Source: Methanolobus tindarius DSM 2278 (GTDB lineage: Archaea > Halobacteriota > Methanosarcinia > Methanosarcinales > Methanosarcinaceae). From it: a stretch of DNA of 64,000 nt. The notes under the pieces were generated by a model, which was not told the origin of the DNA, ran no database searches, and worked only from the letters and a program-made list of their open reading frames with translations. A program made the position numbers and the translations under genes. The stretch spans positions 1,958,879 to 2,022,878 of the forward strand of contig NZ_AZAJ01000001.1 of assembly GCF_000504205.1 (NCBI RefSeq), read 5' to 3'. Within the stretch, counting starts at the first letter, position 1. Every line of letters begins with the position of its first letter. Below, piece by piece: positions 1-64,000 of this stretch.

Positions 1-1
1 G

Positions 2-958
2 TTGTCATTTCCAAGAAATCCATTTGAAAAACAGTCATTTAAAACAGTTGAATTTGGTGGGCTTGACGATGATAGTTATCTCTATTTATTGAATTTTATA
101 CATGCTAATTCTTCCGCTTTTGTTTTAGTTCCTGATATAAAAATTGAAACCAATGATTTTGTTTCAACCTATCTTGAAAAAATAGATTTTAGTGTAAAGA
201 TACTTTCTGATATAAACAGTAAACCTATTTTTGTTCCTTTGCCGCTAACTGCATCTGAAAATGTAACGGTAAAGATATTACAACACTATAAACAAAATAA
301 GTATTCTAATATATGGATCAATTTTAATGATAAGCCATGTGATTCTAATTTTTCTGCAGATCTTCGATCAACAAAACAATTGATTAACAAATATATGGAT
401 GGCTTGAGTGTTGTTCTTCACTGTTCTCATATAAAAAGAGGGATACTACCACATTTACAAGATACGCAAGTGGCTTCATCTGATGTTTTGACACAGTTTT
501 TTGGTGCAGACTTTATAGGCGTTAAGCGATTTGGTGCTGGAAGAAATCCATATGCTGATGATCCAGAACACTTAGCACAAGAAGCACTTAAAAATAATTT
601 TGACACTATAGAACAATACCAGCAAGCAAAAGAAGATAGTGCAACAAGAATGTTTGATCCAACCACTTATTATTATCACAATTTGGATGAATATTCATAT
701 AGCACTGATTTTGACATGACACTACTGCGGGATCGAACACACAACAAAATAGTAAATGATTTGTTAATACATGGTGAAGTTGAGTCAGTAAAAAAGTATG
801 TTGAAGAAAATGCAGATACGTCTATAACTAGCCGCCCACTTAAAAAGTATCTTCAACAAAAGAAAATGATTCAAGAAAACCTATTGATTAAGGATGCACT
901 TATTCCAAAAACAATTGCTCCTACACTATCTGATCTTGCAGATATATTAGGCATTTAA
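2..958 (+). CDS. Unrecognised protein, probably 5'-truncated by the window edge
   Basis: This open frame enters the window at its first bases and runs 318 codons to a TAA stop. There is no upstream in-frame stop, so the true start may lie outside; a TTG at position 2 is the only in-window candidate near the edge. I do not recognise the family. The first half alternates short hydrophobic strands (FVLVPDI, PIFVPLP, NIWINF, VVLHCSH) with helices in a way that could be a TIM-barrel. The second half is charged and probably helical. There is no signal peptide or membrane segment. Codon use is AT-rich, like the accessory genes further right. The next gene is convergent, so operon context must be sought to the left. 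Confidence 0.6.
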   Translation: MSFPRNPFEKQSFKTVEFGGLDDDSYLYLLNFIHANSSAFVLVPDIKIETNDFVSTYLEKIDFSVKILSDINSKPIFVPLPLTASENVTVKILQHYKQNKYSNIWINFNDKPCDSNFSADLRSTKQLINKYMDGLSVVLHCSHIKRGILPHLQDTQVASSDVLTQFFGADFIGVKRFGAGRNPYADDPEHLAQEALKNNFDTIEQYQQAKEDSATRMFDPTTYYYHNLDEYSYSTDFDMTLLRDRTHNKIVNDLLIHGEVESVKKYVEENADTSITSRPLKKYLQQKKMIQENLLIKDALIPKTIAPTLSDLADILGI

Positions 959-1224
959 GTTTTTACCGTTATTCTCTTAGAATCACACATATTGCTATCA
1001 TTGAAGTATAGTTGTTCAACGCTTCTTATTAGCAGTGAAAATAATAGTAAATGCTAAATACCAGAACTCAATTACAAACCTTTTTATACTACTTTTTAGC
1101 GCACTGAAACTGATTTTTTAGCAACATTTTGAAGCCAGAGCATTGCGTTTTTTCTGCGTACTCCTTAACTTAACAGAATCTTCTACATATGGTTTACTTT
1201 TGCTTATTCTTGGAATTGTCCAAT
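959..1224. other. Intergenic region between convergent genes
   Basis: This 266-base AT-rich stretch separates the stop of the left-edge gene from the stop of the response-regulator kinase. I see no coding frame with a ribosome binding site and no tRNA-like signature. It holds only the 3' ends of two convergent transcripts. Confidence 0.5.
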
Positions 1225-2724
1225 TTAATATGCCTTTTTTAAGGTAAACCAGAAGATACTACCATGCCCTTCCTGATTGTCGAAAACTCCAACCTTTTCT
1301 CCATGAAGATCCATGATTCGTTTTACAATAGCAAGTCCTATCCCACTGCCTTTGATATTTTCTTTGTGCAGCCTGTTAAAACGTGTGAATACAGCCTCTT
1401 TGTCAGCGTCAGGGATGCCATCACCCTGGTCAGCAACAGAGACCTTCCATTTGTCCGCAAAGTCTTCTATTTTCACAGTAATAGTGGTGTTATCGGGGCT
1501 GTATTTGATTGCATTTGATATGAGGTTTGTAAATACACCTTCAATCATGGGATTGGCAAATGCAAAGCATGTTTCGCTTTTTTCAAATACTAATTTCATT
1601 TTGTGGCTATTCAGACTCTGTTCGAAGGAACATAATGTAGTTTCTGCCATGGAAGCAATATCGGTTCTGACAAATGCCATCTCATCAATTGATTCAAGTT
1701 TAGCGAGTTTGGCTGCATTCTCTATAAGATCTGTAAGTTTGAGATTTGATTTTTTAATGTTCTCGATGAGAAGTTTCTGTTTTTCACTTGTTGCTGTCTC
1801 CTCAAGAAGCTCTGTAAATGATTTAATAAGTCCTGCAGGGTTTAGCAGGTCATGGCGAAGAACATCGGTAAAAAGGTCTTTTATTTCATTGGATTTCTGG
1901 AGTTTTTTTGCATATTCTATGAGTTTAATCTCATCCTTTCTCTTTTCGGTAATATCTTCTCCTGAAATCAGTATGTTTGTGATATTTCCTTTAGCATCTT
2001 TCAGGACTGAATAGTGCCATTTGAAAAGTTTCTCTTTACGTGTAATAGTCATTATAGGATATTCTGAGCATTCAGGTTCATCCATAATGCCATCTAAAAG
2101 CCTATCATATTTTTTCTTTACAAGGCTTGCATAACTCTCAGAAACGATAAGATCTATCCAGTCCCTGCTGATAATATTGTTCCTGTTGTATCCAAGGATA
2201 TCTGCGCCTTTCTGATTGATATGAATGAGTTTGTAGTCTCTGTCCAGGACAGCAATTAATACGCCAACATAATCCAGGTATTCGTATGCTTTATTGCGGT
2301 CTTGCAGGAGTAAATCGTGTTGTTCTTTGATACGCAGAAGTGCTGTGATTTTCTTGTCAAGTTCAAACCTGTCAGCAGGTTTCTTCAGGAAATCATCTGC
2401 ACCGACTTCTATACCTTTTTGGTGGTCATTTCTTGAAGTAAGGGCTGTAAGCATTATAACAGGTATAAAATCAAGTTTATAATCGTGTTTGATGGTCCTG
2501 CATACATCAAAACCATCCATTCCCGGCATGACAACATCAAGTAAGATCAGATCCGGCTCTTCCTTTTTCACTATTTTTAGTGCTTCTTCGCCAGTAGAAG
2601 CTGCAATTATATCATAATTATCTGTCAGGTATGATGTAAGAACAGCAATGTTGATCTTCTCATCGTCTACTATGAGTATTTTATCCTTCCCCGTCAAAAA
2701 TATCACGAACAATACATATTGCAT
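1225..2724 (-). CDS. REC-PAS hybrid sensor histidine kinase
   Basis: A cytosolic signalling kinase that should autophosphorylate on His and exchange phosphate with its own receiver. Residues about 14-130 form a REC domain with the acidic pair VDDE, phospho-acceptor Asp63 in LLDVVMPG and the KKP lysine. Residues about 155-270 form a PAS domain. A HisKA H-box follows (LRHDLLNP, His near residue 290), then a HATPase domain with N-box NLISNAIKYS, G1 DQGDGIPD and G2 GSGIGLAI near the C terminus. No transmembrane segment is evident, although the first ten residues are hydrophobic; a start nearer LTGKDKILIVDDE would remove them. It stands alone, so its partner is unknown. N-terminal REC plus PAS plus HK is common in Methanosarcinales. 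Confidence 0.9.
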   Translation of the reverse strand: MQYVLFVIFLTGKDKILIVDDEKINIAVLTSYLTDNYDIIAASTGEEALKIVKKEEPDLILLDVVMPGMDGFDVCRTIKHDYKLDFIPVIMLTALTSRNDHQKGIEVGADDFLKKPADRFELDKKITALLRIKEQHDLLLQDRNKAYEYLDYVGVLIAVLDRDYKLIHINQKGADILGYNRNNIISRDWIDLIVSESYASLVKKKYDRLLDGIMDEPECSEYPIMTITRKEKLFKWHYSVLKDAKGNITNILISGEDITEKRKDEIKLIEYAKKLQKSNEIKDLFTDVLRHDLLNPAGLIKSFTELLEETATSEKQKLLIENIKKSNLKLTDLIENAAKLAKLESIDEMAFVRTDIASMAETTLCSFEQSLNSHKMKLVFEKSETCFAFANPMIEGVFTNLISNAIKYSPDNTTITVKIEDFADKWKVSVADQGDGIPDADKEAVFTRFNRLHKENIKGSGIGLAIVKRIMDLHGEKVGVFDNQEGHGSIFWFTLKKAY

Positions 2725-2803
2725 ATTTATATATTATTCTTTTGATTTTATTTTTGAGAAAAACTATCAAAAAAGCTATTTAAAATTAATTCTTTTTAGG
2801 GAA

Positions 2804-2890
2804 GAGCCCCGAAACTATGGAAGTGCTATATTGTGACAACTGGACTGCAGAATCCTTTTACAATAGGTATATGTTGAATTCCCGGGGCTC
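2804..2890 (+). other. 87-base element with 8-bp inverted ends and a tRNA(Cys)-like anticodon arm
   Basis: GAGCCCCG at 2804-2811 is exactly complementary to CGGGGCTC at 2883-2890, followed by A, like an acceptor stem plus discriminator base. In the middle, GGACTGCAGAATCC (2842-2855) closely resembles the GGACTGCAGATCC anticodon arm typical of tRNA(Cys), with one extra base in the loop. A possible T-arm (GGTAT/ATTCC) abuts the 3' acceptor strand, but its loop lacks the TTC-purine-A consensus and the D-arm is weak. It may be a decayed or aberrant tRNA, a structured leader or small RNA, or chance. It lies between the promoter side of the kinase gene and the end of the amtB-glnK transcript. Confidence 0.3.
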
Positions 2891-2925
2891 ACGGTGATTG
2901 TTTTAGATTAGTCGTAAAGTTAATG

Positions 2926-2961
2926 TTAAAAATAAAAAAGGCAGAGAGCACTTAGAGTGCT
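2926..2961 (-). terminator. Stem-loop plus T-tract ending the amtB-glnK transcript
   Basis: AGCACT (2947-2952) pairs with AGTGCT (2956-2961) around a TAG loop. On the minus strand the stem is followed by CTCTGCC and a run of six T, then five more T. The stem includes the glnK stop codon. Confidence 0.6.
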
Positions 2962-3290
2962 TCTCCGTCTGTTTCTCCTGTACGGATCCTGATGATCTTG
3001 CTTACAGGGGTGATAAAGATTTTACCGTCTCCAATTGATCCGGTTGCTGCAGTCTTCATTACAATGTCTACTACCTTATCGACATCATCTTCACCGACTA
3101 CCATTTCCATCTTTATTTTTGGCAGCAGATCGACACAGTACTTGCGTCCTCTCCACTGCTGCATTACACCCTTCTGCTTTCCGCGACCTTTTACATCGGT
3201 CACTGTGACACTTTCAAATCCAGCTTCATCAAGGGCATCCTTGACTTCATGGATCTTTGTTGGCCTTATGATTGCTTCTATCTTCATCAT
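2952..3290 (-). CDS. glnK: Nitrogen regulatory protein P-II (GlnK)
   Basis: A 112-residue P-II signalling protein that senses ATP/ADP and 2-oxoglutarate and binds AmtB to block ammonium uptake when nitrogen is plentiful. It starts with the P-II strand KIEAIIRPTK and has a T-loop with GRGKQKG and Tyr51 in RGRKYCVDLLPK, the B-loop TAATGSIGDGKIF, and the C-loop region IIRIRTGETDGEAL. The gene starts 6 bases after the amtB stop, and its GGAGTGA ribosome binding site overlaps that stop, so the two are cotranscribed. The pairing with AmtB, rather than with nif genes, favours GlnK over NifI. Confidence 0.95.
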   Translation of the reverse strand: MMKIEAIIRPTKIHEVKDALDEAGFESVTVTDVKGRGKQKGVMQQWRGRKYCVDLLPKIKMEMVVGEDDVDKVVDIVMKTAATGSIGDGKIFITPVSKIIRIRTGETDGEAL

Positions 3291-3296
3291 ATAACA

Positions 3297-4712
3297 TCAC
3301 TCCTTCAGGATCATAAATTCTGGGTATGCACTGATTCCGTGCTCAACTTCATCCAGTCCGGCAATCTCGTGTTCTTCTGATACACGGAGTCCTACTACTA
3401 CATCGAGTATCTTGAAGATTATGAATGAGATTACAAATGCCCAGAGTATACTGAGTACTACACCTGCAAGCTGAATCATGAACTGTGCGTATCCGCCGTG
3501 GAGGAGTCCTGCGCCTTCAGCTGTGTATGCTGCAGTTGCGAGCATTGAACCGTCACCAGTTCCAAGTGCGAAGATACCTACTGCAAGAAGTCCCCAGCTA
3601 CCACAGTATCCGTGAACTGCGATTGCACCTACAGGGTCATCGACCTTAAGGACATTCTCATTGAACATTACGCCTGCATATACTATTATACCTGCGATAA
3701 GTCCGATTACAATTGATGCTCCGTTTGTAACTGAACCACAAGGTGCTGTGATTGCTACAAGACCTGCGAGCATACCGTTAGCAGTAAGTGATGGGTCTGG
3801 CTTTCCTGTCTTCATCCAGGTGATGAGCATTACCATGATTGCGCCTGCACCTGCTGCAAGGAATGTGTTAACAATTACAAGGTTTGCAAATGGATCGTTT
3901 CCGTCGAGTGTACTACCACCGTTGAATCCTACCCATCCGAATGCCAGTATAAGTGTACCAAGGAATGCGAGTGGAAGACTGTGACCTGGAATTGCCTGTG
4001 CCTTTCCGTTCTTGAACTTTCCAATCCTTGGTCCTACAAGTAATACACCTGCAAGTGCTGAGTATCCACCAATTGAGTGTACTACGCCTGATCCTGCAAA
4101 GTCGTGGTGTGCTGCACCGAGTGCATCAACAAGGAATCCGCTTGTAAGAATTCCTGAACCGCTCCATACCCAGTGTCCGTATACAGGGTAAATGAGAGCT
4201 ACCATAGCGATTGTGTAAATAAGATAAGCCTTGAAATCAGTCCTCTCAGCCATTGCACCTGATACGATTGTTGCACCGGTTGCTGCGAAGACCATCTGGA
4301 ACCACCATCCGTTCCATGTTGCGTTGTCCATTGCGCCCATTAACATGAACTGATCAGTACCGAGAATTCCTGCTGCATCGGCACCGTACATAATTCCCCA
4401 GCCAACAAGCCAGTAAACAATGATACCAAGTGAGATTGTCATGAAGTTCTTCATGAGAATGTTAGCAGTGTTCTTTGTTCTGGTAAGACCGATTTCTACC
4501 AGAGAGAAACCTGCATGCATCAGGAACACGATTGCACCACAGATCAGGAGCCACATAAATGTGAGTGCTGTCTGAAGATCTGCAATAGCTGCTGCGTTCT
4601 CTTCCATTGTTTCAGCGGATGCTGGACCTATAAATACCATAAATATGACGCTCATTAGCAGTAAAACCTGCCAGATCATCTTTGAATTGAGTTTCTGTGA
4701 TATTCCATACAT
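3297..4712 (-). CDS. amtB: Ammonium transporter AmtB
   Basis: An 11-TM Amt/MEP/Rh channel for ammonium in the cytoplasmic membrane. The first 35 residues form a signal-peptide-like hydrophobic stretch ending ASAETMEEN, as in bacterial AmtB. Family features include LMHAGFSLVEIGLTRTKN, the twin pore histidines in AGSGVVHSIGG and IAVHGYCGSWG, and GWVGFNGGS. The length of 471 residues is usual. I chose the ATG at 4712 because GGTG lies six bases upstream; a GTG three codons earlier (4721) has no such site. It is the first gene of the amtB-glnK operon, transcribed from the 4750-4800 region and probably repressed by NrpR when nitrogen is sufficient. Confidence 0.95.
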   Translation of the reverse strand: MYGISQKLNSKMIWQVLLLMSVIFMVFIGPASAETMEENAAAIADLQTALTFMWLLICGAIVFLMHAGFSLVEIGLTRTKNTANILMKNFMTISLGIIVYWLVGWGIMYGADAAGILGTDQFMLMGAMDNATWNGWWFQMVFAATGATIVSGAMAERTDFKAYLIYTIAMVALIYPVYGHWVWSGSGILTSGFLVDALGAAHHDFAGSGVVHSIGGYSALAGVLLVGPRIGKFKNGKAQAIPGHSLPLAFLGTLILAFGWVGFNGGSTLDGNDPFANLVIVNTFLAAGAGAIMVMLITWMKTGKPDPSLTANGMLAGLVAITAPCGSVTNGASIVIGLIAGIIVYAGVMFNENVLKVDDPVGAIAVHGYCGSWGLLAVGIFALGTGDGSMLATAAYTAEGAGLLHGGYAQFMIQLAGVVLSILWAFVISFIIFKILDVVVGLRVSEEHEIAGLDEVEHGISAYPEFMILKE

Positions 4713-4729
4713 GAGTAACACCTTTGTTT

Positions 4730-4747
4730 CGTCTTCTTAGGAAGACG
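4730..4747 (-). promoter_or_regulatory. Perfect inverted repeat upstream of amtB, candidate operator
   Basis: CGTCTTC-TTAG-GAAGACG is a perfect 7-bp inverted repeat with a 4-base spacer, lying 18-35 bases before the amtB ATG. A TATA-like TTTAAATAG on the minus strand (about 4771-4779) would place the transcription start near or in this repeat. That is where a repressor such as NrpR would act. The link to NrpR is inference. Confidence 0.45.
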
Positions 4748-4749
4748 GA

Positions 4750-5143
4750 TGCTATGTGTAGACTTCATACTATTTAAACTATTTGGTTTGTGCAGACAAC
4801 ACTATAGTTTTTAGTACAAATTTTCATAAATAATTCTATAAGTAATGCGCGTTTGTCGCCTAAATTAGCTATGAAAATAGCAAATCCCACACATTATATA
4901 TTTTTATCACTAAGTAATATAAAAAGAGTTCCCCATTTTTCGTGCAACTTATCCTCATTTGCTATTTATATGGGGCAAGACTTTAATATCGTCAAATTTA
5001 TAAAAATTTTTAAGGAACAGGTATTTTCCAATAATCCAAAATTGAAAACCAATTATATTAAAAAATCTGATGCAAGTCTGGTAATTTATGCAGTTATAAA
5101 ATTAACTGCAACAAATAAAAGATAAAGAACAAAACCCCGTTCT
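4750..5143. other. 392-base intergenic region with amtB promoter and a long inverted repeat
   Basis: An AT-rich gap between the nrpR stop and the amtB promoter. It contains an exact 11-bp inverted repeat, AAATAGCAAAT at 4875-4885 and ATTTGCTATTT at 4957-4967, enclosing 71 bases, with CCCCA and TGGGG also facing each other (4931-4935 and 4971-4975). A minus-strand TATA-like element (TATAAATAGC) sits in the right arm. A 90-codon plus-strand frame here has no credible features. A small regulatory RNA is possible but unproven. Confidence 0.4.
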
Positions 5144-6118
5144 TCAAAGTTTCTTCATCTTGCTGTATTCCATAACTGCAGAAACAGGGTGAGTCTCTAC
5201 ATTTATGCCTGCTTCCTCTACAGCGGCAACAGAATTAATTCCAACCATTACAGGGATTCCAATCTTTCCTCTTTCAATAGGTGCGTAGAGGACATCTTCT
5301 CCCGGATCTCCTATTGTCAGGTGACCGGAAATGTCGTGTTTGCTTGCAACACTAAGAAGTTCTTCGGCTCTTGTGGCGGCTGATGCAGGGATCTGGCGAA
5401 CATTAGCAAGCATCTTCCCGTTGCCGGTATCAATAGCTTCAAGAATGGATGTTGCTTTTCTTCTCAGGAAAATCTTGATAGGGTCAATTGATGTCCCACT
5501 ATATGATATAAGATCCAGGAAACCTGCAGGAGAGTAATCTTCCATTTGCATAAGACCGCCAAAAACCGGTACTACAGGAATTCCATTGTTAAGGAGCAAG
5601 CCGTCAAATGTAATACTGCACACGGTTGCAATGGCCACTTTTCCGTCGGGGACGTAAATATCAAGGTCAGTGTCCTCTTCAATAATCCCAACTCTCGGGC
5701 TGATAGTGGCACCATGATCCATGGCATACTTTATAATGTCAGTGGCATTGTCAAAGTCATCTTTGTCTATATTGGTAACGTTGACTATCACATTTCCCTT
5801 GCCTGTTTCGAGGTCATAATCTGCCTTATAGATCAGCTCTTCTATCCTTGTGATGACAAAACCGAACCTGTCACTGATAAGGGCATCATTGAGTTCCTTC
5901 TTTCCACGTTCAGTTATGGTGCGCCCGATGTATCCGTGCTTCTTGGTAAAGCCCCTTTCATCCAGTATCCGCAAATGATACCTGACGGCCCTTTCTCCAA
6001 TTGCATAACCACGGTTATGGAGCTCATCAGCAATAAGGCGTGCACCTAAAGGCTTGTCGCTTTCATTAATGATGCGCATGATTTCAACAAGCTTTCTTTC
6101 AACGTTTGGATCTGTCAT
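5144..6118 (-). CDS. nrpR: Nitrogen regulator NrpR (winged helix plus one NrpR domain)
   Basis: An archaeal repressor of nitrogen assimilation genes that releases DNA in response to 2-oxoglutarate. Residues about 5-75 form a winged helix (IADELHNRGYAIGERAVRYHLRILDERGFTKK in segments), and the rest is one NrpR effector domain (VTNIDKDDFDNA, PVVPVFGGLMQ, GTSIDPIKIFL, GKIGIPVMVGINSVAAVEEAGI). There is one effector domain, not two, as in the NrpRI type of Methanosarcina. The ATG at 6118 is preceded by GGGTGA; a longer frame upstream would run back over the ubiB-like 3' end and is rejected. It lies next to its likely target amtB-glnK, on the same strand with a 430-base gap. Confidence 0.93.
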   Translation of the reverse strand: MTDPNVERKLVEIMRIINESDKPLGARLIADELHNRGYAIGERAVRYHLRILDERGFTKKHGYIGRTITERGKKELNDALISDRFGFVITRIEELIYKADYDLETGKGNVIVNVTNIDKDDFDNATDIIKYAMDHGATISPRVGIIEEDTDLDIYVPDGKVAIATVCSITFDGLLLNNGIPVVPVFGGLMQMEDYSPAGFLDLISYSGTSIDPIKIFLRRKATSILEAIDTGNGKMLANVRQIPASAATRAEELLSVASKHDISGHLTIGDPGEDVLYAPIERGKIGIPVMVGINSVAAVEEAGINVETHPVSAVMEYSKMKKL

Positions 6119-6213
6119 TTTTTCACCCGAAGATGTTATTGAAGGACTCTTCAACGGCGTATAGTTATATTTTTGTCTATTTAAGATGTGCGATAAATAT
6201 TTCTTCTTGCCTC

Positions 6214-7893
6214 TTATATTCTTCCGGTCCTCAGGATATAAACAACAAGCCACATTCCCAAAAATCCAGCCATGAGAAACCCGATAACTCCAAGCAGGGG
6301 GACTCCCCATATGTGTGGCTCCATGCCGGTTTGTATGATAAATGATGAACCAACAATTATGGCTGAAATGATTAGACTGAACGAAAGCCGGTTACTTGCA
6401 GCATCTATTTCAGATACGACCCTGTCAAATCCCTGCGGGTCAAAACGCAGTTTAAGGTAGCCTCTTTCAGCAATATCAAGTATATGCCCTATCTGTATGG
6501 GTGCTTTGTGAAGTACTCTTGCCCAGTTGCTTGCGTCCCTGAAAGTACTTCCTGCAATGTTAGTAAGTCTTAGTCTGTCTTTTATTGCTTTCTTTGCAAA
6601 AGGCTCTGCGATTATTGTCAGGTTGATATCCCTGTCCATAAGGCTTCCAAAACTTTCAGCGGTCATCGCTCCCTTGGAAAGCAGTGCAACATTGGAAGGC
6701 ACTCTCACCTGGTATTTTCTCAGGAGATTTATCATTTCTTCAAGTATCAATGCAGTATCCAGTTGTCCAAGTGGCCTGCCATAGTACTTGTATATCAATT
6801 GATCAATATCTATTTTGAGTGCTGAAAGGTCGGTGTTTTCATCAATTGAACCCAGTTCCCTGAGAAGCTCTATGTAAAGTACTGTATCTCCTCTTGTAAG
6901 GGCTATCAGGTCATCGATTAGGAGGTTGCGCATATCCTGGGACAGGAACCCTGCCATGCCAAAGTCAAGAAGTGCAATCCTGCTATCCTTCATTATGAAT
7001 ATATTTCCGGGATGAAGGTCTGCATGGAAAAAACCATCATCGTATATCTGTTTCATGAAAGCTTTCAGGACATCGATTCCAATTTCCCGTCTGTCAACTT
7101 CCATGCGGTCAAGTTCTTTAAAATTGCTGCTTTTTACCCCATCAATGAATTCAAGTGTGAGTACTTTTGCACTGGTGCAGTCCCAGTAGACCTTTGGAAT
7201 GTATATTCTCGGATCATCCCTGAAGTTACGTGCAAAATGATCCGCATTTCTGCCTTCCTGGGTATAATCCATTTCAGCCTTTATGGTGCGTTCAAACTCC
7301 TCTACAATTCCAACTGGCTGATAGAGTTTCGCTTCCGGAAGATGTTCTTCTGCAAAAGACGCGATACTGTACATGATGTCCAGGTCTGAATTAATTATTT
7401 TCCTGATGCCTGGTCTTTGGACTTTTACAACAACATCTTCGCCACTTATTAGTTTTGCACGATGTACCTGTCCTATTGATGCCGCTGCAATGGGTACCGG
7501 TTCAAAATACTGGTAAATATCTTTAATTTCAGAACCAAGTTCTGCTCTGATGAGTTTTTCCACTTCATTCATTTCAAATGGCTGTACATCGTCCTGGAGT
7601 TTTGAAAACTCATTTGCATACTCAGGAGGAATAAGATCCTGACGCATGCTGAGTATCTGTCCAAGCTTGATATACGTGGGGCCAAGTTCCTCAAGCATCA
7701 TCCTTGCTTTCATCGGCCCGGTATCAGTATCCTTGAGAACTTTTTCCTGTCTTCTGATACGCGATCTAAGTGGCCTGAGATTGCGAAGTCCCATTCGGTC
7801 AACGATGTAACCAAATTCATATTTTATGAGTGCATCAACTATCTTGCCGTATCTTCTGATCATTGAGTATCTGTGGATCTTTCTCTGTTTCAT
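6214..7893 (-). CDS. UbiB/ABC1/ADCK family atypical kinase
   Basis: A 559-residue membrane-anchored atypical protein kinase-like ATPase. The KxGQ motif is present (YIKLGQILSMR, about residue 78), as are the Ala-rich loop AAASIGQVHRA replacing the glycine loop, the VKVQRPG lysine, the catalytic-loop FFHADLHPGN and the metal-binding LLDFGMAG. Two transmembrane helices close the protein (about 505-525 and 530-552). Bacterial UbiB supports quinone synthesis; methanogens of this group use methanophenazine, so a role in isoprenoid lipid or methanophenazine metabolism is plausible inference. The ATG has a GGGACTC leader. It ends 95 bases before nrpR on the same strand. Confidence 0.9.
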   Translation of the reverse strand: MKQRKIHRYSMIRRYGKIVDALIKYEFGYIVDRMGLRNLRPLRSRIRRQEKVLKDTDTGPMKARMMLEELGPTYIKLGQILSMRQDLIPPEYANEFSKLQDDVQPFEMNEVEKLIRAELGSEIKDIYQYFEPVPIAAASIGQVHRAKLISGEDVVVKVQRPGIRKIINSDLDIMYSIASFAEEHLPEAKLYQPVGIVEEFERTIKAEMDYTQEGRNADHFARNFRDDPRIYIPKVYWDCTSAKVLTLEFIDGVKSSNFKELDRMEVDRREIGIDVLKAFMKQIYDDGFFHADLHPGNIFIMKDSRIALLDFGMAGFLSQDMRNLLIDDLIALTRGDTVLYIELLRELGSIDENTDLSALKIDIDQLIYKYYGRPLGQLDTALILEEMINLLRKYQVRVPSNVALLSKGAMTAESFGSLMDRDINLTIIAEPFAKKAIKDRLRLTNIAGSTFRDASNWARVLHKAPIQIGHILDIAERGYLKLRFDPQGFDRVVSEIDAASNRLSFSLIISAIIVGSSFIIQTGMEPHIWGVPLLGVIGFLMAGFLGMWLVVYILRTGRI

Positions 7894-8111
7894 GAGTCCC
7901 TTAACTTCGATTTTTATATTTAGATGTATTATTCAATTGTACTGGCTTTATTATTAAATTATCGCATAATGCAATTTATTACAATATTCTTCCAGGTCAT
8001 CAGCCACTCCTCTTTTCTTAAATTAAAGGGACAGTTATATAATTGCTGAAATCCGATTATGTTTGCCAGCAATAAACTGGTTAATTAGCCACATAAATGG
8101 AGTGAGAAAAG

Positions 8112-8381
8112 ATGTTATTTTTCGATATAAGTACATGGGATCCACAGGATAATGAAAAGGTAATTGAACATTTCAAGAATCTCAGACCACCTGCAGGAAT
8201 TACTATAATCAACCAGTGGGTAGACCTCAACGGAGGGCGTTATTTCATACTTTACGAGGCTGAAAACAACGAAGCATATGCAGAATTCAATATTCCATGG
8301 TCTGATGTCTGCCTGATTGACAGTGTTCCTGTAATGGAATCTACGGATTTCATCAAGCTGATGATTTCAAAGGGATTATAA
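8112..8381 (+). CDS. DUF3303-like small protein
   Basis: An 89-residue soluble protein starting MLFFDISTWDPQD, with GGRYFILYEAENNEAYAEFNIPW in the middle (segments). It resembles the DUF3303 family, small ferredoxin-like or dimeric alpha/beta-barrel proteins of unknown function common in Methanosarcinales. The ATG has GGAGTGA eight bases upstream. It is alone on the plus strand between two minus-strand genes, so it must have its own promoter in 7895-8100. Confidence 0.75.
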   Translation: MLFFDISTWDPQDNEKVIEHFKNLRPPAGITIINQWVDLNGGRYFILYEAENNEAYAEFNIPWSDVCLIDSVPVMESTDFIKLMISKGL

Positions 8382-8411
8382 TCCCCTTTTCTTAATTTTT
8401 TCCTATCTTCA

Positions 8412-9023
8412 TTATTCTTTATTTCCATCTGACAGGCTAATCACTTTTTCACGATTGCCTACCTTTACTGTGAAATCACCTTCCGGTAAGGTGCAGGTGT
8501 CATATTTCTGATGAAAATTACCTGCTTCATCAGCTTTAATTGTCTGGGTTGCCAGGAAATCCAGTCTCACATCTCTTTCCCCTTCTATGGCAGTTCCATT
8601 GATGACGATTTCATAATTCCCATGAGGTACATTTTTTTCGTAGAACTGTGCAACTCCATTATCTGCATCGAAACTGCGTTTGAAGTCAACAAACATTCTC
8701 ACAATAAAATTAAGATCGTGTACTTTCTGAGCCACGACCTGAAAACTATTGCTTCCTCCAGGTATTCCAACTTTATCAAACAGGTGTTCGTATCTGTTAT
8801 CGCTAACCGGTACGGTTATTGAAAATACAACTGCCATTGTGATTGTTTCCCCTGGCTCTGTCTTTCCTGTAATATCAAGAACATCGCCTGTACAGGGGCT
8901 GAGTGGAAAAAAGCTCCACTCCTCCACTATTGCTTCAGGATTTCCTTCCCTGTGTTCAGTGGTTAAAGAATAAAGTGCCTTTGAAAAATTTAAAAAGAGG
9001 TTGTTGTCTTTGCTGAAGGGCAC
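8412..9023 (-). CDS. Unrecognised beta-rich protein
   Basis: A 203-residue protein that I cannot assign. After about 45 residues the sequence alternates short beta segments typical of Ig-like or carbohydrate-binding sandwiches (GDVLDITGKTEPGETITMAV, HGNYEIVINGTAIEG, LPEGDFTVKVGNREKVISL). There is no signal peptide or TM. The start is uncertain: the GTG at 9023 has GGAGG only one base upstream, closer than usual, and there is no nearby ATG. It begins 14 bases after the end of the phasin-like gene and is probably cotranscribed with it. Confidence 0.7.
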   Translation of the reverse strand: MPFSKDNNLFLNFSKALYSLTTEHREGNPEAIVEEWSFFPLSPCTGDVLDITGKTEPGETITMAVVFSITVPVSDNRYEHLFDKVGIPGGSNSFQVVAQKVHDLNFIVRMFVDFKRSFDADNGVAQFYEKNVPHGNYEIVINGTAIEGERDVRLDFLATQTIKADEAGNFHQKYDTCTLPEGDFTVKVGNREKVISLSDGNKE

Positions 9024-9037
9024 TCCTCCTTTTTGGT

Positions 9038-9382
9038 TTAAAGATCTTTTTCCTTGTCAGAGTCTACAAGTTTGTCTATCTTTGCCTCAAGACTTGAAAT
9101 TATATCCTTAAGTTCCTTTACCTCATCCTTGGTTGCAACATCTGCCTTGTTTAGGGTTTCCTGAACCTTTGATGAGATCTTCTTCTCAATATCTTCCTTC
9201 TGCTTTTTCTGTTCATCCATTACTTCACGGACAAACTTTTTACCTTCTTCCTTTTTGATCTCCCCATTTTCGATAAGATCATCAGTAATGTCCTGAACTT
9301 TCTCTTCCGTCAGTGCCCATAAGCCAATTCCAAAAAGACCGACTTTCTTCATGACTTCTGTGATGTCTGTAACGTCTTTCAT
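9038..9382 (-). CDS. Phasin-like coiled-coil protein
   Basis: A 114-residue, highly charged protein. A short hydrophobic N-terminal helix (KKVGLFGIGLWALTEE) is followed by a long Lys/Glu coiled coil. The layout matches COG3937-type proteins (poly-hydroxyalkanoate granule-associated, PhaF/PhaI-like). Whether it coats granules in this archaeon is unknown; no polyhydroxyalkanoate genes are visible. GGAGG-type bases precede the ATG at 9382. It is first in a two-gene unit with the beta-rich protein downstream. Confidence 0.75.
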   Translation of the reverse strand: MKDVTDITEVMKKVGLFGIGLWALTEEKVQDITDDLIENGEIKKEEGKKFVREVMDEQKKQKEDIEKKISSKVQETLNKADVATKDEVKELKDIISSLEAKIDKLVDSDKEKDL

Positions 9383-9467
9383 TTTAAACCTCCAATGATT
9401 AATTAGCAGGTGTTAGAATAAAAATCTTGTTCTGAAAAAAGACTACGTCTGGAAAACTGCCAACAAG

Positions 9468-9492
9468 AAAAAAGGAACTGGCCCGTAGGCCA
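9468..9492 (-). terminator. Stem-loop plus T-tract after the AtwA-like gene
   Basis: TGGCC (9479-9483) pairs with GGCCA (9488-9492). On the minus strand GTTCC and six T follow. It sits just beyond the stop at 9499. Confidence 0.55.
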
Positions 9493-9498
9493 TTGTAA

Positions 9499-11220
9499 TT
9501 AATTATCTACAAGTTCGTGCAGGTCATGCTCGAGATATTTTGCATGGCTCATTTCTATGAGCTTCTGGCAAACATCATCAGGATTTCCATCCATTGTAAT
9601 TTCTGCATCATCCAGAAGAATGGCCCTATGTGCAGCTTCTCTCACAAAATCGGTGTGATGGCTTACAAACACAATTGTAGTGCCGAATTTCCTGTTAATG
9701 TTTTTCAGGGAATTGGTCACATCCCTGAGTGTTACTGGGTCAAGGTCACCGAATGGTTCGTCAAGCATGAGTATTTCAGGACTTGTAACAAGTGCCAGTG
9801 CGATATAAGCTCTGACGTGTTCTCCACCACTTATCTGGTATGGTGTTTTGTCCAGAATTGACATTGGAAGGTCAAGGGTTTCAAAAATCTCTGCAGCCTG
9901 TGTGTCAACTGTACCTTTGGTGATTGTAGGGAAGAGTTTTGCATAAACATCTACGGACAAACCAATCTCACGAAGTGTCTTGTCCTTTTCTTCCTCGGTA
10001 ACTTCTGTAATTCTGTAAAGAGTATCGAGCTTTTCATCAGATATCCCAAATTCAGCAGCTTTTTGCCTTGCATAGTCCAGAGAACCTTCGCCTTTCAGAC
10101 GAAGTTTAAAAGCAAGCTGATCTCTTATTGTAGAATGGGGTGATAGTGTGAATTCCTGATGCATAGTGCTCATTTTTCTGCGAAGATCCAGGCGCTGTAT
10201 AGTAAAATCGATAATGTTAAGCCATTTTCCTTCGTGCAGGTAAGTTATTTCTCCTTCTTTAGGGACCCTGAGGCCTTCTATCATTTTAAGCAATGTTGTC
10301 TTTCCGGAACCTGATGGTCCGATAAGTGCAGTAATCTCTCCCTTGTTAATATCGAGGGAAAGGTCTTCAAATTTCAGGACTTCTCCTACACGCAGGAGTG
10401 CAAAACGGTTTGAAAGTCCTCTTACTTTTATAACAGGTTCTTTGCTTGTAATTTCTGCCAGAGGAGTCTGCTCTTTAATATCTTTGAGGAAATGTTTCAG
10501 CACATCTTTCGCTTCTCCTGTTTCAACGACCTTTCCCTCTTCAAGGTAAACAACCCTGTCTGCAAGGTAAAGGTGGATTTCCGGAAGATGTGAAACAACA
10601 ATAATAGGAATATTAAGTTCTTTTCTGATGTCTTTTATTACATCAAGCATCTCCTGTTTAGTACCGGGGTCAGTCATTGTTACCGGTTCGTCAAGGAGTA
10701 GAAGTTTTGGTTTTGCTGCAAGCTGGCGGGCAAGTATGAGTCTCTGTTTCTCGCCACCACTTAACAGGTTGGATGAATGTTTTGCTTTATGTTCAAGCCT
10801 GACAAGGCTCATGTAGTACATTGCTTCTTCATAGATCCCTTCATAATGAAGTGATTCTGGTTCCGGTAATCCTTCATGGCCTTCTGCCAGGAAGTTCAGC
10901 CGACGTACAATGTTTTCAATAGCAGGTCCGTTCCAGAGCCCGAAATTGCGCTGAAGGTGTATAGCACTGTTACGTGTCAGGAATTTGACTTTTTCCCTTT
11001 CGGGATTTGGTTCTATTCTTTCACCATTAAGCTCAAAGTACCCGGAATCAAAGTCCTCAATACCACGAAGTATCTTCAAAATAGTAGTTTTCCCACTGCC
11101 GCTCTTTCCGGTAATTCCAATAATCTCACCGTCTGCAACATTAAAACTGACATTGTCAAGAACTCTTTTTTTTTCACCATTTAACTGGTATTCTTTTACG
11201 ATATTCTGCACTTCAAGCAT
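9499..11220 (-). CDS. Methyl-coenzyme M reductase system component A2 (AtwA) type double ABC ATPase
   Basis: A 573-residue soluble protein with two ABC ATPase domains and no membrane segment. Domain 1 has Walker A GKSGSGKTT, signature LLSGGEKQR and Walker B LLLLDEPVT. Domain 2 has GPSGSGKTT, a divergent signature QISGGEHVRAYIA, LMLDEPFGDLDP and the H-loop VSHHTD. This arrangement is the A2 component that supports ATP-dependent reductive activation of Ni in methyl-CoM reductase. Methanogens often carry several paralogues, so assignment to the activating copy is not certain. The ATG at 11220 has GGAGG seven bases upstream; a TTG two codons earlier is too close to it. Confidence 0.85.
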   Translation of the reverse strand: MLEVQNIVKEYQLNGEKKRVLDNVSFNVADGEIIGITGKSGSGKTTILKILRGIEDFDSGYFELNGERIEPNPEREKVKFLTRNSAIHLQRNFGLWNGPAIENIVRRLNFLAEGHEGLPEPESLHYEGIYEEAMYYMSLVRLEHKAKHSSNLLSGGEKQRLILARQLAAKPKLLLLDEPVTMTDPGTKQEMLDVIKDIRKELNIPIIVVSHLPEIHLYLADRVVYLEEGKVVETGEAKDVLKHFLKDIKEQTPLAEITSKEPVIKVRGLSNRFALLRVGEVLKFEDLSLDINKGEITALIGPSGSGKTTLLKMIEGLRVPKEGEITYLHEGKWLNIIDFTIQRLDLRRKMSTMHQEFTLSPHSTIRDQLAFKLRLKGEGSLDYARQKAAEFGISDEKLDTLYRITEVTEEEKDKTLREIGLSVDVYAKLFPTITKGTVDTQAAEIFETLDLPMSILDKTPYQISGGEHVRAYIALALVTSPEILMLDEPFGDLDPVTLRDVTNSLKNINRKFGTTIVFVSHHTDFVREAAHRAILLDDAEITMDGNPDDVCQKLIEMSHAKYLEHDLHELVDN

Positions 11221-11309
11221 TGCCAAACCTCCATGGGTTATTTCGGTCTGAAGGTAAATAATAGATAAATATGGACAATTAATATCTGTAGAAAAGGAAA
11301 ATCCTTCAA

Positions 11310-12053
11310 TTACTTCTTTATGGCTGAAACCAGCTCTTCTATCTTAGCAGTGACGTTTGAACTCTCTTCCAGAATAGTTCCTGTAACAATCATGTCCGCT
11401 CCGGCAAGGGCGCACATTTTTGCAGTCTCACCGTCACGTATTCCCCCGCCAACTATTAACTTGTTGTTTCCAAGGACGTGTTTGACAGCACCTATCATTT
11501 CCGGAGTTACTGGTGAGTCCGCACCAGATCCTGCTTCAAGATACGTATAGTGCATACCAAGATATTTTCCTGCCAGTGCATATGCCACCGCAAGTTCCGG
11601 TTTGCGTTTTGGTATGAGCTTAGCGTCACCTACCCATCCAACAGTTCCTCCTGGTTCTACTATAATGTATGCCATGGAGATGGGTTCAATTCCACTCTTG
11701 TAAACAACCGGGGCACCCATTGCCTGATTGGTGGTGATGTAATTTATATCTCGGGAATTGAGTAAGCTCATGAAAAATATAGCATCAGCATGCTTGCTGA
11801 CACCAGATGCATTTCCCGGGAATAATATTGTAGGCTTATCTGTTTTCTCTTTTATTTTAAGGAGCGTCTGATCAAGCAACACTCCTCCGGCTCCAGTGGA
11901 ACCACCGACCATTATAGCATCTGTTCCTCCGAGTGCAGCTGCATGAGCTATCTCTGCAGCCTGATCCGGAGTCTGTGATGCCGGGTCGATAAGTGTCAAG
12001 TGAACTGTACCTTCGCTTTCAGCGATCTTATCAAGGTACTCTTCCACTTGCAT
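11310..12053 (-). CDS. Geranylgeranylglyceryl phosphate synthase
   Basis: Makes the first ether bond of archaeal lipids from glycerol-1-phosphate and geranylgeranyl diphosphate. It is a TIM-barrel of 247 residues with HLTLIDP, AIMVGGSTGAGG, LFPGNASGVSKHADA, YTYLEAGSGADSPV and the phosphate-binding IVGGGIRDGETA and MIVTGTILEE. I place the start at ATG 12053 (MQVEEYLDK), near the end of the L40e gene; an extension further upstream would run over L40e in another frame. The gene follows rpl40e by about 8 bases, so they are cotranscribed. Confidence 0.95.
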   Translation of the reverse strand: MQVEEYLDKIAESEGTVHLTLIDPASQTPDQAAEIAHAAALGGTDAIMVGGSTGAGGVLLDQTLLKIKEKTDKPTILFPGNASGVSKHADAIFFMSLLNSRDINYITTNQAMGAPVVYKSGIEPISMAYIIVEPGGTVGWVGDAKLIPKRKPELAVAYALAGKYLGMHYTYLEAGSGADSPVTPEMIGAVKHVLGNNKLIVGGGIRDGETAKMCALAGADMIVTGTILEESSNVTAKIEELVSAIKK

Positions 12054-12061
12054 GAGAACGA

Positions 12062-12211
12062 TCAGCCACCCTTTGATTCCTTGGATTTCATGCGCAGGCT
12101 TTTGCCGCCGCATTTTCTACATCTTGTTGCACGTACTGCATTGCGGGCATTGCAGTCCATACAGATCTTCTTAATCAGTATTCTGTTTTCAGCTTCTGGA
12201 AATCTTGCCAT
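12062..12211 (-). CDS. rpl40e: 50S ribosomal protein L40e
   Basis: A 49-residue Lys/Arg-rich zinc ribbon of the large ribosomal subunit. It begins [20 protein letters not shown] and has the four zinc cysteines in CMDCNARN and [10 protein letters not shown], ending KSKESKGG. The length matches archaeal L40e. GGTGAAAAAT lies directly before the ATG. It is the first gene of a pair with GGGP synthase. Confidence 0.95.
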
Positions 12212-12420
12212 TATTTTTCACCTGAATGATTGTAATATGTAATTAGGATAATAGGCTGCTTACATGATGCTCAAAACATATAATTGTTTTGGCAATTCCA
12301 ACCTCATTTCATGTCCTATTGAATAATCCTGAGACTACTTTCTATGGTATAAACATTGCTGCTAGTTTTTCTCTTTTTCAGGACAAACTATTTATCAAGT
12401 ATCATAATTAATAATGAACG

Positions 12421-13086
12421 ATGGCTATGTCAAATGAGGATAAGGAACAAAGAAGACAGGAATGGTATGAAAGAGTCAAAAAAGAGGGTAAGCTCAAAAG
12501 AGATCCAAAAGAGGAACATGACGCAAAACTGAAGACCCTGCAAAATCCTGTCAGAAGGAACATTATCAAAAGCCTGAATAAAAAGAAAATGACATTTGAC
12601 GAACTAAAAGCTGAGTTCAATCTTGATAATATGCCACTGAAGCTTCACCTTGGAATGCTTGAGGATATTCTGTTCGTTGAAAAAGAGGATGATACAACTT
12701 ACATTATCACTCCACGCGGCGAAGACTATCTTGAAGCTGCAGACACCAATACTGAGACAAAAGATGATCTGAAGAAAAGATGGCAGGAATGGCACGAGAA
12801 AGCAGAGAAAGAAGGCAAACTCAAGGCAAATCCCACAGAGGATCACAAGGCAGGTTTGAAAGCCATGCAGAATCCTACTCGCAGGCACATTGTTGAAAGT
12901 CTGGGTGAAGGAAAAATGACCTATGATGAGGTCAAGGAACAATTCAACCTGAATGATATGCAGGCTAAACTAAATCTTGATATGCTTGTGGATACTCTCT
13001 ACATTGAAAAAGAGGATGATACAACTTACGTCCTCACACCCCGCGGAGAGGCATTCCTTGCGAATGTGGATCATCATCATCTATAA
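12421..13086 (+). CDS. Tandem-duplicated winged-helix protein
   Basis: A 221-residue protein built from two near-identical units of about 105 residues. Each has a charged helix (RRQEWYERVKKEGKLKRDP and KRWQEWHEKAEKEGKLKANP), then a winged helix (LQNPVRRNIIKSL / MQNPTRRHIVESL; MTFDELKAEFNLDNM / MTYDEVKEQFNLNDM) and the wing FVEKEDDTTYIITPRGE / YIEKEDDTTYVLTPRGE. It resembles ArsR-like archaeal regulators and could bind DNA as a pseudo-dimer. The duplication also shows as repeated DNA, for example GAAAAAGAGGATGATACAAC in both halves. It ends with a HHHL tail. The frame also opens two residues before MSNEDK; either start is possible. Confidence 0.85.
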   Translation: MAMSNEDKEQRRQEWYERVKKEGKLKRDPKEEHDAKLKTLQNPVRRNIIKSLNKKKMTFDELKAEFNLDNMPLKLHLGMLEDILFVEKEDDTTYIITPRGEDYLEAADTNTETKDDLKKRWQEWHEKAEKEGKLKANPTEDHKAGLKAMQNPTRRHIVESLGEGKMTYDEVKEQFNLNDMQAKLNLDMLVDTLYIEKEDDTTYVLTPRGEAFLANVDHHHL

Positions 13087-13167
13087 TTCTGTTTTTCCGG
13101 GCGGGCTTGCATTTGTTACCCGTCCGCGATAGTTTGATTACACGTAAGATACGATTTCTTCAATCTA

Positions 13168-13434
13168 TCAGATTTCTTCTTCATTGGCCCATATTCTACA
13201 TTGTTCAATTTTGATCAATGGATCAAAACCTTGTTCTTTTCCCATATTGGAGAGCATTTCACAGGGAAATATTTCACATTCACCACAATGACCGAGTTCT
13301 TTTGCTTCACAACATGTTTTTACACCACATTCTCCTCCCCAGAATGTTTTCTCCATGGTTAAGCATCCTGTGCATGAAACCTGTTCTTTGCGCTCACATG
13401 AATCACAAAGTACTCCGCATCTTGATTCAAACAT
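13168..13434 (-). CDS. DUF3795-like cysteine-rich protein
   Basis: An 88-residue protein with ten or more Cys in CGVLCDSCERKEQVSCTGC, GECGVKTCC and HCGECEIFPC, the pattern of the DUF3795 family, presumed metal or Fe-S binding with unknown function. The start MFESRCGVLCDSC at 13434 is chosen because homologous proteins begin just before the first Cys motif; an upstream extension is hydrophobic and crosses the gatB terminator. It is downstream of gatCAB on the same strand but separated by a strong terminator. Confidence 0.8.
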   Translation of the reverse strand: MFESRCGVLCDSCERKEQVSCTGCLTMEKTFWGGECGVKTCCEAKELGHCGECEIFPCEMLSNMGKEQGFDPLIKIEQCRIWANEEEI

Positions 13435-13476
13435 AATATCACTAATTTTCCCAATAAAAATCGAATTAACTACAAA

Positions 13477-13519
13477 AAAGGTATAAAAAAGAGATTTAAA
13501 TGAGGCGATGCGCCTCATT
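13477..13519 (-). terminator. Strong stem-loop and T-tracts after gatB
   Basis: AATGAGGCG (13499-13507) pairs perfectly with CGCCTCATT (13511-13519) around ATG. On the minus strand TTTTTTATACC and TTTTTT follow. It lies four bases after the gatB stop. Confidence 0.65.
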
Positions 13520-13523
13520 CTAA

Positions 13524-14945
13524 TTACTCGTTCAATTTTGCAAGTACTTTTTCTCTTGCTTCACGGGCATCAGCACGTCCCTTTGTCTTCTGCATGACCT
13601 TACCAACGATGAAGTTCAGGGATTTTTCCTTTCCTCCAAGGTAGTCTGCCACAGCTTCAGGGTTCTCTGCAACTGCTTCTTCTACTGCCTTTGCAACGAT
13701 ATCATCTTCCACTTTAAGAAGTCCTTTCTTTTCAACAATATCCTGTGGCTTTCCACCGTCGTCAAGGACTGTACGGATGATTTCAACACCACTCTGTTCA
13801 GTGATCTTGTTACCTGTTACAAGCCCGACAACAGCAACAATGTCCTCTACTGTGAATGCATTGATGCTAAGTTCACGGTAGTTAAGCTCGCCCTTGAGGA
13901 TATCAGAAACCCAGACCGCTGCATCCTTCGGATCGACTTTTGATGCTACTTCTTCAAAGAAGTTGGCTACCTTGATCTCGGTTGTGAGTGCTCTTGCATG
14001 AGTTTCACCAAGGCCGTATTGTTCCATAAAGCGCTCTCTCTTTGCGTCAGGAAGTTCCGGCAGCGTCTTGCGTACGTCTGGTACCCAGTCAGCAACTCTA
14101 AGTGGCACGAGGTCAGGTTCCGGGAAGTAACGGTAATCGTGTTCCTCTTCCTTGGTACGCATGGAAATTGTTACACCTCTTGCTTCATCGAAGTGCCTTG
14201 TTTCCATGACGATTTCCCCACCACGTCTGATGTGGTTCTTCTGTCTCATTATCTCATAAACGAGAGCTCTCTCAAGACCTTTGAATGAGGAGATGTTCTT
14301 AACTTCAACACGGTCTCCCCAGAATACGGAAACGTTTGCATCGGCCTTCATTGCACCTTCGAGGTCACCGTCAAAAACACCAAGATAATCAAGGATGCTC
14401 CTGAGTTTCTCAAGATAGCGTCTTGCTTCCTTTGGGCTTCTCATATCAGGTTCACTGACGATCTCAATAAGTGTCATACCTGAACGGTTGTAGTTGATGA
14501 GTGTACCCTTTGACCTGTCAATTGTACCCATGTGCTGCAATCTTGCAGGGTCTTCTTCAATATGTGCACGGGTAATTCCAACTATGTGTTCTCCGTCTTC
14601 GCCTTCGATGATAATTTTTCCATTGGCGGCGATTGGGAAATCGTACTGCGTTGTCTGGAAGTTCTTTGGAAGATCAGGATAGTAGTAGTTCTTCCTGTGG
14701 AACTGGGTTTGCTCCACTATGTTACAGTTAAGTGCAAGACCAACCTTTATGGCAAATTCCACTGCCTTCTCATTAAGGACTGGCAGCGAACCTGGAAGTC
14801 CGAGACAAACAGGACATACATGTGTGTTTGGTTCCGAGTCATGGTACTCTGTGGAACATCCGCAGAATAACTTTGTCTTGAGCTTGTTCAGCTGTACGTG
14901 AACCTCAAGTCCAATCCTGATTCCGTCAGGGTTCTCGTATACCAT
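13524..14945 (-). CDS. gatB: Asp/Glu-tRNA(Asn/Gln) amidotransferase subunit B
   Basis: GatB binds the misacylated tRNA and phosphorylates its Asp side chain before GatA-derived ammonia amidates it, giving Asn-tRNA(Asn). The 473-residue protein has the cradle motifs RIGLEVHVQL, the zinc site FCGCSTEY...HVCPVCLGLPGSLPVLN, FHRKNYYYPDLPKNFQ, TLIEIVSEPDMRSP and the tail YqeY-like domain ending KTKGRADAREAREKV. In archaea GatCAB normally supplies Asn-tRNA(Asn) while GatDE serves Gln. Its ATG overlaps the gatA stop by one base (TAATG), so translation is coupled. Confidence 0.96.
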   Translation of the reverse strand: MVYENPDGIRIGLEVHVQLNKLKTKLFCGCSTEYHDSEPNTHVCPVCLGLPGSLPVLNEKAVEFAIKVGLALNCNIVEQTQFHRKNYYYPDLPKNFQTTQYDFPIAANGKIIIEGEDGEHIVGITRAHIEEDPARLQHMGTIDRSKGTLINYNRSGMTLIEIVSEPDMRSPKEARRYLEKLRSILDYLGVFDGDLEGAMKADANVSVFWGDRVEVKNISSFKGLERALVYEIMRQKNHIRRGGEIVMETRHFDEARGVTISMRTKEEEHDYRYFPEPDLVPLRVADWVPDVRKTLPELPDAKRERFMEQYGLGETHARALTTEIKVANFFEEVASKVDPKDAAVWVSDILKGELNYRELSINAFTVEDIVAVVGLVTGNKITEQSGVEIIRTVLDDGGKPQDIVEKKGLLKVEDDIVAKAVEEAVAENPEAVADYLGGKEKSLNFIVGKVMQKTKGRADAREAREKVLAKLNE

Positions 14946-16372
14946 TATGCCACCTCCGGTGGTCTTCTGGTGTGATGATTGGTATTTTGTTCGAAGCTGT
15001 AAGCAGCTCTGATGATGGTGTTCTCATCGAAGTGCTTACCAATTATCTGAAGTCCTACAGGCATTCCATCTGATAATCCACATGGAACTGAGATAGATGG
15101 TACGCCTGCAAGGTTGATTGGTACTGTGTTGACATCAGCAAGATAAAGTGAAAGCGGGTCATCTATCTTCTCGCCGATCTTGAATGCCGGTGCTGGCATT
15201 GTTGGTCCCATGAGCACATCAACGTTTGCAAGAGCCTTATCAAAGTCCTGCTTCACAAGTGTTCTGACCTTGAGTGCTTTAAGATAATACTTGTCATGGT
15301 AACCTGCCGAAAGCGCATATGTTCCAAGAAGAATTCTTCGTTTTACTTCCGGACCAAAGCCTTCTGCACGGGTCTTTGATGCCATGACGTGCCAGTTCTC
15401 ACCATCTGCACGGTATCCGTATCTTGTACCATCGAAACGTGCAAGGTTTGATGATGCTTCACTCATGGCTATAATATAATATGATGCAAGGGCATATTTT
15501 GTGTGTGGCATGGATACCTTTTCGTAAGTAGCTCCCATATCCTCGAATTTTGCGATTGAATCCCATACTGCCTTTTCGACTTTCTCATCGATGCCCTCTC
15601 CGAAATACTCTTCAGGAACACCTATTTTCATGTATTTCACATCGTCCTTCAGGGCATCACTGTAAGTGTTCTCCCTGTTGATTGATGTGCTGTCCCTGTT
15701 GTCGTAGCCTGCTACAACATCCATTATGTTTGCGATGTCTGCTACGTTTGTTGCAAGGGGACCAATTTGTTCCAGTGAGTTTGCATAAGAAATGAGTCCG
15801 TACCTTGAAATGCATCCGTAAGTTGGTTTTATTCCAACTACGCCACAATATGCTGCAGGACACCTGACTGATCCACCTGTGTCAGAACCAAGAGATACTG
15901 GCACTTCACCTGCCGCAACGACTGCTGCACTGCCACCGGATGAACCTCCGGGAACTCTGTCCATATCCCATGGGTTGAACGTTGGCCCGTAGTAGCTAGA
16001 TTCTGTGGAAGTTCCCATGGCGAATTCGTCCATGTTTGTCTTTCCGAGGATAACTGCACCTGCTTCCTTGAGTTTCTCAATGACATGTGCATCGTATGGT
16101 GGCACATATCCCTGAAGTATCTTCGATGAGCAGGTTGTGGAGAGTCCCTTTGTGGAAATGTTCTCCTTGATCGCGATTGGTACGCCTGCAAGCGGTCCTT
16201 CGTGACCTTTTGAGTCTATCTCGCGGGCTGTGTTGATTGCCTCGTCTGAAAGAGTGGTAAATCCGTTAATCTTGCTCTTGCCAATGGTTTCAATGTAAGA
16301 GGCAGTGACCTCTTCGGCTGAAGAGTCTGCGATTTTCTTTCTGATGCCTGAAATGTCTGTCCATGCTGCCAT
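14945..16372 (-). CDS. gatA: Asp/Glu-tRNA(Asn/Gln) amidotransferase subunit A
   Basis: The glutaminase subunit, an amidase-signature enzyme of 475 residues. The catalytic Ser-cis-Ser-Lys set is visible: Lys in [14 protein letters not shown], the cis-Ser in [10 protein letters not shown] and the nucleophile Ser in [17 protein letters not shown]. It frees ammonia from glutamine and channels it to GatB. It lies between gatC (9-base gap) and gatB (1-base overlap). Confidence 0.96.
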
Positions 16373-16381
16373 TTGTCCACC

Positions 16382-16663
16382 TCACATGATTTTCGGAGTC
16401 TTGAAGTTGCCTTCCTGCTTGTGTTCGGTGTTTGCAAGCACATCTTCCTGTGGCATCGATTCTGTGACTTCGTCTTTCCTGAACACGTTAACAATGTCCG
16501 CTACGTGGTATGTGGGTTCTACGCCTTCGGTGTCCACTTCATCGAGCTGCCCGAAATATCCCAGTACGGAGTTGAGCTTCTCAGCATACGCATCGGATTC
16601 CTGTGCATCAATCTCGATACGTGCGAGCCAGCCTACGTGTTCTACCTCTTCTTTAGTGATCAT
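16382..16663 (-). CDS. gatC: Asp/Glu-tRNA(Asn/Gln) amidotransferase subunit C
   Basis: A 93-residue stabilising subunit that wraps GatA and GatB. It shows EEVEHVGWLARIEI near the N terminus, LNSVLGYFGQLDEVDTEGVEP in segments, and the C-terminal GNFKTPKIM that is equivalent to the usual FKVPKI. GAGGAAC precedes the ATG at 16663. It is the first gene of gatC-gatA-gatB. Confidence 0.95.
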   Translation of the reverse strand: MITKEEVEHVGWLARIEIDAQESDAYAEKLNSVLGYFGQLDEVDTEGVEPTYHVADIVNVFRKDEVTESMPQEDVLANTEHKQEGNFKTPKIM

Positions 16664-16919
16664 CGTAAGTTCCTCTGATTTGAAATAGAGTATAGTTATA
16701 ATATGTAATAATTTAAGTCTTAGAAAAGCAGGCGATTATATTAAAAATGTTGGTTAAGCAGGTTGCTTATGTCTGGTAGAATGTGGGCATGATTTTCAGT
16801 GTGGTCTATTAATCAGCATAAATTGAATTTCTAGTCCCGATTGATATATTAGTTCTAAAAACTAATATTAACAAAAATTAACAAAATAATTTCTCTAAAA
16901 CAACCGGGAGTCAGATAAT
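16664..16919. other. Divergent promoter region, gatCAB and DUF1232 gene
   Basis: 256 AT-rich bases between two divergent starts. It must carry the gatC promoter on the minus strand and the DUF1232 promoter on the plus strand. I see no further gene in it. Confidence 0.5.
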
Positions 16920-17252
16920 GTGGGTATAATAACATTCATCCTGAAAGCAATACTAAAGGAACGTTTTTACAAATTGCAATTGCATACAAAGACATTATCC
17001 ATTGCCAGCAAACGCTCTGACCTGCCAATTTATACAAGGCTGCTTGCAGCTTTTGTCACCATCTATATACTAAGTCCAATTGACCTGATTCCAAGTTTTA
17101 TTCCTGTCATTGGTGTTATGGATGATATTATTCTTATTCCTCTGGCACTGATACTTGCTATCAAGATGATTCCCAGGCCGATAATGAATGAGTGCAGGCA
17201 CATGGCAGAATGTGAACTTTCTGCTAAGACCTCATCTGGTTCTGCATCTTAA
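16920..17252 (+). CDS. DUF1232 family membrane protein
   Basis: A 110-residue protein with the DUF1232 core: LPIYTRLLAAFVTIYILSPIDLIPSFIPVIGVMDDIILIPLALILAIKM (in segments), two membrane helices around SPIDLIPSFIP. Function is unknown. It starts with GTG at 16920 after GGGAG; the overlapping ATG two bases earlier is out of frame and stops at once. A short gap leads to the methyltransferase gene downstream. Confidence 0.85.
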   Translation: MGIITFILKAILKERFYKLQLHTKTLSIASKRSDLPIYTRLLAAFVTIYILSPIDLIPSFIPVIGVMDDIILIPLALILAIKMIPRPIMNECRHMAECELSAKTSSGSAS

Positions 17253-17311
17253 ATTTGTTAAATTATTCTATTCCTGATTGATTTTATTCGCACAAGGAGT
17301 ATTGAGGTATT

Positions 17312-18007
17312 ATGAGCAAACATGAAAACCCGTGGATGGATGTTGAAGGTGAGGATATTCCGGCGACAATCAAACTTGATCCTGTTCTTTTCAGGTACAC
17401 ACATCCCAATGCTCATGTTCTTGATGTTGCCTGCGCAACAGGAAAAGTGACCATTGAACTGGCATCACATGGATTTCCGGTCACAAGCATCGATATTAAT
17501 CACGATGCTCTTGAAATGACTGCAAAAGCTGTTTTAGATAATGAAATTCAGATAATTCCTGCATTTGCAAGAGCCACAGCCCTTGCTCTTCCATTTGCAG
17601 ATGGGATTTTTGATGTTGTTATAATGCAGGCTTTCCTCACGGTTGTGGTTTCAACAGAAGATCGCTCAAAAATTGTACGTGAAGCCTGCCGTGTTCTTAA
17701 GCCGGATGGTCATCTCTACATTGCTGATTTTGGACAGACGTGGCATTTGGATATCTATCGGGAACGTTATCTCAGGGATTTGCCAGTGACAAGGGAAGAA
17801 GGTTCATTTTTAGCTTATGATGAAAAGACCGGGGAGTTTGCTTATACTGCCCATCATTTTACTGAGAAGGAGCTTGTTTTCCTGCTGATCGAAAATGGGT
17901 TTGAGGTTGAGTTTTTCAAAAGGGATACATTTGTGACAAGAACCGGAAATAGGGTAAATGGGTTTGTTGTGGTGGGAAAAAAGAGAAAGAAGATGAAAAA
18001 TCAATAA
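17312..18007 (+). CDS. SAM-dependent methyltransferase, class I
   Basis: A 231-residue UbiE-like methyltransferase. Motif I is VLDVACATGKVTIELA (Cys in place of the usual Gly), followed by the acidic SIDINHDAL, LPFADGIFDVVIMQAF and the post-motif RVLKPDGHLYIADFG. The C-terminal third is specific and without an obvious substrate clue. AAGGAG lies before the ATG. A decayed copy of its 3' half lies at 19040-19440. It overlaps the convergent transglutaminase gene by seven bases at the 3' end. Confidence 0.88.
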   Translation: MSKHENPWMDVEGEDIPATIKLDPVLFRYTHPNAHVLDVACATGKVTIELASHGFPVTSIDINHDALEMTAKAVLDNEIQIIPAFARATALALPFADGIFDVVIMQAFLTVVVSTEDRSKIVREACRVLKPDGHLYIADFGQTWHLDIYRERYLRDLPVTREEGSFLAYDEKTGEFAYTAHHFTEKELVFLLIENGFEVEFFKRDTFVTRTGNRVNGFVVVGKKRKKMKNQ

Positions 18008-18882
18008 TAACCGGAAGGAACAGAATACCAATTATCAGGTACGTCTCCTGTTCCTGAACTTACGTCAAGGATGTATTCATTGTTATAATAATACCAGATC
18101 TCTATCACAGAGTAGTTTTCATTCCGGAAGTAATCGAAATCAATGTCCTGGTAATTGTCAGGATAGATCACTTCCCCAAGATCATCGTCATAGTACGGAC
18201 CTACTGTAGCATCCACAGGGAACCATTCTCCATCCTCGTAGACTTCAACCCATGCATGTCCACCGTTAATGTTACTGCTGGTCACCTGACCCATAACAAC
18301 CCTTAAAGTCTCTTCATCATATTCACCGGAGCCTATCAGTAACGATGCAAGAGTATTAGCCTGTTCGGTACAATCACTTACTATCTCACCTGGCATAGGG
18401 TTTGAATCGAAGTCTGGAGTATCCTGCAGAAACTCCGTAGGAGTGAGCCATCCATCCGGCTGGTCGTTCAGGGTATTATCAGACACCCAAATCCATGAAA
18501 CTGCAGTCTCATAGATCTCATCTGCATCATCAAGATCTTCATCCTTAAGATATTTCTGCACAGCATCAGCGTATGGCGTTACATATTCCTGAACCCGTAA
18601 AACACCTGTCGTTTCAGGAGTTTCGGCCTTAAGAAAATCACTGAGATCTTTTTTGCCAGCCGTTTCCTGCTGTAAACATGGAACCGAATCCATAATGATA
18701 TTTTCACAAAGATCGTTTGAAAGAACAGCATTTATTGCATCTTCTGACCCCATGTCTGAAACATTTTCTTCAAGAGAGGTAGAAGGAAAAGATGTAGTTG
18801 AATCATCGTCCTCATCATATACAGCATAAACTGTGAACATCAGTATTGCTATCAGGAAAATAAGAAGTATCGATTTTTTCAT
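18001..18882 (-). CDS. Secreted transglutaminase-like protein
   Basis: A 293-residue exported protein. Residues 1-20 form a signal peptide or N-terminal anchor (KKSILLIFLIAILMFTVYAV), then an acidic Ser/Thr linker. The transglutaminase-like fold has its triad in VSDCTEQANTLASLL (Cys), GGHAWVEVYEDGEW (His) and FPVDATVG (Asp). Such surface proteins may be proteases or cross-linkers; activity is not known. The C terminus is Tyr-rich (WYYYNNEY). Confidence 0.85.
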   Translation of the reverse strand: MKKSILLIFLIAILMFTVYAVYDEDDDSTTSFPSTSLEENVSDMGSEDAINAVLSNDLCENIIMDSVPCLQQETAGKKDLSDFLKAETPETTGVLRVQEYVTPYADAVQKYLKDEDLDDADEIYETAVSWIWVSDNTLNDQPDGWLTPTEFLQDTPDFDSNPMPGEIVSDCTEQANTLASLLIGSGEYDEETLRVVMGQVTSSNINGGHAWVEVYEDGEWFPVDATVGPYYDDDLGEVIYPDNYQDIDFDYFRNENYSVIEIWYYYNNEYILDVSSGTGDVPDNWYSVPSGYY

Positions 18883-19039
18883 AGTATTTAGCCTTGTATG
18901 ACCACATGAATTCTGTTTGGTATGTTAACTACAACTCTCTTCATCTTATATAATTTTAGTTATTACAGTAATAAATTTGTGGTCTGATACTGGAATTAGC
19001 CATGTAAAGCGTCTTTCAGCTTCACATTCTACATTAGAA

Positions 19040-19440
19040 TATCCTCGGTTTGCCATAACATCCGCAACATCCCTTCCGTTTTCAAATGAGAGCTTTGATA
19101 TGGTTGTGATGCAAGCCTTCCTGATGATCATAGTCTCAAAAGAGGACCGCTCCTACATCATCCACAGTTTCATCTCCATCTGGTTGATTTCGGGCAGACC
19201 TGATATTCGTAGACCTGTCATGAACGTTACATCAGAGACCTGTTGGTAACAAATTAGATGGATTCATTCTTAGTCCATGATGAGAAGACTGGAGAAGTTG
19301 TTTACGTTACCTACCATTTTACTGAGAAGTAGCTTGTTTTTTTGTTGATTGAGAATTGATTCAGGTTGATTTCTTCAAGTGGGATGAATCTGTGACAAGA
19401 ACTGGGAATCGGGTCAATAGGTTTGTAATTCTTGGGACTA
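19040..19440 (+). pseudogene. Decayed partial copy of the neighbouring methyltransferase gene
   Basis: This stretch aligns with 17555-17980 of the intact methyltransferase. Examples are TTTGATATGGTTGTGATGCA for TTTGATGTTGTTATAATGCA, then GAGGACCGCTC, CATCTCCATCTGGTTGATTT, ACCATTTTACTGAGAAG and TGTGACAAGAACTGG. It has stops, frameshifts and a deletion of about 45 bases around the post-motif region. The 5' half of the gene is missing. The transglutaminase gene sits between the two copies, so a duplication followed by decay, or an old insertion with loss, is likely. Confidence 0.8.
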
Positions 19441-19571
19441 AATATTTTAAGTCAACTTATTGATTGTAAAATCAATTTGTATTCGGAGTGCACATTATTA
19501 AGAACAAAATGTCGTACATATTCTTAAAAGAAGTATTAATTATTCGTAATCAACCTCCTTTAAATTAAATA

Positions 19572-20546
19572 TTAAGTGTTTGAAATACACGATTCATATT
19601 CTTGTATGTATTCAATATAGTTGTTTCGAATAAAATTCTTCAGTGAATCTGGCATTCGGATTCTTGGTGCAATTGAAGTGATAGCATTTTTTGGTCCCCA
19701 TGGGAGTATTATTTTTGGCGGTTTTTTGTATTTATTGGAGATTTTTGGAATTGATTTATGTATAGTAGTTGCGCAGCAATAAAAAAACCAAAGCATAAAC
19801 TTCCCACGAATATATTTTTCAGCCCCATCTTTCTCGTGAAATTCCTTTTCAACTACACTTATACTCTCTGGTGTGTCACTTTTTATATTGCAGCAGTTCT
19901 CTATGTATTCAATGCGACTATCAACTGTTTCATATTGAGTTTTAAGAAAAATATATGCATTTTTGAATTCAAAAAAATCTTTTGGTTTAATTGAATCTAA
20001 TTCTAAACGGCATCCTTTGCGTTTCCATAGTATTATTTGAGCCATAATAGGCGTCATTGCTTCCTTAAATTTAATTAGGTTATCATTAAAAATATCATGT
20101 ATTTTCTCGATTTCTTCTTTTTCTAATCCAGAAAGATTAACATTCATTACTTCTGAAAGTATCTTTTCAAGAGTTTCACTATTTACAATGTAATTCTCTA
20201 CAGAATAATCATCTGTAACAAATATGTTTTCAGCAACATCTCCAATATTATCAAGAAATTCTGCTAAGTCTCTATCGACAAAAAAACAAATTCTCTTTGT
20301 AGAGAATCGTTTCCAATCAAAGGTATCATGCATTTCAAAGACTTTATCCCTATTTCCTGGTCTATACAATTGTAATTTCCATTGGTCTGGAAAGAAATTG
20401 TCCATTCTTTGGTAAAAAGAAGGATCATCTCTTCCTTCAACAAATCCATAAACAATTTTGCTCTCTTTTTTGTAATGACCCAGAAATTCGTGATACACAA
20501 CATTTGTACTTTTGAGAGCGTCATTGTGTATTTCTATCATTGACAT
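19572..20546 (-). CDS. DUF4435/TOPRIM-like protein, AriB-type partner of the AAA ATPase
   Basis: A 324-residue protein with a DUF4435 layout: a TOPRIM-like acidic set with Glu37 in YGFVEGRDD and Asp91/Asp93 in CFFVDRDL, followed by DDYSVENYIV. A C-terminal helical part includes FMLWFFYCC. In the PARIS anti-phage system the DUF4435 protein AriB is the effector nuclease released by the ATPase AriA. The gene order here (ATPase first, overlapping by 10 bases, then DUF4435) matches. Assignment to PARIS is inference from architecture; related ATPase-DUF4435 pairs exist. Codon use is AT-rich relative to the surroundings. Confidence 0.75.
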   Translation of the reverse strand: MSMIEIHNDALKSTNVVYHEFLGHYKKESKIVYGFVEGRDDPSFYQRMDNFFPDQWKLQLYRPGNRDKVFEMHDTFDWKRFSTKRICFFVDRDLAEFLDNIGDVAENIFVTDDYSVENYIVNSETLEKILSEVMNVNLSGLEKEEIEKIHDIFNDNLIKFKEAMTPIMAQIILWKRKGCRLELDSIKPKDFFEFKNAYIFLKTQYETVDSRIEYIENCCNIKSDTPESISVVEKEFHEKDGAEKYIRGKFMLWFFYCCATTIHKSIPKISNKYKKPPKIILPWGPKNAITSIAPRIRMPDSLKNFIRNNYIEYIQEYESCISNT

Positions 20547-21946
20547 TTATTCATATCTCCAAAAGAAATAAACTCTCCAAGAGCATGCGAATAACCTTTA
20601 AGCTCGTTGTCATAGATAAATGGTGAATGAGTAGCGGCCACCAATCCTGAACAAAAAGCTCCATTATGTATATCTGTTAGGAAGCGACGCTGCCATGGAA
20701 CTGATAATGAAAGTTCTGGCTCATCAATTATTACAAAATAATGTTCTTTCCCAGAGAGGTATAGATGGCTAAACAAAGATACAATCTGCTTTTCTCCAGA
20801 GGATAAGTCACTAAGATTTATAGCATCATTTTCATTTTTTGTGCTTATTGGAACAATCGAAAAGCTAAAATCTGCGCTATTATATACAAATTTTTTATCA
20901 ACAATATATTCAGAGCACAAATCACAAAAGTTGGATATCTGTTTTTCACGTTCCTGAAGACTTTCTTGGAATTTCAAAAGCTTTAAGAAGTAATGGCATA
21001 TTATTTTACTTCTCTCATCTAATTCTTTAGATCTGCGAGCTTTATCTATAACTTCATATAAACTTTCTTTGGCATGTTTTGATAAAATTCTTTCGTCTAT
21101 TCTGTTAAGAACACCTCGAATTGTGTCTTCAGAAGCATTAACAATCTGCAGGATGGTTACTTTATCATATTCTTGTTCTAAAACATCCCCTAAATAGCCA
21201 AGAGTAAGCTTATTTAAATTCTCACGAGCAAACTCTTTAAGTCTCAAAAGCGTGCTTTCAATTGCATTTTCAACGTCTTTCATCCCAAATTCAACTAATT
21301 CAATATATGACTCTTCTGTTTCACGATAAAAATTGCGATTTCTTTTAGCTGCTTGAAATTCATCAGAATCGACACCTTTCAAAATACTATTCAATTCTCT
21401 TTCAATACGCCTATAAGTGGGGAGATATATTATCTGGGCATTAATCAACTTTTGTATTTCTTTTATATCATTCCAAAACTTATTATCTGTGATGTCATAT
21501 CTATGTTTTAGAATAGTAAATTCATCTTGCAGGTACCTTTTAGGGAATCCATATTTTGTAGCAAGTCTTTCTATTTCAAATGGTATTTGTTCATCTCTAC
21601 CCGAAGCTAAAAGTTCTTCCAGTTGATGTATAATTGCTGAGGGCAAGTTTGGTCTCGTACGGGAATGTCTATAATTAGATGACATTATGCTATTATAGTT
21701 ATCACTTAATTCCTCATAGTCAATTTCATATTTTTTGCCAGATATTTTAATATGGATAGAATCAAATCGATTCTGAAGCAAAGGACCCCATTTTCCAGAT
21801 AATACATAAAAAAGAATTTGTAGAAAAGTAGTCTTTCCTGACCCATTTTCGCCTACAATAATAAGAGTATTGTTCTTTAGTTGAACATCGATATTACGAT
21901 TTCCATGAAGTCCCTTTATATTGATATGTTCTAGTATTCCTTCCAT
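20537..21946 (-). CDS. ABC-type AAA ATPase, AriA-like
   Basis: A 469-residue SMC/RecF-like ATPase. Walker A is IIVGENGSGKTT (Lys38), a charged helical middle follows (about 130-350), the signature is LSDLSSGEKQIVSLF, Walker B is YFVIIDEPELSLS, and the H-loop is AATHSPFI. This is the AAA_15/OLD-like type. With the DUF4435 gene overlapping its 3' end, it fits the ATPase sensor of PARIS-like defence. GAGGAGC precedes the ATG. Its promoter is in the AT-rich stretch after 21950. Confidence 0.8.
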   Translation of the reverse strand: MEGILEHINIKGLHGNRNIDVQLKNNTLIIVGENGSGKTTFLQILFYVLSGKWGPLLQNRFDSIHIKISGKKYEIDYEELSDNYNSIMSSNYRHSRTRPNLPSAIIHQLEELLASGRDEQIPFEIERLATKYGFPKRYLQDEFTILKHRYDITDNKFWNDIKEIQKLINAQIIYLPTYRRIERELNSILKGVDSDEFQAAKRNRNFYRETEESYIELVEFGMKDVENAIESTLLRLKEFARENLNKLTLGYLGDVLEQEYDKVTILQIVNASEDTIRGVLNRIDERILSKHAKESLYEVIDKARRSKELDERSKIICHYFLKLLKFQESLQEREKQISNFCDLCSEYIVDKKFVYNSADFSFSIVPISTKNENDAINLSDLSSGEKQIVSLFSHLYLSGKEHYFVIIDEPELSLSVPWQRRFLTDIHNGAFCSGLVAATHSPFIYDNELKGYSHALGEFISFGDMNKCQ

Positions 21947-22504
21947 GTAAGCTCCTCGACTCCTAAATAAATGTAAATACCGATGGTGTATTTAGCACAA
22001 TTTTATATCTATTTTTCCTTTTTTTTATAAACCAAACAAAACTAATACGAGTTTATGCATATTTATTCACAATCTATATATTGTTCCAATTCGACCATTT
22101 TTATATGTTATTTATCTATTCTGATCCTACATTTCAATATGTAACAGGAATTATGTTTCACTCTTTCAAAATCCCATGAAGAACCAATTCAATAAAAAGC
22201 TCCACAACATCACGCTGCACTTTCGGGTCACTTTCACATGCAGTCATAAGAATAGAATCCAGTAGTGAGAATGAAACGATTGAACGTATGATTTCAGGAG
22301 GATGGTCCTATAATCATCCCTTTTTTAGTCATGTTTCAATATATTTTATTACAATCAGAAACGTAAGCAGTTTACTGATATGGCACACTTTTAGGGTGAA
22401 AATATCTGGAGAGAAAAGCAAATGAACATTGCCAGTTACTTATCTATCACAAAAAGAGCTGGTTGTGCATTTGCTTATCCGCTCTTAATCAGGACTTGAT
22501 ACTT
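21947..22504. other. Intergenic region holding a TetR-like gene fragment
   Basis: 558 bases between the divergent ATPase and nitroreductase genes. Apart from the defence-cassette promoter (21950-22100) and the TetR remnant at 22158-22307, there is a short plus-strand frame (22421-22498, 25 codons) with GGAG upstream that has no other support. Confidence 0.5.
22158..22307 (-). pseudogene. C-terminal remnant of a TetR-family regulator
   Basis: 49 codons followed by a TGA read DHPPEIIRSIVSFSLLD then SILMTACESDPKVQRDVVEL and FIELVLHGILKE, which has the look of the last helices of a TetR-family repressor. No DNA-binding N-terminal half is found upstream. The fragment is beside the nitroreductase gene, a common TetR target, so a regulator may have been lost when the defence cassette arrived. 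Family assignment is from pattern only. Confidence 0.55.
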
Positions 22505-23323
22505 ATGACTCTCATTATTGTTGATCAGGATTTATGTACGGGATGCGGTATTTGTGCTAAGGTATGTACAACGCGTATAATCGAGTTGGTTGAAGAATCA
22601 AATCTTCCACAGGTGCAGGAAGCAAATGTTCTGCGCTGCATCAAATGTGGCCATTGTGAGGTTTTCTGTCCTTCTCAGGCACTTATTCTGGATCTGTGTC
22701 CTGACGAGAAAGTTACTCTGCCTGAAGATGTTGGTGATATCTCAACAGAAGATATAGGTCTTTATCTTAAGAAACGCAGGTCTGTGAGACATTTTACAAA
22801 AGAGCCTGTGCCACGGGAGAAAATACTTGAGATTCTTGATATTGCCCGCTATGCTGCATCGGGAACCAATGGTCAGCCGGTTCAGTGGCTGGTAATTCAT
22901 GACCCTGAAAGAGTCCGGAAGATTGCCGAACTCACAATCGAATGGATGAAAAGCCTTGTGAACACCTCTCATCCCATGAGTGGCTATGTACCTTCACTGA
23001 TTTCAGCATGGGAGAATGGAAATGATGTAATTTGCCGGGATGCTCCGCATCTGCTCTTCGCACATATTCCCGAAGAAAATCCTATTGCACCAGTTGATGC
23101 CATAATCTCCCTCACGCATTTTGACATCACAGCACCTGCATTTGGAGTAGGTACCTGCTGGGCAGGATTTGTTGCTGCGGCTGCTACATCTTATGTACCT
23201 CTTCAAAAAGAACTTGGTTTCCCGGCAGGAAGAAAAAGTGCTTATGCAATTTTATTCGGCAACCCTCTGTACAAAATATATGGCATCCCACGCAGGAAGT
23301 CTCTTGAGGTTATGTGGCAGTAA
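22505..23323 (+). CDS. Ferredoxin-nitroreductase fusion protein
   Basis: A 272-residue redox protein. Residues about 5-60 carry two 4Fe-4S motifs (CTGCGICAKVCTT and CIKCGHCEVFCPS). The rest is an FMN-binding nitroreductase domain with KKRRSVRHFTKEPVP, ARYAASGTNGQPVQW and a C-terminal GRKSAYAILFGNP. The fusion can pass electrons from ferredoxin to FMN. The physiological substrate is unknown. I start at ATG 22505 (MTLIIVDQDLC); the TTG-initiated extension has no ribosome site. This fusion is frequent in methanogens and clostridia. Confidence 0.9.
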   Translation: MTLIIVDQDLCTGCGICAKVCTTRIIELVEESNLPQVQEANVLRCIKCGHCEVFCPSQALILDLCPDEKVTLPEDVGDISTEDIGLYLKKRRSVRHFTKEPVPREKILEILDIARYAASGTNGQPVQWLVIHDPERVRKIAELTIEWMKSLVNTSHPMSGYVPSLISAWENGNDVICRDAPHLLFAHIPEENPIAPVDAIISLTHFDITAPAFGVGTCWAGFVAAAATSYVPLQKELGFPAGRKSAYAILFGNPLYKIYGIPRRKSLEVMWQ

Positions 23324-23406
23324 TGCAATTTTGAGATTTGCTTGAATGCTCTTTAAAGTAGAATTTCTGATTGAACAATTAATAAATATCAATACATATC
23401 TATTCA

Positions 23407-23441
23407 AAAAAGTAAGTTAGTCCTGCAATAATCTTGCAGGA
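23407..23441 (-). terminator. Stem-loop plus T-tract after fae
   Basis: TCCTGCA (23421-23427) pairs with TGCAGGA (23435-23441). On the minus strand CTAACTTAC and six T follow. It is ten bases beyond the fae stop. Confidence 0.6.
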
Positions 23442-23450
23442 ATACTTTGT

Positions 23451-23954
23451 TTATGCAAATGGGTGCGCAGCACTGTCTTTTTTAGCAAGTGCTTCATCAA
23501 CGGTAGGAGTTCCATCAACTGCACGCTTGATTGCAAGTTTTGTAGCTTCGTAGTTGTACTCGTAGATCTTATCCTTGTCCTTTGCATCCCACTCGATGAA
23601 TACAGAGACAATGATAAGGAGATCTTCAGCTTCTTCCTTTGGAATTACTCCTTCTTCAACACTGTCCATTACAGCTTTTGCAATTGATGCCTGTGCTGGT
23701 CCGAACATCAGGGATGCCTGTGCAACATTCTTCATTGTGACTTTGTTTACAAGGAGTGTTGCTGGTTTTGGTGTGACATTTGGTTCAAGTACGGCAAGCA
23801 AAGGAGAGTGCCCCTGTCTTGGCATTGCAAGGGAATTCATAAATGCATTCTCAACAGCGCTTCCTTTTCTACCTATCACAAGGTCTATGTGAGCAACTTC
23901 CGGTCCTTCACCAACAAGGGCTTCGCCTATCAGACTGTTTACTATCTTTGTCAT
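23451..23954 (-). CDS. fae: Formaldehyde-activating enzyme (Fae)
   Basis: Condenses formaldehyde with tetrahydromethanopterin (tetrahydrosarcinapterin here) to the methylene derivative. It is a single-domain, 167-residue protein with GEGPEVAHIDLVIGRKG (His22, the catalytic histidine position), MPRQGHSPLLAVLEPN, VTMKNVAQASLMFGPAQ and ADLLIIVSVFIEW-like sequence. Some Methanosarcina also carry a Fae-Hps fusion; this copy is not fused. GAGGAGATAAT lies before the ATG. It is divergent from an HxlR-family gene with 149 bases between, suggesting regulation by it. Confidence 0.95.
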   Translation of the reverse strand: MTKIVNSLIGEALVGEGPEVAHIDLVIGRKGSAVENAFMNSLAMPRQGHSPLLAVLEPNVTPKPATLLVNKVTMKNVAQASLMFGPAQASIAKAVMDSVEEGVIPKEEAEDLLIIVSVFIEWDAKDKDKIYEYNYEATKLAIKRAVDGTPTVDEALAKKDSAAHPFA

Positions 23955-24103
23955 ATTATCTCCTCAATCAGGACTTTGCAGAAATGAATTGCATGGTATT
24001 CTTGATTCTTGATACATTTCTACTGTTCCTTATTTCACATCACTACATACCGGGAGAACATGTAAATACTTATTCTAACCATTTGGTAACCTGGTGAGAA
24101 ATC
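23955..24103. promoter_or_regulatory. fae/hxlR-type divergent promoter
   Basis: 149 bases hold both promoters. On the hxlR-type side, ATGTAAATACTTATTC is a TATA-like stretch, and ACCATTTGGTAACCTGGTGAG contains overlapping short dyads (ACCA-TT-TGGT and GGT-A-ACC) just before the start codon. That would suit autoregulation, but the dyads are short. Confidence 0.35.
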
Positions 24104-24481
24104 ATGGGAAACCTGGAACACAGTCCTATAGACCTGGCAATCAAACTAATAAGCAAGAAATGGACGCTAAACATCATCAGGGATATGTTCTGTGGAAAAA
24201 AGCAATTCAATGAATTCTTAAAAAGTAATCCGAAACTCAGTAGCAAAGTATTGTCTACTAAATTGCGTCAACTGGAGCAGGACGGGTTGATAGAAAAGGT
24301 AATTGTATCCAAAACACCGATAACCATAGAATATCACCTGACAGGTAAAGGCAGGAGTCTGAACAGGGTGCTTTATGAGCTTTCAGGATTTGCATATAAG
24401 GAATGTGCGGACGAGTCAACACCGGCATGTACAGAACGCAGCTATGAGTTGACTAAAGAAATCCTGAATATAGATGATTGA
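24104..24481 (+). CDS. HxlR-family winged-helix regulator
   Basis: A 125-residue dimeric winged-helix regulator. The family core is plain: IDLAIKLISKKWTLNIIRDM, FNEFLKSNPKLSSKVLSTKLRQLEQDGLIEK (segments) and ITIEYHLTGKG. The founding member, Bacillus HxlR, activates the formaldehyde-fixing hxlAB genes through a reactive Cys. Here a Cys near residue 30 (DMFCGKK) and two C-terminal Cys are present. Its divergent neighbour is fae, so a formaldehyde-linked role is an attractive inference. GGTGAG precedes the ATG. Confidence 0.88.
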   Translation: MGNLEHSPIDLAIKLISKKWTLNIIRDMFCGKKQFNEFLKSNPKLSSKVLSTKLRQLEQDGLIEKVIVSKTPITIEYHLTGKGRSLNRVLYELSGFAYKECADESTPACTERSYELTKEILNIDD

Positions 24482-24608
24482 AAATTTGACTGGATTATTT
24501 TGTTAATCCATTCTTCTGCGGTAGCATTGGAATATGCCGCTTTTGGCGGATGATTGCCCTGTTTTTAATTTCAAAGCCTAAACAAATAATCAATTCAACA
24601 GTTTTGCT

Positions 24609-25415
24609 TTATTTTCTACCCACGCCTTTGAAGAACATATAATTGAATGTCCCGTACTCCGCCGCCGTCCTGTGTAAATCTTCAATTCCCCTGTCAAATG
24701 TGTCTGCATCAAGGATTCCTGTCTCAATGGCATTTTCCCTGACACCTTCAACCATCGGTATAATTGTCCTCCTCACAAATCCTTCTTCCATATGAGGCCG
24801 GCTGGAATCGCTGTAAACCATGCGTGGTGAAACAGCAATGTCAGAAAATCCTGCCTGTTTGATGAGCGGATAAATCTGCCTGCCAATGAGTGAATTTCCT
24901 CCAAGCCTTGCCTGTACTTCTATCAGACTGTTCCATGCTTTCACTGCCTCCTCGGTTTCGGGATAGAAGAAACATGAGCCGTGGTCGCCTTCGATGACAG
25001 TGATGGTGCCGCCTGATTTAAGCACTCGGCGCAGGTTGCTCAATGCCTTTACAGGCTCTTTGAGATGTTCAAGTACAAAACACACAAAAATATGGTCAAA
25101 GCTCTCCTCATCAAAAGGCAGGTCGAAGATATTCTCAACACTGAACTCCACATTCTTTACTCCCTCACTGGCAGCACGCTTTTTTGCAAGATTTAGGGAT
25201 TCTCCAGAGATATCAATTGATGTAATCTGTGCACCCGGACTGTTTTTTGAAAGAATAACTGTCTGTGCACCGATACCACATCCGGCTTCGAGTACTTTGC
25301 TGCCTGCGGGATACTTTGTATCGCTGTGAAGGAGTTCTTCAAGTGTGTTTGCCTGATCGCAGAGACGGGATGCTTCTCTTTCGGAGTAGCCATGAACATA
25401 GTCATTGGAGACCAT
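24609..25415 (-). CDS. SAM-dependent methyltransferase, class I
   Basis: A 268-residue methyltransferase with motif I VLEAGCGIGAQTVILS, acidic SIDISGESL, VENIFDLPFDEESFDHIFVCFVLEH (segments) and LRRVLKSGGTITVIEGDHGS. The C-terminal half (PHMEEGFVRRTIIPM) matches a group of uncharacterised methanogen methyltransferases. No ribosome site is seen; a TATA-like TTTATATAC about 25 bases before the ATG suggests a leaderless transcript. Substrate unknown. Confidence 0.88.
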   Translation of the reverse strand: MVSNDYVHGYSEREASRLCDQANTLEELLHSDTKYPAGSKVLEAGCGIGAQTVILSKNSPGAQITSIDISGESLNLAKKRAASEGVKNVEFSVENIFDLPFDEESFDHIFVCFVLEHLKEPVKALSNLRRVLKSGGTITVIEGDHGSCFFYPETEEAVKAWNSLIEVQARLGGNSLIGRQIYPLIKQAGFSDIAVSPRMVYSDSSRPHMEEGFVRRTIIPMVEGVRENAIETGILDADTFDRGIEDLHRTAAEYGTFNYMFFKGVGRK

Positions 25416-25462
25416 GCAGGAATATTGGGTGTCTGTATATAAATATCGAGAGGTTTTCTTCC

Positions 25463-25765
25463 TTATAAGATCCCTGCAACAAGTACGAGTACAAGGCAGG
25501 TAAATGTGGTTGTAAGCGCAAGAATTGTTTTGTCCTCATCTCTTTTATTTAGTACAGGTGGACTTGAACGGGAAAATAATACAATCAATACAGGCAACAT
25601 CAGTGGAGCTATCCAGAAAACATATTTGATGCTTTCATAATCAACAAAACCATAAATTGTAGCAGAAATTGCTGCTATGATTGTCCATCCTGCCACTAGA
25701 AAAGACCTGATGACTGTCCTCTTTTTAACAATAGGAATCCATGATAAACTAACCTCACTTGCCAT
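25463..25765 (-). CDS. Small three-TM membrane protein, paralogue of the one at 28672
   Basis: A 100-residue protein with about three membrane helices (SFLVAGWTIIAAISATIYGFV; KYVFWIAPLMLPVLIVLF; LTTTFTCLVLVLVAGIL) after a short N-terminal region EVSLSWIPIVKKRTVI. It is clearly related to the protein at 28672-28983, sharing SEV.LS.IP, GW..IA.I.AT..G.V, KY.FW and LP. Function is unknown. The promoter carries an inverted repeat around the TATA box (25771-25822). Confidence 0.8.
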   Translation of the reverse strand: MASEVSLSWIPIVKKRTVIRSFLVAGWTIIAAISATIYGFVDYESIKYVFWIAPLMLPVLIVLFSRSSPPVLNKRDEDKTILALTTTFTCLVLVLVAGIL

Positions 25766-25770
25766 GTGTT

Positions 25771-25822
25771 ATTGTTAACTTCGTCTATATATAAAAATAT
25801 TGGTGAAGTTAGAATTAACAAT
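25771..25822 (-). promoter_or_regulatory. Inverted repeat flanking the TATA box of the small membrane gene
   Basis: ATTGTTAACTTC (25771-25782) faces GAAGTT-AGAATT-AACAAT (25805-25822), the same arms with a 6-base insertion, around a TATATATAAAAA stretch (25785-25797). A repressor bound here would block TBP. The paralogous gene at 28983 has the same design. Confidence 0.45.
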
Positions 25823-25874
25823 ATATAATCAAAAATTCCCGGTATAGTTGAGTGGATATATCCGTTTTTTTGTT

Positions 25875-26754
25875 GAACCCATATCAAAACTATAAATACT
25901 ATCTCTCTGAATGTTATTATGGGGATATGAATGGAATTCAGAGAAATCTCTGATGATCAATGGAAATTTATTAAGCCACATTTACCACCACAACCAATAA
26001 CCGGAAGAAAGAGGGCTGATGACCGTAAGGTCATCAATGGTATTCTCTTTGTTCTGATAACTGGTTGCAGATGGGGAGATATGCCAGCTATTTATGGTTC
26101 CCAGGCAACTGCCTGGAGAAGGCTGAAAAGATGGTCAGAGGAAGGTATATGGAACAGGATAATGGAATCCCTTCGGGATTCCGCTTACCAGAATGGTAAG
26201 TTCTCTATGGATGTTGTATGTGTTGATAGCAGTTTCATTGAAACTAAAAAAGGGGAGAAGACTCCACATACAACGGTCATAAAAAAAGGAAAGGCATAAA
26301 GATTCATGTTTGTGTAAGTTGTGACGGTTTTCCATTGACGATCCAAATTGCTTCTGGAAAGGAACATGATAGTCAACAATTTATCAAGATCATGGAAAGT
26401 ATCAAGGTTAAGACTGATAGAAAACCAAGAACAAGACCATTAGAAGTACTTGCAGATTCAGCTTATGATAATGTTGCTATACGGAAGTATCTAAGATCCA
26501 GAGCTATAAAAAGTAACATTCCAGTCAACAGCAGGAATGAAAAACACAGAAAAAGAGGAAGACCTACAAGATTCGAGTATGAGTCATATCATAAAAGAGG
26601 AACTATAGAACGATTCTTTGCATGGTTGAAGATGGGATTCAGGAAAATAGCAAGTAGGTATGAAAGACTGAATATTGTTTTCAAAGGGTTATTAGATATT
26701 GCATGCTTCTTGTTATGCTGGAAAAAGATAGGGGAAAGGTTTTGAAATAGGCTC
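25875..26754 (+). mobile_element. IS5-type insertion sequence, about 880 bp
   Basis: A transposase in two overlapping-phase frames is bounded by imperfect terminal inverted repeats: GAACCCATATCAAAACTATA (25875-25894) and, at the right end on the minus strand, GAGCCTATTTCAAAACCTTT (26735-26754), with 14 of 20 matching. GTT flanks both sides (25872-25874 and 26755-26757), a likely 3-bp target duplication. Size and two-frame design fit the IS427-like group of IS5. It lies between a small membrane gene and the beta-propeller gene and breaks neither. Confidence 0.75.
25931..26745 (+). CDS. IS5-family DDE transposase expressed by -1 frameshift
   Basis: The first frame (25931-26299, 122 codons) has the helix-turn-helix region ISDDQWKFIKPHLPPQP and TGCRWGDMP, and the first catalytic Asp in VVCVDSSF. 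The second (to 26745) has the second Asp in LEVLADSAYDN and the Glu in YHKRGTIERFFAWLK. Frame 1 runs ATA AAA AAA GGA; slipping back one base on the A7 run (26281-26287) continues as AGG AAA GGC ATA AAG ATT CAT, giving the conserved GIKIHV segment. The joined product is about 270 residues. The intact catalytic triad suggests an active element rather than a broken one. GGGG lies before the ATG at 25931. Confidence 0.8.
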
Positions 26755-26986
26755 GTTAAATATAAGTTCTGTACAACATTACAATTAGTTGGAGATTTGG
26801 CCATAATTTATGTCAATTGTTATTTACGATTATTTGCTTGGAGTGTAAACGTCAGTCTTGCAGTACATGATAAAACTGTATCTTGTGCCTTTGTTTCATC
26901 TATGTATGACGTTTCAATATGTCGTTTCAGTCTAACTTTATCATTCGTTTCACCCATTAAACTATTTGTAAATATGAGGTATAAAC

Positions 26987-28615
26987 ATGAAATTTTCCAA
27001 TAGGATAATTAAATCGCCAACGTTAAGATTCGGGATTAATTTGTTGATTCTAGTCGCTCTCACATGCATTTCTTTGCATCTTGCAGTTGCAGGTAGTAAT
27101 CCGGAACAGGTAAATGCAACTATTGTAGCAGACCTCCAGCAAACAGTAGGTAAAGACCTGTTCAGTCTTGTGGATAGTGATGTTTATGAAGGCTATGACA
27201 AAAATACAACTCCTTATTTTAATGTAATCTGGAGTCCTGATGGTGATCAAATGTTAATTCAGACATCTGTTTTTCTTCACATAATAGGGGGAGGAGATTT
27301 TGGTAGTGCCAGAGTACACGCTCTTTATATTGCAGATGCAGATGGTTCAGATTTAAAGTGCGTTGTATGGGGTGAATCAAAATCCAGTGAAGGTCTGGTT
27401 ATTAGATCGCCTTTATGGAGTCCTTCTGGTAATTATTTTGCATATGTTGAAGAATCAACAGGTGGAATGTACCGGGTAACATCTTCACAGCTTGTGATAA
27501 TGTCAAATGAGCTTCAGCCTGTCCATAGGATTGATCAGGATCTGGACGTAAGCGGATCAATTTCTGAGATGCCTGTTAATTATAAATGGTCACCTGTAGA
27601 GGATAAAATTATTACTTTTATTCCGGGAAACTTAGTCGTTTTCAATTTAGAAGACAATACTAATTTCAGTTTGGACATAGGTGATAATTATTTCAAGATT
27701 AAAGATGTTACATTATCAGGTGATGGAAGCAAACTGGTATTCTCGATGCTGGAAGATGATTATACCAAAATCCATAAAGAAATGTTTCTTGTAGATATTG
27801 AAAACAGAGATATTGACCAGATATATTCCGCAGAGGGCGCAGATTTTTATTATGTAAAATGGAGTCCTGATAGTAAAAAGCTGGCATTCACTCAAAATAA
27901 TATTACAGAAGGAGATGGCACCATTGTTTATGTTTTGTCCTTCAGCGATATGATCGGGGAAAAACCTGCTATAATGCCCTTATTAGATTATGGAAGTATT
28001 GAAGCGTGGTATCCGGACAGTGAAAGACTTTTAGTTTCTAATGTTTCGAGTAAGATGCATGAATTGTTAACAGTTTCAATAAATGGTGAAATTGATAAAT
28101 TGTTCAGAGTTGATTCGGATTTTGATACAATTCTTAGTGAAAATGGATGTGTTCTGGTTGTCCGTCGTACTTTAGACCGTGATGTCCCATCAAGAATGTA
28201 TAATCTCACTTTGCTCAGCGGGCAGGATCAGATGGAAATAGATAATGTGTACTATTACAGTCTGGAGGGTAACGATCTCATATTCGTTTCTGATTCAAAA
28301 ATTTCCTATCTTAATACTGCTACGAATGAAGCATGGTCTATTCCAACACCAATAGCATACCCTGAAACAATAAGTCTGAATCCTTCAGGCCATTCCATGG
28401 CTGTTGATGGTTACATCATGGAACTTCAGGGTTTTGAAAAGCAGGCAGTTACATCAGTTGAAAATGACACTTACGGCTCAGTTCCCGATGAAGAAGATGT
28501 TATAAGTGAAATGAATGAGCAGGTAGAAACGGGAAATAATGGCAGTATTTCTTCTTTTATTAATGAAAAGGTGGATGCTTTTTTTGGAGCTGTCACGGAA
28601 ATATTGGAGGCTTAA
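26987..28615 (+). CDS. Exported beta-propeller (TolB/WD40-like) protein
   Basis: A 542-residue secreted protein. Residues 1-36 form a signal peptide (FGINLLILVALTCISLHLAVA). The body repeats propeller blades with the TolB-like signature W-S-P-D/S-G: IWSPDGDQM, LWSPSGNYFAY, KWSPVEDKI, LSGDGSKLVFS, KWSPDSKKLAFT, AWYPDSERLL, SLNPSGHSMA. This makes about seven blades. A C-terminal acidic tail follows (SVPDEEDVISEMNEQ). GAGGT precedes the ATG. The role is unknown; partner binding at the cell surface is likely. The IS element ends about 230 bases upstream. Confidence 0.85.
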   Translation: MKFSNRIIKSPTLRFGINLLILVALTCISLHLAVAGSNPEQVNATIVADLQQTVGKDLFSLVDSDVYEGYDKNTTPYFNVIWSPDGDQMLIQTSVFLHIIGGGDFGSARVHALYIADADGSDLKCVVWGESKSSEGLVIRSPLWSPSGNYFAYVEESTGGMYRVTSSQLVIMSNELQPVHRIDQDLDVSGSISEMPVNYKWSPVEDKIITFIPGNLVVFNLEDNTNFSLDIGDNYFKIKDVTLSGDGSKLVFSMLEDDYTKIHKEMFLVDIENRDIDQIYSAEGADFYYVKWSPDSKKLAFTQNNITEGDGTIVYVLSFSDMIGEKPAIMPLLDYGSIEAWYPDSERLLVSNVSSKMHELLTVSINGEIDKLFRVDSDFDTILSENGCVLVVRRTLDRDVPSRMYNLTLLSGQDQMEIDNVYYYSLEGNDLIFVSDSKISYLNTATNEAWSIPTPIAYPETISLNPSGHSMAVDGYIMELQGFEKQAVTSVENDTYGSVPDEEDVISEMNEQVETGNNGSISSFINEKVDAFFGAVTEILEA

Positions 28616-28671
28616 AAGCCTCTTCTATTTTGTTCTTTAAGACTGTGATATTTTTGGAAAGATATCAAAAT

Positions 28672-28983
28672 TCAGATATTTCCCTGCAACATAGCTGCTA
28701 TAGCCACAATTACAAAGATAGCAAAAGTAATTCCCATTTCTTTAATGGCTCTCTTTTCTTCCCTTTCATTTAAGTTCCTGGTATTTGGATTAGCTATAAG
28801 CAACACCCATATTGGAAGACTTATTGATATACCCCAGAACAAGTATTTTACTTCGTTGTAACTTACTATTCCAATTGCTGTGGCGGCAATAAGGGCAATG
28901 TAACTCCATCCTACAGCAATAAAACAGGTGATTACTGTTTTCTTATTAACAGGGGGAATCAAAGATAAGTTAACCTCACTCAT
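28672..28983 (-). CDS. Small three-TM membrane protein, paralogue of the one at 25463
   Basis: A 103-residue membrane protein starting MSEVNLSLIPPVNKKTVI, with helices CFIAVGWSYIALIAATAIGIV, YLFWGISISLPIWVLLIA and GITFAIFVIVAIAAML. The ATG at 28983 is chosen over a longer frame because it aligns with its paralogue and lies just inside the operator-like repeat. No ribosome site is evident, so a leaderless or short-leader transcript is possible. Confidence 0.78.
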   Translation of the reverse strand: MSEVNLSLIPPVNKKTVITCFIAVGWSYIALIAATAIGIVSYNEVKYLFWGISISLPIWVLLIANPNTRNLNEREEKRAIKEMGITFAIFVIVAIAAMLQGNI

Positions 28984-28992
28984 GGTAAAATA

Positions 28993-29026
28993 TTGGGCAA
29001 CAACCTTATAAAAAGTTATTGCGCAA
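28993..29026 (-). promoter_or_regulatory. Inverted repeat flanking the TATA box of the second small membrane gene
   Basis: TTGGGCAACAAC (28993-29004) and GTTATTGCGCAA (29015-29026) are inverted repeats with 10 of 12 matches, separated by exactly CTTATAAAAA, the TATA box on the minus strand. It mirrors the design upstream of the paralogue at 25771. Confidence 0.5.
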
Positions 29027-29043
29027 CACAAAAATATTAACTA

Positions 29044-30204
29044 TTACTTGCTTTCCCTGCGATGGATAGAATACATCTGGATCTTCTTCATCTTTGCCAG
29101 ATTGAGGGCATTCTTCATCTCCTTTTCCTCAAGCAGACGTGCATCAATGTAACCGTTGTCTGCTGCCTCGTTGAAGATTTCATAGCCAATGCTGGAACGT
29201 GCAAGTACCGTGGTCCATCCCTGAGGCGTGCCAACACCACCAAACGAGATATCTGCGTTCTCAGCAGCCATATCTGTACAGTATTTGCATGAACTGCTCC
29301 TGTACTGGTCAAACTCATCAAGTGGGAATACCTTGAGTTCATCAGGTGTCTGGAATTCGAACTTACCCTTGCGTATCTTCATAGACTCAATATCAGCAAG
29401 GTTCATATTCCTGTTTTCAATGAATTCCTTGATACCTTCATAATAGAATGTGTCCATGCAGAACAGACCCATTTTAAGGATATTAGCTCTCATGAAATGG
29501 TGAAGGAAACCCTGTGGACTTTTCTGCATTTTAGTGACCGCATCGATATTACAACTTGGTCCGACAAAAGCAATGCTTCTCATGCCATCCTTAACAGCAT
29601 CCATCAAAGGTTTAAGCGTCATACTGTGGCTGTAAATGCTACCTGAACCCTCAAGGATATCCTCGTATGTTTTCGCAATAACAGGAACTGGTTTCCAGGG
29701 TTCTTCTTCAGATTTTGTCGTTACAATGGCACAGTCTATGAGCCCTGCATCAAGTGCATATCCAAGCATGGCGGTCACAACACCTCCATCCTGACCATTC
29801 AGTCCGGGGAGGGTAGACTTTGCACAGTAAGCATTACGAAGCTTGCCGACAAGTCCGGCCTCAGTTGTGATTGTCCTTGGACATTGATTATAACAGACAC
29901 CACATGCTGTACACTTGTCTACAAGAGTAGGCTGTTCATTCTTGATAACAATAGAATCGCAGGAAGCAGAACATGCCCCGCAAAGGGTGCATATCCCAGG
30001 CTTGATGATTTCTTTCCTGAGTTTTCCAAAAGAGATCTTTTCCTTTTCAGCAATGGACCTCTTCAGACGTACTACTCTTTTCTCAACAATGTCAAATTTA
30101 TCTTTACATTCAGACGAGCAGAAACGATATTTTTTCCCTGCATAATCAGCAGAATATGAGGTGTCTTCCTGCACTTTGTTTTTACATATAGGATCGATAG
30201 GCAT
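29044..30204 (-). CDS. YHS-ferredoxin-FrhB-type F420 oxidoreductase subunit
   Basis: A 386-residue flavo-iron-sulfur protein. Residues 1-45 form a YHS/TRASH-like metal domain (DPICKNKVQEDTSYSADYAGKKYRFCSSEC in segments). Residues about 70-115 carry two 4Fe-4S clusters (CTLCGACSASC and CTACGVCYNQCP). The remainder is the FrhB/FpoF type coenzyme F420 dehydrogenase domain (LPGLNGQDGGVVTAMLGYAL, FVGPSCNIDAV, CKYCTDMAAENADISFGGVG). It should take hydride from F420H2 onto FAD and pass electrons to Fe-S. It is divergent from a Dsr-like sulfite reductase, and together they correspond to the two halves of Fsr. GGGAG precedes the ATG. Confidence 0.85.
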   Translation of the reverse strand: MPIDPICKNKVQEDTSYSADYAGKKYRFCSSECKDKFDIVEKRVVRLKRSIAEKEKISFGKLRKEIIKPGICTLCGACSASCDSIVIKNEQPTLVDKCTACGVCYNQCPRTITTEAGLVGKLRNAYCAKSTLPGLNGQDGGVVTAMLGYALDAGLIDCAIVTTKSEEEPWKPVPVIAKTYEDILEGSGSIYSHSMTLKPLMDAVKDGMRSIAFVGPSCNIDAVTKMQKSPQGFLHHFMRANILKMGLFCMDTFYYEGIKEFIENRNMNLADIESMKIRKGKFEFQTPDELKVFPLDEFDQYRSSSCKYCTDMAAENADISFGGVGTPQGWTTVLARSSIGYEIFNEAADNGYIDARLLEEKEMKNALNLAKMKKIQMYSIHRRESK

Positions 30205-30460
30205 CTTAATCTCCCAGGATCGCGGATGTCCTTAGTATAAATCTGTATATTGTTCTTATTGTATAAAACTAAATTTGAATTTAATAATCGTGATGGTTCT
30301 CTGCATAATGATTATTAGTTATAATTATTATTTATGAGAAAATTTAGGGCACAATGTTTTTACATAATATGCTATATCAAGTAAACTTGTCTTCAAATAA
30401 CTGGATATGAATTTCATCACATTATCCAGTAAAATACCAACTGGAAAAGAAGTGACCCAA
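30205..30460. promoter_or_regulatory. Divergent promoter of the FrhB-like and sulfite reductase-like genes
   Basis: About 250 AT-rich bases between divergent starts. AATAATC (about 30280-30286) and GATTATT (about 30308-30314) form an inverted pair, which could serve shared control. If the upstream ATG at 30407 were used, the region would be shorter. Confidence 0.35.
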
Positions 30461-31315
30461 ATGGTAAAAACAAATTCTAACAAAGACCTGCTTAAAGAGA
30501 AAGGCTTTCTTTCACAGAGGCAGGATGATTTCTTTTCAATGCGCCTGCATGCTGCAGGTGGAAATCTTACATCCGACTACCTCAGGGCAGTTGCGGATGC
30601 AGCAGACCGTTATGGTAAAGGCTATGTTCATGTGACATCACGTCAGGGAATTGAAATTCCGTTTGTCCACCTGGACAACACCGAAGCCGCCAGAAATGAT
30701 ATGGATTCTAATGATATTGGTCCCGGAGCTTCAGGAAAAAAAATTCGTGCTGTAGTCGCATGTCAGGGGGACAGGGTCTGTAAACGCGGACTCATCGATT
30801 GTCAGGGAATCTGTGAAGAAATAGATGAGCTCTATTTTGCAGAACCTGTGCCATACAAATTCAAGATAGCAGTAACAGGCTGTCCTGCATCATGCCTTAA
30901 AGTTCAGGAGAACGACTTTGGTATCATGGGATTCTGCGAGCCGGTTTTTGTGGAAGAGAATTGTGTAATGTGCAGGGCATGTGAGAAAGCATGTGGCTCC
31001 TCTGCCATTACGATAGAAAATGGAAGTCTCTATCAGGATATGGATAAATGCGTCTCCTGTGGTTCATGCATCCGGGTATGCAGAAAAGATTCTATGCAGA
31101 ATCAGCAGCAGGGATATACAATATTTGTAGGTGGAAAAGTGGGTAAAAAACCACGCATGGGTGATATGTTGCTCAGGACAACAGATAGGTCTGTAATTTT
31201 TGATGTGCTCGAAAAATCCGTGAATTACTATCGTGAGACTGCTCTGGAAGGAGAAAGACTCGGTGATGTTATTGACCGTGTAGGTCTGGATGAGTTCAGA
31301 GAAACAATAAAGTGA
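30461..31315 (+). CDS. Small sulfite reductase-like protein (Dsr-LP) with two 4Fe-4S ferredoxin motifs
   Basis: A 284-residue siroheme/Fe-S protein. The N-terminal half-domain has VHVTSRQGIEIPF. The siroheme-cluster cysteines are in VVACQGDRVCKRG and TGCPASCLKVQENDFG. A ferredoxin module follows with CVMCRACEKACGS and CVSCGSCIRVCRK. This is the compact architecture called dissimilatory sulfite reductase-like in methanogens and equals the C-terminal half of F420-dependent sulfite reductase. The substrate could be sulfite or another sulfur or nitrogen oxide. I take ATG 30461 (AAGTGA upstream); ATG 30407 is in frame but has no ribosome site. Confidence 0.85.
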   Translation: MVKTNSNKDLLKEKGFLSQRQDDFFSMRLHAAGGNLTSDYLRAVADAADRYGKGYVHVTSRQGIEIPFVHLDNTEAARNDMDSNDIGPGASGKKIRAVVACQGDRVCKRGLIDCQGICEEIDELYFAEPVPYKFKIAVTGCPASCLKVQENDFGIMGFCEPVFVEENCVMCRACEKACGSSAITIENGSLYQDMDKCVSCGSCIRVCRKDSMQNQQQGYTIFVGGKVGKKPRMGDMLLRTTDRSVIFDVLEKSVNYYRETALEGERLGDVIDRVGLDEFRETIK

Positions 31316-31339
31316 TCAGGACAGATTACAATTATTGCT

Positions 31340-33958
31340 TTATATTTTATCAGGAAGTTCTAAAGGGATAGTGAAAATAAAATTACTGCCTCTTCCGAGC
31401 TGGCTCTCAATATGGATATGGCCGTTATGAATCTCGACCATTTTTTTAACCAATGCCAGTCCAAGCCCTGTCCCTCCGAATTTTCTGGTGCTTGAGCCGT
31501 CTATCTGGACAAAAGGTTCAAAAATAGTCTCTATTTTTTCTTTTTCCATTCCAATACCTGTATCATTCACTGAAAAAAGAATCTCATCCCCATTAATTTT
31601 TGCTTCTATTTTCACCGAACCTCTGGGTTCTGTAAACTTAATGGCATTTTCTATAAGGTTGAACAGTATTGTCTTGAGTTTATAAGGATCTGCAATAATA
31701 ACACCGAGTTGCGGATCAATTATAATATCGGTATCTATGTTTTTTCTCAATGCTTTTGTAAAAAGAAGATCACAGGTTCCGTGAATTAGTTTATTCAGGT
31801 CAACTTTTTCAGAGTAAAGTGAATACACATTTTCCTGTTCTAAATGTACCAGATCCAGGAATTTTTCAATCATGTTGTCCAGGTTATTCCCGCTTTCGTG
31901 AATATTTCGCAGGAATTTCTTCTGTGTTTCAGTAAAGTTATCGCTATCATTAAGCAGCACATCCGAAAAACCCAGAACTGCTATTAAAGGTGTCCTGAGT
32001 TCATGGGAAATGTTCTGTATCATCTCTGTCTTCATACGGTTTGACTCATCCGCAGCAGCCCTGGCGTACAAAAGAGTTTCTTCTGCCTGCATTCTGGCAG
32101 TGATATCAATAAGTGTTCCTGCAATACGATGGGCTGTATCATCCTCATCCACATTGATAGGTTTTCCTCTTATCGAAACCCATTTTATTTCTCCGGATAC
32201 ATGTTTAATTCTGAAGTCCAGATTAATTGGTTTTAATGATTTAGTGCTTTCCTCAACAGCCATAAAAAGGCTATCTCTGTCATCAGGATGCACAAAATTC
32301 ATCAGGATTTCATCAAAAGATGATGGCGATTCTTCAGTTTCGAACCCTACCAGTGAGTATATAGCGTGACTCAGGTATAGTAGGTTTTTATCTGTATCCA
32401 GATCCCAGAAACCCAAGCCCGAAGCTTCCATTGCAAGAGACAGTCTTTCCTCATTCTTCTTAAGTGCATTTTCTGTCTGCTTTATTTTTGTAATATCCCT
32501 GCAGACGCTAAAATGCATTTCCTGTCCGTCTACAATAACTGCATTTGTACGAATTTCCACATCATAGACGCTCCCATCCTTACGTTTGTGTTTTGTTTCT
32601 AATTTTAAGTGTTTTACCGGATTCTCGTCTGAGAATGGGTTTTTGAAAAAACGTTCCTGCAAATTGTCTCGTGTCCATTCTATTTCCCAGTCCCATACAT
32701 ACATCTGCTTGAGCTCTTCAGGAGTGTATCCAATCATATCCGCAAATTTTTGATTTGCTTCAAGTACCCTGCCATTTTTATTGAGAACTACTATTCCGTC
32801 ATTGGATTGCTCAAAAAATATTCGTTTCCGTGTCGTCTCTTCAACAAGTCTTTTCTCTGCTTTTTTTCTTTCATCCAATGTTCTTGCAAGCATAATATTG
32901 CTGTAGCATAAGGAAGATATAATATCTGTCAGTTGAGTGTAAAAAGCCATCACTGCATCCACTGTTTTGTGGCTCCAGCGTGGAACACTGTTAAGTGCCT
33001 CCATGTATTCTTTCTCTTCAAATCCGTATTTTTTTGCCTGAAGCCTGAAGGTATCAAAGGAAATTTCCTCTTCTTCATAGAAAAACTGTCCGAGGAACAG
33101 ATTTCCCATATGTTTTTCACCAACTATAATGGGAGTAGCGAGATCCCACATATTATTCTTACACTTGTAAGATTTATATGTCCCAGGAGCTACATTTCCT
33201 GATAATTCAAGATCACTTTCAATACAGTTTCTGCATGTATCAGGGTGTACTCTGTGGAAGTTTGTGCATATATCCTGCCATCCGGTACCTACCAGAACTT
33301 TTCCTTCCAGGTCAATTATACCAACACCGATGTGAGTGAGCTCATAAAATTTATCCATGAGTGATTGCAGTGATTCCTGGTCAAGGATGTCTGCAAGTTC
33401 AAGTTTGTCTACGTCTTTGTTGAATGGACTATTATATTCCTGCCTGCATACTGGCAATTCAGTATCTTGCTGTTCAATATGCTTATGGTTTGTAATATCC
33501 GTGATAACTCCGTTTATCTGTACGGGTTTTTGATTACTGTCAAGGACTATACAGGAATATTCGTGGACTGTAAGGACAGTTCCATTGTCTTGCACGATTC
33601 GGTATTCTACGGATACATCACCATTGACTTCTCTTTGCCTTGCCGCTTCTTTTAAAATGTGGATGTCTCCATGATGCACATATTTCTCAAGAACACCAAT
33701 GTCTGTGAGAATCTGGCCATTTTTCAGATTAAAAGTACTTTTATCTGACTGGCTTATATGGGTAAGAATTCGACTGGAGTAGGTAGCAGACCAGACTATC
33801 ATTCCCAATGAAGCGAGAATCTTGTCTAAGCTTTCCGTTTTCTCATACCTGTCTTCAACATATGATTTCCTCTCGCCAAACCGGGCATCAGCTCTATCAA
33901 GAGTTTGATATTTTTTGTTGTTCTTGTAGTTTTTCTCTTCTAAACCATGACCCATCAA
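31340..33958 (-). CDS. PAS-PocR-PAS-PAS sensor histidine kinase
   Basis: An 872-residue cytosolic sensor kinase with no TM. A PAS fold covers about 50-160. Residues about 185-345 form a PocR ligand-binding domain (THIGVGIIDLEGKVLVGTGWQDIC, HPDTCRNCIESD, GNLFLGQFF). Two PAS-PAC units follow, about 375-500 and 505-635 (DGIVVLNKNGRVLEAN; YSLVGFETEESP). HisKA has NISHELRTPL and HATPase has NLIENAIKF, VNDTGIGM and GGTGLGLALVKK. PocR domains were first defined in a propanediol regulator and are thought to sense small organic ligands or, in methanogens, to carry redox sensing. No response regulator is adjacent. It is convergent with the sulfite reductase-like gene. Confidence 0.9.
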   Translation of the reverse strand: MMGHGLEEKNYKNNKKYQTLDRADARFGERKSYVEDRYEKTESLDKILASLGMIVWSATYSSRILTHISQSDKSTFNLKNGQILTDIGVLEKYVHHGDIHILKEAARQREVNGDVSVEYRIVQDNGTVLTVHEYSCIVLDSNQKPVQINGVITDITNHKHIEQQDTELPVCRQEYNSPFNKDVDKLELADILDQESLQSLMDKFYELTHIGVGIIDLEGKVLVGTGWQDICTNFHRVHPDTCRNCIESDLELSGNVAPGTYKSYKCKNNMWDLATPIIVGEKHMGNLFLGQFFYEEEEISFDTFRLQAKKYGFEEKEYMEALNSVPRWSHKTVDAVMAFYTQLTDIISSLCYSNIMLARTLDERKKAEKRLVEETTRKRIFFEQSNDGIVVLNKNGRVLEANQKFADMIGYTPEELKQMYVWDWEIEWTRDNLQERFFKNPFSDENPVKHLKLETKHKRKDGSVYDVEIRTNAVIVDGQEMHFSVCRDITKIKQTENALKKNEERLSLAMEASGLGFWDLDTDKNLLYLSHAIYSLVGFETEESPSSFDEILMNFVHPDDRDSLFMAVEESTKSLKPINLDFRIKHVSGEIKWVSIRGKPINVDEDDTAHRIAGTLIDITARMQAEETLLYARAAADESNRMKTEMIQNISHELRTPLIAVLGFSDVLLNDSDNFTETQKKFLRNIHESGNNLDNMIEKFLDLVHLEQENVYSLYSEKVDLNKLIHGTCDLLFTKALRKNIDTDIIIDPQLGVIIADPYKLKTILFNLIENAIKFTEPRGSVKIEAKINGDEILFSVNDTGIGMEKEKIETIFEPFVQIDGSSTRKFGGTGLGLALVKKMVEIHNGHIHIESQLGRGSNFIFTIPLELPDKI

Positions 33959-34172
33959 TCTTCACTAAAAATATATACCAGTTTATTTTATATAAAATAA
34001 TATATTCATATTTTTAATAAAGCTATAAACTTTAATATATTTCAAAATACAGATTCTCAACTTTATCTTCTTTAAGGATGTCCTGCTCATTTTAACAATA
34101 AAATATATCACATTAGAGTATTCTAGATATATAGCTATCAAAAACGACAGTAATTCTGTTATCGGAGCACTC

Positions 34173-35156
34173 ATGAACGCAGAAACCAAAGCTCAACTTA
34201 TTTCAGTGGGTTCCGTAAATATGGACCCATCACTTATCCACTGGTTAACTATTCCTACAGCAGGCCCTGGGGCCGGGAACGTTGCTTTCTTTTTTAATTC
34301 AGAAGGACACCGTGTCCGTCTTGCTGTAAAAGAGACATCTCCTCTTGAAGCTAAAATGGAAGGAGAGGAGCTTGTAATAAGAAAAGATGGAACTGAGATT
34401 GCAAGAGGCAGTATTGAAGAAGAACTTATCCACTGTCCTGACCAGGCGTTCATAACCATGTGTGAACAGTGTGTTTTTGACTGTAAGTTCTGTCCGGTTC
34501 CAAAACTCAACGGAAAAGTCAAGAGTATGGATCAGATGCTTAAGATGATAGATGATGCCAATGAGACCGGCAGGATGAAAGCTATTTCCATTACTTCAGG
34601 TGTGGAAATTTCAGCCGAAGATGAAGTTGAAAGAGCTGAAAAACTCATTCGCAGACTCAGGGCAAAGTACAAAGTTCCAATTGGGGTTTCAGTCTATCCA
34701 ACCGAAGACTCAACCAGCAGACTAAAATTTGCAGGTGCCACCGAGCTCAAATACAATGTTGAAACCATGGATCGCAAACTCCATGCAGAATTATGTCCTG
34801 ATCAGGACCTTGAATACCTGCTCAATGCCCTCAGGGAAGGTGTGAAGGTATTTGGAAAGAATAAGGTTTGTTCCAATGTAATTATTGGTCTTGGAGAATC
34901 AGATGAATCTGCAAAGAAAGGAATCGAAGAACTCGTTTCCATCGGTGTTGTCCCAATTCTCAGGGCAGCAGCCAGACATCCTCTGCGAGAAGGCGAGGTT
35001 ACTGTGGAAAGACCATCTGCAGAAAGGCTACTTAATCTCAACCGTTTCCTGAAAGAGAAACTGGATGAATACGGCCTGCGTGCAGATAAATTTGAAACAA
35101 TGTGCCTGCCGTGTACCGGATGTGACATCAATCCTCACATTGATTTTGAGAATTGA
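34173..35156 (+). CDS. Radical SAM protein of the biotin-synthase-related group
   Basis: A 327-residue radical SAM enzyme. After about 90 residues of a methanogen-specific N-terminal domain comes the cluster motif CEQCVFDCKFCPVP (CX3CX2C), then SITSGVEISAEDEVERAE and NVIIGLGESDESAKKGIEE, typical of the BioB-like COG2516 group. C-terminal Cys in CLPCTGCDINP may bind a further cluster. It is conserved in methanogens; the reaction is unknown, though cofactor synthesis or MCR-related modification is possible. GGAGCACTC precedes the ATG. Confidence 0.85.
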   Translation: MNAETKAQLISVGSVNMDPSLIHWLTIPTAGPGAGNVAFFFNSEGHRVRLAVKETSPLEAKMEGEELVIRKDGTEIARGSIEEELIHCPDQAFITMCEQCVFDCKFCPVPKLNGKVKSMDQMLKMIDDANETGRMKAISITSGVEISAEDEVERAEKLIRRLRAKYKVPIGVSVYPTEDSTSRLKFAGATELKYNVETMDRKLHAELCPDQDLEYLLNALREGVKVFGKNKVCSNVIIGLGESDESAKKGIEELVSIGVVPILRAAARHPLREGEVTVERPSAERLLNLNRFLKEKLDEYGLRADKFETMCLPCTGCDINPHIDFEN

Positions 35157-35163
35157 ACTTCAA

Positions 35164-35700
35164 TCATGGTTCAGTTTCAAATTCGTCTTTTAGAATGGCA
35201 TAGATGCAGTCATCCTGCACAACACCATTTTTGATAATACTGTTTTTAAGAATGGCTTCACACCTGAAACTTGCTTTTTCAAGCACCCGTCTTGAACCCA
35301 TGTTCCTGGCAAACGGGAGTGCATAAATTCTGATCACATCATAATTCTCAAACAGGTATTTTACAAAGCATCTGACCGCCTTTGCCATTATTCCCTTTCC
35401 CCAGTATTCTTCAGCCAGATAATATCCTATTTCTGCATTCATCTGGTGCACATTCTCCTTGAAGTATGCACCAATGCTGCCTATGATGACACCATTCATC
35501 TCAATAGCCAAACGCAGGTGAGTGGGATCTTCTTTCCTGGAATGTGAAATGAATTGTTTTGCATCCTCAATTGAATATGGATAAGGAAATCCATCATTAA
35601 GATTATCCACTATCTTCTTGTTGTTTGCCACAGATGCAAGTCTTTCTGCATCTTTATTTTCCCATTTCCTCAAAATAATGTCATCTGCGATAATCTGCAT
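35164..35700 (-). CDS. GNAT N-acetyltransferase, RimJ/RimL type
   Basis: A 178-residue acetyl-CoA dependent acetyltransferase. It opens with ILRKWENKDAERLASVANN and contains GSIGAYFKENVHQMNAEIGYYLAEEYWGKGIMAKAV (segments), with the CoA pyrophosphate loop YWGKGIM, then NMGSRRVLEKASFRCEAILKNS. Such enzymes acetylate protein N termini or amino-sugar antibiotics. It is convergent with the radical SAM gene and has an 8-base gap. Confidence 0.9.
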   Translation of the reverse strand: MQIIADDIILRKWENKDAERLASVANNKKIVDNLNDGFPYPYSIEDAKQFISHSRKEDPTHLRLAIEMNGVIIGSIGAYFKENVHQMNAEIGYYLAEEYWGKGIMAKAVRCFVKYLFENYDVIRIYALPFARNMGSRRVLEKASFRCEAILKNSIIKNGVVQDDCIYAILKDEFETEP

Positions 35701-35753
35701 TTCATTTTAAATCAATGGGATTATTCTATAAAAAAACTGATGAGGGCAAGATT

Positions 35754-35984
35754 TTATTTCATCTTTTTCTCAATAATCCCCGGCCAGACTGAAGCCGCTA
35801 CGATCATACTGAGAATAAAAACGAATATCATGCCTGCAATGATGTCGACCTGACTGTACAGTGCAACATCTCTCGAGCTATTCACTGCAAAGGAGAGCAA
35901 TGAAAAGATAACAACAAGCACAAGTGAAGAGGCAAAGCTGGCAATAAAAGCATACTTTCCTTTATTCTCTGCAATAATTTCCAT
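35754..35984 (-). CDS. Small two-TM membrane protein downstream of copA
   Basis: A 76-residue protein with two hydrophobic helices (FIASFASSLVLVVIFSLLSFAV and IIAGMIFVFILSMIVAASVW) and a Lys-rich tail. It begins 15 bases after the copA stop with GGAGGAGAGG upstream, so it belongs to the copper operon. I do not recognise the family; an accessory role in copper export is inference. Confidence 0.7.
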   Translation of the reverse strand: MEIIAENKGKYAFIASFASSLVLVVIFSLLSFAVNSSRDVALYSQVDIIAGMIFVFILSMIVAASVWPGIIEKKMK

Positions 35985-35999
35985 ATTTTCCTCTCCTCC

Positions 36000-38768
36000 T
36001 CATTTAATCCTGCTTCTCTTCATAAGCAGTGAATTAGTCGTAACCGATACTGAACTCATAGCCATAAAAGCTGCTGCCAGTTCAGGAGTTATCACGATCT
36101 TTGCGATGAATGGATAAAGCAGCCCTGCTGCAAGGGGTATTCCAATACTGTTGTAACCTAAAGCCCAGAACAGATTCTGTTTTATTTTGTTCATTGTCAG
36201 ACGACTAAGTCTAATGGATGCCAGCACATCCCTGAGATCGTTCTTTATCAGAACTATCTGTGCAGATTCCATTGCAATATCAGTTCCTGCTCCCATGGCA
36301 ATACCAATGTCCGACTGCGTTAGTGCAGGTGCATCATTGATACCATCGCCAACCATTGCAACAATTCTGCCTTCATCCTGAAGCTTTTTAATTTCTGAAG
36401 CCTTATCTCCGGGAAGAACCTCTGAGAGCACTCTCTTAATTCCGAGTTGTGATGCAATGGCGTCGGCAGTTCTGCGGTTGTCACCGGTTATCATTACAAC
36501 TTCAATGTTCATCTTCTGAAGTTTCTCGACAGCTTCCTTAGAGTTCTCTTTGAGCGTATCCGCAACGGCGACAAGTCCGATTACGTTGTCTTCTGTTGCA
36601 ACTATCATGGCAGTCTTGCCTTCAGATTCAAGCTTTTCCATATTTTCATTGATGGAAGACACATCAATTCCATTGTCTTCCATGAGCTTGCGGGTTCCTA
36701 GCAAAATCCTGCTTCCTTGAATTGTAGCTTCAACTCCATGTCCTGCAATTGAATTGAAATTTTCAATGCTTTTCAGGGAAAGTTGCTTATCTTCGGCAGC
36801 TTTTACAATTGCTTCTCCCAGTGGATGCTCAGAGCCTTTCTCGGCACTTGCTGCGATAGAAAGAACTTCATTTTCATCATGTTCTGAAGTAATTATGATA
36901 TCCGTGAGTTCCGGCTTGCCTTTTGTGAGTGTGCCGGTTTTATCAAACACAATAGTGTCTATCTTCAGTGTCGTTTCAAGGGCTTCTCCGCCTTTGATAA
37001 GAATACCATTCTCGGCACCTTTTCCAGTACCAACCATGATAGCGGCAGGAGTTGCAAGTCCAACGGCACATGGGCATGAGATTACAAGCACTGTGATTGA
37101 AATTAGCAGTGAGAACAGGAAAGGACTTTCGATTCCTGAATTAATAGCAGCATTAAATGCTTCATATCCAATGAAATACCAGAAGAAGAATGCTGCAAGT
37201 GCGATAATATGAACAACAAGAATAAAGTGGCCAGCGACAACATCGGCAATACGCTGTATGGGTGCCTTTGAGTTCTGGGCATTTTCCACAAGTTCGATGA
37301 TTCTTGCAAGGGCAGTATCTGCACCCACATTTGTTGCCCTGAATTTAAGAGCTCCTGACTTGTTGATAGTAGAACCGATAACCATGTCCTCAACATTTTT
37401 CTCAACAGGTATACTCTCTCCTGTTATCATTGATTCATCAATTGCAGAAGACCCTTCTATAACAACACCATCAACGGGAATCTTCTCTCCTGGCCTGACA
37501 AAAACAATGTCATCAACTTGAACATCCTCAACGGGAATTTCCTTTTCCTCACCTGCAACTATGATGCGTGCTGTCTTTGCCTGCAGGCCAATGAGCTTCT
37601 TGATGGATTCAGATGTCCTTCCTTTTGCCCTTGCTTCAAGGTATCTGCCAAGGGTTATGAAAGTGATGAGCATCACAGCTGTGTCATAGTACACATGCTC
37701 GTAACCAGGACCAAGGTTCAGGTAGGTTGCTGCAATGCTGATAACATAAGCAGCACCGGTTCCGGTGGCAATGAGCAGGTTCATGTCAGTGACACCGTGT
37801 TTCAGGCCTTTGTAGGTACCGACAAAGAACTGTCTTCCCGGGAAGACCATTACAATAGTTGCAAGCAGGAACAGCAGGTTCTTGTCTGAAAAGAAATCAG
37901 GTACAAATCCAAAGTATGCCGGGAACATGTTGCTCATGTTTCCAAGCATTATTGGAATAAGAATAACAATTGATATCAGCAGATTATTTCTCTGGCTACG
38001 TATCTCTTTTTCTCTTTCTTTTCGTTCCCTGTCTTCAGCTTCATGCCGGTCAGCCGGCAAAGAGGCGGTGTATCCTATGCCTTCAATGGCTTTCCTCATC
38101 TCATCAACTGAAACAAGTGATGAATTGTACTCAATCTGTGCCCTTCCTGTTGTAACGTTAACATTTACGGAACTGATACCATTGAGTCTTTTAAGCACTT
38201 TCTCTACATTCTGAGAACATGCAGCGCATTTCATGCCCCCTACTTCAAGTACAACTTTATCCTTTACGACATGGTAACCAATTCCATCTATGGCTTGTTC
38301 CATATCTTCAAGCGTGACAAGTACAGGGTCATAGCTTACGGATGCTCTTTCCATTGGTAGATTTACTGAAGCCGATGCCACACCATCAAGCTTTTTCAAT
38401 GTCTTTTCTACATTCTGTGAACAGGCAGAACATTGCATTCCTGATACTTTGAATGCAATTTCCTCAACAGATCCGGGTTCGTGTTTGCTTTCTTCCGCCT
38501 CCTCATCCTCTATTATGATAGGACACGCAGCTTCATCATCAGAATCCTGGACTGTGCAGGTATCTTCCCCAACTTCATATCCTGCGGCTGTAATTGCTTG
38601 TTTTATTTCATCCAGGCCAATTGTTTCCGGATTGAAATCAACAGAAGCATTCTCATCTTCAAGGCTGACTTCTACTGAGTTCACACCTTCAAGTGACATT
38701 ATTGCATCACTGACACGTTTGTGACAATGCATGCACATCATGCCATAGACTTTGATAGTAGCTTTCAT
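36000..38768 (-). CDS. copA: Copper-exporting P1B-type ATPase with three heavy-metal domains
   Basis: A 922-residue Cu(I) pump. Three N-terminal HMA domains have CxxC pairs at 12/15 (CMHC), 113/116 (CSAC) and 181/184 (CAAC). Eight TM helices follow, with the CPC ion site in [12 protein letters not shown], phosphorylation motif [17 protein letters not shown] (HP motif) and [11 protein letters not shown] 35-residue acidic linker separates HMA1 from HMA2, and HMA1 differs most. It follows a copZ-like gene by 40 bases on the same strand. Confidence 0.96.
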
Positions 38769-38808
38769 TTGTTAAAAAGAAAAAGGGTTATTATGTGATT
38801 TTCAATTC

Positions 38809-39018
38809 TCAGGCTACAACGGTGTAACCGGCATCTGTGACGACTGCCTTTATGGCATCAAGACTTACAATATCAGGGTCAAAGGTTACTGTTGCCTGCT
38901 TTGCTGCAAGGTCAACTTTCACTTCGCTGACACCTGTTACAGATCCAACGGATTTCTCCACATTTGCCTGGCAATGTCCGCACATCATTCCTTCGATTTT
39001 GATAACTTCTGTTGTCAT
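38809..39018 (-). CDS. copZ: CopZ-like copper chaperone
   Basis: A 69-residue single HMA domain with IKIEGMMCGHCQANVEKSVG (CGHC metal site) and the ferredoxin-like beta-alpha-beta fold ending AGYTVV. It should carry Cu(I) to CopA. It resembles CopA HMA1 in its CxHC spacing. AGGAGATTC lies upstream of the ATG at 39018, within a palindrome. Confidence 0.93.
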   Translation of the reverse strand: MTTEVIKIEGMMCGHCQANVEKSVGSVTGVSEVKVDLAAKQATVTFDPDIVSLDAIKAVVTDAGYTVVA

Positions 39019-39029
39019 AGTTTTTGAAT

Positions 39030-39066
39030 CTCCTACATTTTGTAAGGAGTGCTAAATATATATGTT
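39030..39066 (-). promoter_or_regulatory. copZ-copA promoter with palindrome
   Basis: CTCCTACA (39030-39037) pairs with TGT(A)AGGAG (39041-39049) with one bulged base. A TATA-like element on the minus strand (TATATATTTAGC) lies at 39051-39062, so the palindrome is at the transcription start. A copper-responsive repressor site is plausible; no regulator gene is adjacent. Confidence 0.45.
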
Positions 39067-39093
39067 TCACGCTTGTGAAGTATCTGCCCTCCT

Positions 39094-40116
39094 TCAGACA
39101 GTTCTCACACATTGCTCGATGAATTCTTTCCATTTTGCAGGATTTTCAACCATCAGAGAATGCTTCTTCATGTTCCCGGAATCTTCTGAAATAATAAGCT
39201 GTTCTTTTTTCAGGAATCCTCCCTTCAGTTCCACACCAACTATCTTTTTGTTAGGTATGTCAAGCTCTGTGTTTTCTGAAATATCAAGGACGATAAGACG
39301 TTTATTAGTGAGCAATGTAAGCTCTGTCCCGTTTCTGGATGAAATGATAAGATGTTCTCCTCTGACGTATTCTGGACGCATACTTTCCAGTGTTTCCTCA
39401 ATTACCTGAATTTTTTTGGAACTCAGGGGATACAGTTTCAGTTTCTTGTTTCCAGTTACAAGAATAATCCTGCCGGGTTCACAATGCATGCCTAAAAGGT
39501 TTTTAAGTTCTATTCGCTCCTCGATATCAGAACGTTTTGAGAAAAGACCGGTGCTTACCCTCTTCAAAAATATATTCTTGTTTGTGATGCTAAGGATGAG
39601 TTTCTCATTTCCCAGTATTACAGTTTCATTGGCAAGAACCTGTTCTCCTTTCTTAAGAATTGCTCCTGCATTATTTTCTTCATTTTTTGGAGATGAATTA
39701 TTCTCATGATGTAACCCGGAATTTGCACATTCATCCGTCAGGTAATGGTTCAGCATTTCCGTAAGCAGATAACCATCAATGAGTTTGAGGTTGTGTTGTT
39801 CCGCTTCTTCAATAGCTTCTTTAGTAAAAGAAGAGCTTGTAACAATTATGACACCGTCAACATGGTCACGATACCTGATGCTGCTGTATTCCCTGATGTC
39901 TTTTACGCCAACCGGGTTGCTGTATCTTTTTGCCTGAACGTTCCATGTGTGTACGAGTCCGAAATTCTCTATTCGGATTACCAGATCAATTCCTTTGTCC
40001 CTGGAATATTGGGTAAGTTCGGTATGGTATCCCATTTTGGAGAAAAGTTGTGAGAGCAGAACCTCAAAGTCCTGCGGGTCGGTTTCAAGCAGATGTTCAA
40101 CAGTCCATTTAGCCAT
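39094..40116 (-). CDS. Mrr-type restriction endonuclease domain fused to PH-like domains
   Basis: A 340-residue protein. Residues 1-120 form an Mrr_cat fold of the PD-(D/E)XK class (Glu18 in QDFEVLL, Asp44 in KGIDLVI, QAK at 61-63). A linker with Asn-rich NNSSPKNEENN follows. The rest looks like one or two bacterial PH-type domains (ILKKGEQVLANETVILGNEKLILSITNKNIFL; GTELTLLTNKRLIVLDI, in segments). The first could cleave modified DNA; the second may bind membranes or proteins. Fusion of this kind is unusual. It is alone on the minus strand. Confidence 0.8.
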   Translation of the reverse strand: MAKWTVEHLLETDPQDFEVLLSQLFSKMGYHTELTQYSRDKGIDLVIRIENFGLVHTWNVQAKRYSNPVGVKDIREYSSIRYRDHVDGVIIVTSSSFTKEAIEEAEQHNLKLIDGYLLTEMLNHYLTDECANSGLHHENNSSPKNEENNAGAILKKGEQVLANETVILGNEKLILSITNKNIFLKRVSTGLFSKRSDIEERIELKNLLGMHCEPGRIILVTGNKKLKLYPLSSKKIQVIEETLESMRPEYVRGEHLIISSRNGTELTLLTNKRLIVLDISENTELDIPNKKIVGVELKGGFLKKEQLIISEDSGNMKKHSLMVENPAKWKEFIEQCVRTV

Positions 40117-40359
40117 GTTTCCATCCTTAATTATTTCTGATTAGCCTGTTAGTCTAATTTATCTGTTTTATTGTTAAATATCTATCTTTTGAATGTTAAT
40201 CTCTTTTCTTCTGTCCAAATCGGTATTGTTGAGTTATTGCACAACCATGCAAATGCTTAAATGCATTGAAGGTAGATGGTAGGAAGAATTAAAACTTCTA
40301 TATTAAATCATGTCTACAGTTAAATATCTGTAAATTATATTATTCAAAGGGTGAATCGT

Positions 40360-40752
40360 ATGGATGATATAGAATCTATCAGGCAGAAAAGAATGCAGCA
40401 ACTGCAAGAGTCTCTGGAAAAGAAGGAGTTTCCTTCAGATCCTGTAACAATAAATGATGCTTCCTTTAATGAATTCGTATCGAAATATCCGCTCGTTCTT
40501 GTGGACTGCTGGGCACCCTGGTGTGGTCCATGCCGCATGCTTTCCCCGGTTCTTGATGAGCTGGCAACTGAAATGCAGGGAAAGGTTGTGTTTGGAAAGC
40601 TGAACGTGGACGAGGAAAAAATGACGGCTGTTAAGTTTGGAATCACAAGTATTCCTGCAATGTTGATTTTCAAAAACGGGGAATATGTCGATAAACTTAT
40701 AGGCGCTGTACCGAAACAAAATATCATCCAGAAACTTCAGCCTTATATCTGA
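40360..40752 (+). CDS. Thioredoxin with N-terminal helical extension
   Basis: A 130-residue thioredoxin. The active site is WAPWCGPCR (Cys55/Cys58), with cis-Pro in SIPAML and NVDEEK. Residues 1-28 are an extra charged helix (IESIRQKRMQQLQESLEKKE). The ATG at 40360 has GGGTGAATC before it; a GTG three codons upstream is less likely. It is followed after nine bases by the mmp14 gene, so the two are cotranscribed, and a redox role for methanogenesis proteins is possible. Confidence 0.93.
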   Translation: MDDIESIRQKRMQQLQESLEKKEFPSDPVTINDASFNEFVSKYPLVLVDCWAPWCGPCRMLSPVLDELATEMQGKVVFGKLNVDEEKMTAVKFGITSIPAMLIFKNGEYVDKLIGAVPKQNIIQKLQPYI

Positions 40753-40761
40753 GGGATATAA

Positions 40762-42198
40762 ATGTCACATAAACCAAGAATTGCAGAAAGTCCTTCTGTC
40801 CGTTTACTTGACTTAAAGGACAAATCAAAATCATATTTCATTGTAGCGTCGGTGGAAGTAGGTAATACCACCACAAAGTGCATCCTTACCGCAACTAACC
40901 TGGAAGATGGTAAGACCAGGCTTGTTAAAAAATCAGTTAGCATGACAAGGGATGTGAGGCCTCCAAAGCCGGAAGAAGAAGTGTTCGGAAAGACACTTAA
41001 TGGAGTTGAACTTACAAGGGAGTCTGTTTCCGAATTGGTTCGGGACACTTTACTTGGTGTTGTGAAAGAAGCCAACCTTGACATTAAGACTGACGTTCAT
41101 TTCGTAGTCCGCTCAACTGGTGTTGTAGCGGGTTTTGATTCACCTGATGAGGTTGGAGAATTCATCAAGGCATTGGCAGACGGGTGTCTTCTGGCAGGTG
41201 TTCCACCAAACCGAATGACCCCTCCAATGTCAATATCAAATATTCCTGACAGGTTCCAGAAATATTCCAAACTCGAGAAGGTCATATTTGATGGTGCAGT
41301 GGCAAGTGTAACTCCTCCTGTTGGTGCAACAGGTGTTGAGATTGTTGCGAATGAAATGGAAGGAGAGCTTGCAACAGCCGGAATCAAGGAAGGTGCAAAG
41401 TGGGTGGATGTTGATTTCCGCAACCCCTGTTTATCCATGGACTTCGGCACAACCCTTGATGGAAGGATTATCAGTCCTGACCTTCCGTATGCTAAAACCA
41501 TAGGGAACTTCTGTGGCTATGCAGGTGCAATTCCTGATACCATTATTAAAGGAACTGGAATGGTGGATTCTAAAAAAGGTACTGCTCTTGATATTTTCGA
41601 TGGCAAGTCACTTGATGGTATTGCACTGAAACTAAAAAGCAAGATCATACATGAATATGCTGAAAAAATACTGAGCTATATTATTATTGAAAAGGTGCCA
41701 AAAGGCCGTACAAGATATGGTAGTGTGCCGGTCAATTCCGAAGCTGCCGATGCAATCAATGTTGTTCTTATCGGTTGCGATGTAGGTGAGAATGGTACTG
41801 ATCTTGACAAACTTGCAGCTCTTGGTGCTGAGATATATGAAAAGCACAATGTTAAAGTTTTGTTTGCAGTTATTGACGAAGTAATGGCACGTGTTGTCCA
41901 GCGTCTTGTAAAGGTAGCACAGGACGAAGGTCTTGTTTACGAAGATAGTGCAATAGGTGTTACTGGAAGGGCAGGTATTACAGGAAACAAGCCAAAGCTT
42001 ATACTCAAGTATCTGCACGATCTTGGCATCAATAATAAGATAGAAGAGCATGTTGTCTTTGTAGATGATGGTCTTGCACGTGGTGCAGCCGTAATGGCAA
42101 GATGTATGAATTCCCTTGGAACGACCTTTAATCCTCTTGGTGGACACAGGGGTGGAAAATGTATTCTTGCACAGCGTATTAAACTACAGAATAAGTAA
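40762..42198 (+). CDS. Methanogenesis marker protein 14
   Basis: A 478-residue protein found in methanogens (TIGR03285/DUF2113 type as I recall). It has an ASKHA ATPase-like start (FIVASVEVGNTTTKCILTATN) and a second phosphate-like motif LSMDFGTTLDGRII, then DTIIKGTGMVDSKKGTALDI and CNAL-like glycine-rich end PLGGHRGGKC. The fold resembles activators of corrinoid or radical proteins, so a role in reactivating a methanogenesis enzyme is inference. Starts nine bases after the thioredoxin stop. Confidence 0.85.
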   Translation: MSHKPRIAESPSVRLLDLKDKSKSYFIVASVEVGNTTTKCILTATNLEDGKTRLVKKSVSMTRDVRPPKPEEEVFGKTLNGVELTRESVSELVRDTLLGVVKEANLDIKTDVHFVVRSTGVVAGFDSPDEVGEFIKALADGCLLAGVPPNRMTPPMSISNIPDRFQKYSKLEKVIFDGAVASVTPPVGATGVEIVANEMEGELATAGIKEGAKWVDVDFRNPCLSMDFGTTLDGRIISPDLPYAKTIGNFCGYAGAIPDTIIKGTGMVDSKKGTALDIFDGKSLDGIALKLKSKIIHEYAEKILSYIIIEKVPKGRTRYGSVPVNSEAADAINVVLIGCDVGENGTDLDKLAALGAEIYEKHNVKVLFAVIDEVMARVVQRLVKVAQDEGLVYEDSAIGVTGRAGITGNKPKLILKYLHDLGINNKIEEHVVFVDDGLARGAAVMARCMNSLGTTFNPLGGHRGGKCILAQRIKLQNK

Positions 42199-42220
42199 TC
42201 ATCAGAATAAGAATATGAAT

Positions 42221-42238
42221 TGGCAGGTTTCCCTGCCA
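42221..42238 (+). terminator. Stem-loop after mmp14
   Basis: TGGCAGG (42221-42227) pairs with CCTGCCA (42232-42238) around TTTC. The following bases are T-rich but interrupted, so it is a weaker terminator candidate. Confidence 0.45.
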
Positions 42239-42310
42239 TTTGATATTTGAAATTAATTTCCAAGCGGCTTTGAAAACAGCCTGGTTTAAAAACAGCTTCA
42301 ATCTAAAATC

Positions 42311-42409
42311 TCAAGCTCTTCTTTTTTGCTGCCTTTTGCTCTCTTTTTGGAACTCGATCTCATGTTTTTTCATAGATCTTTCATGCCTGTTGGGTTTTGT
42401 ACCTTTCAA
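42311..42409 (-). CDS. Very small, highly basic protein (32 residues)
   Basis: Previously easy to miss: TTG-initiated, reading LKGTKPNRHERSMKKHEIEF then QKESKRQQKRRA and TGA. A perfect-looking GAGGTG ribosome site stands five or six bases before the TTG at 42409. Of 32 residues, about 13 are Lys or Arg. A minus-strand TATA-like TTTATATT lies near 42555. It resembles ribosome- or RNA-binding tails but I do not know the family. It is on the same strand as polX, about 250 bases after it and beyond a terminator. Confidence 0.55.
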   Translation of the reverse strand: MKGTKPNRHERSMKKHEIEFQKESKRQQKRRA

Positions 42410-42655
42410 AATTGCACCTCATAAACAGTTACAGTGATGCGTTTAACTACCGGCGAAGCATTAAGCCCGGGAACTGAAAATAGCCTGTAAACCTTTACTT
42501 TTTAGCAATTCTACCTCTTTCAGTATTTATCAAAAAGAGATTTGCACAAGAGGAATTTATATTTTTTGTTTTCTTCCGTAAGAGTAGCAGCAACAATGTA
42601 ATTTATATATTTATTTCAGAATGAATATGCAAAAAATTGCATTCGCTATCTCAAA
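42410..42655. other. Region between polX and the small basic gene
   Basis: 246 bases. ATGCAA (42627-42632) and TTGCAT (42637-42642) form a short stem-loop after the polX stop. A minus-strand TATA-like stretch lies near 42555, suitable for the small basic gene with a leader of about 110 bases. No other gene is visible. Confidence 0.45.
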
Positions 42656-44386
42656 TCATTCTTTAGGAATGTCAAGTCTGGAACAAATTTGTTTCAGGCT
42701 CATAGTATTGAGCACGTCATCAGGTTCAACCCATGCCCTTCTTGCCATATTTATCCCATATTCAATGTTATCCAGTTGTTCAATTGCATGAGTATCAGTA
42801 TTGATGGCAAGCATTACACCATGCTCTTTTGCCCGCTTTGCATTAATGTCGTTGAGGTCAAGTCTCCAGGGAGATGAGTTTATTTCAAGGACTTTTTCAT
42901 TATCCTTTGCAGTCTGAATCACCGTTTCCATATCAACATCATAAGGTGGTCGCTTTCCAAACTTTCTTCCGGTTGGATGTGCCATTATATCCACATGTTC
43001 ATTTTCAAGGGCAGAAACTATTCTTTTTGTCATCTTCTTCCTGTCCTGCTCAAGTCCTGCATGAACCGCAACAACCACAATATCGAGCTGCTCCAGCAGT
43101 TCATTATTGTAATCCAGCTTACCATCTGCCTTAATATCGCACTCGGTTCCCGAAAGAATTCTTATCTCCTCGTATTTTTCATTGAGCCTGTCAATGGCAT
43201 CGATATGTTCAAGCAATCTCTTATCAGACAGGCCATTGGCCACACCTGTTGAGTGTGAATGGTCAGTGATTGCGATATATTCATATCCTCTCTGAATAGC
43301 AGCTTCTGCAAGCTCTTCCATGGTGTTGGCACCGTCACTCCAGTTTGAGTGTACGTGAAAGTCTCCTTTGATATCCTTTCTTTCGATAAGCTTCGGAAGT
43401 TTTCCTCTGAGAGCAGCTTCGACTTCTCCCCTGTTCCCACGAAGTTCAGGTGGCAGGTATTCAAGACCCAGTTCATCGTACAGTTTCTCTTCACTACTGA
43501 ATTTTGTGAGTTCACCTGAATTCTCATCGGTCAGTCCATATTCATTCAGACTGTATCCTTTTGATAGTGCAAGCTTTCTGAGATGGATGTTATGATCTTT
43601 TGAACCTGTGAAATGTTGCAGCATTGAGCCATAGGAATCTTTCTTTACAACTCTAAGATCAACATGGAAATTTCCCGGATACATAATTGATGCTTTAGTT
43701 ATTCCCGATTCCAGTATTTCTTCAACCTTCTCAATTTCAGTAAAATAGCTGATTGCTTTCTCTGGTTCTTCGGAGATAGCTATAAGGTCAATGTCACCGA
43801 CCGTATCCTTCTTTCTTCGAAGGCTGCCGGTAATTGCAACTTTTTCAATATCAGGGCTCAAGTTTAGAATATCTGTAATTTCCCTTGCTACTTCCTTTGC
43901 CAGAACGTAAGGATGTCTTCCGTGATCTTTATCCTCTTTTTGTCTGGCAATAGAGCGCAGTATTTTCTCTTCCTGCTTTTCTCCCATGCGTGGAAGTCTT
44001 CTTATTCTATGTTCCCTTGCAGCCCTGCTGAGTTCGTCAACGGTCTGCACACCCAGTTTCTCATAAAACAATCGCGCAGTTTTAGGCCCAATTCCGGGGA
44101 TGTTCATTATTTCAATGATTCCTGCGGGAATCTCATCCATTGTTCTCTCATAAGCTTCAAAAGTTCCGGTTTCAAGCATTTCAACTATTTTGCTTTTGAG
44201 AATCTTCCCAATTCCCGGGATGTCTTCAAGGCTTCCTTCTCTGTGAAGTACCTGAAGCTCCTCATCAAGTCCTTTGATTGTGCGTGCTGCATTTGTGTAG
44301 GCTCGTGTCTTGAACTGGCTTTCACCTTTGAATTCAAGCATTTTCGCCATATGGTTGAACTTTTCAGCTATCCGGATGTTGTCCAT
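42656..44386 (-). CDS. polX: PolX family DNA polymerase with PHP domain
   Basis: A 576-residue repair polymerase. Residues 1-150 carry helix-hairpin-helix DNA-binding elements (LEDIPGIGKILKSKI, IMNIPGIGPKTARLFYEKLG). The nucleotidyltransferase palm shows GSLRRKKDTVGDIDLIA with the metal Asp pair, and VDLRVV for the third Asp. From about residue 340 is a PHP phosphoesterase (DFHVHSNWSDGANT, AITDHSHS, GTECDI, AHPTGRKFG), likely providing 3'-5' exonuclease or end-processing activity. The length is typical. It begins 14 bases after the DUF166 gene. Confidence 0.95.
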   Translation of the reverse strand: MDNIRIAEKFNHMAKMLEFKGESQFKTRAYTNAARTIKGLDEELQVLHREGSLEDIPGIGKILKSKIVEMLETGTFEAYERTMDEIPAGIIEIMNIPGIGPKTARLFYEKLGVQTVDELSRAAREHRIRRLPRMGEKQEEKILRSIARQKEDKDHGRHPYVLAKEVAREITDILNLSPDIEKVAITGSLRRKKDTVGDIDLIAISEEPEKAISYFTEIEKVEEILESGITKASIMYPGNFHVDLRVVKKDSYGSMLQHFTGSKDHNIHLRKLALSKGYSLNEYGLTDENSGELTKFSSEEKLYDELGLEYLPPELRGNRGEVEAALRGKLPKLIERKDIKGDFHVHSNWSDGANTMEELAEAAIQRGYEYIAITDHSHSTGVANGLSDKRLLEHIDAIDRLNEKYEEIRILSGTECDIKADGKLDYNNELLEQLDIVVVAVHAGLEQDRKKMTKRIVSALENEHVDIMAHPTGRKFGKRPPYDVDMETVIQTAKDNEKVLEINSSPWRLDLNDINAKRAKEHGVMLAINTDTHAIEQLDNIEYGINMARRAWVEPDDVLNTMSLKQICSRLDIPKE

Positions 44387-44400
44387 GTTATCCCGTTGGA

Positions 44401-45069
44401 TTATTTTTCTCTCTTTCTTTTAATGGCATCTTCAACGGCTTTTTTGTGAATATCGCCTGATTCGTGGATGCCACCCATGCCGCCCCGTACAGCCCTGCAT
44501 GGATATTGCTGTATCAGAAGTCCGGCTCTGGCAGGTGCATCTTCTACTTTTGTTCCCACAAGTTCTTTTGCCATGTGCCATGTGCTTCCACAGGGTGCCC
44601 CGCATAATACTTTGACCGAACTGATTATACCTTTATCGATGTCAACCTCAAGTTCTGGTATTGACAGGTATTTGCAGAGTTCTTCTGTTTCAGGTTCAGA
44701 CTCAAGGGTGCAGCAAATGTCTTCCACTTCTATGAGCATTCCATATTTTTTCGCTAATCCTTCTAGTTCCACAACAGGTGCTTTAGAGGCTCCTCCGGGA
44801 ATAATCAGGGCTTTGACACCTGCTTTTCCTGCCATGTGCGCTATTGCAACTGTAAGATCGGGGTGAAGGGAGTAAGTTATCACAATGTTAGAATCAAATA
44901 CCGAAGTATCTATGTTGAGTCCTTCCAGAAATTCCTCTGGCTCATCTATGAAATCGGGCAATAATTCTGGAACTGCTGTTTGAACAACCTTCATGTCAGT
45001 TTTTGAGAGGATGGTCTCAATGAGCCTATTTCCGTATTTTCCTCTGGTGATTACTCCGATGGTGGTCAT
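44401..45069 (-). CDS. DUF166 family protein
   Basis: A 222-residue archaeal protein of the DUF166 type (COG1810). It opens IGVITRGKYGNRLIETILSKTD and has a Rossmann-like VITYSLHPDL, then IIPGGASKAPVV and a C-terminal cluster of CGAPCGSTWHMAKEL, QQYPCRAVRGGMGGIHESGD. The Cys pattern may bind a metal cluster. Function is unknown. It is transcribed with polX. Confidence 0.85.
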   Translation of the reverse strand: MTTIGVITRGKYGNRLIETILSKTDMKVVQTAVPELLPDFIDEPEEFLEGLNIDTSVFDSNIVITYSLHPDLTVAIAHMAGKAGVKALIIPGGASKAPVVELEGLAKKYGMLIEVEDICCTLESEPETEELCKYLSIPELEVDIDKGIISSVKVLCGAPCGSTWHMAKELVGTKVEDAPARAGLLIQQYPCRAVRGGMGGIHESGDIHKKAVEDAIKRKREK

Positions 45070-45225
45070 TTTTTATCTCTAAAAAGTTTACTTCCTTTGC
45101 ATATATTCCTGCCGGAACATGTACCAGTGATTATTTCGGGAAGATCCATGTCCGGGATGCATGCAGTATTATATGACCGATTAGTATATTTATTATGATA
45201 AAACATATTTCCATGAGGTTTGATT

Positions 45226-45354
45226 ATGGACGAATACGACCCGAATAAAGTTTATTTCAGATGCAACACCTGTGAGTTTTTATTTATGGAAGACCCTTCT
45301 CTGTTCCCTGTGAGATGTCCACAGTGCGGTAGTGAGGATGTTGTAAGGACCTGA
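45226..45354 (+). CDS. Small zinc-ribbon protein
   Basis: A 42-residue protein beginning MDEYDPNKVYFRCNTCEF and ending VRCPQCGSEDVVRT, with two CxxC pairs forming a zinc ribbon. It resembles RNA polymerase subunit P or rubredoxin-like small zinc proteins, but lacks the basic tail of RpoP. GAGGT stands seven bases before the ATG. It is followed 60 bases on by tmk on the same strand. Confidence 0.8.
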   Translation: MDEYDPNKVYFRCNTCEFLFMEDPSLFPVRCPQCGSEDVVRT

Positions 45355-45416
45355 TTTGTCTGGTAACTTCTCATCCGGAACAAATTCTAAATAGTATTCC
45401 TTTGCTTTCATTGTTG

Positions 45417-46028
45417 ATGTCAATGAAAGGTAAACTCATTACTCTGGAAGGTATTGATGGCTCCGGTAAATCCACTATAACAGAGCGTCTGCGCTCTAAT
45501 CCTGAGTTTAAGGATTTTGTTTTCACAAGGGAGCCAACCACCGGCTGGATAGGTGATGCCGTAAACCGTGCTATCCATTCGGATACAGACGACCTTGCAG
45601 AGCTTTTGCTTTTCACCGCAGATCATGCGGAACATATTTCAAAACTTATCCTGCCTGCACTTGAAAGTGGCCAGAATGTTATCTCTGACAGGTATTCAGG
45701 AAGCAGGTATGCATATCAGGCTGTGACGCTTAAAGACAAGTTCCCTGAGCCAATGGAATGGATACAGCAGATACACCACGGCTGGACAGTTGACCCAGAT
45801 CTTACAGTTCTTTTTGATATTGATCCGGAAATATCAGTTGAGAGGTGTGGTAACCGTGGTGAGCAAACCAAATTTGAGAAGATAGATTTCCTGGAGGAAG
45901 TACGGGCAAATTACCTGAAGCTTGCAGAAGCACATCCTAAAAGGTTTGTTATTATCAATACCGATAGAGCTGTGGATGAGATTGAGAAGGATGTTCTGGA
46001 TGCGATTCACTCATTGATTGAAGGATAA
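45417..46028 (+). CDS. tmk: Thymidylate kinase
   Basis: Phosphorylates dTMP to dTDP. The 203-residue protein has P-loop LEGIDGSGKSTITERL, the dTMP-binding TREPTTGWIGDAV, DRYSGSRYAYQAV and LFDIDPEISVERC. There is no clear ribosome site. A TATA-like TCTAAATAG about 30 bases upstream suggests a nearly leaderless mRNA starting close to ATG 45417; ATG 45423 two codons later (MKGKLIT) is equally possible. Confidence 0.93.
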   Translation: MSMKGKLITLEGIDGSGKSTITERLRSNPEFKDFVFTREPTTGWIGDAVNRAIHSDTDDLAELLLFTADHAEHISKLILPALESGQNVISDRYSGSRYAYQAVTLKDKFPEPMEWIQQIHHGWTVDPDLTVLFDIDPEISVERCGNRGEQTKFEKIDFLEEVRANYLKLAEAHPKRFVIINTDRAVDEIEKDVLDAIHSLIEG

Positions 46029-46069
46029 TTTTCAATCTTTTTTTGTTTTCTTTGAATAAGGATCATCAA

Positions 46070-46102
46070 TATATAGTATACTTGCGTATACTGCAGTATA
46101 TG
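46070..46102 (+). promoter_or_regulatory. Leaderless toxin-antitoxin promoter with 10-bp spaced GTATAC repeats
   Basis: GTATAC at 46076-46081 and 46086-46091 and GTATAT at 46096-46101 recur every ten bases, on one face of the helix. They overlap a TATATA box (46070-46075) and the antitoxin ATG (46100). This arrangement suits autorepression by the antitoxin or the complex. Confidence 0.55.
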
Positions 46103-46336
46103 TCAGCAGCTACGACCATAAAGATAGACCCTCAACTGAAAGATGACCTTGACAGATTGAAATTATTTCCTCGGGAAACGTATAACGATGTAGTCTCACG
46201 TCTGGTTGATATGGCATATGATTCTGAACCCATTAGTGATGATACAATAAGAAGGATTGAAGAATCACTTGAAGACTTCAAGCGTGGAAAATACTACACG
46301 CAAGAAGAAGTCGAGGCTGAGTTGGGGCTTAGGTAA
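46100..46336 (+). CDS. Antitoxin of a RelBE-type pair
   Basis: A 78-residue protein starting MSAATTIKIDPQLKDDLDRLK, a ribbon-helix-helix-like N terminus, and an acidic C-terminal arm (RRIEESLEDFKRGKYYTQEEVEAELGLR in segments) of the kind that wraps the toxin. I choose ATG 46100 because the promoter would place the transcript start at about 46098-46100; a frame further upstream has no site. Its stop overlaps the toxin start by one base. Confidence 0.85.
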   Translation: MSAATTIKIDPQLKDDLDRLKLFPRETYNDVVSRLVDMAYDSEPISDDTIRRIEESLEDFKRGKYYTQEEVEAELGLR

Positions 46337-46599
46337 TGTATACTATCCTGTACTCTACCGGAGCACTGAAGGATATTAAAAATCTCCCGGCAGATATTGC
46401 GCAAAAGATAGTATTGTCTATCAAGGAAATCAGCGATAACCCAAAATCGCATGTTAAGAAGCTTAAAGGCTTTCCTAAATCGCCTTTGTATTCACTAAGG
46501 GTCGGTGACTATCGTGCAATAATGAGTATCGAGGATGATAAGCTGGTTGTGTTTGTTATTGAGGTTGGGCATCGGAGCAAAATCTACCGCAAGTATTGA
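46336..46599 (+). CDS. RelE/ParE superfamily toxin
   Basis: An 87-residue toxin of the RelE type that should cleave mRNA at the ribosome A site. It shows YSTGALKDIKNLPADIAQKIV, VKKLKGFPKSPLYSLRVGDYRAIMS (segments) with the basic Lys/Arg set and VGHRSKIYRKY at the C terminus, where Tyr and Arg catalyse. ATG overlaps the antitoxin stop (TAATG). Confidence 0.9.
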   Translation: MYTILYSTGALKDIKNLPADIAQKIVLSIKEISDNPKSHVKKLKGFPKSPLYSLRVGDYRAIMSIEDDKLVVFVIEVGHRSKIYRKY

Positions 46600-46614
46600 A
46601 CTAACTCTAATAAA

Positions 46615-46657
46615 CGAAAGAAAAAAGTAAAAAATGGAGTAACCGTTAGGGTTACTC
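46615..46657 (-). terminator. Stem-loop plus T-tracts, minus strand
   Basis: GAGTAACC (46637-46644) pairs perfectly with GGTTACTC (46650-46657); CATTTTTTAC and a second run of six T follow on the minus strand. The stop codon of the 46652 gene is inside the stem. Confidence 0.65.
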
Positions 46658-46888
46658 AAGTCCGTTCTCATCAGCGAATTTGATGAGAGCTTCTCCAAGA
46701 GTTCTTGTGTATTTTGGGTTGAGGTTGAAACGTGATTTTTTCTGTCCGCCTCTTTCCTTTGCGATCTCTATGTATTCGTTCTCGTATCTCTCGCTTGTTG
46801 CAAGTGTGATGGTCAGGAACCAGCCTGCTCCCATCTTAATTTCTCCATAGTTCTCGCCAATATCTATATTTTCTTCGTTGTCTGCCAT
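46652..46888 (-). CDS. Small conserved protein, PC4-like pattern
   Basis: A 78-residue protein starting MADNEENIDIGENYGEIKMG, then GWFLTITLATSERYENEYIEIAKERGGQKKSRFNLNPKYTRTLGEALIKFAD (in segments). The SRFNLNPKYTRTLGEALIKF stretch recalls PC4/Whirly single-strand binding folds, but the match is weak. GGTG stands before the ATG at 46888. The region upstream carries two copies of TAATCWAAATTGAA (46900-46913 and 46937-46950). Confidence 0.65.
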   Translation of the reverse strand: MADNEENIDIGENYGEIKMGAGWFLTITLATSERYENEYIEIAKERGGQKKSRFNLNPKYTRTLGEALIKFADENGLE

Positions 46889-46899
46889 GATTACACCGA

Positions 46900-46968
46900 T
46901 AATCAAAATTGAATTAAAATTTAAATCTGAATTCAATAATCTAAATTGAACTTTAGTTCAGATTATTT
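46900..46968 (-). promoter_or_regulatory. Repeat-rich promoter of the small conserved gene
   Basis: TAATCAAAATTGAA and TAATCTAAATTGAA are direct repeats 37 bases apart; TGAAC-TTTA-GTTCA (46947-46960) is a perfect palindrome. Possible operator. Confidence 0.35.
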
Positions 46969-47038
46969 TTATTTGTATATAATATTACTCTGAAAATCGT
47001 AAAAGGTGGATAGCTTGAAGTGTTTGATATATTATAAC

Positions 47039-47749
47039 TTACTGCCTGACCATTTCCAGCGGAATTGAGCCGTTATGCAGGGCTGTTGCCACAAGTGCGC
47101 CCTTTATTCCGATATCTTCCAGAGTTTTAATGTCTCCTACGTTGCTTACACCGCCACCAAGGAGTACATTGTGCCTTGAGATAGAAACGATTTTACTTAA
47201 GAATTGTGAATCCACGCCGCTTGCGGTTCCTACTCTGTCAAGGTCGAGGATTATGATATCTGCAAGTTCGTAGTCGTTGAGGAGTTCTACGATCTTGAAT
47301 GGGTCATCGGGCATATTCGGGTCGTTGGTGAGTATCCTGCCGTGCTTCTTGTCGATGCTGACGCTGATTCTTCCGGGGTAGAGGGAGCTTGCCTCTTTTA
47401 TTGTTTCAAGTGAGGAGGTCTCGGTTCCAAGGATTACGGTTTGCACAATTTCCATTACATCTTCGGTTTCCGCGACTGAGCTTATTCCGGGGTCGAGCAT
47501 TACTTTTGCTGATTCTGCAACGGCCTGTATGATGTCGAAGTTCTTTTCCCTCTTGCCGATTTTCTCAAGCAGGTTGAGGTCTGCGATGTAGACTTCTGCC
47601 GGTTTTACGGTGTCTACTATCTGTGTTGCATCGGATGTGTTGCATATGTGACTTGAAAAGTGGATGGGCTTGTATTCACTACGGTTACCACCCTGCGCAT
47701 GGACTACTGTCTTGTTGAATATGTCGAGAACGAAGATGATACGAAACAT
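47039..47749 (-). CDS. HisA-like TIM-barrel protein
   Basis: A 236-residue barrel of the proFAR-isomerase-related archaeal group (COG1411 type). It begins FRIIFVLDIFNKTVVHAQGGNRSEYKPI (in segments; the Asp of the first strand and the Y-P motif of HisA) and has phosphate-binding LLGGGVSNVGD and GALVATALHNGS. It lacks clear HisA-specific catalysis and is not in a his operon. It is divergent from mfnB with only 46 bases between starts, suggesting a methanofuran-related role (inference). The ATG at 47749 is chosen; an ATG five codons upstream is in frame. Confidence 0.85.
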   Translation of the reverse strand: MFRIIFVLDIFNKTVVHAQGGNRSEYKPIHFSSHICNTSDATQIVDTVKPAEVYIADLNLLEKIGKREKNFDIIQAVAESAKVMLDPGISSVAETEDVMEIVQTVILGTETSSLETIKEASSLYPGRISVSIDKKHGRILTNDPNMPDDPFKIVELLNDYELADIIILDLDRVGTASGVDSQFLSKIVSISRHNVLLGGGVSNVGDIKTLEDIGIKGALVATALHNGSIPLEMVRQ

Positions 47750-47795
47750 ATATAATTGATACATCTGTCATGCTATAAAAAAAGAGGTTAAAAAG
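47750..47795. promoter_or_regulatory. 46-base bidirectional promoter, HisA-like and mfnB
   Basis: Only 46 bases separate the two start codons. A GAGGT ribosome site for mfnB lies at 47783-47787. A TATA-like ATATATAATTG (47748-47758) must serve mfnB while overlapping the other start codon, so the two promoters physically interfere or are coupled. Confidence 0.5.
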
Positions 47796-48494
47796 ATGAA
47801 ATTACTTATCAGTCCGATCAACCCAGAAGAGGCAATTGCAGCATACGAAGGTGGTGCTGACATTGTTGATGTGAAGAATCCTAAAGAAGGTTCACTTGGT
47901 GCAAACTTCCCGTGGATTATTAGCTCTGTAAAGGAGTCTATTAATGCTGGAAAGCCAATAAGCGCGACTATAGGTGATTTTAACTTCAAGCCGGGAACTG
48001 CTTCCCTTGCGGCACTTGGGGCAGCAGTTGCAGGTGCAGATTATATTAAGGTCGGTCTTTATGATGTCCAGACCGAAGAGCAGGCTCTTGAAATGCTTAC
48101 TAACATCACAAAGGCTGTAAAGAACTACGATTCTACAAAGAAGGTTGTTGCATCAGGTTATTCTGACTACGAGCGTATCAATTCCATCAACCCACAGCTC
48201 CTTCCAGCTATCGGCGCAAAGGCAGGCGTTGATGTTGTGATGGTCGATACAGGTATCAAGGACGGACGCTCAACCTTTGAGTTCATGGATGAGGAAGAGC
48301 TTACAAAGTTCACAACTGCTATCCGCAAGGAAGGACTTCTTTCCGCACTTGCCGGAACCCTCAAGTTCGAGGATCTTCCAGTTCTTAAGCGCATCCAGCC
48401 TGACATCATTGGTGTTCGCGGCATGGTATGCGGCGGCGACAGGACTTCCTGTATCAAGGCAGAACTTGTCGAGAAGCTAAGGAATGAGATGTAA
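47796..48494 (+). CDS. mfnB: (5-formylfuran-3-yl)methyl phosphate synthase MfnB
   Basis: Condenses two triose phosphates to 4-HFC-P, the furan precursor of methanofuran. The 232-residue TIM barrel shows the lysine Schiff-base strand VDVKNPKEGSLGA (Lys27), TIGDF, GADYIKVGLYD with the second Lys, MVDTGIKDGRS and GVRGMVCGGDRTSC. Length and motifs match DUF556/MfnB. Confidence 0.95.
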   Translation: MKLLISPINPEEAIAAYEGGADIVDVKNPKEGSLGANFPWIISSVKESINAGKPISATIGDFNFKPGTASLAALGAAVAGADYIKVGLYDVQTEEQALEMLTNITKAVKNYDSTKKVVASGYSDYERINSINPQLLPAIGAKAGVDVVMVDTGIKDGRSTFEFMDEEELTKFTTAIRKEGLLSALAGTLKFEDLPVLKRIQPDIIGVRGMVCGGDRTSCIKAELVEKLRNEM

Positions 48495-48528
48495 CTTCGG
48501 TTACTTCTTACTTTTATTGATTTTTGTT

Positions 48529-49524
48529 TTAATAATCATTCTGTGATTCAATTATTTTGATTACCTTTGATATTGAATCTAAATCACTTACTGCTTTTGA
48601 TTGAACAAAAGTTTGATTGAATATTTCGGAGTTTCCAACAGTTGATATGAAATCTTTAGTGAAAAGAATCCCTTTATTAATTTGTAATAAGGTCATTAAG
48701 CCTTTTAGTTTCATCACATCTTGCATGTTAGACTTTTTATTTTTGCACTCAATAACACACATAGGCTTTTTCTGGTAGTTAATTAAGATATCAATTTCTG
48801 ATACTGTAAATGAATTATTTTCATTTTCAGAATCTAAAAGTTCATCTATGTTTTCGACATCTTTCCCCTCTTTTCTCAAATTAACACTGTGGTATATATC
48901 ATAATTTGGATCGTCATTGAAATGCTCTTTTAATGAATGATAAAGCCAAACTTCCAATAATAATCCAGCTTTTTCTCTTTTAATCCATAACTCATAAAAA
49001 CTGTCGGATAGTTTATAGAAATGTATCAAGGGAATCAATTCATGGCTAACTGGTAGACTCTCATATTCTTCTTTTGAACAAATAATATCGGTGGATTTCC
49101 CCTCATGTTGTATGGAACATAGGCAAGAGTCAATTTCAATAATTCCTGTTTTTTTGGCTTTTTCGCATACGTCATCTATATTTCTATTTAAAAGTGAATT
49201 AAACATTAAATTAGCATGCTTTGACAGCGTTTCAAAATAAGTATGCAATGATTTACTTTCTATTTTCAAAATTGAATGAGGAATAATCTTTGAATTTTTA
49301 ACAAATGCTAAAAATTGTGTAGTATCATTGTCTTCTTCAGTTCCATCTTCACCATTCTCCCTATTATTTTGTATGAAGAAATTTCTTAATGCTATGTCAT
49401 CTTTTAAACATAGCATCAACTCTTTAACTTCTGGAGAGTTTATAAAAGTGGTCCTTGGAACCAAATCTAAAGAAAAAGAATCACCATCATCAGATGCGAT
49501 GTGGTAGGTATTTTCGATACACAT
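48529..49524 (-). CDS. PD-(D/E)XK nuclease-like protein, second gene of a cassette
   Basis: A 331-residue protein. The C-terminal third has the nuclease core: LEVWLYHSLKE, SEIDILINYQKKPMCVIECKNKKS (in segments; E-D-x(n)-E-C-K) and a following Gln/Lys helix. This is like Card1/Can2-type (DUF1887) nucleases, but no CARF domain is clear in the N-terminal half, which has the unusual GEDGTEEDND acidic loop. It overlaps the upstream winged-helix gene by 35 bases in another frame. Function is unknown; defence or regulated cleavage is likely. Confidence 0.7.
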   Translation of the reverse strand: MCIENTYHIASDDGDSFSLDLVPRTTFINSPEVKELMLCLKDDIALRNFFIQNNRENGEDGTEEDNDTTQFLAFVKNSKIIPHSILKIESKSLHTYFETLSKHANLMFNSLLNRNIDDVCEKAKKTGIIEIDSCLCSIQHEGKSTDIICSKEEYESLPVSHELIPLIHFYKLSDSFYELWIKREKAGLLLEVWLYHSLKEHFNDDPNYDIYHSVNLRKEGKDVENIDELLDSENENNSFTVSEIDILINYQKKPMCVIECKNKKSNMQDVMKLKGLMTLLQINKGILFTKDFISTVGNSEIFNQTFVQSKAVSDLDSISKVIKIIESQNDY

Positions 49525-49897
49525 AATCTATAATTCTACTTCTTGGCATTTTTGCTAATCTGCATAGTTTGCTCATGGTGGTTTCCGGTATATATTTAGA
49601 GGAGACGCTATCGTAACCAGGTGCAAGTTTGTAAGAGTACTGTATGTAGTCCCCCATTGCAATCTTATCTTCAATGATTTTTCCTTCACTAACAAGTTCG
49701 TCTAGTGAGGATGTCAAGTCTTGCGCATATGGTCCATAATAATACTCGTCGAAATCGAAAATCTCGCGTAAACCTAGTTCTTTTTGCCCAAGAAATATTA
49801 TTTTTTGCAGTTTTGTTCTTCCTCTTATTTCTCCAATTCCTGCAAGTAATTCCAGAATAAATTCTTTTTTGTCTGCACCCACTGTTTCCACCTCCAT
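49490..49897 (-). CDS. YwgA/Panacea-like winged-helix protein
   Basis: A 135-residue protein with GEIRGRTKLQKIIFLGQKELGL, then FDEYYYGPYAQDLTSSLDELVSEGKIIED (segments), the KLQK...YGPY pattern of YwgA and Panacea-like domains. Panacea domains occur as antitoxins. The gene overlaps the nuclease-like gene, making a two-gene cassette. The TTTTTACATTA tandem repeat (50009-50030) lies upstream. Confidence 0.7.
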   Translation of the reverse strand: MEVETVGADKKEFILELLAGIGEIRGRTKLQKIIFLGQKELGLREIFDFDEYYYGPYAQDLTSSLDELVSEGKIIEDKIAMGDYIQYSYKLAPGYDSVSSKYIPETTMSKLCRLAKMPRSRIIDYVYRKYLPHRI

Positions 49898-52461
<2,564 letters not shown>

Positions 52462-52530
52462 AAAGTTAACTCTTTAGTTAATGTAGAATCTACCATTTCC
52501 TCTTTTTTTATTCCTTTAGTTCCATAGCCA

Positions 52531-54279
52531 TCATTTATTTAGCGTTGAATTTATTATCTGCATTTTTATAGATGAAGTAATGGGGAATACATTATTTTCT
52601 ATCACATTCCAATTTGCATATGTCCAAAATATAGCACAAACAGCAAGCAGTATTAAAAGCACTCCTAAATTTACATAATATTCTCGGTTGAATATGCAAT
52701 CGTTTATCGTTTCTCCTAAATCCTCTATATCTCCAGCATTTAAATAGCGGTTGAAATAGCTTTCATATTTACTTTGATGTTTTTGACTTTCATAATAGAG
52801 CACTTTGATTGTATGCAATCTATATATTGAAAATAGAATGAATAATCCTAATAGGAAAGGCACAATTAACATGTATTCATCAATCAATGTTTCATCTACT
52901 TTAGCAATTAATCCTATTATAAATACAAGAATAAAACCAATAATTTTAAAGAAAGTGCTGCTTAACGTTTCACTTAAATTTGAATTGAATTTTATTATTT
53001 CTTTGTTCTGATTAAACCTATAATTTATCAGTTGCTCTTTAAAAGCTATAAAATCATCAACCCTTTCTCTAATATATAGGTTATATTCTGAACTAGCAGA
53101 GTTAATGATGTCTTTTATATGGGTTAATATATCAATATAAGTTCTGGAATAAATCGATATTACTTTTTTGGCTATAAGGACTTTTGTTTCGTCAATTTCT
53201 TCTGTATTCATCAATCCAAAACTTTTCAAGTAGAAGTGATATAATTCCTCGATTTGAGTTATATAATCGTTGAATTTTATTGTGTTTCCATTGATATTGT
53301 ATTTTAAATACTTTCTATTATCAAAAGTAAACTCGCTGTATACGGTTCTTTTACTGTTTATTCTTAACTTGCAAGAGCTTTCAGTAAATTCCATTGAATC
53401 TGAAAAAGATATGTACAAATTGAATAACAATGCTGGATAAAATAGAGCTTTTAAGTTATCAATACAACTATCCGATTTCAGAAAATCGAAATATTGAGGG
53501 GGTATGAAAAAATCATCATTTATTCCTGCGATAAGTTTTCCCAATTTATCCCTGTACGAAACTATATCTTTCTTCGATGATTTTACGTAATCTTCGATTA
53601 GAGATTTATTTTCAATAGCTTCTTCTAGATCAAAGGTTGCAAAGTAATTACCAAAACAATTGGAATTTAATCCTTCGATTAAGATTAATGTATTTAACTT
53701 GTCATTCAGCAATGTTTTTTTCAAATCTTTGAAGGATAATTCTCCCATATACTTTTCAAAATTTGGGAATGACAAAAATATGATTATATTGTATTCTTCC
53801 AATGAAGGTTCTGAGAATTTGGATACAATAATATTCTTTTCAAATGAAAAGGAGATACTAACTGAATTAGTTTCACTGTAATTGATATATTCTTCTATTA
53901 TTTTCTCAATCTCATCCAAATGCATTGGTTTTGAATTTTCATGCGCTTCTCGGCATTTTTGCAATTCAAGTATCAACTGTTCGTTCGCAAAAATATTTTC
54001 CAATTCAATTTCGGATTCAATCTCAAAACTATGGATAATTACTCTCTCTTTACTATATATGTTTAGTTCAAGTTCAAATCCACTTTCTTTATGCTCAATT
54101 TGATATGCAAAGTGCATTTTGAAGTCATGATGTTGACTACTTAAATCTAAAACAATATTATTTAACTTTTTGAGTTCTTCAATATTGTTAATGTTTTTAT
54201 GATTAATAGAAAAACTAGTAGGTGATTCTTCTCCCCATTCTAAATAGTTTCTCACAAAGTTATCATAAATCGTCATCAA
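52531..54279 (-). CDS. Large protein with C-terminal three-TM anchor, cassette partner
   Basis: A 582-residue protein, not recognised. The first 420 residues are soluble, charged and probably alpha/beta. From about 425 there are three membrane helices (FFKIIGFILVFIIGLIAKV; YMLIVPFLLGLFILFSIYRL; YYVNLGVLLILLAVCAIFWTYANW). Codon use is strongly AT-rich. The gene follows the nucleoid-associated-like gene by 10 bases, so the two form one transcription unit. A membrane-bound effector of a defence cassette is one possibility. Confidence 0.7.
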   Translation of the reverse strand: MMTIYDNFVRNYLEWGEESPTSFSINHKNINNIEELKKLNNIVLDLSSQHHDFKMHFAYQIEHKESGFELELNIYSKERVIIHSFEIESEIELENIFANEQLILELQKCREAHENSKPMHLDEIEKIIEEYINYSETNSVSISFSFEKNIIVSKFSEPSLEEYNIIIFLSFPNFEKYMGELSFKDLKKTLLNDKLNTLILIEGLNSNCFGNYFATFDLEEAIENKSLIEDYVKSSKKDIVSYRDKLGKLIAGINDDFFIPPQYFDFLKSDSCIDNLKALFYPALLFNLYISFSDSMEFTESSCKLRINSKRTVYSEFTFDNRKYLKYNINGNTIKFNDYITQIEELYHFYLKSFGLMNTEEIDETKVLIAKKVISIYSRTYIDILTHIKDIINSASSEYNLYIRERVDDFIAFKEQLINYRFNQNKEIIKFNSNLSETLSSTFFKIIGFILVFIIGLIAKVDETLIDEYMLIVPFLLGLFILFSIYRLHTIKVLYYESQKHQSKYESYFNRYLNAGDIEDLGETINDCIFNREYYVNLGVLLILLAVCAIFWTYANWNVIENNVFPITSSIKMQIINSTLNK

Positions 54280-54289
54280 TACATTTCTC

Positions 54290-55423
54290 TTATCTTTTTA
54301 TTTTCTTTTTGCATGTTGAACCTTTCACACTTATTAGATATATTCCGTCGCCAGGTTCGATTTTAACTTTATCTATCATGGACTGGTAAGGGCCCCTTAT
54401 TGTTATATCACCAATTGTGATTTCTATTTTATTCGTGAGTGTAGTATTTTTTGGAATATAAATGTCTGGCATACTTCTTGCTTCAAGCTCGCGAGTAATG
54501 ACTCTTTTAATATCCTCATCGTTTGTGTGTGGAGCTACTTTCTTACCACATTCAATCAGGTCATTTCGATCAAATATTTCATCTTCCATGTCTTTAAAAT
54601 ATTCATTTACTATTAAGTCTGGTTGAATCATTTCATTTTCGCTATCAAATTCATTTCTAACAACCTTCACTACATCGTTTACAATTTTGAACTGCTTGTA
54701 TTCAGGTTCTTCTCTGTCACATTGTAAGAATTTATCAAAATAACTAGCAAGATAGCTTTCTTGGATTATTTTATAATCTTTATCATATGTTGGATGTGGG
54801 TATGCTGCCCCTTTCTGTAATTGTTCAGGAGTAGGCATGGCATTTTTAACTTCATCAATGTTCAAATTTAAATTCTCTTCGTCTACCCATATTTGAATGA
54901 TTTCTTTTTCTAAATCAACCTTCAATATAAAAACATGATTTACCTCACTTACCTCTGCAATCATTACGAATAATATTCCAGGTTTTGGAGTGGTGGAGCG
55001 ACTCATATGATAAATAAGATTTTGTGCAAGGTATTTTGAAAAATGTTGGAACTTATCTTTATCTTCATTTTGAGTAAAATCATATCCAAGACATTCATCA
55101 AGTTTTTCTTTAATATCAATCTCAGATTCTTCGCAAGATTTAATATCTGCTGAATATGATCTTTTATCGTGGTTAAACAAGTACTTTATATATTCTTTAA
55201 ACAGGTCTAGTATTCTTTCATCTAAATTGGTTGTTTGAATTATTCCCTGTCTGATTTCATTTGTTTCTTCTTCTTCTTCTTCCTCAGTTTCTTTTTTGCT
55301 GACTGGTGAAAAAGAAATTGATGTAATGGTTATATCTTTATTTTCAATTGGCAAACAAATTCCTCTATCATATTGTATACTTTGATATAATATTGCAAGA
55401 TATACTATTTCATTTTTTTCCAA
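54290..55423 (-). CDS. Nucleoid-associated NdpA/NA37-like protein
   Basis: A 377-residue soluble protein. After a Glu-rich loop (about 44-53) is a region LAQNLIYHMSRSTTPKPGILFVMIAEV and HVFILKVDLEK, then ASYFDKFLQCDREEPEYKQFKIVNDVV (segments), which fits the NA37 (PF04245) family of DNA-binding nucleoid proteins. The C-terminal IEITIGDITIRGPYQSMIDKVKIE also resembles YejK. It is the first gene of a two-gene unit. Family assignment is from pattern, not search. Confidence 0.6.
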   Translation of the reverse strand: MEKNEIVYLAILYQSIQYDRGICLPIENKDITITSISFSPVSKKETEEEEEEETNEIRQGIIQTTNLDERILDLFKEYIKYLFNHDKRSYSADIKSCEESEIDIKEKLDECLGYDFTQNEDKDKFQHFSKYLAQNLIYHMSRSTTPKPGILFVMIAEVSEVNHVFILKVDLEKEIIQIWVDEENLNLNIDEVKNAMPTPEQLQKGAAYPHPTYDKDYKIIQESYLASYFDKFLQCDREEPEYKQFKIVNDVVKVVRNEFDSENEMIQPDLIVNEYFKDMEDEIFDRNDLIECGKKVAPHTNDEDIKRVITRELEARSMPDIYIPKNTTLTNKIEITIGDITIRGPYQSMIDKVKIEPGDGIYLISVKGSTCKKKIKR

Positions 55424-55511
55424 ATAGACAATTTTGTTTTTAATTGTTAATTAATAATTGAAAATAAAAGATCAACTATATGTATACATAAAACTAGATC
55501 CAAAAAATCAT

Positions 55512-55546
55512 CAAAAAACAAAAAAAGAGGGACAATCAGAGTCCCT
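55512..55546 (-). terminator. Stem-loop plus T-tracts after the minus-strand chemoreceptor
   Basis: AGGGAC (55528-55533) pairs with GTCCCT (55541-55546); on the minus strand CTTTTTTTGTTTTTTG follows. The stop codon lies inside the stem-loop. Confidence 0.65.
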
Positions 55547-57680
55547 TCTTATTTTCTTCTAATTTTGGTGCATCTTCATGCATCACATGTTCTTCGCTGG
55601 CAAGTACGAACTTGCTGACCATTTCCTGCATTGCAACTGCCATGCCTGCAAGCTCCTGTGAGCTTTGTGCCAGTTCGTGCATGGAAGCGTTCTGCTGTTC
55701 CACGGATGCAGAAGTCTGCTCGGTTCCTGCTGCTGTTTCCTGGGATATGGATGTAACATCCTCGATAGAAGCAGTTATTTCCTCAATGCTGGCAGACTGC
55801 TCCTGTGCTGCAGCAGCGATATTCTGGACCATTTCTGAAACTTTGATTGAACCTTCAACAATGTCTCTCATGGCTTTGACAGTTTCATCAAGTGCAGCCA
55901 CACCTTCATGGACAGTGCTGTTTCCTTTCTCAACTGAATCAACCACAACATTTGTCTCAACCTGAATCTCATTAATAAGATCAGATATCTGGCTTGCTGC
56001 ATTTCCTGATTCTTCTGCAAGCTTGCGAACCTCATCAGCTACAACAGCAAAACCTTTTCCATGTTCTCCTGCCCTTGCGGCCTCAATAGCAGCATTAAGA
56101 GCAAGCAGGTTTGTCTGGTCTGCAATATTGGTAATAAGACTGACAATCTCACCAATCATCTTGGATTTTGATTCAAGTCCCTTTATGGCATCGACTGATT
56201 CCATAGAACTCTTCTGGATTTCTTCCATCTGTCTCATAAGTTCTTCAGACCTGTCCCCTACATCCTTTGTCTTTTCACTGGATTCACTTGCAATCTCAGC
56301 AGATATCTGTGCATTCGTAGCAATATCCTGGACATTCTGGGACATATCATTCATTGCACGGGAAATATCATCAGTTTTAGCAGACTGTTCATTTGCTCCT
56401 GTTGCAATGTCTGTTATTGTCTTTGAAACGTCTTCTGATGTAGCAGTAACTTCCTCAATTGCAGCAGACATCTGTTCTGATGTACTTGCAATGACATTTG
56501 AATTCTTGCTTATATCAGAAATAATATTATTCATTGTGTGCATGATCTCATTGAGCCCTCTTGGTATTGCTTCAAAGTCAATGCCCACATTAGTCTCTGC
56601 TTTTCCGTTAATCTTTCCTTCAAGTGCATCATTTGATATCTTTTCGAAATCATCAACGATGTTCTCTATAGGTTTTGTGATTGAACGTGCGATAAGATAA
56701 GCAATTCCTGCCATTGCAATAATAGCAATAATTGAAATTATTATTAATTGATTCCTGAGTTCCATTGCACCTGCAAACATCTCATCCTGTGGTACAGTCA
56801 GTACAAAAGCGAAGTCAGCAGTTTCAATAGGACTGTATATCATAGCAACATCTTTTCCGGTTGTAGGGTCAACAACCTCAATATGTCCGCTAATTCCATT
56901 TTCAATATCATCTGCCATTTTGTCGATTTCAGGATTATTAAGGTCTGCAAGTGTCTTTGTGCCTATCCATTCCTTTTCAGTTGGATGTGACATAAAAAGA
57001 CCTGTGTTACTGACCATGAATGCATAGCCTGTATCAAAGATACTAACCTTTGAAACCTCATCATCTACATAGTCTAGAGATACGTCCGCACCGGCAATTC
57101 CCACAAAGTCCCCGTCCCTGATTATCGGGGAAATGTAACTTATCATCATAATTCCGTCATACATAAAAGGCTCAAGTATGACGTCCTGCTTCAGGGTTTT
57201 AGGAAGCTGGTAATAATCATCTGTTTCATAACCAGCAAGTGGGTCTAAAGCAACAGAACCACCGCTTCTACTCCAGTATGGAATAAATCTTCCGGTGGTG
57301 TCATGTCCCTGGTTATTTACATATTCTGAATCTTTTCCATCAAATTCGTTTGGTTCGTAAGCAACATACGTTCCAAGAAGTCCCTGATTTTCTTCGAGCA
57401 GATTTTTAAGAACTGAATTTATTTCCTCTCTGTTTCCGCTGTCATAGTTTTCCATGGTGGTAGCCATGGTCTGAGCAAGCATCTGATTAGACCGCATATC
57501 ACTGTCATATTGGTATGCATAGCTTTCTGCAACACTTTCAGATTCAGCATAAGCCATTGTCATTTCTTGTTCTGTAACTTTATCCACTATAACATATGTG
57601 CTTACAGCCATTAGAATAGTGACACTCGCAACAATGTATAAAAGTAATTTAGTTTTAATATTCATTTTTTCGAAGTTCAT
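55536..57680 (-). CDS. Methyl-accepting chemotaxis protein with dCACHE-type sensor
   Basis: A 714-residue transmembrane chemoreceptor. TM1 about 9-30, an extracytoplasmic dCACHE-like sensor about 35-305 ([50 protein letters not shown]), TM2 about 308-330, HAMP about 332-395, then a long coiled-coil signalling domain with the trimer tip [38 protein letters not shown]. Methylatable Glu/Gln sites are evident. It faces another chemoreceptor across a 555-base gap. Confidence 0.95.
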
Positions 57681-58235
57681 GGTTATCTCTCAAGTACATG
57701 ATATATAGTAAAGTGCAACACCATCACACAAAATATAAATAGCGAATTTTAAATATATATTTTGCGCTATATTTACAATATTATAAATTATGCTGGGCGG
57801 TATATTTTTATATATCTTATTGAGCGATGACATGCGATAAATATATATATGAAAATATTTCAAAATATTTGAAATAGAATTATTTAATTGACTTGTTCTT
57901 CAGGTCCTATTTTTTAAGTGCATCCGTTTTTAATATTAACAAAAGTTGTAGTAATGATTGTACATTTTAGCTACTTGTTGTGTGTAAGTATAAATAATAA
58001 TTATAACTTTTTGCATTTTGATTTTTATAAATTGTTTTTATGTTAAAGTGTGTATGTAAAAAGTATAATGAAAATATATTTATATATTTTAAATTATGTA
58101 TATAAGTTGTATATTATGATGTGATATTTGCTCATAATTTGAACATAAAATATGGTTAATAAACAAGTGAAAAAGTTCCTTCATATGCAGGCGATTTCAC
58201 TTTAAGCACTAAAATATATAAGGGAGTTCCAATGC
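57681..58235. other. 555-base AT-rich divergent promoter region of two chemoreceptors
   Basis: Very AT-rich, with two AAATATTT palindromes ten bases apart (57853-57873) and several TATA-like runs. It must hold both chemoreceptor promoters. I find no supported gene or RNA. Confidence 0.45.
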
Positions 58236-60287
58236 ATGCTGGATGATTTTAAAACAAAATTGGAAGAAATGAAACTTAAACATATCCTTGCAGGTTCCTT
58301 CGCAATCTTGCTATTGCTTACTGTTTTTGTTGGTTACAGTGGTTATAGTGGAATGCAGAATGTTGATGACAGGGTTGTCAAAGCAGATGACATGAACCGT
58401 CTGGTCAAATACATGAAAGACGCTCGTTTTTCAGAAGCAACATATCAGTTGACTTTTGATCCGGAGTATGCCGATGAAGTAGATCAGCACGTTGATGAAA
58501 TGGTGACACAGACCGAATCATCTAAGGAACTATTTACTGACTCTGTAAACGATCAGCAAATGGATGATGTGAAAGCGGCTGCTTTGAGCTATCAGGCAGC
58601 ATTTGACAACTATGTAGAACTTGAGGAGCGGAAAGAAGAAGCAGAAAAGGCCCTTGTTGCGCAGGGACTTGTACTTGAAGCCTTAATGAATGATCTGATA
58701 GTCAGTCAGGACGAGGATTATGTCCAGGCACTTGAGCAGAATTCAGGAACTGCAGTTCTTGAAGAGGAGTTTGAAAATATAGAACTTATTAATAAAATGA
58801 TTCAATTGAATCTTGAGTCCCGTGGCGAAAGACTGCGTTTCATGTTACATGTTGATCAGCAGTATTCAGATAATGTCAATGACAATATGAACGAGATAAT
58901 AGCTATCGGTAATACTCTTGATTCAAGCTTCCAGAATCAGGAAGACAAGGAAGCTGTAGAGGCAATAATTGCAGCAACAACAGCCTATAAAGCTGATTTT
59001 AATGCTTATGTATCATTTGCGGAACAGCAGGTAGAAGCAAGTGAAACAATGCATGAAGCAGCACTTGAAGTAGAGTCCATAACAGAGGAAGCCCGTGCAG
59101 ATCAGAAATCAAAGATGGAAGAAGAAATGAGAAATTCCACCTTGATGATGGTTGTGTCTATCCTTGTTGCTCTGGTTCTTGGCATCATCATGGCTTCTGT
59201 CCTCATTAAGATGATTACAAAATCAGTTAGTGTGGTGATTGATGCAGCTAACAGGGTTGCAGATGGAGATCTTACTCTTGAACTTGCAGATGCGGCTGAC
59301 AACGAGCTGGGACAGCTTTCAAACGCCATAAAGAAAATGGTTGGAAACCTGACAAGTCTTATAGGCGATGTCCAGATGGGTGCTTCAAAAGTAGCTTCTA
59401 CAGCAGAAGAAATTTCAGCATCATCAGAAGAAATGACTGCAACTTCAACCCAGATATCTGAAACCGTAAGTGAGATATCAAACGGAGCACAGATCCAGTC
59501 TTCAAAGGCAATGGATGTTTCAACTGCAATGAACGATATGTCAATAAGCGTTCAGGAAATTGCAGCAAATGCCCAGAATGCAGCTCAGAATGCAGGCATG
59601 GCAAGTGAAACAATCCGCGAAATAGGTAACGAATCTGAAAAACTCCTGGCACAGATGGATGAGATCCAGACTGCTGTATCAGCTTCTGCAAATGTTATTC
59701 GCAATCTTGACGGCAAGTCAAAACAGATTGGAGAAATCGTTAACCTGATTACTTCTATTGCTGACCAGACAAACCTCCTTGCGCTCAATGCAGCAATTGA
59801 AGCAGCACGTGCAGGTGAGCATGGAAAAGGCTTTGCCGTTGTAGCTGATGAGGTTAGAAAACTTGCAGAAGACTCAAGCAGTGCTGCACAGGAGATTGCA
59901 GTTCTCATAAATGAGATACAGGATGGAAGTCATGAGGCTGTAGATGCAATGGATAAGGGTACGGACAAGGTATCTGTTGGTGCACAGGCTCTGAAGGATA
60001 CTGTAGAAGCTGTAAGGTCAATTGTTGCAGGCAGTGAAGAAATTGCCAGAATGGCACAGGAAATCGCAGCCGCTGCTGAAGAACAGGCAGCCAGCATTGA
60101 GGAAGTAACAGCATCTGTAGAAGAGGTATCTTCAGTTTCAGAGCAGTCAGCAGCCGGTACCGAGCAGGCATCGGCACCCGTGCAGGAACAAACAGCTTCC
60201 ATGCAGGAACTATCAGCATCGGCACAGCAACTTGCAGAACTGGCACAGATTCTGAGCCAGGGTGCAGCAAAATTCAGGCTTAGTTAA
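58236..60287 (+). CDS. Methyl-accepting chemotaxis protein with helical-bundle sensor
   Basis: A 683-residue chemoreceptor. TM1 about 16-34 ([21 protein letters not shown]), an extracytoplasmic all-helical region about 35-300 (four-helix or HBM-like, acidic), TM2 about 303-325 ([21 protein letters not shown]), HAMP about 326-380, then the signalling domain with [38 protein letters not shown]. The start is ATG 58236 with GGGAG eight bases upstream; an ATG four bases earlier is out of frame. Confidence 0.95.
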
Positions 60288-60315
60288 GTCTGAAATAAAA
60301 CAAAAATGATGTTCA

Positions 60316-60352
60316 AATGCAGCATTATTTGCCATGCTGCATTTTCTTTTTT
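60316..60352 (+). terminator. Strong stem-loop plus T-tract after the plus-strand chemoreceptor
   Basis: AATGCAGCAT (60316-60325) pairs perfectly with ATGCTGCATT (60334-60343) around an 8-base loop, followed by TTCTTTTTT. Confidence 0.7.
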
Positions 60353-60390
60353 AATTTGAAAAAATTAACGTGTTTTAAAATTAGCATCTT

Positions 60391-63375
60391 TTATTTCCTG
60401 ATGTCCTTAATATGTGAGATCAATTTATCCTTATTGAATTCACCTTTCTGGATTACGCCTGATATATCTTTGTTAAGTATTTCCAGATCTTCTTTCTCAA
60501 GGTATTTTGCCGTACAGACAATGATAGGTATATCACTACTCTCTTCCTTACTCTTCAAAGCCCTTATTACATCAAAGCCAGTGACTTCAGGCATCATCAG
60601 GTCTAATAATATTGCATCAGGATGTTCCTTTAGTGCAATGTCTATAGCTTCCTGCCCTCCAAATGCAGGAGTAACTTTAAAGTTTTTATCCTTTAACATC
60701 TCTTCTATCATTTCCACAGCAACTTTCTCATCATCCACAACAAGTAGGTGGAATGGTCCATGACTCCTGTCTTTTTGTATCCTTTCAAGTGTAGCAATGA
60801 GTGTTTTCTTCTGGACAGGTTTTATAAAATGTTCCTCAGCTCCAAGTGCTGTTCCGATTTTTCTTTCATCAAGCATGGTGGTTATAATGACAGGTATATC
60901 CTTCGTTTTATCATTTTTCTTTAGTTTATTCAGGACTTCCCATCCATCCATACCAGGCATCATTATATCAAGAGTGATAACTACAGGCTGTGTTTTCTCC
61001 GCAATCTCAAGTGCTTCCTGACCTCTGGATATGGAAATTACCCTATATCCTGAATGTTTCAATGTTTCTTCAAGCAGTTCTCTGGAAGCATCATCATCTT
61101 CGACAACCAGTATAAGTTCCTCATCTCCTGTACTGTTCTCTGGCTCCACGTGTACGGAAACTGCTGATGAGTCATCAGTTTCCAGATTCACAGTCTGTTT
61201 CCCATAAGTACTGTTTTTCTTCTCTTTTTCTCTTGGATCTTCTTTGATTGTAAGTTCAAAAGTAAATTTAGTACCCCTTCCGGGTTCACTCTCAACTTCA
61301 AGAGTTCCATTGTGAAGCTCGACAAATTTCTTAACAAGGGTAAGTCCAAGTCCGCTTCCCTCGTATTGCCTGTTAGCAGCTGAATCCAGTTGGGTAAAAG
61401 GAGTGAACAGCTTCTTCATATCTTCCTCTGATATTCCAATTCCGGAATCCTGCACAGAGAACCTTATCCTGTCCCCTGAATTTTCTACATTTACATCTAT
61501 TGTTCCACCCTCCGGTGTGAACTTGACGGCATTGCTCAGTAGGTTGTATAGTATCTGCTTGATTTTAGTCTTGTCAGCAAAGACCTTCCCGACATCATCC
61601 TCTCTGACATAGCTGATTTTAATGTTCTTTTTATTTGCAAGACTTGCCATAAGCTGCTTAACTTCCAGAAGTACTTCTTCCACAGGAAATCCTTCAGGAT
61701 GCAGCTCCATTTTTCCTGCTTCTATCTTAGAAAGATCAAGTACATTGTTAATTAGGGATAGCAAATGTTTTCCACTTGTGGATATATTTGAGATGTATCT
61801 TTTCTGGTTATCTTTCAGTTCTCCTGCGTTTCCTTCCAGAATAAGATCTGAGAAACCGATTATAGAATTAAGCGGTGTCCTGAGTTCATGGCTCATGGTT
61901 GCAAGGAAATCACTCTTTGCCCGGTTTGCTGATTCTGCAATAATCTTTGCCTTTACAAGTTCCTTCTCAACTTCTTTTATTTTGCTAAGGTCAACAAAAC
62001 TTTCTATCAGGTACTCCTTGCCAGATAAGTTTACAGAAGCCACCGATTTTAAAATAGGGATTTTTGTTCCTTCCTTGTCTATAAGAACTCTTTCTGAACG
62101 ATTTACTGTCTCCCCCAGGTCGCTGATTGGACAGTTTCCTTTTTCAGCAGGGCAGACAAATTCATGGCATATTTTGCCGACAATCTGGGCCCTGGGGAGC
62201 CCTATCATTTCTTCAGCAACCGGGTTCACATCAGTTATCAGGTGTGTTTCTCCATCAATAAGAATTACTCCACTGAGAATGTTCTCAATTATCGATTTCA
62301 TCTTATTCTGGGTCTTTACTTCCTCCTCATGTATCTTGTTCTCTTTTTCTTCGAGAGTATTCAGTACATCGTTGATGTTTTCGGAAAGATCAGTAAGTTC
62401 GTCATTTCCATCTGTTTTCACTCGTGAGCCAAGTGATCCACTTTTTGTGATATCAATAAGGTTCTTTCTGAGATCCGATATGCGTGCAAGTATGTATTTT
62501 TCCATGGAAAACATGACAATAATGCCATAGATTATTCCCAGCAGCATAATGGCAGAGATCATGTAAATCATTGCAATCTCTCCCTGCTGGTGAATTTCCC
62601 TTGTCATTTCCACTTCCAGTATGAGCGCAGGGTTTCCATTTATGTCGTAAAGAATTTTTGAGGCAATGATTGATTCCTTATTGAGGACTTCTATCCCGAT
62701 TCCATCATTTTCCAGGAGTTCAGATTCCATTGCTGCAGTTTTTTCTGTTCCTATATTATTAACTGCAAGTTTCAGCTTGGTTAATTCTTCTACTCCTTCG
62801 ATAAAATTCTGGTCCACATAATTTACAACAATGAGGGTTCCTGTTATCTCGTCATTCGTGCTTTCCGTAATTGGATTGGAAGCCAGGAGCAATATATCTC
62901 CATCGGGTGTTTGGAGAATTCCGCTTGCCTCAATTGGGTTTTCTGGAGCTGATAGTAGCTTGCTTTGAATGTTCAGGTAGGAAAGTAGTGATTCCGGTAT
63001 CTGTATCTTTTCATTAGTTTCAGGGTCTGCACCGGTTGCGTAGTATAATTGTCCATTGATGTCATAAAATAACATCATATCTACTTGCAGGTTTATGAGT
63101 GACTCCGGTTCTAGGTTATTTGTTATGTATTCATCATCCCCCTCCAGAAAATAATATGTATCATCCCAGTAACCCCAATCAGCAGCAGTTATTTCCATCT
63201 TATTCAATTTTGATTCGATGGCAGAATCCGCACGTTCCAGATTTTTGGTTATTTCTTTTTGTTCCAGATTGTGGAAACTATTATCCAGAATTTGCCCGGT
63301 AACAACTGCAAAAAGCATTAACATTAATATGAATGTCATCCCCAGGATTGACAGCACCCTATTCCTTATTTTCAT
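60391..63375 (-). CDS. CHASE4-HAMP-PAS hybrid histidine kinase with two receiver domains
   Basis: A 994-residue membrane sensor. TM1 about 9-27, CHASE4 extracytoplasmic domain about 50-215 (WGYWDDTYYFLEGDDEYI, ASNPITESTNDEITGTLIVV), TM2 about 270-290, HAMP about 292-345, PAS about 360-470 (ILSGVILIDGETHLITDVNPVAEEMIG). HisKA has TMSHELRTPLNS and HATPase has NLLSNAVKF, QDSGIGIS and GSGLGLTLVKK. Two REC domains close it, with phospho-Asp in VITLDIMMPG and LLDLMMPEV. It lies next to two chemoreceptors but separate from any response regulator. Confidence 0.95.
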   Translation of the reverse strand: MKIRNRVLSILGMTFILMLMLFAVVTGQILDNSFHNLEQKEITKNLERADSAIESKLNKMEITAADWGYWDDTYYFLEGDDEYITNNLEPESLINLQVDMMLFYDINGQLYYATGADPETNEKIQIPESLLSYLNIQSKLLSAPENPIEASGILQTPDGDILLLASNPITESTNDEITGTLIVVNYVDQNFIEGVEELTKLKLAVNNIGTEKTAAMESELLENDGIGIEVLNKESIIASKILYDINGNPALILEVEMTREIHQQGEIAMIYMISAIMLLGIIYGIIVMFSMEKYILARISDLRKNLIDITKSGSLGSRVKTDGNDELTDLSENINDVLNTLEEKENKIHEEEVKTQNKMKSIIENILSGVILIDGETHLITDVNPVAEEMIGLPRAQIVGKICHEFVCPAEKGNCPISDLGETVNRSERVLIDKEGTKIPILKSVASVNLSGKEYLIESFVDLSKIKEVEKELVKAKIIAESANRAKSDFLATMSHELRTPLNSIIGFSDLILEGNAGELKDNQKRYISNISTSGKHLLSLINNVLDLSKIEAGKMELHPEGFPVEEVLLEVKQLMASLANKKNIKISYVREDDVGKVFADKTKIKQILYNLLSNAVKFTPEGGTIDVNVENSGDRIRFSVQDSGIGISEEDMKKLFTPFTQLDSAANRQYEGSGLGLTLVKKFVELHNGTLEVESEPGRGTKFTFELTIKEDPREKEKKNSTYGKQTVNLETDDSSAVSVHVEPENSTGDEELILVVEDDDASRELLEETLKHSGYRVISISRGQEALEIAEKTQPVVITLDIMMPGMDGWEVLNKLKKNDKTKDIPVIITTMLDERKIGTALGAEEHFIKPVQKKTLIATLERIQKDRSHGPFHLLVVDDEKVAVEMIEEMLKDKNFKVTPAFGGQEAIDIALKEHPDAILLDLMMPEVTGFDVIRALKSKEESSDIPIIVCTAKYLEKEDLEILNKDISGVIQKGEFNKDKLISHIKDIRK

Positions 63376-63650
63376 CTGATTCCCCGAAAAGTGTAATAAT
63401 TTATTTTCTTCAACGCATATTAGTCATGCTTCAGTAACTTGTAGCTGTAATTCTATGCCGGATAATATGGCAGAATTTATATAATAATATGAAAAATCTA
63501 CATTATATTTAAAAATATTTGTTCGTTATCTGTGAACATATATCGTATATGATATCACATGAACTGATTACTACCAAAAATACTTTAAACTCATTCTGCC
63601 CATTTATATATGGGATAATCCGGTTGATCGGATATTTATGAGGTAATTCT
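63376..63650. other. Divergent promoter region, hybrid kinase and HARP gene
   Basis: 275 AT-rich bases between divergent starts. No other gene seen. Confidence 0.45.
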
Positions 63651-64000
63651 ATGCTAAGACAGCGTTTTGTTCTTGATACTACTGCATTGACCGATCTTCA
63701 GGTAAGAGAAAAGCTGGAGCAGGATGGTATGTGTGATGGCATACGTGAAGTTCTTGATTTAATCGCCAGCTCCAGATTAAATCTCGGTATAAGTTGCTAT
63801 GTGCCTTTTCCATCAGTCTATAAAGAGTTACAGGAATTCGCCCATAACAACGGCTGTGACAGCGATGTGATAGCAAAGATCGACACATGGCTTGTAAAAA
63901 AAGCTCCTGACAGGTATAACGTGCAGATTCCCTCAAAGGTTTTCCATGAATATGTGTCACACATGCGGGAAAGAATCAATAAAGGAATGGTGATTGCCGA
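63651..64000 (+). CDS. HARP-type protein-only RNase P / RNA ligase partner, cut by window end
   Basis: The first 116 codons of a PIN-domain protein: [47 protein letters not shown] (segments) with the PIN Asp near residue 9 (LDTTAL) and [15 protein letters not shown]. This pattern is the UPF0278/HARP family (homologs of Aquifex RNase P), which in archaea coexists with RNA-based RNase P and is often adjacent to an RNA ligase. GAGGT precedes the ATG. The remainder lies outside the window. Confidence 0.85.

Follow-up and report, generated by a model that had tools for sequence, protein, structure and literature searches.

A divergent gene pair for a YHS-domain F420 dehydrogenase-like flavoprotein and a Group IIId sulfite reductase-like protein in Methanolobus tindarius

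The window analysed here is a 64,000-nucleotide stretch (positions 1,958,879 to 2,022,878 of contig NZ_AZAJ01000001.1, forward strand) of the 3.15 Mb, one-contig genome of Methanolobus tindarius DSM 2278, and the coordinates of the features listed below are those of the window. It contains two intact, divergently transcribed genes with 202 bp between their ORFs, and ORF calling places no intervening gene. The leftwards-transcribed gene (YHS-FrhB) encodes a putative F420H2 dehydrogenase, and the rightwards-transcribed gene encodes a compact protein related to siroheme sulfite reductases. A first-pass annotation had described FrhB-type and siroheme reductase genes lying back to back, and both the ORF calls and Pfam agree with it. 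The features of the region are as follows.

29044..30204, minus strand: YHS-ferredoxin-FrhB flavoprotein gene (YHS-FrhB), putative F420H2 dehydrogenase; 386 aa, ATG start
29125..29580, minus strand: FrhB_FdhB_C domain (FAD/F420 side), with cluster Cys 218, 249, 306 and 309
29605..29829, minus strand: FrhB_FdhB_N domain (Pfam), residues 126-200
29875..30009, minus strand: 2x[4Fe-4S] ferredoxin domain of YHS-FrhB, residues 66-110, both motifs complete (CX2CX2CX3C)
30091..30198, minus strand: YHS/TRASH-like domain, residues 3-38, with Cys7, Cys29 and Cys33
30284..30315, no strand assigned: inverted repeat ATAATCRTGA-N12-TMATGATTAT, 32 bp, between the two genes
30461..31315, plus strand: compact siroheme sulfite-reductase-like gene, Group IIId Dsr-LP; open frame from 30407, ORF of 302 aa
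30953..31087, plus strand: inserted 2x[4Fe-4S] ferredoxin domain of the reductase, residues 183-227 of the 302-aa ORF

The conserved stretch GAAGTGACCCAAATGG in the reductase points to a start at ATG 30461 rather than at 30407, and the former is therefore the likely start codon. Between congeneric genomes the dN/dS ratios are 0.025-0.059 for YHS-FrhB and 0.037-0.124 for the reductase, and under such strong purifying selection neither can be a pseudogene or an ORF arising by chance. Named relatives of the reductase are in Methanolobus, with 95% identity in M. bombayensis and 93% in M. vulcani.

Domain composition of the two proteins

YHS-FrhB has Pfam matches to YHS (PF04945; 41.1 bits against a gathering threshold of 30.3), Fer4_10 (26.1 against 25.5), FrhB_FdhB_N (83.9 against 22) and FrhB_FdhB_C (148.8 against 23.3). 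The extra N-terminal YHS domain of the first-pass annotation thus stands; its metal-type cysteines are all present and it is a plausible metal binder. It is kept in most YHS-FrhB orthologues and is degenerate or lost in a few, and a literature search turned up no relevant account of a YHS domain together with F420 in methanogens. The best solved relatives of the protein are the F420-coupled enzymes 8riu, Fsr (the N-terminal half of the crystallised protein, 7np8 and 7npa) and Frh. The best-scoring of these, the F420-reducing CODH subunit of Ethanoperedens (8riu_B), differs in lacking a YHS domain in the matched region and in having CODH as its partner. A structure model of YHS-FrhB also matches the folds of 8riu_B, Fsr and Frh; its pLDDT of 64 is too weak to support claims about interfaces.

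YHS-FrhB scores below the curated cut-offs for FpoF (NF040616; 120.9 versus 475 bits) and FrhB (TIGR03289; 193.2 versus 331.5 bits). FpoF/FqoF and FGltS(I)-alpha are likewise free-standing 2x[4Fe-4S]-FrhB proteins, and we rejected identity with FpoF, FGltS(I)-alpha or an Hdr-linked FrhB because each of those types is represented by a gene of its own elsewhere in the genome, among them an FpoF/FqoF-type copy (L135) and an FGltS(I)-alpha-type copy (L134). It is L134, a different gene, that adjoins glutamate synthase subunits; YHS-FrhB does not.

The reductase has Pfam matches to NIR_SIR_ferr (69.1 bits against a cut-off of 24), NIR_SIR (122.3 against 27) and two Fer4 repeats (37.6 against 21.1). 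The ferredoxin clusters are predicted at Cys 186-196 and 215-225, as two CX2CX2CX3C motifs, and the siroheme-[4Fe-4S] motif comprises Cys 119, 125, 159 and 163 (CX5C...CX3C). The Fsr substrate residues R355, R388, R423, K460 and K462 align to R46, R79, R114, K151 and K153 of the reductase (Fsr numbering and roles from PMC10229431). The protein matches the C-terminal half of the crystallised Fsr (7np8, 7npa), and its structure model (pLDDT 85) has Fsr 7npa as the best fold match with a TM-score of 0.89; it scores below the curated cut-off for AsrC (TIGR02912; 171 versus 324.1 bits).

The reductase is free-standing, has the siroheme motif, the peripheral and additional [4Fe-4S] clusters and all four sulfite-binding Arg/Lys residues, and clusters with Dsr-LPs, specifically with the Methanosarcina members. 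These are the defining features of Group IIId Dsr-LPs (Susanti and Mukhopadhyay 2012, PMC3448663), and on this basis the protein is a member of that group, with the residues and motifs expected of a functional sulfite reductase of the assimilatory type. Unlike other Group IIId Dsr-LPs it has YHS-FrhB as a neighbour and is an apparent stand-in for a paralogue encoded in cys operons.

Relation to Fsr, conservation and loss of the pair

Every functional domain of Fsr is present across the two proteins: a 2x[4Fe-4S] domain with FrhB, and a siroheme reductase with an inserted 2x[4Fe-4S] domain and the same active-site residues. The first-pass annotation listed these parts in the order found in Fsr, correctly as to both. 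Fsr is a single fused polypeptide, whereas here there are two divergent ORFs, an N-terminal YHS domain, a complete second ferredoxin motif and a shorter FrhB loop. The extended loop 171-189 of Fsr, which seats both of its ferredoxin domains (PMC10229431), is absent from YHS-FrhB, the corresponding segment being about 10 residues shorter, and the cluster-1 spacing is CX30C versus CX40C in 12 of 12 Fsr proteins of the family.

Both proteins also lie outside the Fsr clades. In a tree of 71 rows the reductase branches with the free-standing Dsr-LPs of Methanosarcina (100/92), in a clade whose sister is SIR2, the cys-operon paralogue (99/93), and a 100/99 branch separates the C-terminal half of Fsr from the reductase and SIR2. 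YHS-FrhB forms a 100/100 clade of its own apart from the N-terminal half of Fsr, in a tree that excludes L136 (a very long branch) and duplicate rows; a joint clade of the two is disfavoured, the rejection not being firm (p-AU 0.051). With the reductase among Dsr-LPs and YHS-FrhB in its own clade, neither protein appears to derive from an Fsr half, and on the two phylogenies we reject origin of the pair by fission of a fused Fsr. We note that Methanosarcinaceae-type reductases also occur on two contigs of bacterial-labelled MAGs (L193 and L195; Melioribacteraceae and Cloacimonadota), both 26,356 bp long and with the same match, and these contigs are probably mis-binned.

YHS-FrhB and the reductase are adjacent in 14 of the 27 Methanolobus genomes. 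YHS-FrhB itself is found across Methanosarcinales, in three families of the order, mostly with no adjoining reductase. Its older neighbourhood contains gatCAB, a radical SAM gene, CopA, a CopZ-like protein, thioredoxin and a further gene that we take to be methanogenesis marker 14, and no reductase. A copper-type P-ATPase gene with three HMA-like repeats at 36000-38768 of the window belongs to this ancestral neighbourhood.

Loss has occurred in both directions. Eight genomes of the genus have YHS-FrhB and no reductase, and in four of these, reductase remnants lie in the same gap beside an intact YHS-FrhB (best E values from 3.6e-18 to 1e-5; 0.03 for the best match to shuffled sequence); where the reductase has decayed YHS-FrhB is still under selection, within the dN/dS range given above. 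Genome G054 retains the reductase and is missing YHS-FrhB, and G065 has both genes, far apart. Among 74 genomes of the family with a completeness of at least 95%, 49 have both genes, 10 have only the reductase, eight have only YHS-FrhB and seven have neither; the 59 reductase-bearing genomes thus include 10 in which YHS-FrhB is missing or disrupted. The association is weak (p=0.034, by a statistic that ignores relatedness), and as each gene also occurs on its own, strict co-occurrence cannot serve to prove a complex. The check on co-occurrence put forward in the first-pass annotation is thus answered positively by the adjacent pairs within the genus and poorly family-wide. These patterns suggest that the pairing is conserved in only some relatives and is not obligatory.

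The intergenic inverted repeat follows the two genes separately. The half-site nearer YHS-FrhB persists in most relatives and stays with YHS-FrhB; the half-site nearer the reductase is present in 11 of the 14 adjacent pairs versus one of eight genomes without the reductase. The repeat may correspond to two similar promoter elements or to a shared operator. A search for its regulon gave a single genome match at three or fewer mismatches with this spacer sequence, leaving no regulon to interpret.

Sulfate assimilation and the proposed roles

Both cysD and cysH are present in 13 of the 27 Methanolobus genomes, and a Group III reductase is encoded by all 13 of these and by five of the 14 genomes without cysD/cysH (Fisher p=0.0006; p=0.005 when restricted to genomes of 95% completeness or more). 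The association comes from a single genus, whose genomes are related to each other. Eight of the 13 have SIR2, which sits in PiT-SIR2-cysH-cysD-cysN operons, and five, including M. tindarius, have only the reductase described here. M. tindarius was previously given as a CysDN carrier (PMC6286981), in agreement with its genome, where cysHDN is located at 86.6-89.9 kb; SIR2 is absent, and this reductase is therefore the sole Group III candidate for the sulfite step. In G051 a SIR2 remnant (46 aa, 74%) adjoins cysH (L257, near 9212-9349) and the other Group III reductase is intact. For both genomes the simplest reading would be that sulfite reduction has passed to this reductase. The distribution suggests that the reductase half serves sulfate assimilation. 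Given the link to cysD/cysH its substrate is probably sulfite, and a different substrate, entertained in the first-pass annotation, becomes less likely. Assimilation cannot be its sole role, since five genomes without cysD/cysH also keep it.

We favour, with a probability of roughly 45%, a reading in which these are separately evolving redox proteins that have a divergent promoter region in common and a facultative relation to each other, the reductase being assimilatory. The reductase would most likely turn sulfite into sulfide at its siroheme-[4Fe-4S] centre, with electrons entering through the inserted ferredoxin domain; in M. tindarius it would most likely take sulfite from CysHDN sulfate assimilation, and it may additionally detoxify sulfite. 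YHS-FrhB would most likely oxidise F420H2 on FAD, the electrons then leaving by way of its three [4Fe-4S] clusters for at least two different acceptors. The adjoining reductase of Methanolobus is probably among them, reached directly or via a ferredoxin and not in an obligate complex, and F420H2 is, mainly from the adjacency, a plausible electron source for the reductase by way of YHS-FrhB.

The same parts could instead form a true two-subunit F420H2-dependent sulfite reductase, a dedicated Fsr-like complex assembled independently of Fsr, which we consider rather unlikely. The two proteins are an exact complement of the Fsr parts with all clusters and substrate residues present, they adjoin in 14 genomes with a common inverted repeat, and the putative aFsr of haloarchaea is a proposed separate-subunit precedent (PMC3448663), similarly with F420-dehydrogenase-like and sulfite reductase genes, although its reductase is aSir-type and that of Methanolobus is of the Dsr-LP type. 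Such a complex is hard to reconcile with the two-way loss, with the usual absence of a reductase beside YHS-FrhB, with divergent genes rather than one operon, and with the shortened loop that in Fsr seats the ferredoxin domains. For the split complex of Fsr halves proposed in the first-pass annotation, the parts, their order and the adjacency are borne out, and the proposal itself is weakened by the phylogeny, the frequent solitary YHS-FrhB and the losses. A fuller version is more doubtful still, in which an independently formed two-subunit enzyme, its F420 oxidase gated or assembled by a metal-binding YHS domain, would have replaced the cys-operon reductase in assimilation.

At the other extreme the genes could be unrelated neighbours, an ordinary ferredoxin feeding the reductase and YHS-FrhB serving another, perhaps metal- or redox-stress, acceptor. 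The nearby copper ATPase, CopZ-like protein and thioredoxin, which the ancestral neighbourhood has without the reductase, and the possible metal binding of the YHS domain point this way, and SIR2 appears to work with no adjoining FrhB; however, the copper genes and YHS-FrhB are not neighbours in the ANME-like families or in Methanosarcina, and the half-site pattern links the stretch between the two genes with the reductase, so that we regard this as improbable. Reduction of nitrite or another oxyanion is very improbable. In ANME-2c, FsrII uses F420H2 to reduce nitrite but not sulfite (PMC9295563), and Fsr accepts nitrite (PMC10229431), but the substrate residues altered in FsrII are all kept here as in Fsr-I, and both the reductase and SIR2 track cysD/cysH.

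Homologues of both genes are present, unlinked, in genome G074, which we take to be M. acetivorans. Native M. acetivorans extracts had no methyl-viologen sulfite reductase activity (PMC9295563), which counts against the activity we propose; homologues of this type may be silent in the extracts assayed.

Group III Dsr-LPs have been termed biochemically uncharacterised (PMC6286981), and what they do has been a question ever since the group received its name; with the cysD/cysH association and the apparent paralogue swap in a culturable genus, it becomes directly testable. YHS-FrhB is an order-wide family of putative F420 oxidases, and if coupling to the reductase is true, Fsr-like chemistry would have been put together at least twice from these parts.

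Other YHS-FrhB genes show further variation. Several Methanolobus genomes have a second paralogue, with the YHS domain (L080, L081, L122) or without it (L074, L082, L083), and YHS-FrhB lies within ~8 kb of a SIR2 operon in L122 and in L140, which is from another family. An in-frame TAG is present at residue 341 in five orthologues of genus g7 (L063, L126, L130, L068 and L151), with the same TAG flag in G019, G025 and G026. It aligns to the conserved Tyr341 of YHS-FrhB in the window, conserved protein continues beyond it to a TGA stop, and nearby codons vary between genomes; the TAG is likely read through as pyrrolysine.
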